Positions 1 through 64,000 of a DNA stretch of 64,000 bases are shown here, in pieces. How positions within the stretch are numbered: the stretch's first letter is position 1; the number at the start of each line of letters is the position of its first letter. Both the position numbers and the translations under genes were made by a program. The DNA lies in NCBI RefSeq assembly GCF_040371545.1, contig NZ_AP029048.1, positions 1,302,001-1,366,000 on the forward strand. The letters run 5' to 3'. The DNA is from Synechococcus sp. M16CYN. Its GTDB lineage: Bacteria > Cyanobacteriota > Cyanobacteriia > PCC-6307 > Cyanobiaceae. The notes below the pieces were generated by a model. The model had not been told where the DNA came from. It worked only from the letters and a program-made list of their open reading frames with translations, and made no database searches.

Positions 1-1
1 C

Positions 2-1759
2 GATAGTTATCAGCTTTTACTTGAACTGAGCAGTGACCCTCGTTTCGAGAAAGGAATCATTGAAATTGAAATTGATCTGAATGATGTTCGCCCTGCTGGT
101 GAAGCGCTGAAGGGCTTTGGTGGTATGGCTAACCCTGTCAAATTGAAGGATCTTTATGGCCGCGTTACCAGACTCCTTAACGGGGCAATTGGACGTCGAC
201 TCACTTCAGTAGAATGTTGTCTGCTGATTGATGAGGCTGCCGTTACAATCGTGGCTGGTAATATCCGTCGCAGCGCGGGCATGCGGCAGTTCGCTGATGA
301 CGATCACACAGCTGCATCAGCGAAGGATAACCTCTGGCAGCAGGATTCTAACGGCGATTGGCGAATCGATCCTGAGCGGGATGCACTTCGGATGGCTAAT
401 CACACTCGCGTGTATCACAGCCGTCCCAGCAAAGAGATGGTTCATGCTGCAGTCACAAAGCAGTTCATGTCTGGTGAAGGAGCCATTCAATTCGCGCCCG
501 AGGCGATCGCGCGTTCCAACGCCGATTTACTTCGGACCCCTGAGTTGCATCGCGAATTTGTCGAGGTGTATTGCGATCAGGGACGTGAAGAAGCTGGTCT
601 TTGGCTTAGGTCTAACTATGGTAGCATCAGCGACGCCGAGCTGGAACATCGCCTCAGTCGTTATGGTTTGAATCCTTGCGGCGAGATTATCGGAGCTGAT
701 TTTCACTGCAACCTAGCGGAAGTCCACCTCAACCGGATTGATCCTGATGATAACCAAGGACAAGCTGATGCTTTCCGGGCCGGAGCTCTTTCTGTTGCTT
801 GCCTGTTGAATCATCGCTTTGAAGTAAAGCGGTATCGCCAAAGCCGTGAATGGGATCCCATTGTTGGTGTGAGCTTCACCGGTTTATTCGATTTCTTTGT
901 TCATGCGTTTGGTACCGAATGGCTCACTTGGTGGGAAGCTGGTCGTCCTGACAATAAACAGGGATTTACTTTTAAAACTAAAGAGGCCAGATACCTAAGC
1001 TATTGGAAGCAAATCGTTAATGAAACTGTTTGGGAATATTGCGATCGTGAGGGTTTGCGCCGCCCAAATCGCTGCACCACAGTTCAACCAGCTGGCACTA
1101 AAAGCCTCCTCACAGGAGCAGCTCCCGGTTGGCACCCCCCTCAATCACAGCGTTTTATACGTCGTATCACATTCAAAAAGAACGATCCTGTCGCTATGGC
1201 TTGCGTTGATTACGGTTACACCGTGGTTCCATCCCAATCCGACAAAGATGAAGCAGGGCGCCTATTGAACGATCCATTTGATTCACGTTGTACCGAATGG
1301 CTAGTTGAAATCCCTACTGAAGTGAGCTGGGCAAATCTTCCCGGCGCCGACGCCATTAATATCAATAGTTTTTCAGCATTAGCGCAATTTAGCTTCTACA
1401 TGCAAGTTCAGAAACATTACACTGCCCATAACACTTCAGCTACGATCGAACTTCGCTCGGACGAAATCGAGCCAGTTACCGAAGCATTATACAGATCGAT
1501 AAATGAAGGTGAGGGGTATGTCTCTGTTGCACTCCTTGCGCGCTTTGATACTAGCAACGCTACTTTCCCCCGCCTTCCTTTCGAACCAATTGATGCAACA
1601 ACTTACAAGCGGCTGCAATCCGACGTGATCCAACGACGGGTTAGCAACGACTTCTTTGAAGCGTTACAGCGTTACGATCAGGGCGACCTCATGGGGGCCG
1701 GTCCAGCTAGTTGCGATTCGGATAAGTGTCTATTTCCAATCTCGAAACCCGGTCGTTAG
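2..1759 (+). CDS. nrdJ: Ribonucleotide reductase, B12-dependent class II (5' end outside window)
   Basis: The reading frame is open from base 2, so the gene starts before the window; about 585 C-terminal codons are present. Class II reductases make deoxyribonucleotides from ribonucleoside triphosphates with adenosylcobalamin, in the cytoplasm. The sequence shows the active-site motif NPCGE (codons near 670-690), a QPAGTKS stretch typical of the reductase barrel, and a C-terminal cysteine pair (CDSDKC) of the kind that shuttles electrons to the active site, eight residues from CLFP at the end. This matches the monomeric, Lactobacillus-type NrdJ used by marine picocyanobacteria. An internal ATG at 125 is not the true start because the homologous sequence continues upstream of it. 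No nrdA/nrdB genes lie nearby. The family call is firm. Confidence 0.93.
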   Translation, partial: DSYQLLLELSSDPRFEKGIIEIEIDLNDVRPAGEALKGFGGMANPVKLKDLYGRVTRLLNGAIGRRLTSVECCLLIDEAAVTIVAGNIRRSAGMRQFADDDHTAASAKDNLWQQDSNGDWRIDPERDALRMANHTRVYHSRPSKEMVHAAVTKQFMSGEGAIQFAPEAIARSNADLLRTPELHREFVEVYCDQGREEAGLWLRSNYGSISDAELEHRLSRYGLNPCGEIIGADFHCNLAEVHLNRIDPDDNQGQADAFRAGALSVACLLNHRFEVKRYRQSREWDPIVGVSFTGLFDFFVHAFGTEWLTWWEAGRPDNKQGFTFKTKEARYLSYWKQIVNETVWEYCDREGLRRPNRCTTVQPAGTKSLLTGAAPGWHPPQSQRFIRRITFKKNDPVAMACVDYGYTVVPSQSDKDEAGRLLNDPFDSRCTEWLVEIPTEVSWANLPGADAININSFSALAQFSFYMQVQKHYTAHNTSATIELRSDEIEPVTEALYRSINEGEGYVSVALLARFDTSNATFPRLPFEPIDATTYKRLQSDVIQRRVSNDFFEALQRYDQGDLMGAGPASCDSDKCLFPISKPGR

Positions 1760-1805
1760 GTGAGCCTAAGTTTTATGATTAAAGCCATCAAAAATTCAAG
1801 AAAGC

Positions 1806-1833
1806 ATTAATCCTAATTATATAATTAGGATTA
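1806..1833. repeat. Perfect 28-bp AT-rich palindrome
   Basis: Two 14-base arms, with half-site TTAATCCTAATTA, form an uninterrupted palindrome 46 bases after the nrdJ stop codon. It could fold as a hairpin at the mRNA 3' end. There is no T tract after it, so it is not a canonical intrinsic terminator. A protein binding site or a processing hairpin is equally possible. Confidence 0.6.
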
Positions 1834-2891
1834 ACAAGGAGATAAACCTGTTTTTAAGAACTTAAGATAAGTCAAAAATAGTTTGTTCTGGAATACTATT
1901 TTATTTCAAAGCAATACATATCTAGACTATATATCATTCTTGTTTCTAAAAAGGTAGATTAATGACCGAACTAACAAAATATTTTTATGTATAAGTCTTA
2001 ATCAAAAATTGTTAAAACTTAGCAGAGAAGCTTAAATGTTTATAATAACTTGATATAGTTTAGATACTAATCAAAGAAAGAGAAATTATTTTTAGTGAAA
2101 ATAAGTTACAGCACAAAGGTATCAAACTTTTTAAGTAATTAATAAATTGCTATATGCTTTATGAATGTCCTTAACAAGGAAACGTTTGTTTATTTTTGAA
2201 ACATTATTTCTATAATCTAGGAGATAAGATCACGATAATTATTAAAACTAATCAAAACTAGCATGAGGAATGAAAGCAAAAAAATAATTACTAGTAAAAT
2301 TCTTTGATTTTTAAATACGGACTTAATACATTACTCTAGATATTTTAAATATAGTAGACAGCTTAGATGTTAATAATATATGCTATTAGCATCGTGAATG
2401 CAAGAGAAATCCTAATGTCTATCGACAAAAACTAATAGGTTCTAGATAAACTTGACAAATCTATTTACGTTCACTAATATAATTAGCATAAGGCTTTATA
2501 CTTTCTGATTAGGTAATCATCTTGTAACAGCTAATTTAGGCTTAAAAGCCACAGCCAAAAATCGAATAGTACAAGAAGTAAATCTTGTATATAAGGCAGG
2601 TATGATTGATGTATTATATCTCTTGTTTTAAAGAGTTTTGGTTTCTGCAAATCTAAATAACGTTAATGCTCTATCTTCACTTGGTAGTCTTTTGCTCTAA
2701 CCTCGAAGTGCGTAGAGAGACGGGGCAAGAATGCTTAAGAAAATAAAAGCTAAGAAATGGGTATTGTATTTTTTTAGATTAATTCAGCTTAGTAGCGACT
2801 TGAAAAGCGCTTCTAAATTTGGAAATGCTTGCAATAGAATTGCTTGAACAAACTACCTTGTAGCTTTCCTTTGCTTTAGTTACTAAGACCC

Positions 2892-2919
2892 TTGACAGAT
2901 GCAAAGTCTGTGCCACAAT
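2892..2919 (+). promoter_or_regulatory. Probable sigma70-type promoter of tRNA-Ser
   Basis: A perfect -35 box TTGACA (2892-2897) is followed after 16 bases by CACAAT (2914-2919), which matches four of six positions of the consensus -10. It lies about 57 bases upstream of the tRNA on the same strand. Position and match support it; there is no experimental evidence. Confidence 0.45.
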
Positions 2920-2976
2920 GGACGACTAGGTACACTAGGGAATACCTATTGATCAAGTAGGTAGATGCCCTGGCCT

Positions 2977-3063
2977 GGAGAGGTGGTCGAGTGGTTTATG
3001 GCTCTGGTCTTGAAAATCAGCGTGTCTGCAAGGGCACCGTCGGTTCGAATCCGACCCTCTCCG
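2977..3063 (+). tRNA. trnS-UGA: tRNA-Ser (anticodon UGA)
   Basis: The acceptor stem GGAGAGG (2977-2983) pairs perfectly with CCTCTCC (3056-3062), with discriminator G at 3063. The anticodon arm CTGGT/ATCAG encloses the loop CTTGAAA with anticodon TGA at 3011-3013, which reads UCA and related serine codons. A long variable arm typical of serine tRNA follows, then a T arm with GGTTCGAATCC. The 3' CCA is not encoded. It is an isolated intact RNA gene in an otherwise empty desert, as expected for an indispensable decoder. Confidence 0.96.
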
Positions 3064-3064
3064 C

Positions 3065-3104
3065 TCTAATAATATGGTATTAAGTCTAATAATATAGTAT
3101 TAAG
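3065..3104 (+). repeat. 20-bp tandem duplication after tRNA-Ser
   Basis: Two adjacent 20-base copies (3065-3084 and 3085-3104) differ by one base (TATGG versus TATAG). The repeat starts two bases after the tRNA ends. It is probably a slippage duplication in AT-rich DNA; I see no function. Confidence 0.7.
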
Positions 3105-5132
3105 ACCTAGAAATTTCTGAGTTTTTATCGTGTCGTTGCTGGATCAGACGACAATTGGTCAATATGGCTGAGCTCACTTGAAAATATTCAATGTATCTGA
3201 CAGCAGAATAAGCTTTCTTTGGGAAAATAGCAAAAATTGATCGTAATAATGTCAAACTTCAGTTAAGATAATAAAGATAACTCACTTAGTATATAAAGAC
3301 TTGCTAAGTGAGAAGACTATCTAAGAACTCGGAGCGTTAAAATAATCACAGATTATGAAATAATTATAATACTCGCATATCAAACGTATTAACAAAATAA
3401 ATATTTGAGATGCTCATAAAACGTATTTTCTAGTATGCAGAAGCAATATTTTTTAGTTTGTGTCGGGATTTAGATAAATATTTTATTGATTAAGTAACTC
3501 AATAACTTAAATTCTTTGCAGTTTTTAATCAGTAAATAGTTCGAATCGCTCGTATAGTATATGCACCCTAATAAGTCAAGATAGTGTATCAACGAGGAAA
3601 AAGTTTAAGTATTGACATATTAAAGTTAAATTTTTATCTTATTATTCAAAAGTTTTTAACTTAGACGAGGTTAAATTAATTTAAGAGACCTGAGTATTTA
3701 AAACCAAAAAATTTAATACTTAATCTTTATTACTCAAAATATCTTAATTAAAATTTAATAAAATTAGTCGTCAAATCTGTACAGTTCTCAACGATCTTAC
3801 TAAGATGCAGTTATTATTGGCTTATTTAAGCCTAGCTAAAAATTTTACTGAAATAGCCTTCAAAATAGTTATATTTAATTGATCAAAAAATGTAGGGTTG
3901 AACCTGCTAAATATCTGATAAATCTTTGCTTAAATCAAGAATTTTTACTCATTATTTTTTTATAGTTTTGAAAAAATTATCAAGCAATATAATTTCGTAG
4001 AGAGCATATACAATCAATACTTTTATCTCTAAAATCAAGAAACTGTACAGTTTATATAAGATTTTATTTGTCTATACAATGCAAATTACCATGACCTTCG
4101 GAGCTAGCTTTTACATGTTTTACAAGTAAATATTCTTTTGGCCCAAAAAAATCATCACTAATAATTAATATTAAAAAACTAAGTATTATTGCATCTTGCT
4201 TTAACTAATTGCTAACGTTTCAAGCTTCTGAAGGTATTGTAAAACCCGAAGAACCTCTAAAAATTACTTGATTCCTACTGCACACACAAAGCAAGAAATA
4301 GTTCGGGGTAATAGCCTATTTACAAGGATGTAAGATTGTTAACATTACAAAAATTCTTGTTCAAGCTATACACAGCTAGTTTGCTAAAATCTAAGGTGAT
4401 TAAGGGACAGTGTAACATCAGTGTGGTTAACTCAGATATAAAGCTAACTCTGCCTTAAGTATCTTGTAAATAGTATCCCCGTTAATCACGACTATCGATT
4501 AAGTTATTCTACTTATTTCTGATGAGTCAAGCGGCTTTCTTGCCCCCGTATTGAACACTATTTTTATGGTAGATCTGAGAGATAGGTTAATGATAATGAC
4601 AACTAAAATAACTATGGTGCTAAGATAATTTCCCTTAGAGTTTTCATAGCAAAAAATCAGTTAAATTATCAATCACTCTTGAGCAAACACAGAGTCGCTA
4701 ACAGCAGTTAAAAACTGCAGTATTTATTTTATGCTTAATAAGTGTCTACACAAATTTTGGTTTAGCATATATTATTTTAGTAGTTTATGTAAGTAAAATA
4801 TGATAATTATCAATTTCGTACACACAAATTTAGATAGTAGTTACCACTAATATATAGTAATTTAGATTTTATCGTTGCAGCTCTAATAGTTTAAGATGAT
4901 TAATGTCCAGACATAAATTACTTCGAGCTTACAAGACTATAAAACCAAGAGAAATAATTTTTATGCAGTCAAAAGGAACCTGATCAAAACTGCGGGGCTA
5001 AATTTAAAGATCATCTATATGACGAATTCAAATACATTTAGGTTAAATTTTTATAATTGATAGTTAAGAATCTTTTCCTATATGGGGCCAAATCACATTA
5101 ACCAGGAAAACTCTTTTCACTTGTAGCACAAA
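3105..5132. other. AT-rich gene desert, part 2
   Basis: About 2 kb without a supportable gene. Stops are dense in all six frames and the base composition is far more AT-rich than in any gene of the window. I saw no second tRNA, no CRISPR-like repeat and no insertion sequence end. It is most simply read as decayed sequence. Confidence 0.6.
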
Positions 5133-5342
5133 TTAGATTAAACCAAGTGCTCGAAGAACATCAAGTCTAATCCCACCTAGTTTTGACCAAGCCCTTAAAG
5201 CATCGCTTTGTGAGAGATATGGTTTCCAATCATTTTCAACGATACGCCGCTGCATATGCCGAGCAATTCGTACAGCGACGGCATGATCACTAGGCACTGT
5301 GAGACGAATCGGTTTGCCGTTGAGTAAAAAAATTTTAACCAT
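5133..5342 (-). CDS. Small hypothetical protein, 69 residues
   Basis: An ATG-started frame of 69 codons stands alone in AT-rich DNA, yet its own base composition is clearly richer in G/C than both flanks. That is the best evidence that it is under selection. The product is basic, begins MVKIFLLNGK and contains an Arg/His-rich helix (IARHMQRRIVEND). The second half could be a short helical domain. There is no signal peptide or membrane segment. I do not recognise the family. It has no neighbours within 2 kb on either side, so context gives no function. It could be a conserved picocyanobacterial small protein or the intact fragment of a larger lost gene. Confidence 0.5.
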   Translation of the reverse strand: MVKIFLLNGKPIRLTVPSDHAVAVRIARHMQRRIVENDWKPYLSQSDALRAWSKLGGIRLDVLRALGLI

Positions 5343-7438
5343 ATGATTTTAACTTATACCTTAGTTTTTGTGTCATGGAGATGGCTGTTGATATTTTATT
5401 TTCTCAGCTTAGCCTCTATTGAAAAAATTGTTTGAAAATAAAATGATAATTTTTTAAAAAGATTTATGTAACCAAAAGCCAAGCACATATATTAATTAAA
5501 TAAATATTAAATTTTTAAGCGTTAGAAAATTATTCACCAGATAGATATGATTTAAAAAGATATAATCTAGGGATTTAATAGTTTTAATTGAAAAATTAAG
5601 TCATGCAAAGATTGCATAATTTTATAATAAAAATTGTTGAGTGAGTCAAGCAACTTAAAATCTTTGACATACCTTATCTTAATAGATAGAATAAATAGAA
5701 TAAAATATTCCATAAACAGATATAATAAAGCAATTAACTAATATTTTGTTATTAAATTACCTACTATTCATAATAGTATTTAGTATACAATGGTTAATAA
5801 GTAACTTAATATTAATTGATTAACTTTGGTTTAATAGATTAGTTAGTAGTAATTTTTAATTTATTTTGTGTGCTTATATTATCTAAGCTCAAAAATCACT
5901 AATAGCGAATTATAACTAAAATATTTTGCTTGATTATCTTTGAAGAATTGATTTAAATTTGACATCTGAATAAAATAATACTGCAGTTTTTACTGCTATA
6001 AAATTATTACTCAGAAGGGTTACCATTTAATATTAGAGAAACATTTATAAAAAATTTAAAAGATTGCCACTAATTTTTGTAAGTACTTTAATAACTAGCC
6101 TTGAATCAAAGATTCAATGAATTTGTTGTGGCTAAATTAACTATCTATAAAATTAACTTTTATATTTTACTGTATAATTAGTCTAGTTTAAAAATAAAAA
6201 GTTTATGAATTTAGTCCTCTAGTATCTTAGATTGTTAGTCAGATAGTTACGAGCAATAAACTTATTCTTTAAATTATGATTATTATACAGCCTATATTAA
6301 TACTTTACTGCCGACAAATTATAATTCTTATTATTGAACTAATAAATAAAATCCTACAAATAGTAATGATACATGCTGTAACTAACTTAATAAAATATTC
6401 TTAATTATTAAAAATGATACTAGGTATGTACATGATAGTTATGTATCGAAATAAAAATCATGCATTATTAATTAAATACAATACTTAATTAAATTTAATT
6501 GTTATTATTTATCTTAGATTTAGCTAAACTAATAATCAGCAATAATCTTTATTTTCTTATCAAAGGCAAAGTATTTACGCACGCTTATTATTTAAGACAA
6601 TTATTTGAATCATTTGATATATTAAAAGTATGTAATATTTGAAAGAAATAGTCTTATGAAAAAATATTAATATGTAATTTAAACTAACAAACTTATAAAA
6701 ATTGAGATAATTTATGCTATAATAATCAATCAGACTAAAACTGAGTCAGATGTCTAAGTATGCACAAAAATGTTTAGATTTCTGGTCAAATGCAATTTTA
6801 TAGAATTTATTATACTATATAAACTATCAAACTAAAATGTTACTTTTTGTATAGTTAAATTCTTTTAATTTAATGCTTAATCTAGAAGACAAATTCTTAA
6901 ATGATATAAATAATGTAAAAAATTTAAATAGTAATTGACTTATTAATGACTAGACTTTTAATAGCAATATAAAGTTCAGGATTATATTATTTTAATCCTA
7001 TAAATATTTTACTAGTAGATTTTATTATATAAATAGCAGATTAAACAAATTATTAGTATATGTGCTTATTTATATAATAAAAATTAGCAAGAAATAGTTT
7101 ATTATTGAAACTATCTAAATAAAAGTGTTGTCTAGTAGTGGGCAAGAAAAGTCTTTAAGAACATTAAAAATCTTATTATTAAAAGCCTGAAACTAGTCAT
7201 TTCATAGTTAATAAAGTATTCTAATATAAGTCCACTTATTAATCAGTTATACCAAAACTAAAAAGTTAATCATACTAACATTAACTTATGAATAGGCTGA
7301 ACTGTTAGATTAGTTTTCCGTACATAATTTTCGAAATTAACTATAATAATCTCATTATTTACTGCCTAAAAAGCATGATTCATAGCAAAATAAATTTAGA
7401 GCAGTGCTCTAAATAATTCAAAGTAGGTGAAAGAAAAA
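5343..7438. other. AT-rich gene desert, part 3
   Basis: About 2.1 kb with no gene, the most AT-rich part of the window; 13 of 60 bases are G or C in the line beginning at 6421. Stops occur every few codons in all frames. I find no RNA gene, long repeat or recognisable relic. Confidence 0.6.
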
Positions 7439-8134
7439 TCAGATTTCTAATGAACAATTTAAAGCCAACTCAAAAGGCACAGCTGTATTGGGAAGTGTTA
7501 ATAGATTGCTGCTAAGCATTGCTAAATCGTCTGGCTGTGTCATCGCATCTCGAGAGATATGGCTCTGTCCATTAGCCATATCGGTATTTACCCAACTTGG
7601 ACATAGTGCAGTAACACGAATGCCTCTTTCCCAACCTTCATTACGCATACTTTGGCAAAGCGCCATTAAAGCGAATTTACTGACAGAATATCCAGTCATG
7701 CGTCCCTTAACACGCTTTCCACTCATGGAAACAAAAACTTGAATACGACCCTGGCCAGAAGAGCATAAAGGCTTCCAAGCAGCTCTGGTGAGCCACCAAG
7801 GACCCATTAAATTTACATTCCACAAAGTATTTAAATCAAGTTCCTCACCATCGGCAAAAAGAAGAGGCGTGGATCGAAGAATACCGGCGCAGTGAATTAA
7901 ACCATCAATCCCACCCCACTGCTTAACTGTAGCATTAACCCAGGCTAGTGCACTTGTTGGATCCAAGGCATCATAGCGATGGTAAAGCACCTGACTACAA
8001 TCGAAGGAGCTCTCTTTCGACTGATATAAATCGCGAACGCCAAGGCTTAGTTGATATCCATCGGCAAGCAGTTGTTTGGCAATGGATTGACCAATTCCGC
8101 GGTTAGAACCACTGATTAGAATTGTTTTGGGCAT
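7439..8134 (-). CDS. Short-chain dehydrogenase/reductase (SDR) family protein
   Basis: A complete classical SDR of 231 residues. The N-terminal Rossmann segment has a glycine-rich GSNRGIG cofactor motif. This is followed by HCAGILRS (the NAG-like region), a serine-containing strand (VSMSGKR) and the catalytic YSVSK pair. SDRs of this type reduce or oxidise hydroxyl and keto groups with NAD(P)H in the cytoplasm; the substrate cannot be told. The ATG at 8134 is preferred over an upstream TTG at 8161 because the family starts just before the ISGSNRG strand. The gene is flanked by deserts on both sides with no operon partner, so an intact frame here implies selection. Confidence 0.82.
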   Translation of the reverse strand: MPKTILISGSNRGIGQSIAKQLLADGYQLSLGVRDLYQSKESSFDCSQVLYHRYDALDPTSALAWVNATVKQWGGIDGLIHCAGILRSTPLLFADGEELDLNTLWNVNLMGPWWLTRAAWKPLCSSGQGRIQVFVSMSGKRVKGRMTGYSVSKFALMALCQSMRNEGWERGIRVTALCPSWVNTDMANGQSHISRDAMTQPDDLAMLSSNLLTLPNTAVPFELALNCSLEI

Positions 8135-9128
8135 TAGAGCGACTGTTTCATTAATCTGCAACGCTGCCTAGCTTCTAAAGTTTGATGTAAAAATTGTAAT
8201 TCTACTTAAAAATTTTTACTGTGTTGCCTAAACCAAAAATGTTAATGATTTATCAAAATAATTAACAGACACTAAAAACGTCATAAAGAGCATATTGCAA
8301 TTGTTATGTAACAATTATATAACGATGTCAAATAATTTCTTCTTTAAGATTTGGCAGCCACATGGTGGCATGGTCATGTTATTGATTCTAGACATGGTTT
8401 AAATCTTATGCTCATATTTATGATGAATTAGCTGTTTATTCTACTCTAGATAACAGATACTTAAATTCGCGATCGTTTATTTCTGATTTTTTTAGTAATG
8501 ATATGATAAGTAATTTTACTTTAAGTTTTAATTCAGGAAGTTAAATCCCTAATTTAATAAGTAGTTTTTATAAAAATAAATAAGCAGATTGCTGATGATT
8601 AAAGCTTTAATAGCTTACTTATTATAAATATTAATTTCTATTATGTTGATCATAACTCGTTATTATATTGAATGACCACAACAGTTTGCAAAAACTAGAA
8701 ACAATCACAATAAATATAGCAGCTATCTCAACACCGATAAAGCTTACAAAGTATGTTAATTTCTTCGCTTAGACCTTGTTTAGCTTCTTCGTTAAACAGA
8801 CATCTAAGCTAGCTAATTTAGTTGTCCAGAATAGATAAATAATCTTCTTATTTTCTTTTGTTTTCATTCTTTTATTATCAGTCTCGATTATTATCATTAA
8901 TTAAACTGTTGGAATAGCAGTCTACTAGTACTGTCTCATACAGAAGACATTTGATCTCGCCTCAGTGATAGCTAGCAAATAGCAATAAAACTCATTAGCT
9001 TTTGCTTTTGAGTGAAGATATCGTTAACATAATCCTTTGAAGCGCACATTTAGCGCGGTTGTTGTCGCTATTTATGCTTAAGGCAAAAGAAAAAAACTAA
9101 ATCCAACTGATCAACTAGGAGTTGAGCC
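8135..9128. other. Intergenic desert upstream of the DMT transporter
   Basis: About 1 kb, AT-rich, with no gene. One frame (about 8400-8544, plus strand) stays open for some 48 codons but resembles no family I know. The last bases carry an AGGAG ribosome binding site (9117-9121) for the gene starting at 9129. Confidence 0.55.
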
Positions 9129-9980
9129 GTGATTTCAGGACTTGTTGCTGCCCTTGGGGCAGCCATGGCGTGGACGGGAGCCAGTAGTATGTGGCGATCC
9201 TTATCGCTATTTGGCACAGCCGTTGAACTGAATGGTCTAAAAAACGGACTAGCAACTCTCCTCTTTCTGCCCCTACTGATTACTCTCCCATGGACTAATC
9301 AATTTGGATCTGTGTTGATGTTATTATTCAGCGGGTTGATTGGAATCGGTGTTGGCGATAGCTTTCATCTTGGAGGACTAAGGCGACTGGGGACACAACG
9401 TGTGCTGACCGTGGAAGCAAGTGAGCCCGTATTAGCCAATCTGGGTGGTTTTCTACTAATGGGGGATACACTTCAGCCCACATCTTGGTTGGGGGCCATT
9501 TTAGTAAGTTGCTCCGTAGTATTAGTTGCTAGTCAAAGCGATGTGTCGAAAAGTGGGCGTGGCAGAAGATTAGGACTTACGTTTTCGATATTGGCGGTAC
9601 TGTGCGGATTGATAGGAGCCTTTATGGCGCGGCAAGCACTAATAGTCAGTAATTTTACACCGTTTCAGTCGGCGGCAGTTCGCTTGCTGGGTGGATGGTT
9701 AGGTCTATTGCCAGTATTGCGTGGACGTCTATACCCTGAAGCATTACCACCTCGGATAATTCCCAAAATACTGTTAGCTACTGTAATCGGCACTAACATC
9801 GGCATTGTTCTTCAGCAGGTTGTTTTTCAAACATTACCTGTTGGTGAAGGCGTTACTTTAATGAGCACTGCTCCTGTGATGGCCTTGCTAATTAGTAGGA
9901 TGGAGGGAGAAATGGTTCAATGGCGCGGAGTCGCAGCAGCAGTCTTTGTTGTTTTTGGCGTAGCGTTGAGTAGTCTTTGA
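9129..9980 (+). CDS. EamA/DMT-superfamily transporter
   Basis: An inner-membrane permease of 283 residues with about ten hydrophobic segments arranged as two five-helix halves, the usual EamA layout. Examples of the segments are LVLLLFSGLIGIGVG-like and AVFVVFGVALSSL at the C-terminus. Members export or exchange amino acids, nucleotides or other small metabolites; the substrate is not predictable here. The start is GTG at 9129, preceded by AGGAG seven bases upstream. Its 3' end overlaps the convergent GTPase gene by 64 bases. Family is confident, function is not. Confidence 0.85.
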   Translation: MISGLVAALGAAMAWTGASSMWRSLSLFGTAVELNGLKNGLATLLFLPLLITLPWTNQFGSVLMLLFSGLIGIGVGDSFHLGGLRRLGTQRVLTVEASEPVLANLGGFLLMGDTLQPTSWLGAILVSCSVVLVASQSDVSKSGRGRRLGLTFSILAVLCGLIGAFMARQALIVSNFTPFQSAAVRLLGGWLGLLPVLRGRLYPEALPPRIIPKILLATVIGTNIGIVLQQVVFQTLPVGEGVTLMSTAPVMALLISRMEGEMVQWRGVAAAVFVVFGVALSSL

Positions 9981-10999
9981 AGCCCTGACTCAATAGCGAA
10001 GGCTGCAGAATCAGTTAAAGCAAGGACCACTAAATCAACACCAGCGCCAGACACCGGTTGCCATAGGCTATGCGGCGCTGCTTCAAACCAACTGTTTAAG
10101 CGAGGGCCGACCATTTGGAGCTGTAGTGGAAGAGCCTTACCAGTAAGCCAAACGCGTCCTTTAAGGCGGATCACCTGGTGATCTCGCACCAACTTTGGGA
10201 GCAGTGCTTCCAATACGCTTCGATCCAAGTCACCTTCTAAACGAACGTTACTTTCAATTACTGCTACATGACTATGATGATGTTCATGGTCATCTTGAGC
10301 ATGAACTGGTGTCTGGTGCTCAAGGCCAAGGATTACCGTTGCATCCAATGAACCGTTCGCAACCGCCAAGAGCGCCGTACCGTCGCGAACGCCAGGCAGA
10401 AGTGATACTTTGACTTCATCAAGTTGACTCACCGATAGGGTGTCAGCTCGACTGATAAGCACCAGGTCAGCAGCCTGTAATTGGTTCTTGAATAATTCAT
10501 CGATCGCATTAATGTGATCGAGGCTGGGATCCTCTAGCCGTTGTCTCTCAAGCGCCTCAGGGTCTGCCACTGGGCTGCCAGCGGCAAGAGCTTCGCCATC
10601 TACCAGCGTCACCACACCGTTGATATGTACCTCGCTTCTAATCTCTGGCCAATCCAAAGCTTGAAGCAGGGGACGAGGCAGAGCCAAACCACTGGTTTCG
10701 ATAACGATGCCGTCTAATTGATCAGATCGCTTCAACAGCTTCTTCATGGTTGGCAGGAAATCATCCTGCACTGTGCAGCAGAGGCAACCGTTATTGAGCT
10801 CAACTAACCGATTTTCCACTTCTTCTTCCGAGCAAAAGCCGCAACTGCGAATCAACGCTCCATCAAGACCAATGCTTCCAAACTCGTTAATGACTACTGC
10901 AAGACGTCGGCCACCATTAACAAGTAAGCGACGGATAACAGTCGTCTTACCGGCGCCGAGAAACCCTGTGATGATAGTTACAGGAAGTCGTTTTGCCAT
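9917..10999 (-). CDS. COG0523/CobW-family GTP-binding metal chaperone
   Basis: A 360-residue P-loop GTPase of the G3E family. The Walker A motif GFLGAGKTT is near residue 13, the metal-binding CxCC motif (GCLCC) near residue 73, and a guanine-specificity SRAD-type loop lies mid-protein. A histidine-rich stretch (HDDHEHHHSH) near residue 240 is a typical metal ligand cluster, and the CobW C-terminal domain follows. COG0523 proteins deliver zinc, cobalt or other metals to client enzymes. No adjacent zinc or cobalamin gene fixes the metal. It lies 12 bases downstream of the pentapeptide gene and is probably co-transcribed with it. It overlaps the convergent transporter gene at its 3' end. Confidence 0.88.
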   Translation of the reverse strand: MAKRLPVTIITGFLGAGKTTVIRRLLVNGGRRLAVVINEFGSIGLDGALIRSCGFCSEEEVENRLVELNNGCLCCTVQDDFLPTMKKLLKRSDQLDGIVIETSGLALPRPLLQALDWPEIRSEVHINGVVTLVDGEALAAGSPVADPEALERQRLEDPSLDHINAIDELFKNQLQAADLVLISRADTLSVSQLDEVKVSLLPGVRDGTALLAVANGSLDATVILGLEHQTPVHAQDDHEHHHSHVAVIESNVRLEGDLDRSVLEALLPKLVRDHQVIRLKGRVWLTGKALPLQLQMVGPRLNSWFEAAPHSLWQPVSGAGVDLVVLALTDSAAFAIESGLQRLLNATPKTTKTAAATPRH

Positions 11000-11011
11000 A
11001 TGAGGACTGTT

Positions 11012-11524
11012 TTAAGGACGACACCCGAGACTTTCACGTGTCGATACGCCACTGCGAGGGTTGACACCGTCAGCGCTACCACAAAGCGCCCTTTGCTGAG
11101 GCAAATCGAGAACTGCGTCGGTGAAGTCAGCACCCTCTATACGAGCGTTCGTGAAACGGCTCTGCATTAGCATAGCATTCTTCAGTATGGCTCCACGGAG
11201 ATCTGCGCCATCAAAACGACTTGCAAACCCCACAACGTCTGAAAGATCCGCATTACGCAAATCAGCACCCTGAAGTTGAGTGGTATTAATCACAGCACCG
11301 CGAAGATCCGCCCCACTGAGATTCACTTCTCGCAGATTCGCTTTCAAGAATTCTTGTTCCTTGAGATCCATTCCGTGCATATCGGCTGTGATTCCTTGGT
11401 AAGCACTGCTACCTCGCAGTTCAGGAGCGGTAATCGCTTGCACTACATCGATCCTCCAGAAAAGCGCTGTGGTACCAACCAGAAGAGCCGCGAAAATTGA
11501 GACCAAATAAAAGAGAAATTGCAC
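11012..11524 (-). CDS. Pentapeptide-repeat protein with N-terminal membrane or signal segment
   Basis: 170 residues from a GTG start. Residues 1-24 are hydrophobic ([14 protein letters not shown]), either a signal peptide or an anchor, pointing to the thylakoid lumen or periplasm. From about residue 50 to 145 the chain shows A(D/N)Lxx repeats such as ANLRE, ADLRG, ADLRN and ADFTD, which fold as a right-handed beta helix. A C-terminal tail holds two cysteines (ALCGS, LGCRP). Cyanobacteria have many such proteins, mostly without known role. It is probably in an operon with the downstream GTPase and is divergent from the UPRT-like gene. Confidence 0.85.
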
Positions 11525-11580
11525 CTAGACAAGTAACTCGACCGTTTACGTTATTGCAGCTCCGAATAGAGCGTTGCGTT

Positions 11581-12183
11581 ATGGCTACGAGCCTCCGCGT
11601 GGTGGTGCCACCTCATCCCCTGATTGGTCATTGGCTCACCATGCTTCGACACCGGGAGACACCACCAGCGTTGTATGCAACTGCGATACAAGAACTCGGC
11701 CGTTGGTTGACCTACGAATCCCTGCGGGATTGGCTCCCCCATCGGCGCGAAATTGTACCCACAAGCCACGGCAACACCGAAGGGCTCGTAGTGGAAGCAA
11801 GAGTGCCCCTTTTGGCAGTCCCTGTTCTGCCAGGGGGCTTGGAACTGTGGCAAGGCGCTCGACAGGTCCTACCCGATGCAGCCCTATGTTTAAACGGCGT
11901 TCCCACAAACATCGAAACCAACGCGGGCGTGGTGTTGTTTATCGATCAAATTACCAATGGGGAAATCACCTTGGATCTCGTTCAACAGCTCCAGAATCAA
12001 GATATCAACGGGAATCAACTGAGAGTGATTACAGTGGTTTGCGCAAGTCCTGGTTTAAGGACTCTGGGAAGGGCAGTACCTGAACTTACTTTATACACCG
12101 CTTGTATCGATGAAGATTTGGACGATTCAGGACAAGCCAATCCCGGCATCGGTGACCCTCTGCAAAGACTCAACATCAGATGA
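11581..12183 (+). CDS. Uracil phosphoribosyltransferase-like protein, PRPP loop not conserved
   Basis: 200 residues from ATG 11581. The N-terminal HPLIGHWLTMLR and LTYES stretches and the C-terminal YTACIDEDL and PGIGD segments match uracil phosphoribosyltransferase, which forms UMP from uracil and PRPP. The catalytic core has diverged: the usual VPILRAG is VPVLPGG, and the PRPP-binding loop normally read as DPMLATGGS is replaced by IDQITNGEIT. The region is also a little shorter than in E. coli Upp. Activity on PRPP is therefore doubtful; a regulatory or uracil-binding role is possible. An upstream extension to 11497 is open but unlike the family, so the ATG is preferred. It is followed 39 bases later by a small membrane protein gene. 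Confidence 0.75.
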   Translation: MATSLRVVVPPHPLIGHWLTMLRHRETPPALYATAIQELGRWLTYESLRDWLPHRREIVPTSHGNTEGLVVEARVPLLAVPVLPGGLELWQGARQVLPDAALCLNGVPTNIETNAGVVLFIDQITNGEITLDLVQQLQNQDINGNQLRVITVVCASPGLRTLGRAVPELTLYTACIDEDLDDSGQANPGIGDPLQRLNIR

Positions 12184-12222
12184 AAAGGCTGTGACTAGAT
12201 TTTAGAAATTATCGATCCGACT

Positions 12223-12501
12223 ATGGGGCAGAACCATGACAGCGGCTTTGGCACACTGATGTCTCTCATGACAGGCGCAGTGATTGGAGCCACCGGTCTC
12301 GCTTGGTTGCTACTGAACAAAGCAGATCGTCGTCGTCGTGTCAGTGGGCAAAAAGCGATGCTCTACGCCTCACGCATGCAAGACGGGTCTGAAGCATTTG
12401 AACCCACTGATAATGGCCACTTAGAGCAACGGATTGAAAAGCTCAATGCCGAAATTGCGCGAGTACGAGCTCAGTTGGAAGGCCTCGGAAAAGACAACTG
12501 A
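12223..12501 (+). CDS. Small membrane-anchored hypothetical protein, 92 residues
   Basis: A 92-residue protein with one hydrophobic segment (LMTGAVIGATGLAWLLLN, about residues 11-28), then a basic RRRRV stretch and a predicted coiled coil (LEQRIEKLNAEIARVRAQLEGL) at the C-terminus. It is probably tethered to a membrane with the coil in the cytoplasm. The layout resembles short gas-vesicle/YtxH-like membrane proteins, but I do not assign a family. It sits between the UPRT-like gene and ilvD on the same strand, with short spacing on both sides, so it may be in one transcription unit. Confidence 0.72.
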   Translation: MGQNHDSGFGTLMSLMTGAVIGATGLAWLLLNKADRRRRVSGQKAMLYASRMQDGSEAFEPTDNGHLEQRIEKLNAEIARVRAQLEGLGKDN

Positions 12502-12547
12502 GTTCTTGATTTAAGTTGATTGAATGACTGCAAGTCCAACCTGCACC

Positions 12548-14221
12548 ATGCTCCGCTCTGATGTCATCACTAAGGGAACTCAACGTTCACCCAATCGCGC
12601 CATGTTGCGGACAGTCGGATTTAGTGATGCTGATTTCGGCAAACCAATCCTTGGAATTGCAAACGGCTATAGCACAATCACGCCCTGTAACATGGGCCTG
12701 GACGCTTTAGCAAAATGCGCCGAGGAGGCGGTTCGTGCCGCTGGAGGGATGCCGCAGATATTCGGGACTATCACAGTAAGTGATGGTATCTCAATGGGCA
12801 CAGAGGGGATGAAATACTCCCTAGTGAGTCGTGAAGTCATCGCGGATGCTATTGAGACAGCTTGCAACGGTCAAAGCATGGATGGCCTGTTAGCTGTCGG
12901 CGGTTGCGACAAAAACATGCCTGGAGCCATGATGGCCATGGCACGGATGAACATCCCTGCGATATTCGTTTATGGGGGAACGATTAAGCCTGGAAAGCTC
13001 GGCGGCCGTGATCTCACCGTGGTGGACGCTTTCGAAGCGGTGGGTCATCTGGCCAGCGGGAAGATCGATGAAAAGCAACTCATTGCCATCGAGAAAAATG
13101 CCTGTCCTGGAGTAGGAAGCTGCGGTGGAATGTTCACCGCTAACACCATGAGTGCTGCCATTGAAACTATGGGTCTTAGCCTTCCTTACAGTTCCACGAT
13201 GGCGGCAGAAGACGCAGAAAAAACCGAAAGTGCTGCTCGATCAGCAGAGGTGTTGGTGAATGCCGTTAAGGCTAACATTCGACCGCTAAATCTTCTTACT
13301 AAAGAAGCCTTCGAAAATGCCATCAGTGTGATCATGGCGGTGGGTGGGTCCACTAATGCTGTTTTGCATCTATTGGCCATTGCCCGAATTGCCAGGGTCG
13401 ATTTAAATATCGACGACTTTGAACGAATCCGCCAACGCGTTCCAGTGATCTGCGATCTCAAGCCCAGCGGGCGCTTCGTAACAGTTGACTTACATCGAAC
13501 CGGGGGAATTCCTCAAGTAATGAAGTTGCTGTTAGATGCCGGATTACTGCACGGCGATTGCCGCAATGTAGAAGGCAAAAGTCTGCGAGAGCTGTTAGCA
13601 GACGTGCCCTCCACACCACCAGGAAGTCAGGATGTTATCAAACCTCTTAGTAATCCTATTTACAATAAGGGGCATTTGGCCATCCTAAAAGGTAATTTAG
13701 CTCAGGAAGGCAGCGTAGCTAAAATTAGCGGTGTTAAAAGGCCAGTTCTAACAGGTCCTGCTCGGGTCTTTGAAAGCGAAGAGGATTGTTTGGCAGCTAT
13801 TTTGGACAAGAAAATCAATACGGGCGACGTTGTGGTGATTCGCTACGAAGGGCCTGTTGGAGGGCCCGGTATGCGTGAAATGCTGGCTCCCACCTCCGCT
13901 ATAGTTGGACAGGGCCTTGGTGATAAAGTGGCCTTGGTCACCGATGGGCGCTTTAGTGGTGGTACATACGGGCTGGTGGTGGGGCATGTGGCACCAGAAG
14001 CTGCTGCTGGCGGGACAATCGGGCTTGTTCGAGAGGGAGATAGCATCACTGTAGATGCCGATAGATTACTTCTTCAACTCAACGTTGATGATACGGAACT
14101 GGCTAACCGCCGTGCGACCTGGTCACGACCGAAGCCCCTTTACACGACAGGTGTTTTGGGCAAATACGCCAGACTGGTTTCAACATCCAGCAAGGGAGCA
14201 ATAACGGACCAGTTAGATTGA
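12548..14221 (+). CDS. ilvD: Dihydroxy-acid dehydratase
   Basis: 557 residues from ATG 12548, the standard length; an ATG at 12524 adds eight residues without homology. The enzyme dehydrates 2,3-dihydroxy-isovalerate and -methylvalerate to the keto acids of valine, isoleucine and leucine synthesis. The three cluster cysteines are visible: TPCNM (near residue 47), GGCDKNMPG (near 120) and CPGVGSCGG (near 190). The C-terminal active-site region has VGGPGMREM and [10 protein letters not shown]. Its stop is adjacent to the convergent gene at 14222. Confidence 0.97.
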
Positions 14222-14587
14222 TCAGCATGATTGTAAGAGGGAGTGCAGTCGACGTCCGAATGCTTCCAGTTGCCTAGCGCCCTGAGGCATATCTATACGT
14301 TGACCTGTCACCCCATGCATCCAAACCGGATGCCTACCCTGCCAAAGTAGAGGGCGCTCAGACTGATTCCACCAACCCAGCATCAGGTTGATGTCGCCAC
14401 CACTCCGATAGATCTCTAATTCGAGATCTCGGTCGGGACAGTGTTTTCCGTAGCTATCGCGGCATTCGATTCGCACGTTTAAATCGTCAAGAATCGCCGG
14501 TACAGATGGATCGATGGGAATGACGGTATGAGTCCAGGGTTTTAAACAAGCATCCGCCGCTTTAGCAATCAAAGCCAACAGTTCCAC
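14222..14587 (-). CDS. Conserved-type hypothetical protein, 121 residues
   Basis: 121 residues from a GTG start, soluble, with no signal peptide. The sequence has a Trp-rich middle (LMLGWWNQSERPLLW) and an amphipathic C-terminal helix. I recall similar small proteins next to ilvD in picocyanobacteria but do not know a function. It is downstream of the CIA30 gene by five bases on the same strand, so it is likely the last gene of the gnd-pgl-CIA30 unit. It abuts the ilvD stop codon with no spacing. Confidence 0.68.
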   Translation of the reverse strand: MELLALIAKAADACLKPWTHTVIPIDPSVPAILDDLNVRIECRDSYGKHCPDRDLELEIYRSGGDINLMLGWWNQSERPLLWQGRHPVWMHGVTGQRIDMPQGARQLEAFGRRLHSLLQSC

Positions 14588-14592
14588 GACGT

Positions 14593-15153
14593 CTAAGACA
14601 GAGCTCGAATAGAACGAATCAATAGACGAATCGCACCAGCTCGGAAACCGGGATTCGGGGAACCGCTATCACCAAACTTTGAGTGGAGTACCTGTAGACG
14701 GGTTATTCCGCTGACATCAAATCGCAAAGGAAGTAGCACGGGTCTAGCCCGAATCATGGGACGTAAATCAGCAAAAGAAATCATGATCTGGGTCGTCCCG
14801 ACTTTTTGGGTCGGAGCATCAATAACCCAGCGCAAACCTCCTGGTATCAGTTCGGTAAGACCTAATGCACCATCACGGCAACCCAAGGCTATTTTTAGTG
14901 TTCGTCCTTCCCCATCCACGTCTAACCGAAGAGCCGAAAATCTAGAGAGATTTAAAGGTGGCCGCAGTCGCGGCGATCGACAACTCACAAACCCACCACC
15001 TGCTTCGATTAACTCTCCTTTGAGCAATAAGCCCTCAGTAGTGATTTGACAGTCTGCACGGGACGTTCCTCCCATAACATCATCATTTAAACTGGTCCAA
15101 CCAACAAATTCACTGTCTTTGAAAAGAACCTGCTCAAAAACCGGCGGTTGCAT
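14593..15153 (-). CDS. CIA30-family protein (NDUFAF1-like domain)
   Basis: 186 residues that match the complex I intermediate-associated protein 30 domain, a galactose-binding-like beta sandwich. Recognisable parts are the N-terminal WTSLNDDVMGGTSRA, the FVSCRSP strand and the C-terminal FRAGAIRLLIRSIRA, in the family order. In mitochondria the family assists complex I assembly. In cyanobacteria the role is unproven, although assembly or stability of NDH-1 or photosynthetic complexes is often proposed. It overlaps the end of pgl by 20 bases, indicating translational coupling. Confidence 0.82.
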   Translation of the reverse strand: MQPPVFEQVLFKDSEFVGWTSLNDDVMGGTSRADCQITTEGLLLKGELIEAGGGFVSCRSPRLRPPLNLSRFSALRLDVDGEGRTLKIALGCRDGALGLTELIPGGLRWVIDAPTQKVGTTQIMISFADLRPMIRARPVLLPLRFDVSGITRLQVLHSKFGDSGSPNPGFRAGAIRLLIRSIRALS

Positions 15154-15847
15154 CCTGATCGGCGATTATCAGCACATCATTAGCAGGCTGCACAAGACGA
15201 GCGGGCGTACGTTTTGATAATTCTTGTGGATCAAGAAGCCGTTTCAGAGCCACCTGTTTATTGGCACCACTCACCAAGAATATTACTTGACGAGCAGCGC
15301 TTAGCACAGGAGCAGTGAGTGTGATTCGATCAACGCCCTTGCTATGACTCACCGTTGTCCACCGATCCATCACTAGTGGAGCAGCGGTTCCAGGGAACAA
15401 TGAGGCAGTGTGGCCATCCTCGCCCAATCCCAGGAGCATAATGTCAAAGACAGGGGGATTTGAACTACATAGCTGGGTAATCATTTTTGCCAAAGCTCGA
15501 GCACTGGCATCAGCATTCATAAGCTCAACCGTAGGCACGGAATGAAACACTGCCATGGATGCGGGACCCGCTGAAAATAGGGTGTTATGGAGCATGCGCG
15601 CGTTGCTCGACTTATCATCAGTCGATACCCATCGCTCGTCCCCAAGCACCACATCCACCCTGTCCCAGGGAATATGTTCTTGCCCCAATAATGAATAGGT
15701 TTTTGTTGGAGTAGACCCTCCAGACAAAGCGATTCGGCAACGATCGCGTTGACCGAGGACAAGATTGATGTAACGGGAAATGGTCTGAGAAGCTCGGTAA
15801 GACAGGTCTTGAGGATTGCTCGCCCGAACAATGCGATAGGTCGTCAT
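15134..15847 (-). CDS. pgl: 6-phosphogluconolactonase
   Basis: 237 residues from ATG 15847. It hydrolyses 6-phosphoglucono-lactone in the oxidative pentose phosphate pathway. Family marks are ALSGGSTP, the GDERWV motif (residues about 70-75) and LGLGEDGHTASLFPG, which carries active-site residues. A longer open frame reaches 16021 but overlaps gnd and is unlike the family, so it is rejected. The gene follows gnd by ten bases and thus pairs two successive enzymes of the pathway in one operon. The C-terminus overlaps the CIA30 gene. Confidence 0.95.
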   Translation of the reverse strand: MTTYRIVRASNPQDLSYRASQTISRYINLVLGQRDRCRIALSGGSTPTKTYSLLGQEHIPWDRVDVVLGDERWVSTDDKSSNARMLHNTLFSAGPASMAVFHSVPTVELMNADASARALAKMITQLCSSNPPVFDIMLLGLGEDGHTASLFPGTAAPLVMDRWTTVSHSKGVDRITLTAPVLSAARQVIFLVSGANKQVALKRLLDPQELSKRTPARLVQPANDVLIIADQDATAGF

Positions 15848-15857
15848 GCCCCAGTTT

Positions 15858-17276
15858 TTAGGAGAGCCACTCGGTATGAAAACTACCGTCTTTATCAAGA
15901 CGCTGGTAAGTATGTGAACCGAAGCAGTCACGCATGGCTTGTACCAAGTTCTGGGGCAAGCGGCCTGTACGGTAGCTGTTGATGTAATCCAATGTGCTGC
16001 TAAAGCAGGGCACAGGAACACCAGCCTCAGCCGCTCCTGCCACCACTTTCATTAACCCTGGCAACCTTTGATTTACTTGATAAACAAACCAGGAATCCAT
16101 CATTAGATTAACTGGCTGAGGATCAGTGTTGAAAGCGTCTTGAATGCGTTTCAGCAAGCGGGATCGAATTATGCAGCCCCCCTTCCAGATTTGCGCTATA
16201 GAAGGCATGTGTAAGGAGTAATCCAAACTACTTGAAGCAATCCGCAACAGCTCCATTCCCTGCGCATAGCTCGCCACACAACTGAGTACAACAGCATCCA
16301 TAAGAGGTGACATGGCATCCGAAGAAGACCCCAAATCACAATCCTTCACCGCAGGTCCCTTAAGGCTGGATTCAGCCGCAATGCGTTGAGATTTCATGGA
16401 ACTCATAACTCGGCTATTAAGTGCTGCATAGATAGTCGGTACCGCAGCCCCCAGCTGCAGAGCTGTAACCACAGTCCACAAACCAGTTCCTTTTTGGCCA
16501 GCCTTATCCATAATTTTTTCTACCAGATCAGCACCATCAAGGGAATCCTTCGTACGAAGGCAGACCTCAGTGATCTCTACCAAATACGAGGACAGTTCTT
16601 CCGTAGAGTTCCATTGAGCGAGAATGTCGGCTATCTGATCACCTTTCATCCCCTTAATCCGCTTCATCAGGTCGTATGCCTCAGCCAGAATCTGTTCGAT
16701 TCCGTATTCAATGCCATTGTGAACGGTCTTCACGAGGTGACCAGATCCCCCCGGCCCGATATAGGTAACACAAGGACCGTCCTCTACTTGGGCTGCCATC
16801 CTGGTAAGCAAACTCTCAACGGCGAGATAGGAGGCTTTAGTTCCGCCGGGCATCATGCTAGGCCCCTCCAATGCACCTCTGGCTCCACCAGAAACACCCA
16901 TTCCAATAAAGCCAAGGTTCTTACCCTCAAGCCTTTTTACGCGGCTCTCTGTGTCTTGATAATCGGAATTACCGCCATCAATCAGAAGGTCACCTTTTTC
17001 TAAAAAAAGCGAAAGTTGATCAATCACTGCGTCCACCGCAGCACCAGCCTTAACCATTATCAAGATGCGGCGAGGACGCTCTAATTTTCCAACAAAATCT
17101 TGAAGATCAGTAGCACCCTGAATGTTTTTGCCCTGACCACGTCCTCTTAGAAATTCCTCGGTCTTAGAACAAGTGCGATTATAAACAGCGCTGGAGAAAC
17201 CATTTCGCTCCGCATTAAGGACGAGGTTCTCACCCATTACACCGAGACCAATTAAGCCAAAATGGGACTTGAGCAT
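15858..17276 (-). CDS. gnd: 6-phosphogluconate dehydrogenase, decarboxylating
   Basis: 472 residues from ATG 17276, close to the family norm; a TTG at 17297 would add seven residues with no support. It oxidises 6-phosphogluconate to ribulose 5-phosphate with NADP. The N-terminal GLGVMGEN Rossmann motif, the substrate loop GVSGGARGALEGPSMMPGG, the catalytic region KTVHNGIEYG and the late IWKGGCIIRS segment are all present. It is first in the gnd-pgl set. Its product ribulose 5-phosphate is also the rpe product pool. Confidence 0.97.
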   Translation of the reverse strand: MLKSHFGLIGLGVMGENLVLNAERNGFSSAVYNRTCSKTEEFLRGRGQGKNIQGATDLQDFVGKLERPRRILIMVKAGAAVDAVIDQLSLFLEKGDLLIDGGNSDYQDTESRVKRLEGKNLGFIGMGVSGGARGALEGPSMMPGGTKASYLAVESLLTRMAAQVEDGPCVTYIGPGGSGHLVKTVHNGIEYGIEQILAEAYDLMKRIKGMKGDQIADILAQWNSTEELSSYLVEITEVCLRTKDSLDGADLVEKIMDKAGQKGTGLWTVVTALQLGAAVPTIYAALNSRVMSSMKSQRIAAESSLKGPAVKDCDLGSSSDAMSPLMDAVVLSCVASYAQGMELLRIASSSLDYSLHMPSIAQIWKGGCIIRSRLLKRIQDAFNTDPQPVNLMMDSWFVYQVNQRLPGLMKVVAGAAEAGVPVPCFSSTLDYINSYRTGRLPQNLVQAMRDCFGSHTYQRLDKDGSFHTEWLS

Positions 17277-17404
17277 GTCCTGTGAATTCACCACCAACTC
17301 TGGTCATAGTGTGAGCATTTAGACTCTAACTGGCCGCATACCCAACAACCTATGTCAGGGATGGAGGATTAATGAATGGCTTACCCTGATTTTGACTAAC
17401 CCGT

Positions 17405-18700
17405 TTAGATCACCGCCCCATCCTGAACGGTAGCATTCTTCTGAACCACAACAATCCCATTGCGGATATAGAAGCCTAGGTCTGAACGATCGGCCTCTTC
17501 AACGCGGTCTTTGTTAATGATGGATACGTTAGAGCCGATACGAGCATTTTTGTCAAGAATAGCACGCTTTACTGTTGTTCCCGGACCAACGCCAACAGGA
17601 ATACCACCATGCGTTCGAATTGTATCTCTTTCCTCGTTAGATTCGAACAAATCCGCACCCATCACAAGGGTATCTTGCAGGACAACATCAGTTTCGATAC
17701 GACTCCTAACTCCTAGGACACAATGATAGATACTGCATGACTTTAGAATTGAGCCTTCGCCTACAATAGAATTAATAATTTGGGCATCAACTAGTTTAGT
17801 AGGCGGTAGATAGCGGGGACGAGTGTAGATAGGAAATTTCTCGTCGTAAAAACTAAAGGGAGGCGTTGGCTGTTGAGTAAGGGCAAGATTAGCTTCATAG
17901 AAAGCACCGATTGTTCCAATATCTTCCCAATAATCATTAAAAATGTAGCTCTGTAATTTATCCCCTCTTTTCAAAGCTTCAGGGATGACTTCCTTGCCGA
18001 AATCTTTGTGACCAGGGTATTTATCAAGAAGTTCAAAGAGTGTGTCATGACTGAACACATAAATCCCCATCGATACTAAGTATCGACGCTTTTTAGCAGC
18101 TTCGGGAGTTAAACCAAAGCGCGTTGTATCAATAGCCATCTGACGAAGGGAATCTCCCTTGGGCTTTTCGCGGAATTCCTGGATGCTACCTCTTTCATCA
18201 GTGCGCATCAAACCGAAAGCTTCTGCCTGCTTTGCATCAACAGGAAGAGCCGCAATAGTAAGGTTTGCACCTGTACGACGATGATGCTCAATGAACAAAC
18301 TGTAGTCCATGCGATATAGCTGATCGCCAGAAAGAATTAGATATTCATCTACATCCCATTCCTGAAACAACCACTGATATTTACGCACGGCATCAGCAGT
18401 ACCTTCAAACCAAGACGGACTATCCGGAGTTTGTTGGGCAGCCAAAACCTCGACAAAACCTCCTCCAAAAGAATTAGATAGATTGAACGTCTGACTGAGA
18501 TGACGGTTTAACGATGCACTATTGAACTGAGTCATCACGTATATCTTATGGATGTCGGAGTTGATACAATTGCTAATTGGGATATCGATTAAGCGATATT
18601 TACCAGCCAAGGGGACAGCAGGCTTGGCCCGCATCTTTGTCAGGGGATAGAGGCGGGTGCCAGCACCGCCGCCAAGAATAATCGCCAAAACCCGCTTCAT
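17405..18700 (-). CDS. glgC: Glucose-1-phosphate adenylyltransferase (ADP-glucose pyrophosphorylase)
   Basis: 431 residues from ATG 18700, the normal cyanobacterial length; an upstream start at 18760 gives 20 unrelated residues. It makes ADP-glucose, the committed step of glycogen synthesis. Visible marks are the nucleotide loop [12 protein letters not shown], the substrate segment [14 protein letters not shown], the glucose-1-P site region EFREKPKGD, and a C-terminal left-handed beta-helix with the allosteric site. Cyanobacterial enzymes are activated by 3-phosphoglycerate. It lies about 130 bases downstream of gnd's start side, in the same orientation as hemA and glpX. Confidence 0.97.
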
Positions 18701-18828
18701 GCCGCTACCCAAAGTGGCGTTGTCGCAAGAACTTAACGGAGAGTTCGACCGAAAAACCACTCCCAGTCTTTAATTAGTAAAAATCGCTAAAAGCTAACCT
18801 TAGATAGCCGCCACCAAAGTAGCTAGGG

Positions 18829-20121
18829 TCAGTCAAGATCAAAGAGTCTTTCAACTACACGTAGGACTTGTTTCCGTTCGGTGCGCGTTTGAGGAGCTCT
18901 TAGTTGGGTGACGGGGGTATGAAGAATCTTGTTGACTATTCCCTTGCTTAGTGCTTCCACTACTTTGCGTTCTCGTGCTGAAAAATCGGGTCCCATTCGA
19001 CTAAGGGCTTTTTGAAGTTCCTCGATTCGAATGATTTCCATAGAAGATCTTAGCTGATTAATTGTTGGCACTGCCTCTAAACTTTCCCACCAATCCAGGA
19101 ATAGTTGTGCCTCTTCCTGGAGGAGTTGTTCAGCTTCACAAGCAATAGCCTGACGAACTTCCTGATTTCGAGCTACGACCTCCTGAAGGTCATCAACATC
19201 ATGAGAATCAACACCATCGACATCTGTTGCGTCAGCAGCAACGTTTCGAGGAACACCAATGTCAATCAGCCTAAGTTTGCTGCGGCGGTTCAGGGATTGC
19301 AGGCGAGCCGCATCAACAATAGGATTCTTCGCTCCGGTGCTCATGAAAACGAGGGAACACGTGCTTAGAAATTGATCAAGATTTGTAAGCGGTCGACATT
19401 GAATCGGAAAACCTGGAAAATCTTTTGCAAGAAGCTTGGCCGTCTGAAGGGTACGATTTACTAAGACAACCTCTGAAGCACCCTTGGCCTGCAGGTGCTG
19501 CAAAAGTAGCCGACTCATTTTGCCAGCGCCGACGATAGCAATCTGCTCATTTTCAAGGGTTACTAAATCATTGAGACCGCAGGATTGGCCAAGTTTCAAT
19601 TGCGCTAATTCAACAGCAGCAGAACTAATTGAAACAGCACCGGTGCCCAAATTAGTCTCACTACGAACCTTTTTACCCGTCGTGACCGCTTGAGTAATTA
19701 AACGGTTTAAAATCGGGCCGAGAGACCTATGCTCCTGACCTAAACGCATCATCTTTTTAACCTGGGAAAGTATCTGCCCTTCTCCAAGAACGAGACTATC
19801 CAAACCAGCCGCTACTCGTAATAAATGGTCAACGGCATCTTGATGGTGGTAGTTAAATAAATGAGGTGATAGCTCATTAATCTGCAAACCAGAGTATTTG
19901 CTCAAAAAACCTCTAACAGCACTAACCCCAAGATCAGGATGGCGAACCAGAGTGTAAATCTCTAGACGGTTGCATGTGCTGAGGATCGACGCTTCTAACA
20001 CCTGGTCATTTTTTCGAAGCGATCGAAGAGACATTTCCATGCTCTGCTCAGGGATACTGAGCCGTTCCCTGATTTCTACAGGGGCCGTGCGATGACTAAG
20101 GCCGACAACGGCAATGTGCAT
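18829..20121 (-). CDS. hemA: Glutamyl-tRNA reductase
   Basis: 430 residues. It reduces glutamyl-tRNA(Glu) with NADPH to glutamate-1-semialdehyde, the first committed step to haem, chlorophyll and bilins. The catalytic cysteine is Cys50 in STCNRLEIY. GLSHRTAPVEIRE opens the catalytic domain, IVGAGKMSRLL is the NADPH site, and a C-terminal dimerisation helix ends the protein. The start is ATG 20121. It is separated from glpX by 30 bases on the same strand, so co-transcription with glpX is likely, as is usual in picocyanobacteria. Confidence 0.97.
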   Translation of the reverse strand: MHIAVVGLSHRTAPVEIRERLSIPEQSMEMSLRSLRKNDQVLEASILSTCNRLEIYTLVRHPDLGVSAVRGFLSKYSGLQINELSPHLFNYHHQDAVDHLLRVAAGLDSLVLGEGQILSQVKKMMRLGQEHRSLGPILNRLITQAVTTGKKVRSETNLGTGAVSISSAAVELAQLKLGQSCGLNDLVTLENEQIAIVGAGKMSRLLLQHLQAKGASEVVLVNRTLQTAKLLAKDFPGFPIQCRPLTNLDQFLSTCSLVFMSTGAKNPIVDAARLQSLNRRSKLRLIDIGVPRNVAADATDVDGVDSHDVDDLQEVVARNQEVRQAIACEAEQLLQEEAQLFLDWWESLEAVPTINQLRSSMEIIRIEELQKALSRMGPDFSARERKVVEALSKGIVNKILHTPVTQLRAPQTRTERKQVLRVVERLFDLD

Positions 20122-20151
20122 GGAAATGTCCCTCTCAACCGGATATGACGA

Positions 20152-21156
20152 TTAGTTCAAAGCGATGCTTTGAGCTCCATCCTTCATATGAACCGTGTTG
20201 GTGAAACGGCAAGTGTTATCCACATTGCTGATTACTAGGCTGCTCGTACGGGTGCAATCGGTTTCAAACTTAACGCCATTGAAAAGAAGGCCGTCAGTGA
20301 TGCCGCTACCAGCAAAAACTACATGTTCGCCACATGCAAGCTCATCAGCCTCGTACACCTTATCTGGGTCAGTGATGCCCATATCAGTGAGACGTGCAAG
20401 ATTACCCTCTTTAGTCATGTTTGCCCACTCAGAAGTTTGAGCGATCGCAGGGTCGTAAACCAGCTGACCCTGGAAATGACCACCCAAAGCACGCATAGCA
20501 GCTGCAGAGATCACACCCTCGGGAGCAGCGCCAATGCCCATAAGGCAATGGGTGCCTGTACCAGCAAAACCACAAGCAATCGCGGCCTGCACATCACCAT
20601 CAGAAATAGGCTGAATGCGGGCACCAGTTGCGCGAATTTCAGTGATCAGATCTCTATGACGTGCACGATCCATCACGACAATCGTGAGTTCATCAGAAGT
20701 AAGTCCAAGGCACTCACTGAGAATCTTGATGTTTTCAGTCGCAGACTTACGAATATCAACCTTTCCTTTGGCTGACGGAGGCGCTGCTAATTTCTTCATA
20801 TAAAAGTCGGGAGCATTAAACAAGCCATCGCGATCAGAGGCCGCTAAAACTGCCATCGAACCGCGTTGGCTATAGGCACAAAGGTTGGTACCTTCGCAAG
20901 GGTCAACAGCGAAATCAATACCAGGTCCTGTACCAGTACCCACTTGCTCACCGATATAGAGCATTGGCGCTTCGTCGCGTTCACCTTCACCGATAACGAT
21001 CTTACCCTGCATCTGAATTTTGCTCATGCGCTCACGCATGGCATTGACTGCCAAAGCATCGGCCTCGTCTTTAAGGCCTTTACCAGAGAGGGTAGCGGAA
21101 GCAATTGCGGCTTGTTCAACAACCTCAAGAATTTCCTGGATGAGCGTTTGATCCAC
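20152..21156 (-). CDS. glpX: Class II fructose-1,6-/sedoheptulose-1,7-bisphosphatase
   Basis: 334 residues from GTG 21156 ([15 protein letters not shown]), which matches the usual N-terminus; an earlier start at 21222 is unlike the family. The enzyme dephosphorylates FBP and SBP in the Calvin cycle. Marks are [11 protein letters not shown] (metal site), DPCEGTNLC (the lithium-sensitive phosphatase motif) and [20 protein letters not shown]. It is divergent from rpe, another Calvin-cycle gene, across about 175 bases, so the two probably have facing promoters. Confidence 0.95.
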
Positions 21157-21331
21157 GGGACTCCGGTGGTGATAGATGGTTAAAAGTACTAGCGAGACGT
21201 GATGACAAGGCAATTTGTCCATGCCGCAGTGGATCTCGGCTTAGAAGCGCGGATTACTGTATCAGCGGTATGAGACTGTCCAAACCGTTTCGAGGCTTAT
21301 ATAAGATTCCGCCAGTTTTTGATTACTTGTA

Positions 21332-22066
21332 ATGACAGCGTTTCATCGCTCCATTCAGATCATTCCCTCAGTTCTCCCAGCTGATTGGGCCGCAATGGGG
21401 CAGTGTGTCAAAGATCTTGAAGAAGCCGGTGTAGACAGAATCCAGTTTGACGTGATGGATGGCAACTTTGTGCCAAATCTAACCTTTGGTCCAGAACTTA
21501 TAAAAGCTTGCAGAAAATATTGCAGCGTTCCCTTTGAAACTCAATTAATGGTGAGTCAGTATAATTGTGAAACCATGCTAGAAGAATATATCGCAGCGAC
21601 AAAAGGACCAAATAACGAACCCGGCGTTGTTATTGCACATGTGGAAGCGAACACACATTTACATCGAGTTCTAAGCCAAATTCGAGAGCTAGGTGGTAGT
21701 CCCTCAGTAGCAATAAATCCCCATACACCAATAGATATGATAAAAAATATATTAGATATGGTAGATCATGTTTTAGTAATGACTGTTAATCCAGGATTTG
21801 GAGGTCAGGCATATATTCCGACAATGTTAGACAAGATATCCGAGTTGCGAAAAATAATTGTAGAACGTAACCTCGATATAGACATTGAAGTAGACGGTGG
21901 AATAAAAGCAAATTGGACAATCTCTCAATGTTGTGCCGCTGGTGCAAACTGCTTTATAGCCGGAAGTGGAATGTTTGCTTATCCGTCTCTAAAAGAAGGA
22001 TGTGATGATCTGCGACGGGTTGCACAGGAAGCTCAAGCTGGCAAGACCTTGCCCACTTCTGCCTAG
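21332..22066 (+). CDS. rpe: Ribulose-phosphate 3-epimerase
   Basis: 244 residues from ATG 21332. It interconverts ribulose 5-phosphate and xylulose 5-phosphate in the Calvin cycle and pentose phosphate pathway. The TIM-barrel marks are the N-terminal PSVLPADW, the metal-binding DVMDGNFVPNLTFG, AINPHTP, the flexible loop VMTVNPGFGGQ, and DGGIKANW, which binds phosphate. It is divergent from glpX. A perfect 12-bp hairpin follows 18 bases after the stop. Confidence 0.97.
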   Translation: MTAFHRSIQIIPSVLPADWAAMGQCVKDLEEAGVDRIQFDVMDGNFVPNLTFGPELIKACRKYCSVPFETQLMVSQYNCETMLEEYIAATKGPNNEPGVVIAHVEANTHLHRVLSQIRELGGSPSVAINPHTPIDMIKNILDMVDHVLVMTVNPGFGGQAYIPTMLDKISELRKIIVERNLDIDIEVDGGIKANWTISQCCAAGANCFIAGSGMFAYPSLKEGCDDLRRVAQEAQAGKTLPTSA

Positions 22067-22084
22067 AAAACGCAAGAGCAGTAG

Positions 22085-22115
22085 CATCGCAGTGCAGTTT
22101 GCTTGCACTGCGATG
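22085..22115 (+). terminator. Hairpin after rpe, possible terminator
   Basis: A perfect 12-bp inverted repeat (CATCGCAGTGCA / TGCACTGCGATG) encloses a seven-base loop. It starts 18 bases after the rpe stop and is GC-rich in an AT-rich setting. No run of T follows directly, so it may be a terminator of reduced strength or a 3' mRNA stabilising structure. Confidence 0.6.
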
Positions 22116-23513
22116 GGTAAAATCTTTGAATTTCTCTTCATCAAATATCTTTAAGTAGGTCTCCTGCAGTTCGGTAAAAAAGTCTACAAGCCGTTGATAA
22201 CATTATTATCAAATTAAATCGATTTAGATATGATTGATAGGCACTCTGCTCAAATTTCACCACTAGCTTACTGGTTAAAGTCCTGTTTTAATAATATAAA
22301 TATCTTTGAATGTTTATTTGATTATTTTGAAATATGAGAAGTGTGTACTAGACTTTGCAAAAGTTGACGCTAACCATTTGTATACGGATAAAATCTCGCG
22401 TCCTTACTTGAAACTGCAATCTTACTTAAATCAAAGAGGCTTGAATAAAAAACTAGCAGCATTCTAGACTTAAATTTATTAGTTTAATACACAGGAATAC
22501 TGCCTTGAACTTTGCAATCCGATTTTGATTTGATTAAAAATGTAGACCCTAGTCTCAACTAATAAAACCTTATTAAAATTGAATCCAAAAAATTAATGAT
22601 TTAGGTTTACGCTACCTTTGTAAATAAGTGCAGACTTAACTGATAGATTAAACTACAATAGCTAAGTTAAAAGCATTAATCTATGAAAAGTTGACTAGTA
22701 ATAAAGCTATTAATTGCTTTAGTTAGAAAATCTTATTTAAAAGACTCGATTACATAAACTAAAATATAGAAAATGTCTAAAACAATGTTAGTATAATAAC
22801 TACTTGTGTTTGATTTCAAATTTATACGGTTAATAGTTAAGTTAATCGACGGTTTTGATTGAAGCTAAAGAGAAAGTTTTTTGGATATTGTTAGCATTAC
22901 AATATGAAAGCAAAATATATTAATGCCTATGCTGTTAGCAATACTTAACAAGAAACTATTAGCATCAAGGATAAAGAAATTAAATAATTTTTTACAATTC
23001 TAAATTATCGCTACATTCTACTATACACAACTAGAAAACTAGAAGATATCTATCATAGATTTAAATAATCTTGTGTGCTGATTTATCAAATAATTAATAA
23101 AACATAGTAAAGAATTTAATCTATGCAACATGCATAGTAAAATTTATCTAATCAAAGCTTTAAAATAGTTTAAAACTAAAATATGAAGCCTACAGCTATT
23201 AGGTAGAATATATAGATATTATTTTTCTTGTATCTAAACTCTGATCCTGTAAATACTAGTCATATATTTCCTTAAGTTTATTGTAAGCTATGCTCTTTTG
23301 CATAAGGTATTTAAAATACAAGATTTGATCTACTATAGACTTAGCAATAAATTAATTTAAGCTATTATTCTTTTCACAAATTTTTACTTGTCATAGTATA
23401 TTAATTCTTAAGTCAAATTTAATAATTGGGCTTAAAAAAATAACATTTTAAACCCTCAGCAAATCCTATAAATTAAGAGTTAATACTATAAGCCTGACAC
23501 CAGATCAAATCAA
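22116..23513. other. AT-rich gene desert between rpe and ccsA
   Basis: About 1.4 kb without a gene. Composition is AT-rich like the desert at 5343-7438 and stops are dense in every frame. I saw no RNA gene or clear relic. It separates two dense gene blocks whose facing ends are both 3' ends (rpe and ccsA), so no promoter is needed here. Confidence 0.6.
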
Positions 23514-24440
23514 TCAGTCAAAAAACCAACCATAACTATGAAGACCAACGCCTAATAGATTCACTCCAATGTAGCAAATAGTAATCACAAAGAGACCTAC
23601 TACGGCAACTAAAGCGGGACGCCGTCCCTGCCAGCCACGGCTGAGGCGAGTATGTAAATATGCCGCATAAACAAGCCAGCAGATTAATGCCCATGTTTCT
23701 TTAGGATCCCAACTCCAGTAACTTCCCCAAGCTTCATTCGCCCACACCGCTCCACTTATAATTCCTACAGTCAACATCAAAAAACCAACAGTTATAGTAC
23801 GATAACTCAGGCTGTCGAGTTGTTCGTTAGTACTGAGTTGAACAGATCGTAATTGCAATATACCTGAATCAGAGGTGGTAATAGCCTGACGAAAACCTCC
23901 ACTGCCAATTGAGCTACTACGTAATTCAAAACTCTCACCGCGATACATGACAAGAACAGCCATCGATAACAGTGATCCAATCAACAAAGCGGCATAACTC
24001 ACCATGATCACGCTTACATGCATTACCAACCAACTGGAGCGCAACGCTGGAACTAAAGGTGTAGCCGATTGCAACTGATCTGGAAGTGCAAAACTGGCGA
24101 AAGCTATGCATCCAAGTCCCATTGGCGTCGCGAAGGCTGCCACAATGGGAGATGGCCATGCTCGTTCAACTAACAGTTGGGTCAGAGTGCAGGCCCAAGC
24201 GAGAAAGCAGAGTGATTCGTAAAGGTTACTGATCGGGAAATGGCCCGACTGCCACCAACGCAGAATTAGTTGTGCTGTCAAAAACAAATTAGAGGTAGCT
24301 ACTAACATGCGCACAATGGATGGCTTAGAATCGCTGGAAACAGCCCAAAACGCTATAGGGAGTGCGATTAACAACAGCAGAAAAGCGACAAAGCCGAAGC
24401 CGGTGACCAGTTCAAATGAGGAATTAAGCAAACCAAACAT
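23514..24440 (-). CDS. ccsA: Cytochrome c biogenesis protein CcsA (system II)
   Basis: 308 residues with about eight membrane helices. CcsA works with Ccs1/CcsB to carry haem across the thylakoid membrane and attach it to c-type cytochromes. The tryptophan-rich haem-binding motif is visible as [18 protein letters not shown] near residue 240, followed by LHTRLSR. Conserved histidines lie in the helix starting WLVMHVS and near the C-terminus (LHSYGW). Start ATG 24440. It is last in the minus-strand series typA to ccsA, 30 bases after the LptF/G gene. Confidence 0.94.
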
Positions 24441-24470
24441 TAAGGATTGACATAATTCTGACGTGCTCTG

Positions 24471-25625
24471 CTAACGATTGACCTGATACAAGAGCAGACC
24501 GCCAAATCCAAGAGAAATCAGAACAGGCAGCCAGGCAGCAGTTAATGGGGGAAGGATACCACTTATACCAAGTGAACTAAAACTGATGCTTAGGGCGTAA
24601 TAACCAAGGATTAACAAAATGCTAACTCCAAAGCCTTGGCTTTTACTGGTACGAGACCCTGGCCTCGCACCAAGGCTGCTACCAATCAGACCAAACACCA
24701 GACAGGCCATAGGTAATGTGAATTTTTCCTGAATACGAACGCGTAATTTTCGTGCTGCTTTAACGTTTCCTGCTTCAGATTCAATCCGTTCTGCGGTAAT
24801 AGCTTGGGAAAAAGTCATGTTATTGGCATCATCTGGTAGCTTTGCAACTTGAAGTGGGCCAGAATTAAGAGGATAAAAATTCTGATCAAACGCCACATGT
24901 GTTGTGCTGCCATTTGGATTAAGGGTGAGAATTTGGCCGTTGAAAAACTCCCACATCGCTTGTGATTCATTCCATGTAGCACGCTGAGCAATCCACATTT
25001 GGCGATAATTAGTACGAGAAAAGTCAAGCAATGTTACATCGATCATTTCCCCTTTTTTAAAGCACCGGGAGTAGAACAGTTGGCGCAAGCCACGGCTAGT
25101 TGTTTTTGTTTTCGAATCATAAATTCTGCCGAAGTTATTAAAAGTAATGTCTTTACCTTGTTCAGTAGCTAGTGCACGACCAAGGCCTTTCTGTAAGGTA
25201 AGTTCAGCTTGGGTATTGGCTCTTGGAACAATTACATCATTCAACACCAAGGTCAGTCCGGTCAGTGATAGTGAAAGAATTAAAGCGGGAACCACCAATC
25301 GAATAGTTGATATACCCACACTGTGAAGAGCTTTTAGTTCACTATTCGCAGACAGTTTGCTGTAAGCAAACAGCGTTGCGAATAGTGATGACATTGGAAG
25401 CGATAATACTAAAAAACGAGGCACGTTGAGCAGTAACAGCTGCAAAGCAATTGAAATCGGAAGTCCATCTACAAGTCGGCGAGCCAGCTCAAACATCACT
25501 CCTATAGAAAGTCCTAGCACTGTGAAAGCAGCAACTGCAAAAAGTAGAGGAGCAATGATCTCAGCAAGCAGCCAACGATCAAGCAAATGGATGTAACGTA
25601 CCTTACGGATTAACATCTTGATCAC
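24471..25625 (-). CDS. LPS export permease, LptF/LptG (YjgP/YjgQ) family
   Basis: 384 residues. Three N-terminal helices (for example LLFAVAAFTVLGLSIGVMF), a central periplasmic jellyroll-like region (about 130-280) and three C-terminal helices give the standard LptF/G layout. The protein pulls lipopolysaccharide from the inner membrane and feeds it to LptA. The GTG start at 25625 forms a GTGA overlap with the lptB stop, which favours it over the ATG at 25616. Only one such permease gene is present here, adjacent to lptB and lptA. Cyanobacteria commonly have one, so a homodimer is likely. Confidence 0.9.
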   Translation of the reverse strand: MIKMLIRKVRYIHLLDRWLLAEIIAPLLFAVAAFTVLGLSIGVMFELARRLVDGLPISIALQLLLLNVPRFLVLSLPMSSLFATLFAYSKLSANSELKALHSVGISTIRLVVPALILSLSLTGLTLVLNDVIVPRANTQAELTLQKGLGRALATEQGKDITFNNFGRIYDSKTKTTSRGLRQLFYSRCFKKGEMIDVTLLDFSRTNYRQMWIAQRATWNESQAMWEFFNGQILTLNPNGSTTHVAFDQNFYPLNSGPLQVAKLPDDANNMTFSQAITAERIESEAGNVKAARKLRVRIQEKFTLPMACLVFGLIGSSLGARPGSRTSKSQGFGVSILLILGYYALSISFSSLGISGILPPLTAAWLPVLISLGFGGLLLYQVNR

Positions 25626-26350
25626 AGTCTAAAATTCTCGCCGAGATAATGGCGACGAACTAGGACATTGCTGGCTACCTGATCAGCGCGACCTGAAGCA
25701 AGAATTGCCCCATTATTAAGGATTGTGGCCCGGTCTGTAATGGCGAGAGTTTCCCGAACGTTGTGATCGGTAATCAAAACCCCCATGCCTCGTTGACGCA
25801 AAGCGTGAATCAGGTTTTGGATATCAGCCACTGCCAGGGGATCCACACCCGCAAAAGGTTCATCAAGAAGAAGATAACGCGGACCATCACAACCCACTGC
25901 TAGAGCCCTAGCAATTTCACAACGTCGACGTTCTCCACCTGAGAGCTGAAAATTTCGACGATCCATAAATGCAGTGAGGCGAAATTCATCAATCAATTGT
26001 TCACGCCGATCTCGACGTTCCTTAGAACTTAGGTTTGTCTGATCGAGAGCTATGTCGAGGTTTTGACGAACTGTAAGTCGTCTAAAAATACTAGACTCTT
26101 GGGGTAAATAGCCAATACCTAGACGAGCTCTCTTTGGCATTGAGAGTTCTGAGATATCATGACTGTCAAGATAAATATGTCCTACATCCGGGCGCAGTAA
26201 TCCAATCACGAGATTAAATGTAGTGGTTTTGCCTGCACCATTAGGGCCAAGCAATCCAACAACTTCACCTGGTGATAGACCTAGATCAATAGACTTGACT
26301 AGTTGGCGCCCCTCAAGAGCAATAGATACTTTCCTAAGTTCCAAGCTCAT
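25622..26350 (-). CDS. lptB: LPS export ABC transporter ATP-binding protein
   Basis: 242 residues. It is the cytoplasmic ATPase that drives the LptF/G permease. The Walker A motif GPNGAGKTT is near residue 35, the signature LSGGERRR near 138, and Walker B YLLLDEPFAG near 160, with the switch histidine in ITDHNVRET. The LptB hallmark LPQESSIFRRLTV is also present. It starts with an ATGA overlap on the lptA stop and ends in a GTGA overlap with the permease gene, so the three are translationally coupled. Confidence 0.95.
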   Translation of the reverse strand: MSLELRKVSIALEGRQLVKSIDLGLSPGEVVGLLGPNGAGKTTTFNLVIGLLRPDVGHIYLDSHDISELSMPKRARLGIGYLPQESSIFRRLTVRQNLDIALDQTNLSSKERRDRREQLIDEFRLTAFMDRRNFQLSGGERRRCEIARALAVGCDGPRYLLLDEPFAGVDPLAVADIQNLIHALRQRGMGVLITDHNVRETLAITDRATILNNGAILASGRADQVASNVLVRRHYLGENFRL

Positions 26351-26781
26351 AGAAAATCAGGGATAGAATTAGCTGAATTACTATCAAAACTCCACTGGCT
26401 GAATACTTGTTCGTCGTTAGATGGCGTAGCTAAGGCACGTTCATCGATCAGGGAATAAGTAATTCTATTTGCTCGGAGTAAGTTGCCATTTTTATAAACA
26501 AAATCCACATCACCACTAAGAACAATCCGACCTTCTTTGGTGAAATATTGAGCCTGATGACTAGTAGCCATAACTCCTTGATCTATGTAAACTAGACGAA
26601 CATTGCCGCTAGCAGTTATAATACCAGTTGAGTTATCAGCTGATTGTTTATCAGATTCAATAGTAATCAAATTAGACTGGACAGTCTTTTGCGTTTCCGC
26701 AACGGCAGGTAAAAACTCTAATAACACCAGAAGTCGTAGAAAAAAAATACCTTTAAGACAGAGCGGCACGAAAACGTTCAC
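26347..26781 (-). CDS. lptA: LptA/OstA-like periplasmic LPS transport protein
   Basis: 144 residues. Residues 1-28 form a signal peptide (hydrophobic core FFLRLLVLLEFLPAVA, cleavage likely before ETQ). The mature part is the OstA-like beta-jellyroll: IITASGNVRLVYID, VMATSHQAQYF, RIVLSGDVDFVYKNG, with repeated short strands. LptA bridges the periplasm to hand LPS to LptD. It is short but complete for a single-domain LptA. It is coupled to lptB by an ATGA overlap. Confidence 0.88.
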   Translation of the reverse strand: MNVFVPLCLKGIFFLRLLVLLEFLPAVAETQKTVQSNLITIESDKQSADNSTGIITASGNVRLVYIDQGVMATSHQAQYFTKEGRIVLSGDVDFVYKNGNLLRANRITYSLIDERALATPSNDEQVFSQWSFDSNSANSIPDFL

Positions 26782-26823
26782 TCGGCACTGTGGGAATTGA
26801 TTGATATGACATTACTGGATGAA

Positions 26824-27189
26824 TTAAGCCAAGGGGTAGAGAAGAGGGACAGCACATGACCCGGGGTCCTCTTCGTTCTGAAGACAATGAAGATATTGTT
26901 CGACACAATCACATAGTGTAGAAATGTCAAGACCTAAATTAGTTGTCCCTGGGCGCTTTAAACGGCCTAACGCCTCACCAAAAAGAATAGTTGCTCCACG
27001 ACGGTTATCTTGCTGAAGATGAAGTTGAGCAACAGCGACTTGAAGGATTCCTTGGAGGCTGCGTCTATCTGGATCAGCAGTTTCATGCCAAAGCTCTTCA
27101 AGAATATCATGAGCAGCATACCACTCACCATTATTAAAAAACTTTATAGCCTGACTGAAACGGGGGTCGGTTTGCAATTTCATAGACAT
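26824..27189 (-). CDS. DUF309-domain protein
   Basis: 121 residues from ATG 27189, which overlaps the typA stop in a TGATG. The conserved DUF309 features are FNNGEWYAAHDILEELWHE and LQGILQVAVAQLHLQQDNRRGA, a small all-helical bundle with conserved His and Glu residues that may bind a metal. The function of the family is not established. Its place between typA and the lpt genes is, to my memory, common in picocyanobacteria. Confidence 0.88.
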   Translation of the reverse strand: MSMKLQTDPRFSQAIKFFNNGEWYAAHDILEELWHETADPDRRSLQGILQVAVAQLHLQQDNRRGATILFGEALGRLKRPGTTNLGLDISTLCDCVEQYLHCLQNEEDPGSCAVPLLYPLA

Positions 27190-28991
27190 CAACGCTTCGT
27201 CATTTTCTTTACGGGAAGCTTGCGCAAACGAATCGACTTTGGGGTCACTTCAAGCATTTCATTGGGACCGATATACTCTAAAGCTTTTTCCAAGGTCATT
27301 TGTATTGGTGATCGAAGACTATCCAATAAGTCAGCACCGGCAGAACGTATATTAGTAACTTGTTTCTCTTTGCAAACATTGATTTCCATATCTTGTTGGC
27401 GTGTATTTTCACCAACAATCATTCCCTTGTAAACTTTAATGCCGGGAACAATAAAGAATTGCCCACGATCCTCAGCATTTTTAAGAGCATAAAACGTTGC
27501 CGTTCCTCCCTCAAAAGCAATTAATGCACCGTTTTTACGAGTATCAAAATCGCCACATATAGGTCGATATTCAAAGAATGAGTGACTCATAATTCCTTCA
27601 CCACGAGTGGCACGAATGAATTCACTACGAAAGCCTATTAAACCTCGAGAAGGCACAATAAACTCAAGCTGGATTCGCCCGTCTAGTCCGGTCTCCATGT
27701 TTCGCATCTCTGCTTTGCGGGTACCAAGTTTTTCAATACAGGTACCGACGACAGACTCTGGCACATCCATAACTAGGGTTTCTACTGGTTCACAAGGTGT
27801 CCCATCAATAGTGCGGAAGATCACTTGAGGTTGAGACACTTGAAATTCAAAGCCTTCACGACGCATTGTTTCAATCAAGATGCTGAGATGTAATTCACCG
27901 CGGCCACTAACAAAAAAACTATCAGGGGAATCAGTATCTTCAACACGAAGAGCAACATTAGTAAGCAACTCCCTGTATAAACGATCTCGAACCTGACGAC
28001 TCGTGACGAATTTTCCTTCCTGACCGGCGAATGGAGAATCGTTAACGACGAACATCATCTGTAAAGTTGGTTCGTCTACCTTAATAAGTGGGAGGGCTTT
28101 GGGTTCATTAGGGCAAGCAATTGTCTCGCCGATATTAACATCGTTAAAACCCGCAACCGCCACTAGGTCTCCAGCAAAAGCCTCTGAGATATTGACACGT
28201 TGAAGGCCTTCAAAGGCTAATAACTTACTAATACGACCCTTTTTGATGCTTCCATCATCTTTAATCAAGGAAGCATTCTGCCCTTGTTTAATCGAACCGT
28301 TATGTACACGGCCAATAACTATCCGGCCTAAAAAGTCTGAATAATCTAGGGTTGTAATTTGAAGCTGAAGTGGTTTATCTACATTACCAATCGGAGGTGG
28401 AACATAACGCAAAATCGCATCAAGTAATGGACGCATGTTGCTACTGCTTGTCTTCATGTCTGGTTTGGCAAAACCATCGAGGCCGCTGCCAAACAAGTAG
28501 GGAAAATCGCACTGATCATCATTAGCACCCAGCTGGATGAATAGATCGAGCACTTTGTCTACCGCAGTTTCGGGATTGACCCGTGCGCGGTCGATTTTAT
28601 TGACGAATACAATTGGTCTCAAACCTTGTTCCAGCGCCTTCTTGAGTACAAAGCGAGTCTGTGGCATTGGTCCTTCGTTGGCATCCACAATCAATAAACA
28701 ACCATCAACCATGCCAAGAACCCGCTCCACCTCTCCACCAAAGTCGGCATGACCAGGCGTATCAACGATGTTGATCCGGGTGTTGTTGTAGGTAACAGCT
28801 GTATTCTTCGAAAGAATCGTGATGCCGCGTTCTCGTTCCAAATCATTGCAATCCAATACGCAGGTCGGCACTGTTTCGTTGTCGCGGAAGATTCCGGATT
28901 GCGCCAGCAATGAGTCGACTAGGGTCGTTTTACCATGATCAACGTGGGCGACTATCGCAATGTTGCGAATCGCCTTCTGCTGAGCGCTCAT
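27189..28991 (-). CDS. typA: Ribosome-associated translational GTPase TypA/BipA
   Basis: 600 residues from ATG 28991. TypA is a ribosome-binding GTPase needed under stress and for ribosome assembly at low temperature. G1 AHVDHGKT is near residue 16, G3 DTPGHADF and G4 NKID follow. The EF-G-like domains III and V and the TypA-specific C-terminus ([13 protein letters not shown]) complete it. It is the first gene of the minus-strand set reaching down to ccsA; its promoter should be in the 28992-29552 interval. Confidence 0.97.
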
Positions 28992-29552
28992 ACGGTTAAT
29001 CATCAGGAACTTTGAGAAACGCTACTATGGGAGTCTTGAAAGCCGCCCAACGCTAGATTCGGCTGATTTTCCTCTAAGTAATTTGGAAGGAATCAAGTGA
29101 CACAGCTGTAAACCTTAAACCTGCAGGTTGTCTGAATATCTAGATGAGACAACTCACAAATCAAAACCGCGCACTAATAAAGGAAGGCAGTTGCTTCAGC
29201 AACAGACATTCGAGTTGATTTATACGATGTAAAATCCACGACTACATATTCTACCAGTCAATAAGAGTTTATGTACCGTAGCGGTTGTCATCGAATCAGC
29301 ACTAAAAATATGATGGGCTATAAGGACATATCCGAGCTGTACATACGGTCTGGCTCCTCGCAAACATTGAGTAAGCTAAAGATTAGGAAGTTGCGGGAGT
29401 CCCACTGATGCGATCAACCAATCGACGTGCGATGGTCTTTTAGTAAACGAAATTTCCATAACGCTACCTCTCACTAAAACGCGTTTATATTTTAGTAAAG
29501 GGTAGCATAAGCTGGACGGACAGTCTTATGGAAATTTAGAGACAGCAGCTCA
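28992..29552. other. Intergenic region between typA and a carboxypeptidase gene
   Basis: About 560 bases. Composition is closer to that of genes than in the deserts, but no frame is coding. It should contain the typA promoter near 29000-29100. The part nearest the carboxypeptidase stop holds a nested set of inverted and direct repeats (29438-29537), listed separately. Confidence 0.55.
29450..29537. repeat. 88-bp element with 12-bp terminal inverted repeats
   Basis: AAATTTCCATAA (29450-29461) and its exact reverse complement (29526-29537) bound an 88-base segment. Inside, GCTACC (29463-29468) and GGTAGC (29501-29506) form a second, nested pair. TTTTAGTAAA occurs as direct copies at 29438 and 29490, with the inverse ACTAAAA at 29473. 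The layout could be a miniature inverted-repeat element or a long 3'-end hairpin for the carboxypeptidase mRNA. I found no second copy by eye. Confidence 0.5.
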
Positions 29553-30308
29553 TCACAAACGTTGACGGAAAAAGCGGCGGGCAGGTTCGAACAGACGTAG
29601 GGCATCTGTTGATCCTTCGTAACGCCAATGCCATGGCTCATACATCACTCCTTGACTGTTGTTGTCTGGAAACGAAAGCACAAAGTGATAGAGGGCAGCG
29701 TGGTCTTGAAGCCAGCGAAAAGCTCGTGTTTGCTCAAACTGCACCGACAAATTTGTCTCTGGTGCCTCCCCATCTCCCAGATCGATTGCATATCCAGTGC
29801 TGTGCTCTGAATACCCTGGAGGCGCAGACACATGTGCCCGTTCTTCGGGTGTTTGATTTCGTTCTGATGCCACATCGAAAAAAATCGATTCCTGTAGGAA
29901 TTGAGAGCGATAACCACTGAGCAGTCGAAGATCCACTCCCTCGGCTCTGGCCGCATTTATCATCAAATTAAGTGCTGTCGCTGTATCAACGTGTAGCTTG
30001 ATACCGGGTTGAAAAGTGATGAGTTGGTTGTCTAATGCCTCGTCATAAGGAAAATGACCCAGCAAGCGACCATCTGCGTCAGGAGGCTCATGAAAACTAC
30101 GGGTGTTTAACGGTTCGTTTAGGACTAAACCGACCCGAAACTGTGGAGCAAACATCACCACAGCCATACTTCCCCCGCCAACCAAAAGGCAACTCACTAA
30201 CAAGCCGAAACCGTTCTTGTTTTTTGGTTGTCGCTGAGGTCGTCGTGTACGTCGAGCAACAGGAATTTCATCCTGATCGATACGTTGCGCAGAGGGTAAA
30301 CGCACCAC
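29553..30308 (-). CDS. D-alanyl-D-alanine carboxypeptidase, LdcB/VanY (M15B) family
   Basis: 251 residues. An N-terminal basic stretch precedes one membrane helix (GLLVSCLLVGGGSMAVVMF, about residues 32-50), placing the catalytic part in the periplasm. The M15B zinc motifs are visible: LLSGYRS, SEHSTGYAIDLGD (His and Asp ligands) and EPWHWRYEG (third ligand His). It should trim D-Ala from peptidoglycan stem peptides. The start is GTG at 30308 or the adjacent GTG. It is divergent from chlP across about 110 bases. Confidence 0.9.
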   Translation of the reverse strand: MVRLPSAQRIDQDEIPVARRTRRPQRQPKNKNGFGLLVSCLLVGGGSMAVVMFAPQFRVGLVLNEPLNTRSFHEPPDADGRLLGHFPYDEALDNQLITFQPGIKLHVDTATALNLMINAARAEGVDLRLLSGYRSQFLQESIFFDVASERNQTPEERAHVSAPPGYSEHSTGYAIDLGDGEAPETNLSVQFEQTRAFRWLQDHAALYHFVLSFPDNNSQGVMYEPWHWRYEGSTDALRLFEPARRFFRQRL

Positions 30309-30417
30309 GGCGCTGGTTCATGTTGTTTAGATCGTAAGTGTGAGAATCTCGCGCTATCCAGACAACTTTACGACTCGGTAGTAGCTTTAAAGGGTGGCCA
30401 AGCGGAGATTTGTTGAG

Positions 30418-31767
30418 ATGTTGAGAGTTGCAGTGGTTGGCGGGGGACCCAGCGGGTCTTGCGCTGCAGAAGTATTCGCAAAAGCTGGGATCAAGACTTG
30501 GTTATTCGAGCGGAAACTTGACAATGCCAAGCCCTGTGGCGGCGCGATTCCTTTGTGCATGGTCAAGGAATTCAACCTTCCAGATTCGATCATTGATAGG
30601 AAAGTGCGTAACATGAAAATGATCTCGCCTTCGAATCGAGAGGTTGATATTCGGCTCGATCCCCTCGGCTATGACGATAAGGCTTACATCGGCATGTGCC
30701 GCAGAGAAGTTTTCGACGCCTTTCTCCGCAACCGTGCCGTCGCCTCAGGCACCACGTTGATCAACGGTCTAGTTCAAAAGATTGGTACCGGCAAAAATCG
30801 TCAGGGCCCTTACAGCATTCACTACGCCGATCACGGCACTGGTGGTCCTACCGGTGAAGCAAAGACCCTCTACGTGGACTTAATTATTGGTGCCGACGGA
30901 GCCAATTCCCGCGTTGCCAAAGCGATGGATGCTGGCGAATATAACGTGGCCATCGCTTTCCAGGAACGAATTAAACTTCCACCTGAGGAGATGACCTATT
31001 ATGAGGATCTCGCTGAAATGTACGTCGGCACTGACGTGTCGCCCGACTTTTATGCCTGGGTGTTCCCTAAGTATGACCATGTCGCGGTTGGCACCGGTAC
31101 GATGCAACGCAACCAGAGCCTGATTAAAGGCCTACAGAAAGGGATTCGCGAGCGTGCTACGAAACGCTTATTCAAGGGTGAAGTTATCAAGGTGGAAGCT
31201 CACCCAATTCCGGAGCATCCCCGTCCACGCCGAGTAGTAGGCCGTATGGCTCTTGTTGGCGACGCCGCTGGCTATGTCACCAAAAGCTCTGGAGAAGGTA
31301 TCTATTTCGCTGCCAAAAGTGGCCGAATGTGCGCTGAGGCAATCGTGGAAATCTCTAATAACGGAGCTTCTGTTCCGACAGAAAAGCAAATTAAATCCAC
31401 CTACCTTAAACGCTGGGATCGTAAATACAGCACCACCTACGCGGTGCTCGGCGTCCTGCAACGAATTTTTTATCGAAATGATGCCACGCGAGAAGCATTT
31501 GTCGAAATGTGCAACGACAAAGATGTGCAGAGGCTCACTTTCGATAGCTATCTCTACAAGCGAGTCGTGATGATGAATCCCTGGCAACAGATAAAGCTCA
31601 CCCTGCACACGTTGGGGAGTCTACTGCGGGGAGAGACCCTCGCCCCTGCTACCTACGGGACAGTGCCATCGGCTGTTGGGAGATCTGATAAAGATTTTCT
31701 AACCGAAGAAGCATTACAAAAGATTAAGACTCAAGCCAAAGGACAAAAAACAGCCAGAGTTGGCTGA
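30418..31767 (+). CDS. chlP: Geranylgeranyl reductase
   Basis: 449 residues from ATG 30418; an upstream start adds eight residues. It reduces geranylgeranyl to phytyl groups for chlorophyll, tocopherol and phylloquinone, with NADPH, at the thylakoid membrane. The FAD-binding GGGPSGSCAAE is at residues 8-18; AKPCGGAIPLCM and GADGANSRVAKAM are characteristic; the second FAD motif is VGDAAGYVTKSSGEGIYFA. Length and motifs match cyanobacterial ChlP. Confidence 0.97.
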   Translation: MLRVAVVGGGPSGSCAAEVFAKAGIKTWLFERKLDNAKPCGGAIPLCMVKEFNLPDSIIDRKVRNMKMISPSNREVDIRLDPLGYDDKAYIGMCRREVFDAFLRNRAVASGTTLINGLVQKIGTGKNRQGPYSIHYADHGTGGPTGEAKTLYVDLIIGADGANSRVAKAMDAGEYNVAIAFQERIKLPPEEMTYYEDLAEMYVGTDVSPDFYAWVFPKYDHVAVGTGTMQRNQSLIKGLQKGIRERATKRLFKGEVIKVEAHPIPEHPRPRRVVGRMALVGDAAGYVTKSSGEGIYFAAKSGRMCAEAIVEISNNGASVPTEKQIKSTYLKRWDRKYSTTYAVLGVLQRIFYRNDATREAFVEMCNDKDVQRLTFDSYLYKRVVMMNPWQQIKLTLHTLGSLLRGETLAPATYGTVPSAVGRSDKDFLTEEALQKIKTQAKGQKTARVG

Positions 31768-32055
31768 TTTGTTTGTCGACAGATTTATTAACTAGACTCG
31801 GTTGCTGAATTGACGCAACGACTTTTAGCACCCGTTCGGTAACCGATTCTAAGTCTTGTATACAGCAGTTCTGCTTTTTATTGCCCGTTGAGTATTGATA
31901 ATTAAAATAAAAGCTTTGGCAATAATTAAAAATACTGAAGTCATGACCAAACCGTTTTCTGCATGGCAACTTGTAGCCAATATACACTGCTGTAAGTTAG
32001 CTATAAAAGTAATCTTCTTTCTTAGCTCTGCGCCCGCTGCGTGTTAGTTAAGTGT

Positions 32056-34209
32056 TTAGTTCTGAATTAATTCAAACTGAGCTAACACCGAAGCTTGATT
32101 ACGCAGTACCCCTAAAAGATTGAGTCGATTTGCACGCAAAACCGGATCATCAGCCATCACCATTACACTATTAAAGAAAGCTTCAAGCGCAGGGGTTGAG
32201 TTCACTAGAACATCGCAAAGCTCCTTATAGGCCCTGCAATTTGCCAGCGGTTGCAGTTGCCGTGTGACATCGAATAAACCTTGCTCGCTAGGTGATTTGA
32301 ATTTTGAAGGATCAACTACATCAACACAAGACAACACATCTGTGGGAAGACAGCCTTTCCCAGCCAGTCGCGCTACTCGCTGAACAGCTGCCTGAACCGC
32401 AGCCAATTTGCCCTGATCTCGTAAACCGCCCAGTAGTCTGATGCGTTCTTGAACATCAAGGGGATCGTTCAATAGACGCGAGTTCATTACAGTTTCGCCA
32501 GCAACTGCCTGAATGAGATCAGTGGCGTACCCATCATCCTCCAATTGTGAGTTGATGCGCTGGCGAAGCAGCGTGGCGAGGTCTGCCGTGAGCTGAATGG
32601 TATCGACACTAAATGATGGGAATAGCTTTTTCCATAATCGAACTGCCTTGATAAGAAATAAGTTGAGATCTAGTTTCCATTGTTGATGCCAAAGAATCAA
32701 AAGCACACCGTTACCTGCCCGACGCAAGGCGTAGGGATCGGATGAACCACTGGGGCGTTCTCCCTTGGCATAGATGCTCAATAACAACTCAAAACGCTCG
32801 GCTAGCGCTACCACGGCTCCGGCATCCGTACTCGGCAAAGCATCTCCCGTGCCGCGGGGTAAATAGTGCTCCACAACAGCAAGAGCCACATCACGAAGTT
32901 CCCCCTCCTCAAGTAGGTATTTGCCACCCATTAACCCTTGCAATTCAGGAAATTCACTCACCATCTGGCTGACGAGATCGTGCTTACAGAAATGCGCTGC
33001 ACGACACGAAGCCTTGGCAACAGAGGTCGGTAGCCTAAGTTGGGTCAGGAGCTGCTCAGTCAATCGTTCAATACGGTCACATCGATCCTGAAGACTTCCC
33101 AGGCCCTCCGCAAAAGTTACACGAGCTAAAGCATCACGTCTTGCAGCACTGGACTGATGACGGTCGATGTCAAGGAAAAATTCTGCATCCGCTAGACGTG
33201 CTCCTAACACCCGTTCATTGCCACGAGTAATCAAAGCAGAAGCCTGCTCTAGTCCATCGGCAACTAAAAGAAATTCTGGACGAAGCACTTCCTGTGCGGT
33301 TAGTCGCAGTGGATCGCTCTTGAGACTAGGAATCTCTAGTGGCACATAGCGCTGATGCGCTTGCATCACAGTGGTGATCACCTCAGGAGGCAGCTGCAAG
33401 AAACGTCCCGAGATTCGACCCTGCAATACCCGAGGATTTTCAACGAGATCAACCAATTCTTCAAAGAGCCATTCCGGACAATTGGCTGAACCATTTACGA
33501 CATCGGCCCCTCGAGTAATGGCTTGACGAATCAAATGAGATCGTTTGTCCCTATTCACCAGAACACCTGCGCTCCTAAGCGTAGAAACGTATTGATCTGC
33601 CGTTCCAATACGCAACGGTTGATTGCCATGAAGCCTGTGTCCACGACTGAAGCGATCACTTCGGACCACGGGATCAGTCCCCGGGATCACCATCTCGATA
33701 ACGTCGGAACCGTGAAGAGCTAACAGCCATCTAATCGGCCGACTAAATCGCCGTGTACCACCTCCCCAACGCATGAATCGACTGCCTTGCAAGGCATCTA
33801 TCCAAGATGGGATCAGATCCTGAAGGAGGACGGCACCGTCACGTCCCGGTATGGATGATGTTGCAAAAACAAAAGAACCTTTTGGGGTTTCGCGTCGCTC
33901 GAGCTCCGATGGATCGATCCCACACCGTTTTGCAAAACCGATAGCGGCAGCACTTGGAACTCCGTTCTTGAAAGCCTGTGCCACCGGAGGACCTTTGCGT
34001 TCTTCTCGTAGATCTGACTGGCGATCTTCAAGGACGGCCACCGATACCGCCAAGCGGCGTGGAGTCCCATAAGTGGAAATCACGCCGTGATTTAAACGTG
34101 CCTTCGCTAGGTCACGTATTACCCGTTGCTCGATTTGCGCCAAGGCCAGTCGAGCAAAGTTTGCTGGCAATTCTTCGGTGCCGATTTCAAGAAGAAACGT
34201 TTTTGTCAC
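32056..34209 (-). CDS. glyS: Glycyl-tRNA synthetase, beta subunit
   Basis: 717 residues from a GTG start (MTKTFLLEIGTEELPA). The beta subunit binds tRNA(Gly) and works in an alpha2beta2 enzyme; the alpha gene glyQ is not in the window. Marks are GTEELPANF, the FMRWGG segment and a C-terminal HD-like and anticodon-binding region ending in MADDPVLRANRLNLL. Full length for a bacterial GlyS. It is divergent from sir with under 90 bases between. Confidence 0.96.
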   Translation of the reverse strand: MTKTFLLEIGTEELPANFARLALAQIEQRVIRDLAKARLNHGVISTYGTPRRLAVSVAVLEDRQSDLREERKGPPVAQAFKNGVPSAAAIGFAKRCGIDPSELERRETPKGSFVFATSSIPGRDGAVLLQDLIPSWIDALQGSRFMRWGGGTRRFSRPIRWLLALHGSDVIEMVIPGTDPVVRSDRFSRGHRLHGNQPLRIGTADQYVSTLRSAGVLVNRDKRSHLIRQAITRGADVVNGSANCPEWLFEELVDLVENPRVLQGRISGRFLQLPPEVITTVMQAHQRYVPLEIPSLKSDPLRLTAQEVLRPEFLLVADGLEQASALITRGNERVLGARLADAEFFLDIDRHQSSAARRDALARVTFAEGLGSLQDRCDRIERLTEQLLTQLRLPTSVAKASCRAAHFCKHDLVSQMVSEFPELQGLMGGKYLLEEGELRDVALAVVEHYLPRGTGDALPSTDAGAVVALAERFELLLSIYAKGERPSGSSDPYALRRAGNGVLLILWHQQWKLDLNLFLIKAVRLWKKLFPSFSVDTIQLTADLATLLRQRINSQLEDDGYATDLIQAVAGETVMNSRLLNDPLDVQERIRLLGGLRDQGKLAAVQAAVQRVARLAGKGCLPTDVLSCVDVVDPSKFKSPSEQGLFDVTRQLQPLANCRAYKELCDVLVNSTPALEAFFNSVMVMADDPVLRANRLNLLGVLRNQASVLAQFELIQN

Positions 34210-34296
34210 GCCGCAGACAGAGCCGCAGCCGACTGTATTGGACTTTGTTTCGCTACGTTCATGTAGTTATCCCTGATCTGAGCGATAAGAATCTCT

Positions 34297-36039
34297 GTGG
34301 AAGTGGTGGAACCTCAAACCAACAGCCTCCCAAAAGCAGAGCAGCGCAAGCTCGATAGCCATTTCTTGCGCGAACCGTTGTTGACGGAACTCGGCAACAA
34401 TGAGGTGCGCTTCAGCGAAGACGCAGTTCAGTTATTGAAATTTCACGGAAGTTACCAACAACATCATCGGGAACTCCGAAAAACAGATAAATTGCGCAGC
34501 TGGCAAATGATGCTGCGCCTACGCAGTCCAGGGGGCCGTATCCCAGCCCAGCTCTTTTTAGCCCTTGACGACCTTTCCGCCAGACTCGGAGATGGAACAC
34601 TGCGGGTCACGACCCGTCAATCCTTCCAGATGCACGGCATCGCAAAAGCCGATTTGAAAGAAGTGATCGGCACGATTATCCGCAATTTAGGATCGACCCT
34701 AGCGGCCTGCGGCGATATCAACCGGAATGTGATGGCCCCACCGGCTCCCTTTGAAAAAGGAGGCTATCCAGTTGCTCGTCGATTGGCTGATGAAATCGCG
34801 GCTCTTCTAAGCCCAGAGGCCGCGGAGGGATCTTATTTGGACCTATGGGTAGACGGTAATTTGAGTTACCGATTTAAGCCCTCCAAAGCCGTGCAACAAG
34901 CACGCAAGCGGCAATTTGAAAGTGGCGTCTATTCCGGTAATGCATCAGAACCGCTTTATGGAAACACTTATCTGCCAAGAAAGTTCAAAGTCGCTGTCAC
35001 TGTTCCTGGGGATAACTCCGTGGACTTACTCACTCAGGACATCGGACTCGTTGCCTTTACAGCCCCATCTGGTGAACTCAGGGGGTGTAATGTTTACGTA
35101 GGCGGTGGCATGGGTCGTACTCACAAGAAGGATGAGACCTTTGCCCGAATTGCCGATCCCCTGGGATACGTCACTGCTCATGACGTCTTAGATGTGATCC
35201 AATCTATCCTGGCATTGCAACGGGACCACGGCGATCGTGTAATTCGCCCACATGCGCGCATGAAATATCTACTTCACGACAAGGGCATTCGGTGGTTTCG
35301 CCAAACCCTGAAGGAAGATTATTTCAGAGGTGAGCTAGCGGGACTTCGCTATGAACCAAAGGCCAAACTTCTCGATTATTTGGGTTGGCATCAACAGCAG
35401 GCCGGTCTTTGGTTTGTGGGATTGTCCTTGATTTGTGGACGTCTACAGGGAGAGCTCAAACAAGGTCTTCGTCGAATCGTGAAGACCTACCAATTGGAGA
35501 TCCGATTAACAGCCAATCAAGATCTGTTGCTTTGTAACATCGGCACGGTACAACGCGCTGACATCCAGACTGAACTAGCGGCTCTCGGCTTCGAAGTGCC
35601 TGAGGCCCCGGCACCTTTGGCTCGACACGCTATAGCCTGCCCAGCTCTTCCCACCTGCGGTTTAGCCATCACCGAGTCAGAGCGGATTCTTCCTGATGTG
35701 CTGAGCCGGCTCGACGCCCAGCTCCGGCGCTTGAATATTGACAAAACATTGCTGGTCCGTATGACGGGCTGCCCTAACGGTTGCGCTCGTCCTTACATGG
35801 CTGAACTTGCCTTAGTTGGAAATGGACCTAACCAATATCAGCTCTGGCTCGGTGGCACACCCAACCTGCAAAAGTTAGCGAGGCCCTATGTGGAGAGGCT
35901 ACTCCTAGACGACTTAGAGCAAACGATTGAACCACTTCTGTTAGGCTGGAAGATGGCGGGAGGGGACTGTAGCTTTGGCGATTATATAGATAGGCTCGGT
36001 GACCGAGGTGTGGCTCAATTGCTTGCTAACTCTCCGTAA
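34297..36039 (+). CDS. sir: Ferredoxin-dependent sulfite reductase
   Basis: 580 residues from GTG 34297, though in-frame GTGs at 34303 and 34306 are alternatives. It reduces sulfite to sulfide with six electrons from ferredoxin. The N-terminal half has RTTRQSFQMHG-type substrate residues (VTTRQSFQMHG). The [4Fe-4S]-sirohaem cysteines lie in CPALPTC and, 40 or so residues later, TGCPNGC. Two half-repeats of the sirohaem fold are complete. The 3' end overlaps the convergent dipeptidase gene by 25 bases. Confidence 0.95.
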   Translation: MEVVEPQTNSLPKAEQRKLDSHFLREPLLTELGNNEVRFSEDAVQLLKFHGSYQQHHRELRKTDKLRSWQMMLRLRSPGGRIPAQLFLALDDLSARLGDGTLRVTTRQSFQMHGIAKADLKEVIGTIIRNLGSTLAACGDINRNVMAPPAPFEKGGYPVARRLADEIAALLSPEAAEGSYLDLWVDGNLSYRFKPSKAVQQARKRQFESGVYSGNASEPLYGNTYLPRKFKVAVTVPGDNSVDLLTQDIGLVAFTAPSGELRGCNVYVGGGMGRTHKKDETFARIADPLGYVTAHDVLDVIQSILALQRDHGDRVIRPHARMKYLLHDKGIRWFRQTLKEDYFRGELAGLRYEPKAKLLDYLGWHQQQAGLWFVGLSLICGRLQGELKQGLRRIVKTYQLEIRLTANQDLLLCNIGTVQRADIQTELAALGFEVPEAPAPLARHAIACPALPTCGLAITESERILPDVLSRLDAQLRRLNIDKTLLVRMTGCPNGCARPYMAELALVGNGPNQYQLWLGGTPNLQKLARPYVERLLLDDLEQTIEPLLLGWKMAGGDCSFGDYIDRLGDRGVAQLLANSP

Positions 36040-36713
36040 ATCGCTGTTCCGGTGCCACTACGCCACGCCCAGAGTTGATCTCCATGAGAGTAGTGCCACC
36101 ACTCACCGGGGTGTTGGACAAACCCAGCGAATGCCATTACAGACGCTAAGAGACGTCTGTGCTGATGCCAGCGTTGAGCCTCCTGGCCCAGTTTTTCGGC
36201 GAAATAATCCGGTTCAGAGACAACACCGATCGTATCAATGGCGCCACCCATGTTAATCAGGTTATTGTCGTAGGTTACGAGGGTGAGATCGATTGCTGCT
36301 CCAGTGCTGTGAGGGGGTGGGTTGTTGGGGTTGTTGTTTGGGGTAGCCCAGAAACGATCTACATCAGCCAACACCTGATTGAGCGCAGATTGTTGGGCTG
36401 GATCGTTGCGGCGAATCTCCCGCTCGTTACATAGACTATCGATGGTGTAATTCACCATAAAGGCCTGAACGGACATAGGTCGCCAAGCATCGAAAATTGC
36501 AAGCCGCAAATCGGGGGAACGATGTCGCAGTTCATTTTGTGCTATAAGCAACCGTTTCACCACTCCGGATCGCAAACAGAAGGGATTCATTCCAAACCCG
36601 TAAGGGGCACCAAGAGACACGTAAGGGTGAGGTTCAATCTGAAATAGTTGCTTAGGCAGAGGCTCGAGAGGTTCCAAACAATCTTGAATCGGATAATTGC
36701 TCCAAGGACGCAT
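36015..36713 (-). CDS. D-alanyl-D-alanine dipeptidase, VanX-like (M15D)
   Basis: 232 residues from ATG 36713. The zinc-peptidase motifs are visible: FDAWRPMSVQ, SEHS-like HSTGAAIDLTL (His and Asp ligands), MGGAIDT, and the C-terminal EWWHYSHGDQLWAW (catalytic Glu and third His). The family cleaves D-Ala-D-Ala and related dipeptides. In an organism with no van cluster it probably serves cell-wall recycling. I see no signal peptide, so it should be cytoplasmic. It follows recG's stop by about 30 bases on the same strand, and overlaps sir convergently. Confidence 0.92.
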   Translation of the reverse strand: MRPWSNYPIQDCLEPLEPLPKQLFQIEPHPYVSLGAPYGFGMNPFCLRSGVVKRLLIAQNELRHRSPDLRLAIFDAWRPMSVQAFMVNYTIDSLCNEREIRRNDPAQQSALNQVLADVDRFWATPNNNPNNPPPHSTGAAIDLTLVTYDNNLINMGGAIDTIGVVSEPDYFAEKLGQEAQRWHQHRRLLASVMAFAGFVQHPGEWWHYSHGDQLWAWRSGTGTAIYGELASN

Positions 36714-36743
36714 CAATTAATTATTCGATGGAGCGACGACTGC

Positions 36744-39269
36744 TTAGTTAAGAGGCATATCGCCACTGAGACGACGTTGTTGGTTTGCTAGCAACTGTCG
36801 AAGTCGTGGACAGCGCTCTAGCCCAGGATCATTACGAAGAAGCTCCTGGGCTGCAATGCGTGCGTCTTCAAGAATAGCCGCATCGTGGGCAAGGCTAGCT
36901 AAAGCGAGGTCTGGCAACCCGGACTGGCGCGTTCCCAGCACCTGCCCAGGACCGCGCAATTTCAAATCCATCTCCGCGATTTCAAAACCATCAGTAGAAC
37001 GCACCAAAATATCTAAACGCTGACTAGCAAGCGGACTGGGACTGCCATTGATCAAAAGACAATGCGAGGCCGCAGCCCCACGACCAACCCGTCCGCGCAG
37101 CTGGTGTAGTTGTGCTAGACCGAATCGCTCTGCATGATCGATTACCATCACGCTTGCTTCCGGAATATCTACACCAACCTCCACCACCGTTGTGGAAACA
37201 AGGACTTGACAATCGCCTGACACAAAAGACGACAAGACACTCTGTTTTTCCCTACTACTAAGCCGACCATGGAGCAGACCAACCCGGAGATCTGGGAATA
37301 CTTCTGAAGCTAACTCGGCGTGGACTGTGATCGCCGAACGCAATGTCAACCTATCCGATTCTTCTACTAATGGCAGAACGACATAGGCGCGCTGGCCTTT
37401 TTCCACCTCCTTGCGGATCAATTTATAAGCCTTCTCGCGTTGTTTCGTTGAAAGCATCGCTGTTTGAATTGGTGTCCGCCCCGGTGGTAATTCATCGATC
37501 TGACTAACATCTAAATCCCCATGGATAGACAGTGCTAACGTCCGTGGGATGGGGGTAGCCGTAATCGTGAGCATATGAGGTTGCAACCCTTTACTTAAAA
37601 GCCGACCCCTTTGGTGAACTCCAAAACGGTGTTGCTCATCTACCACGACAAGGCCAAGGCGATGGAACACTACGGAATCTTCTAGGAGTGCATGGGTTCC
37701 CACTAAGAGCTTCAACGAGCCGCTAAACAGGTTGTCTAAAAGTCGACGGCGGCGAGATCGTGGCGTTGATCCTGTTAGCAGTTCGACCGTGACATGTAAT
37801 TGGGGTAGCCACTGACATAAAGTTTGATAGTGCTGTTCGGCCAAAACCTCGGTCGGGGCTATTAATGCACCTTGCCAGCCGGAGGAAACGGCGCTAAGCA
37901 ACGCAGCAATAGCGACGACCGTCTTACCAGATCCTACATCACCCTGAATCAACCGAGCCATTGGTTTCGGATCAGCCAAATCTTCTTCAATCTCGTGCAA
38001 TACTCGCTGCTGAGCATCTGTGAATTGGAATGAGAGCAGATTTCTAAAATCCCGAACGAGACTGCAGTTAGACCGGCTCAGGACCAAATCAGGACCGGGT
38101 CGGGACCGTAGCGCTTGGCGACGTTGAAGTAGTCCAAGCTGTAGCAAAAGAAATTCATCGAATATCAAACGATGACGCCCACGATCCAGTGATTCCCGAT
38201 TCTTAGGAGCATGCAATGCCTCTAATGCCTCTGCTATAGACATAAGTCCAAATTGCTTCCGTAACGCGGAGGGGAGGTGTTCGGGCCACCGATGAGTCAG
38301 CGGTAACACTTGCTCGATCAGGCTTCTAAAACGATCTGCTCTAACGCCTTCAGTAAGGGCATATACGGGGAATAGTCGTCCAATGCTGGCTGACCGAACC
38401 GGCGCGGAGGGACTATCTAAAACCTCGATCAGCGGATCTTGAAAGGACAACCCATAAGCACCGTTTTTCACAAGACCGCTTACGGCAACGCTGGCTCCAA
38501 CCGGGTACAATCTTTGTTGTCTCTTAAGATAAGCCGGCGAACTAAACCGTTTGCCAGCTGAGAATTTCGTCACTTTCAACCACCCTGTAGGGTCCTGTAG
38601 CCGAAGTTCAAGAATGGCGAGGTTAGGGTTGCGGGGGCTCACAAACCCGTTACAGCGGAGAATTTTCGCCACTATCGTCGCCGTCTCCCCAGAAACCAAC
38701 GCCTCAATCCGTCTCATCGACGAGTAATCAACATGATCACGGGGATAATGGTGCAAAAGGTCTTTGACTAATACCAAATCGAGCGAAGCTAGGCGGCTCG
38801 CTAACTTCGGATCAACGCCTCTAATGCGAGCAATTGGACTATCAAGACCGAGGCTAGGATTTGTTGTGGATCGCCGGTCCAACAAGTTTTGAAGTTTTAT
38901 GCGAGGTGGCGTCATCGGAGCAGAAGGCTCCAATCGACGGCGCAGTTCATACAGCCACTGGCGAGAATCGCTAACAAGACGCTGACGGGATGCATCCGTC
39001 AGCTGGGGATAGTTATCAAAAGAGCAACGCATCCGCTCCATCCGTTCAATCTCACCACGAGGCATCGGAATGGCTGGCGGAGCAGATAACTGCTGACTTA
39101 AAAACTGATGAAATCGCTGCTTCCTTCCCTGTAGATCGCGGAAACGGCTCTCTGTTTCAAGGCTAAGTGATCTTTGCAAAGGCTGAAGCCATCTAAGAAA
39201 CAGCGCAAGCTGGGTGCTGGTCAGTCCCCGTTCGTCTTTGGAGTGGTCGAATCGGATGAAGTCTGCCAA
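36744..39269 (-). CDS. recG: ATP-dependent DNA helicase RecG
   Basis: 841 residues, longer than E. coli RecG because of an N-terminal extension of about 130 residues, as in other cyanobacteria. RecG remodels stalled replication forks and Holliday junctions. The wedge OB-fold (RIEALVSGETATIVAKI) precedes Walker A GDVGSGKTVVA, the DEQH box, TATPIPRTLA, and the C-terminal helicase motif QLRGRVGRGAAASHC. The TTG at 39269 overlaps the preceding gene by 49 bases; a start a little further in is equally likely, so the exact 5' end is uncertain. Confidence 0.95.
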   Translation of the reverse strand: MADFIRFDHSKDERGLTSTQLALFLRWLQPLQRSLSLETESRFRDLQGRKQRFHQFLSQQLSAPPAIPMPRGEIERMERMRCSFDNYPQLTDASRQRLVSDSRQWLYELRRRLEPSAPMTPPRIKLQNLLDRRSTTNPSLGLDSPIARIRGVDPKLASRLASLDLVLVKDLLHHYPRDHVDYSSMRRIEALVSGETATIVAKILRCNGFVSPRNPNLAILELRLQDPTGWLKVTKFSAGKRFSSPAYLKRQQRLYPVGASVAVSGLVKNGAYGLSFQDPLIEVLDSPSAPVRSASIGRLFPVYALTEGVRADRFRSLIEQVLPLTHRWPEHLPSALRKQFGLMSIAEALEALHAPKNRESLDRGRHRLIFDEFLLLQLGLLQRRQALRSRPGPDLVLSRSNCSLVRDFRNLLSFQFTDAQQRVLHEIEEDLADPKPMARLIQGDVGSGKTVVAIAALLSAVSSGWQGALIAPTEVLAEQHYQTLCQWLPQLHVTVELLTGSTPRSRRRRLLDNLFSGSLKLLVGTHALLEDSVVFHRLGLVVVDEQHRFGVHQRGRLLSKGLQPHMLTITATPIPRTLALSIHGDLDVSQIDELPPGRTPIQTAMLSTKQREKAYKLIRKEVEKGQRAYVVLPLVEESDRLTLRSAITVHAELASEVFPDLRVGLLHGRLSSREKQSVLSSFVSGDCQVLVSTTVVEVGVDIPEASVMVIDHAERFGLAQLHQLRGRVGRGAAASHCLLINGSPSPLASQRLDILVRSTDGFEIAEMDLKLRGPGQVLGTRQSGLPDLALASLAHDAAILEDARIAAQELLRNDPGLERCPRLRQLLANQQRRLSGDMPLN

Positions 39270-40369
39270 TGTTTGCGAGCCTCACGATCTAAGAAGCGTC
39301 GCTCCCAATGACGTTGCTGTCGCACCATTGTGATCAAGGCACGATGGTGTTCACACAATCTTGCTCGACAACGACGCAAACGGTGGCTGTCAAATTCCAA
39401 TTCGCTAATGCGCAGTAGGATGCCGAAAACATCCATACCTGACTCACGATCCCCAGTGGCCAAGGGTAAACGAAGTCGTAAAACGTTGCTTGCTGTTGGC
39501 TGGGTCTCCATTTGCCCTCGCAACACAGCTTCGAGCAGTGTGATCGGCAGTAGAGCCTGGGCCTGACCGGATCTTAACATCTGCACGTTCAATGCATGAG
39601 AAAAATTGCGAAGATGACGCGAAAGGGCTAGATCTATAGATTGCATCCACTGAAGGAGCGCATCAGGCCGCGATGGCAGAAAGTGATCATCCCCCTCCAC
39701 CGCCATTACCCCTTCGAAAGCATCAATCCCCGTATCACTCGATGTTCCAGTCGGCTGCATTACATCATCAGCAAGTTGGAATAAAGAACGCAGAACACCG
39801 AGATCTCCCCCCTGTTGGAGCTCTGATGAATCGCTCCGCTCCGATTCCTCTTCCTTAGATTCGGAGCTGGTGATAGCTTCTATGGGAGGAGTAGCTCTTG
39901 GCGCTGGGGAGGAGGCCACGTCTAAGTGTATTGAGCTGGAGGGCTCATCTTGGTTGGATACTAGAAGATCTGGTCGAGGCAATTCAGGTGTAGGTTCCTC
40001 AAGATTCCGAGATAGCCCCTGGAGTATTTCTCGGTTGGCACGGGCTTGTTGGCGTCGCTGCTCCTCATGCATTTGAGCTACAAGCTGCATAAGCTGCTCA
40101 ACCGTCAACAATACCGAACAGCGCTGAATTAAATCGTTAATTATTGTATGAAACTGGCTCCGATCCGATGAAGATAAGAGATTAAACCTTATGGGGTTAA
40201 CCTCGCTAAGTAAGTTGAAGAGGGCTCGTCGCGTGGCCGTCCCCACCTCTTTACGCAGAATTTGTAAGTAAAGCGCCTGATCCCTATAAACAGCAATAGA
40301 TCTTGATCGACAACGCTGAGCCAAGCGTACCAGTTGCTCAGATGGATCGTATGCAAACTCAATGTTCAT
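39221..40369 (-). CDS. Hypothetical protein, 382 residues, with acidic linker
   Basis: A soluble-looking protein in three parts: a helical N-terminal domain (about 1-125, rich in Gln/Arg), an acidic Ser/Glu/Pro-rich linker (about 125-205, for example SESKEEESERSDSSE), and a helical C-terminal domain (about 225-370) with WMQSIDLALSRHLRNFSHALN. I recall proteins of this place and size upstream of recG in marine Synechococcus but know no function. It begins seven bases after tsf and overlaps recG, so it appears to lie in an rpsB-tsf-recG transcription unit. Confidence 0.82.
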   Translation of the reverse strand: MNIEFAYDPSEQLVRLAQRCRSRSIAVYRDQALYLQILRKEVGTATRRALFNLLSEVNPIRFNLLSSSDRSQFHTIINDLIQRCSVLLTVEQLMQLVAQMHEEQRRQQARANREILQGLSRNLEEPTPELPRPDLLVSNQDEPSSSIHLDVASSPAPRATPPIEAITSSESKEEESERSDSSELQQGGDLGVLRSLFQLADDVMQPTGTSSDTGIDAFEGVMAVEGDDHFLPSRPDALLQWMQSIDLALSRHLRNFSHALNVQMLRSGQAQALLPITLLEAVLRGQMETQPTASNVLRLRLPLATGDRESGMDVFGILLRISELEFDSHRLRRCRARLCEHHRALITMVRQQRHWERRFLDREARKHWQTSSDSTTPKTNGD

Positions 40370-40375
40370 CCTGGC

Positions 40376-41044
40376 TCACAGAGATCGGCCAGCGTTCTGT
40401 ACTGATGCTACTTCGGCAGCAAAATCGTTTTCTTCGACTTCAATGCCGTCACCGAGAGTGTATCGGGTAAAGCGACGCACTTTCACATTCTCACCAATCT
40501 TTCCCGCAGTCTGCTTAACCAGATTGCCAACAGTGATTGAGCCATCTTTGATAAACGGCTGCTCCATCAGAGCTAGTTCTTTCAAGCGCTTTCCGATACG
40601 CCCCTCAACAATTCTTTCTTTCATTTTATCGGGCTTTCCTTCAAGGTCGTCCCGGCCCATTTCAATAGCTTTCTCACGCTCTCGGATCTCAGGTGGGATT
40701 TCATCAGTAGTGACATATTCCACATTAGGGCAGGCCGCCACCTGCATCGAAACGTCACGCAGGAGTTCTTGGAACACACCACTACGGGCAACAAAATCGG
40801 TCTCGCAATTGATCTCGATCAATACCCCCACCCGAGCACCGGTGTGTATATAGCTACCGATTGACCCTTCAGCAGCTGTACGAAAAGATTTTTTCTCAGC
40901 GCTAGCTATTCCTTTCTGGCGAAGCCATTCCACAGCCTTTTTTATATCACCATCTGTGGCTGCAAGAGCTTTCTTGCAATCCATCATTCCCGCGCCTGTC
41001 TTGTCGCGCAATCCTTTGACGAGCTTAGCGGTTACGTCAGCCAT
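40376..41044 (-). CDS. tsf: Translation elongation factor Ts
   Basis: 222 residues. EF-Ts recharges EF-Tu with GTP. The N-terminal UBA-like domain [19 protein letters not shown] and the [28 protein letters not shown] core are diagnostic. Length is that of the short cyanobacterial form with one complete core domain. It follows rpsB by about 120 bases in the universal rpsB-tsf order. Confidence 0.97.
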
Positions 41045-41163
41045 GAGGTATGGAGGGAATGAAAAAAATGATGTGGTGGGGCACTACCAACTTGTTCAGG
41101 AGACCAGGAAAGCGAATTTGATGGGCAAGAAAGCAACCTTAGCCCTCTTATATAGTTGTCGCT

Positions 41164-41859
41164 TTACTGTTCGTTAGAGCCATGACGGCCTTCATTGATC
41201 GCATCAGCTAGACGTCCAAGAACGAGTTGTACAGACCTAACGGCGTCGTCGTTACAAGGAATCGGAACTTCGCAAAGATCCGGATCACAGTTTGTGTCCA
41301 GTATGGATACCAGAGGTATATCCAGTTTACGAGCTTCAAGAACAGCGTTCGATTCGCGACGTTGATCCACGAGCACAACGACGTCAGGAAGGCGACGCAT
41401 GGTCTTGAGACCACCGAGGTATTTTTGGAGTCGCTCGAGCTCACGGCGCAGAACAGCACCCTCCTTTTTAGGACGCATCGCAATGGCACCGCTGGATTCC
41501 ATTCGCTCAAGATCTTTTAGACGGTCGATGCGAGCTTTCATCGTGGCCCAGTTAGTAAGCATGCCACCTAGCCAGCGCTGGTTGACGTAGGCAGCACCGC
41601 AGCGAGCTGCTTCAAAGGCCACAACCTCGGAAGCTTGCTTTTTCGTGCCAACGAAGAGAAAACGCTTACCACCACGCGCAGCGGAACGTGTCCACTTGTA
41701 TGCATTGTTCATGCATACAGCGGTTTTCACCAAGTCAATGATGTGGGCACCGTTGCGCGCACAGTAGATATAACGCGACATCTTTGGATTCCAACGACGG
41801 GTTTGGTGACCAAAGTGGGCACCTGCCTCCATCATTTCAGAGAGAGTGACAACAGCCAT
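41164..41859 (-). CDS. rpsB: Ribosomal protein S2
   Basis: 231 residues from ATG 41859 ([19 protein letters not shown]); an earlier start at 41886 adds nine unlikely residues. It binds the 30S head-body junction and is needed for S1 docking. The family signatures [34 protein letters not shown] and [11 protein letters not shown] are all present. It heads the rpsB-tsf group. Confidence 0.98.
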
Positions 41860-42002
41860 GGTTTGAAGTTTCGGGTTTGCCTGCACCTGCCAGGGACTGA
41901 ACGTGAACGATCACAACGAAATGCTGAAAACCATCTAAGTACACCCGAAACGGGCAAGTGTGCCGTTTAAAGGGCATATCGAAGGTACCAAATTGCTCGC
42001 CA

Positions 42003-42935
42003 TCAACGTAGTCCTTCAGCCCTTGCCAATCGAAAAATAGTATGCACACCAACTCTATTGAGCGGGAGACGCAACACATCCATCGCAGCAGCGGGATAGC
42101 CATTGTGAATCAACCAGCGCAGTAATGGCCTGAGGCTGTGTTGATTGATCAAACCTCCCAGGGTCAGTAGCTCCCAAAGCAACCGGTGCAGCCAAGTAAA
42201 CTGAATCATGAAGCGTACGCGACGTGTAGGGTGCTTACGGTAAAAAACAAGTCCCATACGAGCTCGCTCATCCTCTGCCTGAATTAGATCAGGGATCTGT
42301 TCGAGAGTAAGGGCAGGATGCCAGTGGTAACCAACGGCCTCCGGACACCTGATCAACGCGACCCCCATGCGCCGTAAGCGTTCACCCAATTCCAAGTCCT
42401 CCCATCCATAAAGATAGAAGGAGGTATCGAAAAGGCCAGCTCTCTCTAGCACCTGACGATCGATAGCAACGTTTCCCGTAGCAAAGTAAGCCCAGGAGAA
42501 GTCCCTGAGCTTGTGTCTTTCTGACGTGGGAGCCTCAAAATTAACGGTATTAATAACGGCCCCACATGTGAAACAGAGTCGGTCACCACGCTTAGCCCAA
42601 CTACGTCGCAAGGCATGGACATGACAGGTTAAAAACGTGTCCGTAACTACTAAGTCACTGTCTATGAAGATAATTACATCTCCCTTAGCACAATCTACTC
42701 CGCGATTACGCCCCTTAGCAGGGCCACTACGCTGCTGCCTAAACAAATGGACATGGGGAAAACGATCGGACTCACCCCACAACCACTGCGAAGTTCCATC
42801 AGTGGAACCATCATCAATGACTATGACCTCATATTGATCAGGACCACCCTTATTTTGTTGATATTCTAAGGCCTTTAGACACTTCTCAAGAATTGGCTGG
42901 CGGTTGTAGGTCGGGATGACGACACTGACGAACAT
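42003..42935 (-). CDS. Family 2 glycosyltransferase
   Basis: 310 residues with a GT-A fold. VVIPTYNR is at residues 5-12, VIDDGSTDGT near 40, the metal-binding IDSDLV near 93, and GWEDLELGERL near 180 supplies the catalytic acidic residues. Acceptor and sugar are unknown; products may be cell-surface polysaccharide or glycolipid. The C-terminus (about 230-310) has amphipathic helices but no clear membrane span. It lies about 140 bases upstream of rpsB's opposite end on the same strand, with no obvious sugar-pathway neighbour. Confidence 0.9.
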   Translation of the reverse strand: MFVSVVIPTYNRQPILEKCLKALEYQQNKGGPDQYEVIVIDDGSTDGTSQWLWGESDRFPHVHLFRQQRSGPAKGRNRGVDCAKGDVIIFIDSDLVVTDTFLTCHVHALRRSWAKRGDRLCFTCGAVINTVNFEAPTSERHKLRDFSWAYFATGNVAIDRQVLERAGLFDTSFYLYGWEDLELGERLRRMGVALIRCPEAVGYHWHPALTLEQIPDLIQAEDERARMGLVFYRKHPTRRVRFMIQFTWLHRLLWELLTLGGLINQHSLRPLLRWLIHNGYPAAAMDVLRLPLNRVGVHTIFRLARAEGLR

Positions 42936-43018
42936 AGCGACAGCCGATGTATGAAACCTCTTAAACTTAAGCTACCAACACTAAAGGAAGAGTTCAGTCG
43001 TTTGCTAAGAGTGGCCGA

Positions 43019-43174
43019 TCAGTCGGCGGCGCCACCGTTATTAGCAGTACCCGTCACACCGTTGCCAGCACCTTCACCGCGACCGTCGTTACGCATCTTA
43101 CGTTTTTTGAATTTGCGCGCGTAGGCGCGGTTGCGCTCCTGCTTTTCCTTCTTCAAGTTCCTGCGCTTGGCCAT
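43019..43174 (-). CDS. Small basic protein, 51 residues
   Basis: A 51-codon frame from ATG 43174 to TGA 43019-43021. Residues 1-30 are highly basic (MAKRRNLKKEKQERNRAYAR and KFKKRKMR) and would suit RNA or ribosome binding; residues 31-51 are a Gly/Ala/Asn-rich tail. GC-rich codon use and the isolated, good-quality frame support translation. I believe similar short proteins are annotated in other picocyanobacteria but know no function. It sits between devA and the glycosyltransferase gene on the same strand. Confidence 0.65.
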   Translation of the reverse strand: MAKRRNLKKEKQERNRAYARKFKKRKMRNDGRGEGAGNGVTGTANNGGAAD

Positions 43175-43205
43175 CTGTCAACATCGTTATTGAATTCGGT
43201 TTATC

Positions 43206-43952
43206 TTACTGAATAGCAGATATCAAACAGCCATCCTCCATTTGAATAAGGCGATCTGCCACATCAAGAATACGTGGATCGTGGGTCACCATCAGCACAG
43301 CACATTTTTGTTCGCGGGCAAGACTCTTTAAAAGATCGACCACCTCTCGACCCATACGACTGTCCAAAGCGGCAGTTGGCTCGTCAGCTAGCAGCAGACG
43401 TGGATGAGTAGCAAGAGCGCGGGCGATCGCCACACGCTGCTTCTGTCCGCCAGACAAATCTTGGGGAAGCTGATCCATTTGGTGGTCATCCAAACCAACA
43501 GCCCGCAACCAAGTGCGAGCTTCATTCCTCCGGGCTCCGTAGTTGAGGCCTGGAATTAAATCTGCTCCCATTTGAACGTTCTGTTCTGCTGTAAGACAGC
43601 TCAACAAATTGTGGCCTTGAAAAATCATTCCAATTCGACGCCGCACTTGTTGTCGGTGCCGTCGTCCAGCTCCACTCAGCTGCTGACCAAGAACTAATAC
43701 CGACCCTGATTGCACTGTTCGTAAAGCGCCGATTAACGTGAGCAGGGTGGTTTTGCCGCACCCGGACGGTCCCGTCAGCAGCACCACTTCACCCGGATCA
43801 ATGCGCATGGTGACGTCCTGAAGGACTTGGCGCTGCATCGAACCACGACCAAATGAGTGTCTTAAGCTTTCGATCGAGACCGCAGAAACATTGTGAATAT
43901 TCACCTCTCTTCTAACTACATTTGTATCAAAAAATTTCTGCGGGATCTGCAT
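43206..43952 (-). CDS. devA: DevA-type ABC exporter ATPase
   Basis: 248 residues. Walker A GPSGCGKTT, signature LSGGQKQR and Walker B LLADEPTAALD are present, with the MacB/LolD-type region LTLIGALRTVQSG. It powers the DevBCA exporter, in heterocyst-formers a glycolipid exporter; in unicellular relatives the cargo is unknown. Its start lies inside the last 26 bases of devC. The first 20 residues may be too many, as an internal start is possible. Confidence 0.9.
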   Translation of the reverse strand: MQIPQKFFDTNVVRREVNIHNVSAVSIESLRHSFGRGSMQRQVLQDVTMRIDPGEVVLLTGPSGCGKTTLLTLIGALRTVQSGSVLVLGQQLSGAGRRHRQQVRRRIGMIFQGHNLLSCLTAEQNVQMGADLIPGLNYGARRNEARTWLRAVGLDDHQMDQLPQDLSGGQKQRVAIARALATHPRLLLADEPTAALDSRMGREVVDLLKSLAREQKCAVLMVTHDPRILDVADRLIQMEDGCLISAIQ

Positions 43953-45096
43953 CTACCAAACGTCGCATTGCTAAAAGTGACGAGAGCATACACATCAAAA
44001 GAATCATGACTAAAACGGTAATCGCTCGACCAGGATTCATACCAATGGGGAGTTTTGTTGCGTCGCGCACAAACCAATAAAGACCCTGTCCGGCAAGATA
44101 GGAAGGTATGTAACCCAGAAAAGCGAGGTAGAAGCCCTCTCGTGCCACAACGCCTAGCAAATAGCTGACCCGATATCCCATAGCCATCAACGTGGCATAC
44201 TCAGGTAAGTGGTCGCTGACATCGGTATACAGCACTTGATAAACAATCACGCATCCCACTACAAACCCCATTGCAGCACCAAGGGTGAAGATGAAGCCGA
44301 TTGAGGTACTATTTCTCCAGTAATTTTGTTCGAAGTCAATAAATCCTTGTTTGGTCAAAACTGTGACGTCTCGCGGCAATCGTTTCTGCAGACGCTTGGC
44401 CACTTGATCAGGGTCGCTATCAGTTTTTAGGCGGATCAACCCCACCTCAATGCCCCCGGGTGGTTTCTGTGGCATCAGGTCCAGAAATGTTTCTGTGCTT
44501 GCAAGCAAATTTCCGTCAGCACCAAAACTGGTTCCCAACCTGACCAGCCCCTCTACGCGAACCCTATTACCAGAGATTTCTGTTTCCACCACTCGTCCAT
44601 CTTTGTACCAATCAGTGATAGGGCCGAATTCCGGACGCGACAATTGATCAAAGAGAATGCGTCCTTTCTGTTTTAAAACCTCGGTCTGTGGAGCTAAGTT
44701 GGGATCTAAGAAAAATGGATCATCTGGATTAAACCCTAAGGCAAGAATAGCGCGATTACGACGAGTTTCCGGATTGCGCCATAGCATTAGACCCCAGTGG
44801 ACGGGAGTCACGCCCTTGACCGAAGGATCAGCCAGGGTCTGAATCAATCGTCGACGGGGGAATTCTGCCATCCGCACAGAACTCGCCGATCGAGGGCTGA
44901 TCAACACTAAGTCGGCATCAAACAAGCGGTGAATGGTTACGCTGGCATCAAATAAACCGTCTCTAAAGCCAAGTTGCATGAACATCAAAATCCCCGCAAA
45001 ACTGATGCCAGCCAAAGCAACCACCAACCGGACAGGCTGCTTGTTCAGTAACATCCAGGAAAGAGGAATGCGACGTCCTTGCCAAGACCAAATCAT
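43927..45096 (-). CDS. devC: DevC-type ABC exporter permease
   Basis: 389 residues. One N-terminal helix (VALAGISFAGILMFMQLGF), a large periplasmic domain (about 45-255) and three C-terminal helices with a FtsX-type fold, as in MacB. The DevC hallmarks LVLISPRSASS and YATLMAMGY are visible. It begins with an ATGA overlap on devB and ends overlapping devA. Together the three form one exporter. Confidence 0.92.
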   Translation of the reverse strand: MIWSWQGRRIPLSWMLLNKQPVRLVVALAGISFAGILMFMQLGFRDGLFDASVTIHRLFDADLVLISPRSASSVRMAEFPRRRLIQTLADPSVKGVTPVHWGLMLWRNPETRRNRAILALGFNPDDPFFLDPNLAPQTEVLKQKGRILFDQLSRPEFGPITDWYKDGRVVETEISGNRVRVEGLVRLGTSFGADGNLLASTETFLDLMPQKPPGGIEVGLIRLKTDSDPDQVAKRLQKRLPRDVTVLTKQGFIDFEQNYWRNSTSIGFIFTLGAAMGFVVGCVIVYQVLYTDVSDHLPEYATLMAMGYRVSYLLGVVAREGFYLAFLGYIPSYLAGQGLYWFVRDATKLPIGMNPGRAITVLVMILLMCMLSSLLAMRRLVDADPAEIF

Positions 45097-46013
45097 GATT
45101 TAGATTGAAAACGGGCTATCACTTTCAATCCAGCCAAGCGCGTTACCTTCTCAGCATCATCAGCATTCAAGGCCACATCTACTTCCACCACACGGGCGTC
45201 AACATCCCCAGTAGGGTCAGTTGACATCACGGCGCGCTGCTCGACTCGCGGGCTAATCCGGATTACACGACCCTCCAAATTTCCTTCGAAACCGCCATTC
45301 TCACTGATTAGTTGAACTGTCTGTCCAAGACGAATATTCGAGATGTCTGATTCATAGACCTCGATACGAGCTTCCATTTGCTGACTGGCACCCACGTCCA
45401 TAACTCCACTGGAAGATGGTCGTTCTCCCTCCCTTGCATGAATGTCTAGTACCAACCCGTCAATCGGAGAGGTGAGTTGACTAAGCGCCAGATCTGACAT
45501 CAATCCTTTTCGTTCGGCTAGAGTCTGCGACCGCTGCCCCTGCATTCGGATCAGCTCCTCTCGCTTGTTATCTACTAGAACGCGCTCTGCAGCTCCCAAC
45601 TCCGCAGCTTGGCTAAACCGACGGACTTCGGTCTCCTGCAGAATGATTTCTTGGTCAAGGCGTCGCAGCTTGGCGTTTAGTCGTTCAAGGTCTGCCAATA
45701 GACCTTGACGATTGTCAAATGTGGCAAGAATCTGGCCGCGTTTGATACTATCTCCCTCCAATACATGGAGAACGGAAATCCGCGGCGTGCCGGCAATTCC
45801 AGCTGTAGGTGCCGCAAGGCTGCGAATATCACCAGCAGGTTCCAATTGACCAAGGGCCGCGACGGTCTCTCGCTTAGCCAAGAATCCCTGTCGCTGAACA
45901 ACAGGGCTAACTGGCGGTTGGATGGGGATGGACTTGGGACGGATAAGCAGCCATCCTCCTACCGTTAAAGTGGCAGCAACAGTTGCAATTAAAGGCAGAC
46001 GTATAGACGACAT
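45093..46013 (-). CDS. devB: DevB-type membrane fusion protein (HlyD family)
   Basis: 306 residues from ATG 46013, in a TGATG overlap with pcyA. An N-terminal membrane anchor (LIATVAATLTVGGWLLI, residues about 8-24) is followed by a barrel-sandwich half-motif (VSVLHVLEGDSIKRGQILATFDN), a coiled-coil hairpin (about 105-175) and the second lipoyl half (LTSPIDGLVLDIHAREGE). It links DevAC to an outer-membrane TolC-type channel, which is not in the window. Confidence 0.9.
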   Translation of the reverse strand: MSSIRLPLIATVAATLTVGGWLLIRPKSIPIQPPVSPVVQRQGFLAKRETVAALGQLEPAGDIRSLAAPTAGIAGTPRISVLHVLEGDSIKRGQILATFDNRQGLLADLERLNAKLRRLDQEIILQETEVRRFSQAAELGAAERVLVDNKREELIRMQGQRSQTLAERKGLMSDLALSQLTSPIDGLVLDIHAREGERPSSSGVMDVGASQQMEARIEVYESDISNIRLGQTVQLISENGGFEGNLEGRVIRISPRVEQRAVMSTDPTGDVDARVVEVDVALNADDAEKVTRLAGLKVIARFQSKS

Positions 46014-46753
46014 CAAAGGGGCGGCGGATTGTCAAACAGCAGAAGCTCGATATAGCGATCAGCCCAATCAGAATCAAAGGCTTTTTCAAGCACCCGACGT
46101 GTCTTATCGTTGCGTTTTTGTTGCAGACAATAGTTTAACTGGCCTTTATATCGAGAGATCGTAGAGACAGAAGTTCTTGATTCAGGAACCGCAACGCGCA
46201 CACAGTCGGAAAGAACCTTGAGGTAATCCCTCACCAAAAGATTGAATAGAGCCTCTTCATCTTCTCCATCGGGGCGGATGAAACACACTTTGTTTGAAAA
46301 AATTGTTCCCCAGCCAGGGAGGTCACGAACTTGCCGAAACGATGGCATGGTGACTGACTCGAGGCCATTCACAACATCATCGGGCAATTGGCCTGAAGTG
46401 GGTGAAAGATCGACAATGGCCGCTGAAATACCAGCTGGACCTGCGACAATGTCTGCTCCAAAAATCGGTAGATCGTAATGAGGATCGGGGAACCAAACGC
46501 AGTGAAGAATTTGTAAACCATTGCCGAGTCGTGCCACCTCGAGATGGAGTTTGCGCAGGCCTCGACACTGGTGCAACTCATTACCAATAAATAAGGTTTC
46601 GCCATTGAGTTGCCCATGAATCACCCGGAGATTGTCGGCAACGATTAAAGGCCCAAGATCCGGAAGAGATTGCCACGCAGAACGAATCGACGCTGCAAGC
46701 GCGAACACTAAAGGATGCAGTTCTTGAGAGAGATCCTTCGACTGAGGCTGCAT
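46013..46753 (-). CDS. pcyA: Phycocyanobilin:ferredoxin oxidoreductase
   Basis: 246 residues from ATG 46753; a longer open frame to 47053 reads into the M16 gene and is rejected. PcyA reduces biliverdin IXalpha to phycocyanobilin with ferredoxin electrons, giving phycobilisome chromophore. Catalytic residues lie in [17 protein letters not shown] (Glu and His) and PIFGADIV (Asp). Its stop overlaps devB's start, so it appears to be the first gene of an operon pcyA-devB-devC-devA. It is divergent from the M16 gene across about 50 bases. Confidence 0.95.
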
Positions 46754-46802
46754 CAAGGCCGGCAGGCACAGAATAGAACTTTGCCACGCGGTCCTGAACC
46801 CC

Positions 46803-48050
46803 TTGTTCTCCGGTCCCAAGTTAGACAACTGGATTTTGCCGAATGGCACCCGTTGCGTTACAGCAACAATGCCAGACGCTCCGCTCACCTGTCTTGATTT
46901 CTGGTGCCAAGCCGGCAGCACTAGTGAACACTCTGGGGAAGAAGGCATGGCCCATTTTCTAGAACACATGGTGTTCAAAGGGAGTCGCCGTCTTGCCGCT
47001 GGAGCCTTCGATGAAGCTATTGAAACCTTGGGTGGAAGCAGTAATGCCGCCACCGGATTCGATGATGTGCACTTTCACGTTCTAGTACCTCCTGAGCGGG
47101 CGCCCGAGGCGCTGGACTTGCTCTTAGAGTTGGTGTTACAGCCAACTTTTGATTCGCACGGGTTCTTGACCGAACGAGATGTAGTACTGGAAGAAATTGC
47201 CCAATACGTCGACCAACCCACAGAACAAGTTTTACAAAGCGTGTTAAGCCTGGGCTGTGGAAACCATGCTTATGGGAGACCAATTCTAGGTGAGATCAAC
47301 AGCCTTAAGGCGATGGATCCTTTTGCTATGCGCCAATTTCATCAGCGCCGATACTGTGGTCCTAACTGCGCACTGGCGGTGGCTGGTCCCGCTCCGGAGA
47401 GACTCAAATCGGTTATTGCATCATCAGCTCTTGCCGATTTATCAACAGGACCTATCGCAACAACCCCAGTAGAACCAGTCACCGTGCGAGCAGGTCGCCA
47501 CACAAAACAGGTGGACCGCTTGCGATCGGCTCGTGTACTCATGCTTTGGTCTATCGCTCCAGCCCAGGATCAAGATACAGTGATGGGAGCAGATCTCGCT
47601 ACAACGCTTCTGGGAGAGGGTCGTCGAAGCCGGCTGGTGAGACGCTTACGCGAAGAACTCCGATTGGTAGAAAACGTGTCGATGGATCTCACGGCGCTAG
47701 AGGGAGGCAGTCTAATCACCCTTGAACTGATCTGCCCCGAAAACGCCTTACCTACTGTAGAAACCGAGGTTAGCCTAATTCTAAACCAAGCTTCCAATGA
47801 AGCGGTTTCGGAACAGGAATTACGGCGCGGTCTTCAGCTCGTAAGCAATAGCCTGCGCTACTCTTTGGAGTCTGTTAGTCACGTCGCCAGTCTGTGTGCT
47901 AGCCATGTGCTTTGGCATAGAAACCAAGATCTGCTCGCTCCCCTAAAACATCTTGGACAATGGAGCAGCTGTCGGCTCTGTTCCGAGCTATTTCCAGCGC
48001 TTTTGCCGGAGAAGGCTTGCATTTTGGTTGCTTATCCAGGAACAAACTAG
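46803..48050 (+). CDS. M16-family zinc peptidase, catalytic type
   Basis: 415 residues. The inverted zinc motif HFLEH is near residue 53, followed about 75 residues on by the third ligand in [14 protein letters not shown], so the metal site is complete. Such proteins degrade small peptides or process precursors. The best start visible is TTG 46803, giving [17 protein letters not shown]; no ATG fits. It is followed immediately by a second M16 gene; the two probably act as a heterodimer. Confidence 0.9.
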
Positions 48051-49318
48051 TGATTACAGGACTGGATCTAATACTTGAACCTCTTACTTCGCCAGGTGTA
48101 ATGGCGGCAAAACTATGGTTACCGTTTGGCAGTGCCCTAGACCCGACAGGTCAACGCGGTGCGCATGAACTTCTGGCATCGTTGCTCAGCCGCGGGTGCG
48201 GTCCGTATAACCACTGCGAACTTGCAGATTTAGTGGAGGGATGTGGAGCTGGCCTTCGATGCGATGCACAAGAAGATGGTTTGCTGCTGAGCCTTCACAG
48301 CACCGTAGAGGAAGCAGAGAGGTTACTTCCCTTATTGGCCTGGATGGTGCATGATCCACACCTCCAGCCTGACCAAGTCGCGCTCGAAAGAAACCTCACC
48401 TTGCAGACGCTTCAACGACAGCGAGAGGATCCCTTTCACACAGCAACTGTTGCCTGGCGTGAGTTGGTGTTCGGCAGCGGAGGGTATGCCCACGACCCAC
48501 TCGGCGTTGAATGTGATCTTAAAGCGATCAAACGCGAGCACCTTCTGCCTTTAGCTCAACGACTCCCCGTGCAGGGCAATGTTTTAGCCCTTGCGGGTTC
48601 CATGCCTGAGCAGATGCAAGAACGTATCCTTGAAATGCAAGGCTTTCGAGACTGGCCGCATAGCCCAGAAAAACGTGAACGCTTAATCCCCCTCTACGGG
48701 ACCCAACTATCACGTGACACTATTCGAGTAGAATCAATGGATACAGAACAGGTGGTGCTAATGCTTGGCCAAGCGACGGTACCTAGCGGCCACCCTGATG
48801 ATTTGGTAATGCGTTTACTCCAATGCCATCTCGGAACAGGAATGTCGAGTCTTCTGTTTAGACGTCTTCGAGAGGAATACGGCGTCGCATATGAAGTAGC
48901 TGTGCACTATCCGCAGCTAGCTGGGCCTGCCCCATTTGTAATGCTGGCTTCTACAGGGGTGGAACGAGCAAAACTCACCCTGTGTCTTCTTCTTCAAACC
49001 TGGGAGGAACTTAGCCAAAATACATTGACCCAGGCTGATTTACAGCTCGCCTGTGCCAAGTTCATCGGCCAAGTGGCCTATAGTCGTCAAACGTGCTCAC
49101 AGCGAGCTGAACGGAGGGTTCAACTACGCGCTATGGGACTAAACGATGACTACGATCAGCGCTGTGTCCAGGCTGTGCGAACTATCACACCCGAGAAGGT
49201 GAAAACCACCTGTCAGCATCGACTTAAACAACCAAGACTCAGCCTGTGCGGACCGACTTCTTCGTTGCGGGAATTAGAACGAGTTTGGTTAGAACAAAAT
49301 CAACCCGTGTCGTTCTGA
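48050..49318 (+). CDS. M16-family peptidase-like protein, non-catalytic partner
   Basis: 422 residues if translated from GTG 48050, which overlaps the previous stop by one base; an ATG at 47960 would overlap by 91 bases and give 452 residues. The M16 fold is recognisable (KLWLPFGSALDPTGQRGAHELLASLLSRG and LRRLREEYGVAYEV). The HxxEH motif is missing: at its place the sequence reads AHELLAS. It therefore resembles the inactive subunit of M16B pairs, supplying the R/Y substrate-anchoring loop. Confidence 0.88.
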   Translation: MITGLDLILEPLTSPGVMAAKLWLPFGSALDPTGQRGAHELLASLLSRGCGPYNHCELADLVEGCGAGLRCDAQEDGLLLSLHSTVEEAERLLPLLAWMVHDPHLQPDQVALERNLTLQTLQRQREDPFHTATVAWRELVFGSGGYAHDPLGVECDLKAIKREHLLPLAQRLPVQGNVLALAGSMPEQMQERILEMQGFRDWPHSPEKRERLIPLYGTQLSRDTIRVESMDTEQVVLMLGQATVPSGHPDDLVMRLLQCHLGTGMSSLLFRRLREEYGVAYEVAVHYPQLAGPAPFVMLASTGVERAKLTLCLLLQTWEELSQNTLTQADLQLACAKFIGQVAYSRQTCSQRAERRVQLRAMGLNDDYDQRCVQAVRTITPEKVKTTCQHRLKQPRLSLCGPTSSLRELERVWLEQNQPVSF

Positions 49319-49524
49319 AGAACTACCTCGAGTTGGTTAAGAGCTATTAGAAATGTGCCCTGTCGGAATCGAACAGCAACGATGTCGAGAGGATGAATAG
49401 CAACTACTTCACCCACTTCTTCAAGGCTGACGAGATCTGAGGGCCGCAACATCGGCATTGGATCGGCGGTCTTTAAATAAGAGGGCTGTTGCTTTAGTCG
49501 CAGCCTGTCACCTATGGAAGCCAT
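49300..49524 (-). CDS. sipA: SipA-like (DUF3148) small regulatory protein
   Basis: 74 residues. The signature YLKTADPMPMLRPSDLVSLEE and the late VRFRQGTFLI match the cyanobacterial DUF3148 family. Its characterised member SipA binds the histidine kinase NblS and raises its autophosphorylation, affecting high-light and nutrient responses. The fold is an SH3-like barrel. I base this on motif memory, so the symbol is tentative. It overlaps the M16 gene end by 19 bases convergently and is divergent from bioY. Confidence 0.75.
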   Translation of the reverse strand: MASIGDRLRLKQQPSYLKTADPMPMLRPSDLVSLEEVGEVVAIHPLDIVAVRFRQGTFLIALNQLEVVLQNDTG

Positions 49525-49583
49525 AGTAATTTATGGGTGGGGTATCCATTCCCGAGCAGGATGGTTCCAGTTGATCATGCGAC

Positions 49584-50153
49584 GTGAGAGCTCTGGCCAC
49601 ATGGAGCGGTGCCCTGGCCGGGTTAATGGCTATTCTATTTGGCAGCCTTGTGCCTGCGGCTATTCTAGTACCGGCGCCGCAGATTTCTGTAATTGATCTC
49701 CCCGCAACATGGCAGGTTTCCGCATTGTTGACGTGCGCCATGGTCAGTGGCCCGCGTGCTGGTGTTATCGCGGCGATTGCTTACCTGAGCATGGGAGCAA
49801 TTAACTTGCCGGTATTCCACGGTGGGGGCGGTCTGCACTATTTGCTCGAACCGGGGTTTGGTTATTTGGCTGGGTTTATCCCAGCAGCCTGGCTGACCGG
49901 GCGTCTTGCTAACCAGGACGGAATGAACGACCTAGCAGCACAGTCTCTATCAGCAGTTGCAGGCTTCGTGGTTTTGCAGCTATGCGGCCTCCTTAACCTT
50001 GGCCTAGGCGCGCTATTGGGGCGATGGAACCAGTCCATGTCGAGCCTAGTGGTGCAGTATTCACTCGGCCCATTGCCCGCTCAAATCCTTCTCTGTATTA
50101 CATCCAGTTTACTCGCTGTGATCTTGCGTCGCCTTCTAATCGTTAAATCATAA
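49584..50153 (+). CDS. bioY: BioY biotin transport protein (ECF S component)
   Basis: 189 residues from GTG 49584, with six hydrophobic segments. The family motif (Gly-rich GPRAGVIAAIAYLSMGAINLPVF, then GGGGLHYLLEPGFGYLAGFI) is clear. BioY binds biotin and imports it alone or with an ECF energy module, of which none is visible here. It is five bases upstream of lspA on the same strand. The presence suggests use of external biotin. Confidence 0.92.
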   Translation: MRALATWSGALAGLMAILFGSLVPAAILVPAPQISVIDLPATWQVSALLTCAMVSGPRAGVIAAIAYLSMGAINLPVFHGGGGLHYLLEPGFGYLAGFIPAAWLTGRLANQDGMNDLAAQSLSAVAGFVVLQLCGLLNLGLGALLGRWNQSMSSLVVQYSLGPLPAQILLCITSSLLAVILRRLLIVKS

Positions 50154-50158
50154 ACAAG

Positions 50159-50632
50159 ATGCTCCACCGGTCTATCATCTTATTGATCGCGGCAGCAATT
50201 GTGTTAGTCGATCAAATCAGTAAGGCAGCAATATCTGGGCTTTTGCTTAATGGCAAGGCGATGATTTTGCTGCCCGGATTGCTCTCGCTCCAACTCGTTC
50301 GAAACACCGGCGCTGCCTTTAGCCTACTGAGCGGATCTGCAAAGTTCCTAGGACTTCTCAGTCTTGTGGTGAGCCTCGGAGCTCTAGTTTGGGTTTGGCG
50401 ACGACGCGCGGCTCCGATATGGCAGGCTGCAGCCGTAGCCTGTCTTTTAGGAGGAACACTCGGCAACGGTTTAGATCGGTGGCGTTTTGGCTATGTAGTG
50501 GATTTTTTGGCTCTCATCCCAGTAAGTTTCCCAGTTTTCAACGTAGCTGACATTGCCATTAATTTAGCGATGCTTTGCTTCGCAATCCATTTTTGGATCA
50601 GTCGTCATGATGCAAGCTACAGACGAAGCTAG
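50159..50632 (+). CDS. lspA: Lipoprotein signal peptidase II
   Basis: 157 residues with four membrane helices. It cleaves prolipoproteins after lipidation. The catalytic aspartates are in GNGLDRWRFG and FNVADIAINL, and VRNTGAAFSLLSG is the conserved central motif. ATG 50159 is five bases after bioY's stop. It is the last gene before a 2 kb gap. Confidence 0.95.
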   Translation: MLHRSIILLIAAAIVLVDQISKAAISGLLLNGKAMILLPGLLSLQLVRNTGAAFSLLSGSAKFLGLLSLVVSLGALVWVWRRRAAPIWQAAAVACLLGGTLGNGLDRWRFGYVVDFLALIPVSFPVFNVADIAINLAMLCFAIHFWISRHDASYRRS

Positions 50633-52628
50633 ATTTTTCTGGCATCAGTCCCAAAGTGGAGGAGTGAATTTTAGTGGTCCATTAGTAAGCTTACGGAAAA
50701 TTTTTGAGCCAATCTTGCGGTGGTAGCTATCCTGCGGGGTGTGATACAGCGGCCAATATCTCACCTAAGTCATCCTGTTGCTTACGCTGCCTTTGCATCA
50801 GTATAGCCATCAAAATTCTAATTAATCAAAATCCAACTAGCCATTAGTGATAGAGGAGCAAATCAAAACACATCTAGGGAATTTGGGAACTGAGGCTTAG
50901 CAGCGACAATTGGATTAATTGCTCTAGTACAGGTTTCTTTCGCAAGAAAACTTTCTTTGGTCTGAGCCTTTTTAGTAATTCTATTTGGGACATTGGTTGT
51001 CAGCTAATACTGCTTAGTTCTTGCTTTCATAATTGCTGGCTAAACTCGCTGCAAGCTTAATTTTCCCCTACTCTCCATATATGGATGGCAGGCAATATGA
51101 TTGAGTTCTAATATTTGTTGTAACCGTTGTGGTGTGCCTATTAATGTTGTCGTGTTAGAGTGCTGCGCTAGGTTAAAAAGCCCCAACGCGCTCATTGTTC
51201 TTAAAACAAGTGTCTATGGTGGTTCTCGGCATCAGCGGAATAGCGAATCCTGCAAATTCTTGCTACTTAACCTAACCAAAAGATGAGGTATTGGAGTAAA
51301 GTGGCATTTTGACTCAGCAGCTTGCTGAAGATGTCTGTCTCATTCGAGTAGGCCAAGGAGAAATCTGAACAAATTAAGAAACACAGATGCTGTTAACTTG
51401 TCTTAGTTAAATTTATTTCGAGGTTGGCTATGGTCGTCAAATAAGTAAGCCTGAGGATACCTTCGCACTCTAGCTCAAGGAATTTTATTTAATTAATGCG
51501 GCCTTTTTCGTGAAGCTGATAATTCAAGCTTCGGTTATCATAATCACACTATTTCTCTCGTAACTAGTAACCTGAGTGCTAAGTAAAATGTCAGAGCAAA
51601 ACACAACCGAAACACAAGCGCAGCTCTGCTTCGACAACACTACCTTGATGCAACAAAATTCTACATTGACTAATATTTTGCTGATCTACTTCAACGTTAT
51701 CTCATATATCCATATGAGTAAGTTCTTTGTAGTTGATTAAAATCTTGTGCACTAAGATATATTGCGCTTACCCCTAAGCGGTCATAATTAGATTCACTAT
51801 ACAGTGTTTGCACAAAATTTGTATAAAGCCCGAGCAAAATAGTGCTGTTGTGATTGGCTGATAGCTACTAATGGTAGTGTGTTAATCAGTAATGAACAAG
51901 ATCCTTCCAATTCTGCTAATTTAATCTCGTTGCAATATGTATCCCTATCAATTGGGAAGATCTGTTAATGTTTTCTTTATACTTCTTACCTTTGAACAAA
52001 GCTTTGATTTTTCAGAAAGCTTTTTGGTAACCGTGTGTGTTGAGTGATAGCAACTCGCTGATTGTACAACTAGATACAGCCTGATAGCAGCTCTTATATT
52101 CAACGGCAACGCAGTCACTTTGAGGTTAATATGTTGGTTTTAATAAAAGCAAGTGGTTTATAGGCGCGGGTCTTAAAAATAGCTGAGTCTTAAGTTCCAG
52201 TACAAGGGCTTGCACTAGAGCAGAATAAGGGGGGATTAAGTCGAATTCACCGCTCTATGTAGCTAGCCGTCGATAGTGGTGGCTGATTGCTGGTCATGAC
52301 GATTCGAAGTTTTGGTTGATACCGAGACGTACACAGCCAAAAAACAATCTAAATAACGACAAAATGTAACAATGTTTGTTTTAGCCATGTGTACGGAAAC
52401 TACTCGAACAGTGTGGAGGAAGCTTGGAATTTTTATTCTTTATGGCACTGATCAAGCCGCTTTAATCTGTTGACCAAGAAAGTGGAAAAACTGAGATCAT
52501 ACCTGAGGATTGTGATATGTATTGGCGTCGGTTGATTATAAACTCTCAAGGTTTTAGCTGCCGGGTCTCCGGTTGGGCAATAACGACAATAACCCAACGA
52601 CGGAGTTTGGTTTATTCAATGCACGCTT
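50633..52628. other. Gene-poor interval with relic-like stretches
   Basis: About 2 kb with no intact gene. Unlike the deserts at the left of the window it is only moderately AT-rich; one line (51121-51180) has 26 of 60 bases as G or C. It holds a stop-interrupted hydrophobic frame (50894-51043) and a tRNA-Ser-like stretch (52151-52256), both reported separately. It looks like more recently decayed DNA. Confidence 0.5.
50894..51043 (+). pseudogene. Relic of a membrane protein
   Basis: One frame reads as a hydrophobic, helix-like protein (GLAATIGLIALVQVSFARKL, then AFLVILFGTLVV and CLVLAFIIAG) but is broken by TGA and TAA codons and ends at a TAA at 51041. No start or family is identifiable. 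Hydrophobic runs also occur by chance in T-rich DNA, so this is tentative. Confidence 0.3.
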
Positions 52629-54275
52629 ATGAATCAACATCATTCGCATTGCCAGCAGTGGTACTACTGGATCAAAGACATGAGCAGGCACACACCCTTG
52701 TTGGTGGGATTAACCCTTGCGCTGCTGGTTCTTGTGTTGGTGGGTCTGGCGTTGCAAGCAATCCGCACACTGCTCTGGGATCTGAGTTATCTCCTTCCAC
52801 ACTGGCTGCTCACTCCTGTTCTACTTTTGGGGTCAGGGTTGATCGCAGTCGTAGTCATTCAAGTAAGCTGGTCTTGGCGTCAGCGCTATCTAAGATCAAC
52901 GCGCATCCAGCCTAAGAAAGTACAGAAAACCCCTACTAATTGTCGAGATGCTGCTAATCAAAGCCTAATCAACGTTGATCGCTTAATTGAAAGGTTAAAG
53001 AGTGAAATGATTCGCAAAAGCCTACAAGCCGAACGAAATCGGGTGAGCGAAGAACTCCAGCGTGGTGATTTAGTAATCGTAGTGTTCGGAATCGGATCAA
53101 GCGGCAAAACATCATTAATTCGAGCCCTTCTCCAAAAAATTGTGGGAGAAGTGGGAGCACCTATGGGACTAACAACGGAATGTCATCGTTACAGATTCCA
53201 CTTAAAAGGTTTGGAGAGAAGTCTTCAGTTGGTAGATACTCCTGGAATCCTCGAAGATGGAGATAACGGACTCAGTCGCGAAGAAGTAGCGCGTTACCGC
53301 GCCATTCAAGCCGATCTCATCATGGTGGTGGTCGACAGCGATCTCTGTGCATCAGAATTAAGGATTGTGCGTTCGATTGCTGATTTGGGCAAACGATTGT
53401 TGCTGGTTCTCAATAAACGCGATTTATATGGTCTGGAGGAGGAGAAACGACTTTTGCAGATTTTGAGGTCGCGCTGTGCAAGTTTTCTTTCCACGCCCAA
53501 TGTTTTGGCCTGCAGCGCCGCTCCCCAATCGATTGCACGACTCGGTCATCGACCATTGCAACCGAAGCCCGACATAACAGACCTACTTCAGCGCTTGGCG
53601 ACTATTTTGCGCGTCGAGGGCGAAGAACTCATCGCAGACAATATTCTTCTTCAGTGCCGCAGCCTCGATTCAAGAGGCCGTGATCTGCTCAATCAACAGC
53701 GCATACGTGAAGCGCAACGTTGTGTTGATCGTTACAGCTGGATCGGTGCTGGAGTAGTGGCATCGACCCCCCTGCCCCTACCGGGAGTCGATCTGCTTAG
53801 CGCCGCCGCAGTGAATACTCAAATGGTTGTGGAAATGGCAAACATCTATGGCATTGAGATGTCTAAAGAACGAGCCAGGAAACTAGCTATTTCGGTTGGC
53901 CGAATCTTGATGACACTTGGCATGGTCAAGGGAGCGATGAGTCTCCTTAGCACAGCTCTCACGCTGAATCTGCCAACATTGTTGGTTGGGCAAGCAGTTC
54001 AAGGCATCACTGTCGCATGGCTTACTCGGATTGCGGGTACCAGCTTCATTCGCTTTTTTGAACGGGATCAAGATTGGGGCGATGGCGGGATGCAAGACGC
54101 TGTTCAGGAAGCATTTCAACTCAATAGACGTGAAATCTCACTTAAGCGGTTTCTAGAGACGGCAATGCAACAGGTGGTGGAACCACTTCAACGATCAGCC
54201 AAGCGACGTCTTCCACCGCACTCAAAGCATCGGAGGGAGGTGGAAGCATCGGACCACGTGCATCAAGAGCCGTGA
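52629..54275 (+). CDS. Membrane-associated Era-like GTPase with DUF697 C-terminal domain
   Basis: 548 residues. Two N-terminal hydrophobic segments (LVGLTLALLVLVLVGLAL and LLTPVLLLGSGLIAVVVIQV) are followed by a TRAFAC-class G domain: G1 GIGSSGKTS (about residue 155), G3 DTPGILED, G4 NKRDLYG. The C-terminal region (about 370-470) is DUF697-like with more hydrophobic segments (GMVKGAMSLLSTALTL). Similar proteins are conserved in cyanobacteria without known role. The last 44 codons overlap an antisense gene. Confidence 0.88.
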   Translation: MNQHHSHCQQWYYWIKDMSRHTPLLVGLTLALLVLVLVGLALQAIRTLLWDLSYLLPHWLLTPVLLLGSGLIAVVVIQVSWSWRQRYLRSTRIQPKKVQKTPTNCRDAANQSLINVDRLIERLKSEMIRKSLQAERNRVSEELQRGDLVIVVFGIGSSGKTSLIRALLQKIVGEVGAPMGLTTECHRYRFHLKGLERSLQLVDTPGILEDGDNGLSREEVARYRAIQADLIMVVVDSDLCASELRIVRSIADLGKRLLLVLNKRDLYGLEEEKRLLQILRSRCASFLSTPNVLACSAAPQSIARLGHRPLQPKPDITDLLQRLATILRVEGEELIADNILLQCRSLDSRGRDLLNQQRIREAQRCVDRYSWIGAGVVASTPLPLPGVDLLSAAAVNTQMVVEMANIYGIEMSKERARKLAISVGRILMTLGMVKGAMSLLSTALTLNLPTLLVGQAVQGITVAWLTRIAGTSFIRFFERDQDWGDGGMQDAVQEAFQLNRREISLKRFLETAMQQVVEPLQRSAKRRLPPHSKHRREVEASDHVHQEP

Positions 54276-54363
54276 TCATCAGGAGATACAAAAGTCCAAT
54301 GACCACAGAAATCGCGCCAGTCACGATGGCGATCCAGCGCGAGCGTCGCGTTTGTTTCGGCAT
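54142..54363 (-). CDS. Small membrane protein, 73 residues
   Basis: 73 residues with one helix (WIAIVTGAISVVIGLLYLLMI, about residues 10-30), then LDARGPMLPPPSDA and a hydrophobic tail. Many picocyanobacterial genomes have a protein of this layout, from memory, so I call it a real gene. Its last 134 bases run antisense into the GTPase coding sequence. ATG 54363. Function unknown. Confidence 0.68.
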   Translation of the reverse strand: MPKQTRRSRWIAIVTGAISVVIGLLYLLMITALDARGPMLPPPSDALSAVEDVAWLIVEVVPPPVALPSLETA

Positions 54364-54401
54364 TTCTTCTCTTGAGGAGATATTAATTGTGGTCGATCAA
54401 T

Positions 54402-55814
54402 TCAAAACACTGAGGCATTAATTCGTTGGGCCAAATCCGTCAGATGGTCAGGCGTGGTGTGCGGGTTGCCAAACACGCCTTTCAAGCAGAAACGATCGCC
54501 ATAGAAAGGACGCGACAGCATGTAGCCAGCTGATAGCAACTGCTGACGTGTTTGCTGACTCCAGGCTTCACAGCTTTGGGGATCTCCTTTGATGGGATGG
54601 AAAGCCTGGAGGTGAAGTGCACCGGGCAGTAATCTTAAGCGGTCGCTATCTAATTGGTTGGCAAATATCTCTCGTCGTTTCAACGCGGAAGAGAGCACAG
54701 TTTCAAGACCAGCCTCACCGAGCTGGCGCAGACCCAGCCAAAGTTTGAGCACTTCAGCAGGGCGAGTTCCCTGCAATCCGACCTCTCCCCCGTGGTAACC
54801 AGTGGTCGAATTCTCCATATAGGGAAGTCCTGTACCGAAGGTCGCTCGGAGTTGATGATGCTGTCGAAGCAGAAGTAGTGATGAGGCTTTGGTGATGCCG
54901 AGAAGCTTTTGTGGATTTAGGGTGATGGAGTCCGCCTGCTCAAGGCCGCGCATCAAGGGAGCGTGCGCTGCACTAAGAGCAAAAACACCACCAATGGCGG
55001 CATCCACGTGCAACCAGATACCGGCACCACGACAAAGGTTTGCCAATTGTGGTAAGAGATCGATGGCGCCACGCACCGTCGTGCCCGCTGTTGCCACAAT
55101 GGCTAAGCAGGGACGATTAAGCCGACGAAGCTGACTAAGCCTCTGTTCAACAGCCGACAAACAAAGCCTTCCCTCCGAATCGGTTGGCAAAAATTGCAGA
55201 GCATCGTCTGATAAGCCCATCACTCGGACGGCTTTTACTAATGACACATGGGCATCGTTGCTGCACAAAATCACACCGTTGTTGCCGCCAACACCAAAAG
55301 TGCGCGCCGTGACCAAACCCATCAAATTGCTGAGGGTTCCACCACTCGCCAAAACCCCACCGGAACCATTCGGAAGACCAAGTCGCTGACAAAACCACCG
55401 GCATAGTTCGTGTTCCAAGCTGGAGAGTCCTGGGGATAATTCGTCTGCCAATAAGTTATTATTGAGCCCGGCACACACCAGTTCCGCCGCAATTGATGCT
55501 GTGAGGGGTGGTGGATCAAGGTGAGCCAAGGAACCAGGGTGTGACGGTTGAAATGCTCCATCCATCACTACCTGAAGATCATTAAGGAGTGCATCGATGT
55601 CAGCTGTCTCTGTACCAGGCGCGATCGTGGGCTGTGGTCGCATCAATGGTAGAGGGCTATGTTGATGTGCTGATCCAATCCAAGAACACAGGAGATCAGC
55701 CGTCCTGTGAAGAAAGTCCTGCAGCACAGGATCCGCTGCATAGGGTGCCGCAAACGGAGCCAGCTGAGCCGTTGAAGGGTGTGGATCGGAGCTGACGTTG
55801 GCGCGCAAGTGCAT
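54402..55814 (-). CDS. PLP-dependent group II amino acid decarboxylase
   Basis: 470 residues from ATG 55814. The PLP lysine lies in NPQKLLGI, the PLP-pairing Asp in HVDAAIGG, and a GGTLSNLMGLV loop binds the phosphate. These place it with the glutamate/tyrosine/2,4-diaminobutyrate decarboxylase group. The substrate cannot be settled from sequence; L-aspartate, glutamate or diaminobutyrate are possible. An 18-residue upstream extension to 55868 is not favoured. It is divergent from tadA. Confidence 0.88.
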   Translation of the reverse strand: MHLRANVSSDPHPSTAQLAPFAAPYAADPVLQDFLHRTADLLCSWIGSAHQHSPLPLMRPQPTIAPGTETADIDALLNDLQVVMDGAFQPSHPGSLAHLDPPPLTASIAAELVCAGLNNNLLADELSPGLSSLEHELCRWFCQRLGLPNGSGGVLASGGTLSNLMGLVTARTFGVGGNNGVILCSNDAHVSLVKAVRVMGLSDDALQFLPTDSEGRLCLSAVEQRLSQLRRLNRPCLAIVATAGTTVRGAIDLLPQLANLCRGAGIWLHVDAAIGGVFALSAAHAPLMRGLEQADSITLNPQKLLGITKASSLLLLRQHHQLRATFGTGLPYMENSTTGYHGGEVGLQGTRPAEVLKLWLGLRQLGEAGLETVLSSALKRREIFANQLDSDRLRLLPGALHLQAFHPIKGDPQSCEAWSQQTRQQLLSAGYMLSRPFYGDRFCLKGVFGNPHTTPDHLTDLAQRINASVF

Positions 55815-55867
55815 TGACTGAACTGCAGTGATCCTCGTCTTTCGTAGGATGGTGCTCACAGGCATCA

Positions 55868-56383
55868 ATGCATTTCAAGGTGGATCAAAACGGTCGCTTT
55901 CAAGCCTGGATGGAAGTTCTTCTTCAACGCGCACAGGTCACCGGCAAAAACGGGGAAGTGCCTGTTGCAGCTGTTGTTTTGGATCCCACCGGCCGGGCAA
56001 TTGGTCATGGCCGGAACAGGCGTGAAAACCAACAAGATCCATTGGGGCATGCTGAACTAGTTGCTCTTCAACAAGCCGCTCTTGTGTTAGGTAGTTGGCG
56101 GCTCAACCACTGTTGTCTAATCGTGACACTCGAACCGTGCCCGATGTGTGCAGGAGCACTTGTGCAGGCGCGTATGGGAACCGTTGTTTATGGAGCACGA
56201 GACTTAAAAAGGGGCGCACTCGGCGGAACGATGAACCTGTCAAACCACACCAGCGCCTATCACAAGATGGCGATAGACGGAGGACTGATGGAGGTCGAAG
56301 CTTCCAGTCAGTTAAAACGTTGGTTCAAGCAACGGAGGCAGCGTAACCGCCGAAACGAGGCAGCTCTGTCTCAAACAAGTTAA
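55868..56383 (+). CDS. tadA: tRNA-specific adenosine deaminase
   Basis: 171 residues. It deaminates wobble A34 of tRNA-Arg to inosine. The zinc site is in HAELVALQQA (His and catalytic Glu) and PCPMCAGAL (two Cys). GRNRRENQQDPLGHAEL is typical of TadA rather than cytidine deaminase. The C-terminus is basic (RWFKQRRQRNRR), suiting tRNA binding. It overlaps the convergent aminotransferase gene by 59 bases. Confidence 0.94.
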   Translation: MHFKVDQNGRFQAWMEVLLQRAQVTGKNGEVPVAAVVLDPTGRAIGHGRNRRENQQDPLGHAELVALQQAALVLGSWRLNHCCLIVTLEPCPMCAGALVQARMGTVVYGARDLKRGALGGTMNLSNHTSAYHKMAIDGGLMEVEASSQLKRWFKQRRQRNRRNEAALSQTS

Positions 56384-57506
56384 GCAAACGATTGACATTC
56401 TGAGGATTAGAATTGTATCCCATCAAGCCGATGCGCCAAATCTTGCCCGCAAGAGAACCCAATCCACCTCCGATTTCAACTCCGTACTGATTAAGAAGGT
56501 GTCGGCTGAAAGCTTTTCCGTCGACCCCCTCAGGAATACGAACCGTCGTAAGTGTGGGAAGACGACGGTCGGCGGGCACGTGCATAGACAATCCCAAACT
56601 CTCTAAGCCAGCCCACAACGCTTCTGCATTTTTACGGTGTCTTGCCCAAGCCTGGCCAACCCCTTCTTCTGATAAAAGGCGTAGAGCTTCACGCATACCG
56701 AAGTTCATGTTCACAGGAGCCGTGTGGTGGTAAATACGGTCGTCACCCCAATACTTGTTAAGCAAAGAAACATCGAGATACCAGTTGGGGACTTTGCTGG
56801 TTCGAGCTTTCATCTTAGTTTCAGCCCGCGATCCCATGGTGAAAGGACCCAAACCTGGAGGACAGCTCAACCCCTTCTGACTACAGCTGTAAGCCAAGTC
56901 CACCTTCCACTCATCGATATAGACAGGTACACCACCCAAAGATGTCACCGTATCTAGAAGCAGGAGACAATCGTGCTTTCGACAGAGATCGCCGACCCCG
57001 TCCATAGGTTGACAGACACCAGTGGAGGTTTCTGCATGCACTATTGCCAGGATGGCTGGCTTGTATTCGATTAGAGCAGCCTCGAGTTCATCTAATGAAA
57101 ACCACTGGCCCCAAGGCTTTTCAAGCTTTTTAACTTTAGCTCTATACCGGTTGGCCATGTCAGCAAGACGAAGACCGAAATATCCCTTCACCGCGACGAG
57201 GACTGTATCCCCTGGTTCAACAGTATTGGCAATCGTGGCTTCCATTGCCGCGCTGCCCGTGCCACTCATTGGCAGTGTGAGATAGTTGTCGGTCTGCCAG
57301 GCATAGCGCAAAAGCTCCTGAACTTCGCCCATCAATTCGATATAGAGGGGATCTAGGTGACCAACAGGGGTACGTGCCAATGCCTGAAGGACAGTTGGAT
57401 GGGCGTTGGATGGACCAGGACCTAATAACAGTCGATCGGGCGTCGCAATCTTGGCAAAAGACTTGCGGTGACGATCGTCAACTGGGAGAGGATATTGCGC
57501 CGTCAC
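56325..57506 (-). CDS. Class V aminotransferase, alanine/serine-glyoxylate type
   Basis: 393 residues from GTG 57506. The N-terminal LLLGPGPSNAHPTVL, HAETSTGVCQP and the PLP lysine in SQKGLSCPPGLGPF are the family marks. In photosynthetic organisms the group transfers amino groups to glyoxylate arising from photorespiration, giving glycine. Some homologues are annotated as soluble hydrogenase small subunit, a historical misnomer. The donor (alanine or serine) is not resolvable here. It is two genes upstream of apcF's end in the same orientation, separated by about 100 bases. Confidence 0.9.
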   Translation of the reverse strand: MTAQYPLPVDDRHRKSFAKIATPDRLLLGPGPSNAHPTVLQALARTPVGHLDPLYIELMGEVQELLRYAWQTDNYLTLPMSGTGSAAMEATIANTVEPGDTVLVAVKGYFGLRLADMANRYRAKVKKLEKPWGQWFSLDELEAALIEYKPAILAIVHAETSTGVCQPMDGVGDLCRKHDCLLLLDTVTSLGGVPVYIDEWKVDLAYSCSQKGLSCPPGLGPFTMGSRAETKMKARTSKVPNWYLDVSLLNKYWGDDRIYHHTAPVNMNFGMREALRLLSEEGVGQAWARHRKNAEALWAGLESLGLSMHVPADRRLPTLTTVRIPEGVDGKAFSRHLLNQYGVEIGGGLGSLAGKIWRIGLMGYNSNPQNVNRLLNLFETELPRFGGYAASVA

Positions 57507-57605
57507 CAAGGCCCTTAACGCTCTTTCTAAAAACAGAGCTTAGGCAGCTGTCGCCTTACTGAGGCTGCTAAATCAACCAATCGCAATCCTACTGAAACTT
57601 TAAAT

Positions 57606-58130
57606 TCAGCGTCGACGAATGTCAGTTTCACCCAATCCGCAAGCTAAATGATTAAAAGGCTGGAATACTACGGCTAATTCTTTGGAAGACACTCCTTGTT
57701 TCAAGAGATTCTCAGTGACGACTTCACCGAGCAAAACAATGCTGCGCACAGTGGGACCTGTGGGGACTCCAAGACTTTTGTACGTATCGTTGAGACCATT
57801 GAGGACTCGTTCATCAAGGACGGCGTTGTCACCTGCCACCAAGGCATAACTGGCGTAGCGCAAAAAATAGTCCATATCACGAAGACAAGCTGCCAGTCGC
57901 CGGGTGGTGTAAGCGTTTCCACCAGGGAGCAACAAGTCTGGCTCAGATTGGAAAAGGCGCTGGCTAGCCTCACGCACAATTTCGGCAGCTTTAGTGTTGA
58001 TTAGTTCAACAGCACGAATTCGCAGCTCCGATTCGCCGAGATACGACTCAATGCTGTCGATCGCCAACCTATCGAAATAGCGTCCCAGCTGGTCATAACG
58101 ACGGATCAGACCAGTGATGGCGTCGCGCAT
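57606..58130 (-). CDS. apcF: Allophycocyanin beta-type core subunit ApcF
   Basis: 174 residues. The phycobiliprotein fold is clear, with [21 protein letters not shown] containing the chromophore-attaching cysteine (equivalent of Cys84) and the conserved beta-type Asn. [13 protein letters not shown] follows. Length and N-terminal [13 protein letters not shown] agree with the beta-18 core-linker-interacting subunit ApcF rather than ApcB. Its presence shows a phycobilisome organism, consistent with pcyA. The gene is divergent from glnA over about 210 bases. Confidence 0.85.
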
Positions 58131-58219
58131 ATCTTAAAAGTTCTGAGACAAGGCTGACTGAGAGGGTAGCTCCGATCTACATAGAAAGGCCCCCCCAGCG
58201 AACCTGCAATCCTTATTTT

Positions 58220-58248
58220 TTGACAAAAACGGTTACGCAAACAATATC
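58220..58248 (+). promoter_or_regulatory. Possible glnA promoter
   Basis: TTGACA (58220-58225), a perfect -35, is followed after 17 bases by AATATC (58243-58248), a weaker -10. The position, about 95 bases before the glnA ATG, fits. A GTA-N9-TAC sequence at 58166-58180 is one base off the spacing of an NtcA site and is not claimed. Confidence 0.4.
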
Positions 58249-58339
58249 GAAAAGAGTCAATGTCCCTTTTGATACCATAGACGAAGTGGTCGATACCCTT
58301 GCGGTTTCCCCACCATACGAGTTTGGCATTTGCTATTTC

Positions 58340-59761
58340 ATGGCCAAAACACCTCAGGAGGTCCTTAGTCAAGTCAAAGACGAAGGCATAGAGCTGATCG
58401 ATTTGAAGTTCACTGACTTTCATGGCAAGTGGCAACATCTAACGGTGTGTTCCAACCTGCTTGAGGAAGGTTCTTTCACCGGGGGCTTGGCTTTTGACGG
58501 CTCGTCCATTCGGGGTTGGAAAGCAATTAACACGTCGGATATGGCGATGGTGCCCGACCCCAGTACTACGTGGATCGACCCTTTTTATCGTCATAAGACT
58601 CTAAGCATCATTTGTTCAATTCAAGATCCTCGAACTGGTCAGAACTACGAACGTTGCCCGCGAGCGCTCGCGCAACGGGCATTGGTCTACTTAAATGACG
58701 GCGGAATTGCGGATACGGCCTTCTTTGGCCCAGAGCCTGAGTTTTTCCTCTTTGATGACGTTCGGTACAAGTCGGCGGAAAGCAGTTCCTTCTACAGCGT
58801 TGACACTATCGAAGCTGGCTGGAATACAGGCCGCATTGAAGAAGGCGGTAACCTTGGATACAAAATTCAGGCTAAGGAGGGTTATTTTCCGGTAATACCC
58901 AACGACACCGCACAGGATATTCGCTCCGAAATGCTTTTGCTGATGGCGCAGCTTGGTATTCCAATCGAGAAGCATCACCACGAGGTGGCTGGTGCTAGTC
59001 AACACGAGCTGGGTATGAAATTTGCCCAGTTAATTGAAGCAGCTGACAATGTGATGACATACAAGTATGTCGTGCGTAATGTTGCGAAGAAATATGGCAA
59101 AACTGCTACGTTTATGCCGAAACCGGTGTTCAACGACAACGGCAGTGGTATGCATGTTCACCAAAGCCTTTGGAAAGGAGGCAAGCCGCTGTTTTTTGGA
59201 GAGGGTACATATGCCAACTTGTCGCAAACAGCACGTTGGTACATCGGCGGCATACTGAGGCATGCACCGGCTTTCTTGGCTTTCACCAATCCAACCACTA
59301 ACAGCTACAAGCGTCTCGTTCCTGGTTTTGAGGCACCTGTGAATTTGGTATATTCCGAAGGTAACCGCTCTGCAGCTGTACGCATTCCTCTAACCGGCCC
59401 TAGCCCTAGAGCTAAGCGTTTGGAATTCCGTTCTGGAGATGCTTTAGCTAACCCTTATTTAGCCTTCAGTGCCATGATGATGGCCGGGTTAGATGGTATT
59501 AAAAATCAAATCGACCCTGGTGATGGCGAAGACCGCGACTTGTTTGAACTCAGTGAAGAAGAGTTACAGAAAATTTCGACCGTTCCACCCTCCTTAGACA
59601 GTGCCCTGGAGGCTCTTAACCTTGACCGGGCCTTTCTTACAGAAGGGGGAGTTTTTACGGACGACCTCATCGATAACTGGATCGATCTCAAATACGAAGA
59701 GGTCCAGCAGCTGTGTCAACGTCCTCACCCGCACGAGTTTGCCATGTACTACGACGCCTAG
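58340..59761 (+). CDS. glnA: Glutamine synthetase type I
   Basis: 473 residues from ATG 58340, the family length; an open stretch of 40 codons upstream has no homology. It ligates ammonium to glutamate, the main nitrogen entry step. The GSI marks are [26 protein letters not shown] (metal ligands), [15 protein letters not shown], and NRSAAVRIP. The C-terminal HEFAMYYDA is normal. In cyanobacteria GS activity is set by inactivating factors and NtcA; neither gene is here. A strong terminator follows. Confidence 0.97.
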
Positions 59762-59785
59762 CTCAAAACCGACAGGCTGGTTTTT

Positions 59786-59813
59786 GTCCGTCTTAAGCGA
59801 GGCGGACTTTTTT
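59786..59813 (+). terminator. Intrinsic terminator of glnA
   Basis: Stem GTCCGTCT / AGGCGGAC (59786-59793 and 59800-59807, one G-U pair) with a six-base loop is directly followed by six T (59808-59813). It begins 25 bases after the glnA stop. This is the best canonical terminator in the window. Confidence 0.85.
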
Positions 59814-59878
59814 GTGCCTACTAGGGGCCGCATTTTTCAGATACATTCGCTGGAATGGTGGTCTCATATTATGTTTCG

Positions 59879-60943
59879 ATGGCGACCACGCCTCTAAGCA
59901 AGCTGGCTTACCAAACTCTCCAACAGGGGAAAAGCATCGCTGGGCTGGCCCATAAGGGGTTAAGCACCAAGCTGATGGAGCTGGTCGCTCCGGATGCTAT
60001 GCCCAGTACAGAATCGGTATCTGCCGACATCCTCCAAACCCTGCGTAGCTCGATGATGCAGTTGGAAGAGCGTGATTGGCAAGAAGCCGAACAAGGGCTC
60101 TACCCTACTGCTCTTCTTTTTGATGTTCCATGGCTTGATTGGGCCAGTCGTTATCCGCAAATTTGGCTCGATTTACCCGCCATATGGAATAGGAAACTGG
60201 AACACAATGTACGTGATCTACCTAAAACAACGGATTCCTCGCTTTTTCCGGATTACTACCTCCAAAACTTTCACCACCAAACCGACGGTTACCTTAGTGA
60301 CCGTTCCGCAGGTCTATATGACCTACAGGTTGAAATTCTCTTCAATGGTACCGCTGACGCCATGCGGCGCCGTGTAATCGCTCCACTGAAACGTGGTCTC
60401 AAGCATTTCGCCGACCGTAGCCCGGCGTCGCTTCGCGTCCTTGATGTTGCAACAGGAACCGGTCGGACTCTACATCAAATCCGTTCTGCTCTCCCACATG
60501 TGGAGTTAATTGGGATAGATTTATCCGATGCTTATTTACGGCAGGCTAATCGCTGGTTGAACAAGACCCAATCATCTCTTGTCCAGCTAATCCGAGCTAA
60601 CGGCGAATCTCTTCTGCTTGCTGATGCTTGTCTGCAAGGCGTGACGTGTGTATTTCTATTACATGAGCTTCCTGGCGATGCGCGTCAAAACGTCGTGAAT
60701 GAGGCATGGAGAGTACTTGAACCAGGTGGTGTACTTGTTTTAGCTGACTCTGTTCAACTGGCTGATGCGCCGCAATTCAGTGTTGTGATGGAGAACTTCC
60801 GTAGGTTCTTTCACGAACCTTATTATCGCGACTACATAGGTGATGACATTGACGCGCGTCTTAGAACCGCTGGTTTTAAGGAAATCACCGCCGATTCTCA
60901 TTTCATGACACGTATTTGGTCTGCCAGAAAACCTGATTGTTGA
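59879..60943 (+). CDS. SAM-dependent methyltransferase, class I
   Basis: 354 residues from ATG 59879. The N-terminal 170 residues are unlike the usual fold and may bind substrate. The Rossmann core starts at about 195 with VLDVATGTGRTL (motif I), then LIGIDLSDAYLRQA (acidic loop), and EAWRVLEPGGVLVLADS late. The substrate is unknown; the layout is close to the quinone/lipid methyltransferase type. It follows glnA by about 120 bases, with a terminator between, so it likely has its own promoter. Confidence 0.88.
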   Translation: MATTPLSKLAYQTLQQGKSIAGLAHKGLSTKLMELVAPDAMPSTESVSADILQTLRSSMMQLEERDWQEAEQGLYPTALLFDVPWLDWASRYPQIWLDLPAIWNRKLEHNVRDLPKTTDSSLFPDYYLQNFHHQTDGYLSDRSAGLYDLQVEILFNGTADAMRRRVIAPLKRGLKHFADRSPASLRVLDVATGTGRTLHQIRSALPHVELIGIDLSDAYLRQANRWLNKTQSSLVQLIRANGESLLLADACLQGVTCVFLLHELPGDARQNVVNEAWRVLEPGGVLVLADSVQLADAPQFSVVMENFRRFFHEPYYRDYIGDDIDARLRTAGFKEITADSHFMTRIWSARKPDC

Positions 60944-61638
60944 AAATACCCTTAGCTAATTTACTGAAATGACTCCCTACCGATAAATCATAGGGATGAG
61001 ACGGTGTCGAATAGTAGTTGCTTTAAAAGAAACTATATAACAGACTTAGTTTAGGATTTGAAGGATTGTCATCGCTCTTCATTACCCATTCCCATTTTAC
61101 TTGGGCAACAACCTAGCGCGACTATGAAGTTGTCGCTTCCTTAATTAAAATCATCAAAGAAAACCTTTATATAAAGCAGGGTTAGGAGGCAAAAGTTTCA
61201 TAGTCTTCGATATCCGAGAATTTATTAGACTGAAGAGTAGTTAACTTAATCGTTTGGCCATCTTTGATTATGGTTAAAAGGTGGTATCGATAGCTTGTCG
61301 TCTAGTCTAATTTTTTCAGAGAAGTACCAAGCTAATAATAATGCTTCTCATCCTTAGTAACAACTCATCTAGACCAGAATCCCTATCCAGATAAATTGTC
61401 TGCGTACGATGCCCCCCAGCTGCAGAACCTGGACTAATTAACAGCTACCCTAGAAGTGATACTTTTGCCGACAGTGGCGAGTCTAGCTTTTAGGTTTTGT
61501 CTAACTTTGTAATCTACCCATTTCAACCTTGATTTGCCTTTATACAATTAGCCTGCAGATACCCTAATGTTTTTCTAGTGCTATCCATACGCTCATCTCC
61601 TTTCGACCCCGAGACTAAATTAACTTCGCTGCAACGCT
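60944..61638. other. Intergenic region with mixed composition
   Basis: About 700 bases without an intact gene. The left part is AT-rich; the middle (61381-61440) has 30 of 60 bases as G or C, gene-like. Within it one frame (61342-61512) is open but for a single TAA at 61435. It may be the relic of a lost gene. Confidence 0.45.
61342..61512 (+). pseudogene. Possible coding relic with one internal stop
   Basis: 56 codons in one frame with one TAA at 61435. The translation contains HLDQNPYPDKLSAYDAPQLQ before the stop and LTATLEVILLPTVASLAF after it. I recognise no family. Gene-like composition compared with its flanks is the main evidence. Confidence 0.3.
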
Positions 61639-61893
61639 ATGGATAAACTGAGATCCACCTGGCCTGATCAAGTCCAGATCCTGGCAACAGAACTGCACAA
61701 TCTTTTAATAATTAGAGACCGAGACTGGCACAAATTGAAGTCACAATCAGGCCGACGGGCTGCCGAACTGCTCGCTGCAGCACTCGTTCAATTAACCCAA
61801 GGCGGTAATCACAGCGATGTAGCTGCACTCACCAATCAAGCGCTTGGTTGGATCAAAGGAGAACTAAAAGACCCCGGTTGTCCTCACCATTGA
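61639..61893 (+). CDS. Conserved-type small protein, 84 residues
   Basis: 84 residues, mostly helical: WPDQVQILATELHNLLIIRDRDWHKLK, RRAAELLAAALVQL and TNQALGWIKGELKDPGCPHH. The end GELKDPGCP resembles a small cyanobacterial protein family (I think DUF6439) without known function. It overlaps the convergent ATPase gene by 30 bases. ATG 61639. Confidence 0.72.
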   Translation: MDKLRSTWPDQVQILATELHNLLIIRDRDWHKLKSQSGRRAAELLAAALVQLTQGGNHSDVAALTNQALGWIKGELKDPGCPHH

Positions 61894-62322
61894 ACGGCGA
61901 GAAGCCAATTGTAATCGGTTACCTCGACGGCTCCAGCGCACGTCATCAAAGCATTGGTGAATCAGAAACAGTCCACGTCCGTGCCTTGCATCGAGTGCGG
62001 TTGGCAACGCAGTGCCTCGCGCATGATCAGGTAGACCACCACCTTCATCTTGGACCTGCCAGACCAGCCAGTTCGGCGTAAGAATCCGCCGAATACGCAG
62101 TTGTTTCCGAGGGTTTTCGAAATTACCATGCCGAACCGCGTTGACTAATGCCTCATGAAGACCAAGTTCAATCTTTTGGCCAATCGTCTTACAGCCGACA
62201 GGTTCGACCAAAATCTCCAACAGCGGAGCAAGTCGAAGCGTTGACGGCAAAATGAAATCTGCCCAGCGGAACTGGGGAAATGTCACGATCCGCCCTGCGA
62301 CAAAAATCTCCCGTGAACTCAC
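61864..62322 (-). CDS. RsbW/anti-sigma-type serine kinase-like ATPase (HATPase fold)
   Basis: 152 residues from GTG 62322. The N box (LHEALVNAVRHGN), G1 box (VQDEGGGLPD) and G2 (GRGLFLIHQCFD) of the GHKL fold are all present. Proteins of this kind phosphorylate anti-anti-sigma factors or bind sigma factors in partner switching. No RsbV/STAS or SpoIIE-type phosphatase gene is near, so its partners are unknown. It lies about 30 bases downstream of the GUN4 gene on the same strand and is probably co-transcribed. Confidence 0.85.
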   Translation of the reverse strand: MSSREIFVAGRIVTFPQFRWADFILPSTLRLAPLLEILVEPVGCKTIGQKIELGLHEALVNAVRHGNFENPRKQLRIRRILTPNWLVWQVQDEGGGLPDHARGTALPTALDARHGRGLFLIHQCFDDVRWSRRGNRLQLASRRSMVRTTGVF

Positions 62323-62350
62323 TTGGTTCAGCCCTCGCCGTCACGATATT

Positions 62351-63070
62351 TCAAAATTGGCGAGCGATTAAAGCTGGATGACGAAGCACGGCGTCCATCA
62401 AACGAACACCACGCAACTGATTAATCAAAGGCATATGGCCTTCTGGGGCTTCCATAGACCACGTGAAAGAATCTGGGTACCGTGTCCAGACTCCTCCTCG
62501 CTTCCAGCCGATCCGCTGCCAAAGCTGATCATAACGACCCTTCAAAGTCTTTAACAAACGAGCTTGAGCTGTGAATCCGAATCGCCCTTGGGAATAAACG
62601 GTCCAGAGTCGATCAACGCTGACAAGGTCAATCCCCTGCATGAATGACACCTCGCTGAAATAGACGTAACCGCGCTGAACTGCTGCCTCACCGGCTAATT
62701 GGCGCAATATATCGCTGGTAAGACGATCGGCTGCTTCAAAATCCTGATGTAGAAGATGGCGTTGCAGCGGAGCGAAATCCAAGCCAATAGCCGATTCCAC
62801 GGTGAACCAACCTTTCGTTGAATCAGTCAGCAACGCTGTGACAGCGTCGGGTTGATAGCGTTGGAGCACCTGTAGGATCCAACCGGGAGCCCAATCGTCC
62901 CCATTGGGATCGAAGGGATCAAGCACCGAGGGACCAAGTTTCGCCAGGTCGTCGACGCGTGCTTGGATCGTCTTAATGAGCGACCGACGCTGTCGTGCAC
63001 TACCTGTGACTAAGAGCTCAAGAAGTAGGTCGATACTGAGGTTTGGAGCGGGTGTGGAACCGGAAAGCAT
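62351..63070 (-). CDS. GUN4-domain protein
   Basis: 239 residues. The C-terminal GUN4 fold (from about 85) is clear: LQRHLLHQDFEAADRLTSDIL, YFSEVSFMQGIDLVSVDRLWTVYSQGRFGFTAQ and FTWSMEAPEGHMPLINQLRG. The N-terminal 80 residues are a helical bundle, as in cyanobacterial Gun4 (LLLELLVTGSARQRRSLIK). Gun4 binds protoporphyrin and Mg-protoporphyrin and stimulates Mg-chelatase. Because cyanobacteria may carry more than one GUN4-domain protein, I do not call it gun4 itself. Confidence 0.88.
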   Translation of the reverse strand: MLSGSTPAPNLSIDLLLELLVTGSARQRRSLIKTIQARVDDLAKLGPSVLDPFDPNGDDWAPGWILQVLQRYQPDAVTALLTDSTKGWFTVESAIGLDFAPLQRHLLHQDFEAADRLTSDILRQLAGEAAVQRGYVYFSEVSFMQGIDLVSVDRLWTVYSQGRFGFTAQARLLKTLKGRYDQLWQRIGWKRGGVWTRYPDSFTWSMEAPEGHMPLINQLRGVRLMDAVLRHPALIARQF

Positions 63071-63110
63071 TTTTCACAGCTAGCTCTGTTAGGCACGGTG
63101 CTAGTCCACT

Positions 63111-64000
63111 ATGTCAGGAATGGAAGATGATTGTCCCATTGCAATCGACGAGTTGCGAAATCTACACGGCCCACTGGTAGATGTTAGAAGTCCGGCTGAA
63201 TTTTTGAAAGGCCACTGGCCCGGCGCTACCAACCTTCCTTTATTTAATGACGAAGAGCGAGTTGCAGTTGGCACAAGTTACAAGCAGGACGGGCGGATTC
63301 AGGCAATTCACCTGGGACTTCGTCTCGCCGGCCCCAAAATGAGCGCTTTGGCCAACAAGCTTGAGCAGTTCAGAGGTTTAGACCGGCCAAGAATCTATTG
63401 TTGGAGAGGAGGGATGAGGTCAGTCAGTATGGCTTGGCTAGCCGAGCAGATTGACCTCAAGCCGCTGCTACTTCAAGGCGGATACAAGGCATACCGTCAC
63501 TGGGCCCAATCGCGTTTCGACCAGCCTTGGCCTCTTCGGATTATAGGTGGTCAAACAGGTACAGGGAAAACTGATTTGCTGCTAGCTCTGAACCAGAAAG
63601 GCGTCGCGGTGCTTAATCTTGAGGGCCTTGCCAACCATCGAGGCAGCAGCTTCGGTGGTCTTGGACTTCCGGACCAACCTAGTACGGAACATTACGAGAA
63701 CCTGTTAGCGGAAGTATTGGATGGTTACCGACAAAGCAATGTTCGATCTATTTGGTTAGAGGCGGAAAGCATTCAAGTAGGTCGTTGTCGAATTCCCAAA
63801 AGCCTTTTTAACCAGATGAGATCTGCCCCCGTAATAGAAATCCGTCGCAGTCTCCCTGAACGTGTGAAGCAACTGGTGGAGGTTTACGGGCACCAAAGTG
63901 CTAAAGCTCTAGCAGACGCGACACACAGAATCAGCCGACGGCTTGGACCACAACGAACGGAGCAGGCTCTGGGGGCAATCGCACAACAGGACTGGACTAA
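63111..64000 (+). CDS. mnmH: tRNA 2-selenouridine/geranyl-2-thiouridine synthase (3' end outside window)
   Basis: 296 codons from ATG 63111, open to the window edge. It modifies wobble 2-thiouridine. The rhodanese domain with catalytic Cys (YCWRGGMRS) is residues 1-130, followed by the P-loop GGQTGTGKTD and a helical extension. Family length is about 350-370, so some 60 residues are missing. It is divergent from the GUN4 gene across 40 bases. The selD gene is not in view, so selenation is not implied. Confidence 0.92.
   Translation, partial: MSGMEDDCPIAIDELRNLHGPLVDVRSPAEFLKGHWPGATNLPLFNDEERVAVGTSYKQDGRIQAIHLGLRLAGPKMSALANKLEQFRGLDRPRIYCWRGGMRSVSMAWLAEQIDLKPLLLQGGYKAYRHWAQSRFDQPWPLRIIGGQTGTGKTDLLLALNQKGVAVLNLEGLANHRGSSFGGLGLPDQPSTEHYENLLAEVLDGYRQSNVRSIWLEAESIQVGRCRIPKSLFNQMRSAPVIEIRRSLPERVKQLVEVYGHQSAKALADATHRISRRLGPQRTEQALGAIAQQDWT

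Follow-up and report, generated by a model that had tools for sequence, protein, structure and literature searches.

A uracil phosphoribosyltransferase-like protein without PRPP-binding elements is conserved in picocyanobacteria and is probably a pseudoenzyme

In uracil phosphoribosyltransferases (UPRTs), we take PRPP to be bound by three elements, as described in structure papers and UniProt: R78 in the RAG motif, R103 in the flexible loop and the loop at positions 130-138 (DPMLATGGS). The plastid UPP of Arabidopsis, unlike the protein described in this study, is an active enzyme with a PRPP loop, and it presumably carries the N-terminal signature of the B-type UPRTs defined below. Whether the role of plant UPP in greening depends on catalysis is debated. 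The knock-out of this plastid protein is described as light-dependently albino and dwarf (PMC10380321), and a function of the protein in establishing photosynthesis is reported (PMC9312225). The krishah gene of Drosophila is needed for larval growth and its protein is reported to be active (PMC4536494). Among the published examples that we found of a UPRT that is changed yet needed, the animal homologues come closest. In the open-licence literature on cyanobacterial and Prochlorococcus UPRT, on pseudoenzymes and on moonlighting, we found no description of the loss reported here, which does not prove that none exists.

In this study, we analyzed a UPRT-like gene from Synechococcus sp. M16CYN. 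The gene lies in a stretch of 64,000 nucleotides (contig NZ_AP029048.1, positions 1,302,001 to 1,366,000), which is called the window hereafter. The features of the locus are given in Table 1.

Table 1 Features of the locus of the UPRT-like gene in the window.
Feature	Position	Strand	Evidence or remark
CobW-type GTPase, synteny anchor	9917..10999	-	Pfam cobW 161.2 bits; TIGR02475 328.8, cut-off 332.1
Pentapeptide-repeat protein, divergent neighbour	11012..11524	-	Pfam PF00805 71 bits
UPRT-like protein without PRPP-binding elements	11581..12183	+	200 aa; Pfam UPRTase 105.6 bits
N-terminal module, residues 5-53, most constrained	11593..11739	+	B-type signature P10, W18, P28, L31, L39, W42, W51
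Former RAG motif, replaced by PGG (R78 to P)	11830..11838	+	Residues 84-86
Shortened flexible loop, residues 101-115	11881..11925	+	R103 and about ten residues deleted
Former PRPP loop, IDQITNGEI replacing DPMLATGGS	11941..11967	+	Window sequence, alignment
Former uracil hood, PGIGDPLQRL (canonical PGLGDAGDR)	12142..12171	+	Alignment
Small protein with weak similarity to the ssl2009 thylakoid membrane family	12223..12501	+	NF053524 23 bits, cut-off 58
IlvD, dihydroxy-acid dehydratase, synteny anchor	12524..14221	+	TIGR00110 782.7 bits

The UPRT-like gene, its locus and the loss of the PRPP-binding elements

The initial annotation had described the frame as intact, and this is the case: it runs from an ATG start to a TGA stop. 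A TTG codon at 11497 is an alternative, longer start; Met occupies the position of the ATG start in all 12 aligned relatives. In a Pfam search, the protein scored 105.6 bits against a cut-off of 27 for UPRTase (PF14681, residues 9-192). Therefore, the homology to UPRT is not due to chance. The scores for the Upp equivalogs of NCBIfam were below the cut-offs, namely 92.3 against 114 for NF001097 and 85.2 against 208.35 for TIGR01091. On present evidence, it is unwarranted to name the window protein uracil phosphoribosyltransferase. A phage or viral origin of the gene was also considered and rejected: there was one distant phage record (27.4%), and viral contigs gave no relative.

An alignment of 245 rows was used, 215 from the family of the window genome, presumably Cyanobiaceae, and 30 outgroup rows from the phylum. 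There is one row per genome, plus 13 named records that possibly repeat some species. Before counting, the initial set of 253 proteins was reduced by L014 and by seven second copies of a genome; the genera g2, g19 and g23 contribute no row. Chain 2ehj served as the ruler of the alignment and gives the numbering of R78, R103, 130-138, D199 and A200. It should be mentioned that, for the outgroup (30 rows) and for the first 30 rows of the family, the UPRT matches with the highest search scores were taken and not a random draw; their intactness is therefore partly due to selection. Moreover, the rule by which a row was called intact is strict: rows with DPILARGAT (genus g30) and DPMVASAAT (genome G260) were scored as lost despite keeping both arginines. 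By this rule, all 30 outgroup rows and 32 of the 215 family rows retain R78, R103 and the loop. A further 109 family rows make up the loopless clade, to which the window protein belongs, and the remaining 74 are eroded to various degrees. We presume the loopless clade to be marine from the 13 named records (Synechococcus, Prochlorococcus and uncultured cyanobacteria) and general knowledge, and on the same grounds we take the class to be oxygenic.

A UPRT-like relative is kept in nearly every marine picocyanobacterium examined. All 19 genomes of the window's genus and all 60 genomes of genus g21 (one cut by a contig end) contain a match without an internal stop. Genus g22 has a match in 13 of 17 genomes; the other four genomes are drafts with a completeness of 90-96%.

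The initial annotation had read the PRPP loop as lost (IDQITNGEIT, from residue 121) and the RAG motif as PGG. Both readings agree with the sequence and with the alignment, which extends them to the whole clade. At the position of R78, P is present in 109/109 loopless rows and R in 30/30 outgroup rows. The alignment also reveals a further lost element: R103 is missing in 109/109 loopless rows together with about ten adjacent residues of the flexible loop, so that segment 104-129 is 17 aa long in the loopless proteins versus 26-27 aa normally. The loop itself has the consensus xDQIxxGxx in the loopless clade, and [DE]Q[IV] is found in 107 of the 109 rows. Position 131 is D or E, and position 132 is Q, in 108 rows each; the [DE]QI motif is absent from the intact rows.

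Loop intermediates exist among the 245 rows: DPMVATGGT, APQVARGDS, AAQVASGAT and LPVLASGAT. APQVARGDS and AAQVASGAT align without gaps between DPMVATGGT and xDQIxxGxx. These gap-free intermediates rule out that the PRPP loop is present but shifted and, together with the clade-wide conservation, that a sequencing error caused its loss. Some eroded lineages retain part of the loop (LPVLASGAT, VPVVATGRT) and, judging from these residues, may retain weak activity. In the former uracil hood, P188, G189, G191 and R196 are present at 99-100% in the family rows. The canonical PGLGDA (195-200) reads PGIGDP in the window protein. Of the 109 loopless rows, 93% have P at the A200 position, and 54% keep D at position 199, where N is also frequent.

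The locus shows where the loopless gene came from. In basal relatives, an intact upp is found at the same locus, with CobW-like and pentapeptide genes pointing away on one side and, on the other, the small gene and ilvD. Among the 30 best-scoring family loci, 11 show the full set of five genes within 1.5 kb, and eight of these 11 are intact by the rule; in the other 19, the flanking sequence is short or the far neighbours differ. Because intact and loopless genes occupy one locus, the loopless gene is the original upp altered in place. The start codons of the pentapeptide gene and the UPRT-like gene are 56 bp apart (window 11525-11580). Across the 112 family loci examined, 111 have the pentapeptide gene in divergent orientation at a distance of 29-162 bp (median 75), and the 112th (L089) is cut by a contig end. 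The 56-bp gap and this conserved pairing make a shared promoter region likely. The pentapeptide gene was not found beside any of the 30 outgroup loci. Read by eye, the pentapeptide-repeat protein has a hydrophobic start that resembles a signal sequence, and the protein may therefore be exported or reside in the lumen. As a separate observation, IlvD of the window genome sits on a long end branch in a quick tree (0.36, median 0.054), and its end branch in the rpoB tree stands out less (0.058, median 0.02). Because of the long IlvD branch, the window genome may be evolving faster than its neighbours.

Selection, the N-terminal module and the predicted structure

The strength of selection was estimated as pairwise dN/dS by the Nei-Gojobori method for pairs with dS of 0.1-1.5; saturated pairs were left out, and the pairs are not independent. 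In four loopless groups (233 of 496, 101 of 253, 330 of 435 and 55 of 78 pairs used), the median dN/dS was 0.149, 0.142, 0.155 and 0.118. The medians for intact groups were similar (0.158 and 0.233), and that for the outgroup was 0.118, from only 29 of 435 pairs. In the eroded groups g14 and g15+g18, the constraint is relaxed (0.313 and 0.335). Thus, the loopless gene is under purifying selection and is not decaying. The initial annotation had supposed that the protein is probably still useful; the medians of 0.12-0.16 and the retention in 19/19 and 60/60 genomes bear this out.

The constraint is distributed unevenly along the protein. For residues 5-53, dN/dS was 0.025-0.061 in loopless, 0.085-0.087 in eroded and 0.094-0.118 in intact groups, whereas for the former catalytic core (77-177) it was 0.150-0.183, 0.376-0.423 and 0.178-0.241, respectively (in the segment-wise calculation for g31, 99 of 253 pairs were used). 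Because residues 5-53 are more constrained than the core, we conclude that the loss of the active site left the N-terminal module in place. The mean column entropy is 0.63 bits at the N-terminus and 0.65 bits in the hood, versus 1.96 bits at residues 125-145, which are among the most variable.

The N-terminal module carries the signature by which we recognize the B-type. It should be mentioned that the division into B-type and other UPRTs is our own and is based on the phmmer similarity of the outgroup rows to the window protein (125-138 versus 50-70). The seven signature residues (Table 1) are present in 94-100% of loopless rows, 95-100% of other family rows and 100% of the nine outgroup B-type rows, versus 0-5% of the 21 other outgroup rows. 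The window protein carries P10, W18, P28, W42 and W51. In one sample, all 53 same-class genomes outside the family had a strong B-type match (61-100% identical to L070), and some of them have a second UPRT. In a larger sample, one same-class genome (G454) had no UPRT match better than E 3.2e-5. Thus, the B-type is common but not universal. In intact enzymes, the entropy of the N-terminal module is 0.33 bits, level with the loop strand, and only the hood is lower. Because the module is also well conserved in intact enzymes, its constraint could reflect folding or dimerization alone, and this would speak against a separate role of the module.

The window protein was modelled with AlphaFold from 13 sequences, namely its own and those of 12 relatives (mean pLDDT 88.4). 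The best PDB match of the predicted model is a UPRT, 2ehj (Z 25.8, rmsd 3.7, 192 residues aligned). All 14 UPRT entries listed have Z values of at least 21.0, versus 12.3 for the next entry, and Foldseek matched the predicted model to 6wn8 (E 4.8e-18). The window protein is thus predicted to keep the UPRT fold. As a control, an intact UPRT was modelled likewise from nine viral-contig sequences (mean pLDDT 84.4). In the window model, a strand runs through DQI and is followed by a three-residue turn into the helix, whereas the control has seven residues there. In the control, two strands flank the R103 position; the window model lacks them or keeps two residues, so that these strands are largely gone. 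Because of the modelled strand and the short turn, the loop segment appears to be present with its anion hole seemingly collapsed.

Recurrent loss of the active site and the presence of PyrR

The intact and lost labels were mapped onto an rpoB tree with 65 rows (24 intact, 40 lost and one unlabelled), in which G006, one of 66 genomes, was left out for its short match. The label changes nine times on this tree and eight to ten times in bootstraps, and at least four changes are forced by well-supported branches. The loopless clade represents one loss (11 rows, support 100/99). A second loss is found within genus g34, whose nine rows (five intact, four lost) form a clade with support of 97/97. 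An IlvD tree from 81 of 122 available rows gave a similar scatter of labels. Some of the changes could be regain by recombination. The active site has been lost repeatedly within the family.

We then considered whether another protein might cover the activity of Upp. PyrR, which NCBIfam names a bifunctional regulator/UPRT, is above the cut-off in 214 of 222 family genomes, and five have no match. The window genome is among the 214: its PyrR scores 248.2 bits against a cut-off of 138 and has the PRPP loop VDDVIFTGRT. Because PyrR is common where Upp is intact too, PyrR permits the loss of Upp but alone does not explain it. In three near-complete genomes of genus g22 (G185, G189 and G190), weak PyrR matches in two or three pieces were observed (E 3.6e-11, 8.5e-16 and 2.5e-23), as if PyrR itself were decaying there. 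A nucleobase permease (PF00860) was found in 45 of 222 family genomes, 43 over the cut-off and nearly all weak; no relation to the state of the loop was evident among the genomes listed, which leave out 157 without a match.

One genome, G072, possesses a second, canonical UPRT of another type on a draft contig (L090, G072:C24, 4918-5598; IDPMLATGQS and PGLGDAGD). This genome keeps its eroded upp orthologue (L091) besides. If the canonical gene is not a contamination, this suggests that the two UPRT-type proteins do different things.

Possible roles of the loopless protein and comparison with known systems

We propose, with a probability of roughly two in three, that the window protein is a pseudoenzyme that arose from a B-type upp, lost PRPP binding and is kept for a non-catalytic role of its scaffold. 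It is probably doing a job other than uracil recycling. The loss of the three PRPP elements, the descent in place, the selection, the retention of the signature and the co-presence of PyrR are directly supported. According to this proposal, the loopless gene is the in-place descendant of a true B-type upp of cyanobacteria. With PRPP binding lost, phosphoribosyl transfer would presumably be lost as well, and PyrR perhaps rendered the UPRT activity of Upp dispensable. A second, non-catalytic role of the B-type scaffold, chiefly of residues 5-53, would keep the gene; binding of a partner protein by the dimer seems the most likely such role. A role of this kind would explain the survival of the loopless proteins. 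The fixed neighbours, as a sign of a partner, are circumstantial.

The conserved hood allows a different proposal, which we regard as possible but doubtful: a protein that no longer binds PRPP could still bind uracil, UMP or a similar compound under the PGxG hood and signal the pyrimidine state to a partner. Because PGxG is kept, ligand binding may still be possible. The near-invariance of P188, G189, G191 and R196, D at D199 in about half of the loopless rows and a hood entropy as low as that of the N-terminus are in line with this. However, A200 has become P, N frequently takes the place of D199 and the remainder of GDAGDR has changed. Moreover, the adjacent flexible loop is short by about ten residues, and the hood glycines could be retained for the fold. 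It is unlikely that the former PRPP loop has become an acidic [DE]QI site that catalyzes another reaction. Such a site would account for the near-invariant residues 131 and 132 and for their motif being missing from intact rows. In the model, however, the motif is placed within a beta strand, with only the short turn after it, and the following residues 125-145 vary strongly. Furthermore, among the 11 columns whose conservation is confined to loopless rows, T34 and Q123 alone are polar.

That the protein is still a UPRT, which binds PRPP differently or with a partner subunit, we consider very improbable, since the three PRPP elements were lost together in the loopless clade. The predicted retention of the fold is compatible with activity, and the Drosophila homologue, which is predicted not to bind uracil, is reported to be active in cells and in vivo (PMC4536494). 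However, the animal proteins described there keep the PRPP site and instead lack glycines of the uracil site (PMC4536494). Least probable of all is a decaying pseudogene: the relaxed constraint that decay would leave is seen in the eroded groups g14 and g15+g18, whereas the four loopless groups remain constrained and the frame has no internal stop in any of the 60 and 19 genomes of the two genera.

If the pseudoenzyme proposal is extended, B-type UPP may have an ancient, enzyme-independent role in oxygenic phototrophs, which is exerted by the N-terminal module and tied to photosynthetic membranes. This extension is speculative, and we would not wager on it. If it is true, picocyanobacteria represent a natural experiment that removed the enzyme but preserved the ancient B-type role, and the role would explain why photosynthesis is not established in plants without plastid UPP.

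Several consequences arise for uracil metabolism and for the UPRT family. The gene is likely to be named UPRT by homology, and metabolic models would therefore over-credit uracil salvage. The genomes affected are those of abundant ocean phototrophs, in which the protein is probably incapable of uracil salvage. A dead Upp would fit a poor salvage capacity. It has no direct bearing on the export of thymidine, adenine and guanine, which is described for nucleobase exudation by Prochlorococcus (PMC11698098). That the active site was lost repeatedly while the scaffold persisted provides good evidence for a second job of a household enzyme family, and picocyanobacteria offer natural separation-of-function variants for finding this second UPRT role.

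The window protein shares the fold, the family locus, the N-terminal module and the PGxG hood with the cyanobacterial B-type Upp (EC 2.4.2.9). In contrast, Upp has R78, R103, the flexible loop and the PRPP loop, whereas the window protein is without all of these and does not reach the NCBIfam cut-offs. The animal homologues, human UPRT and Drosophila krishah, are like the window protein in being UPRT relatives with a changed active site. They keep the PRPP site and are missing two uracil-site glycines, which is the reverse of the window clade (PMC4536494). PyrR resembles our reading of the window protein in that a phosphoribosyltransferase fold is used for regulation. However, PyrR belongs to another subfamily, is encoded at another locus and keeps its PRPP loop, which the window protein has lost. 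Finally, the plastid UPP of Arabidopsis is, like the window protein, a UPRT of a photosynthetic lineage. If the plant protein is of the B-type, the loopless proteins would be natural separation-of-function versions of it.
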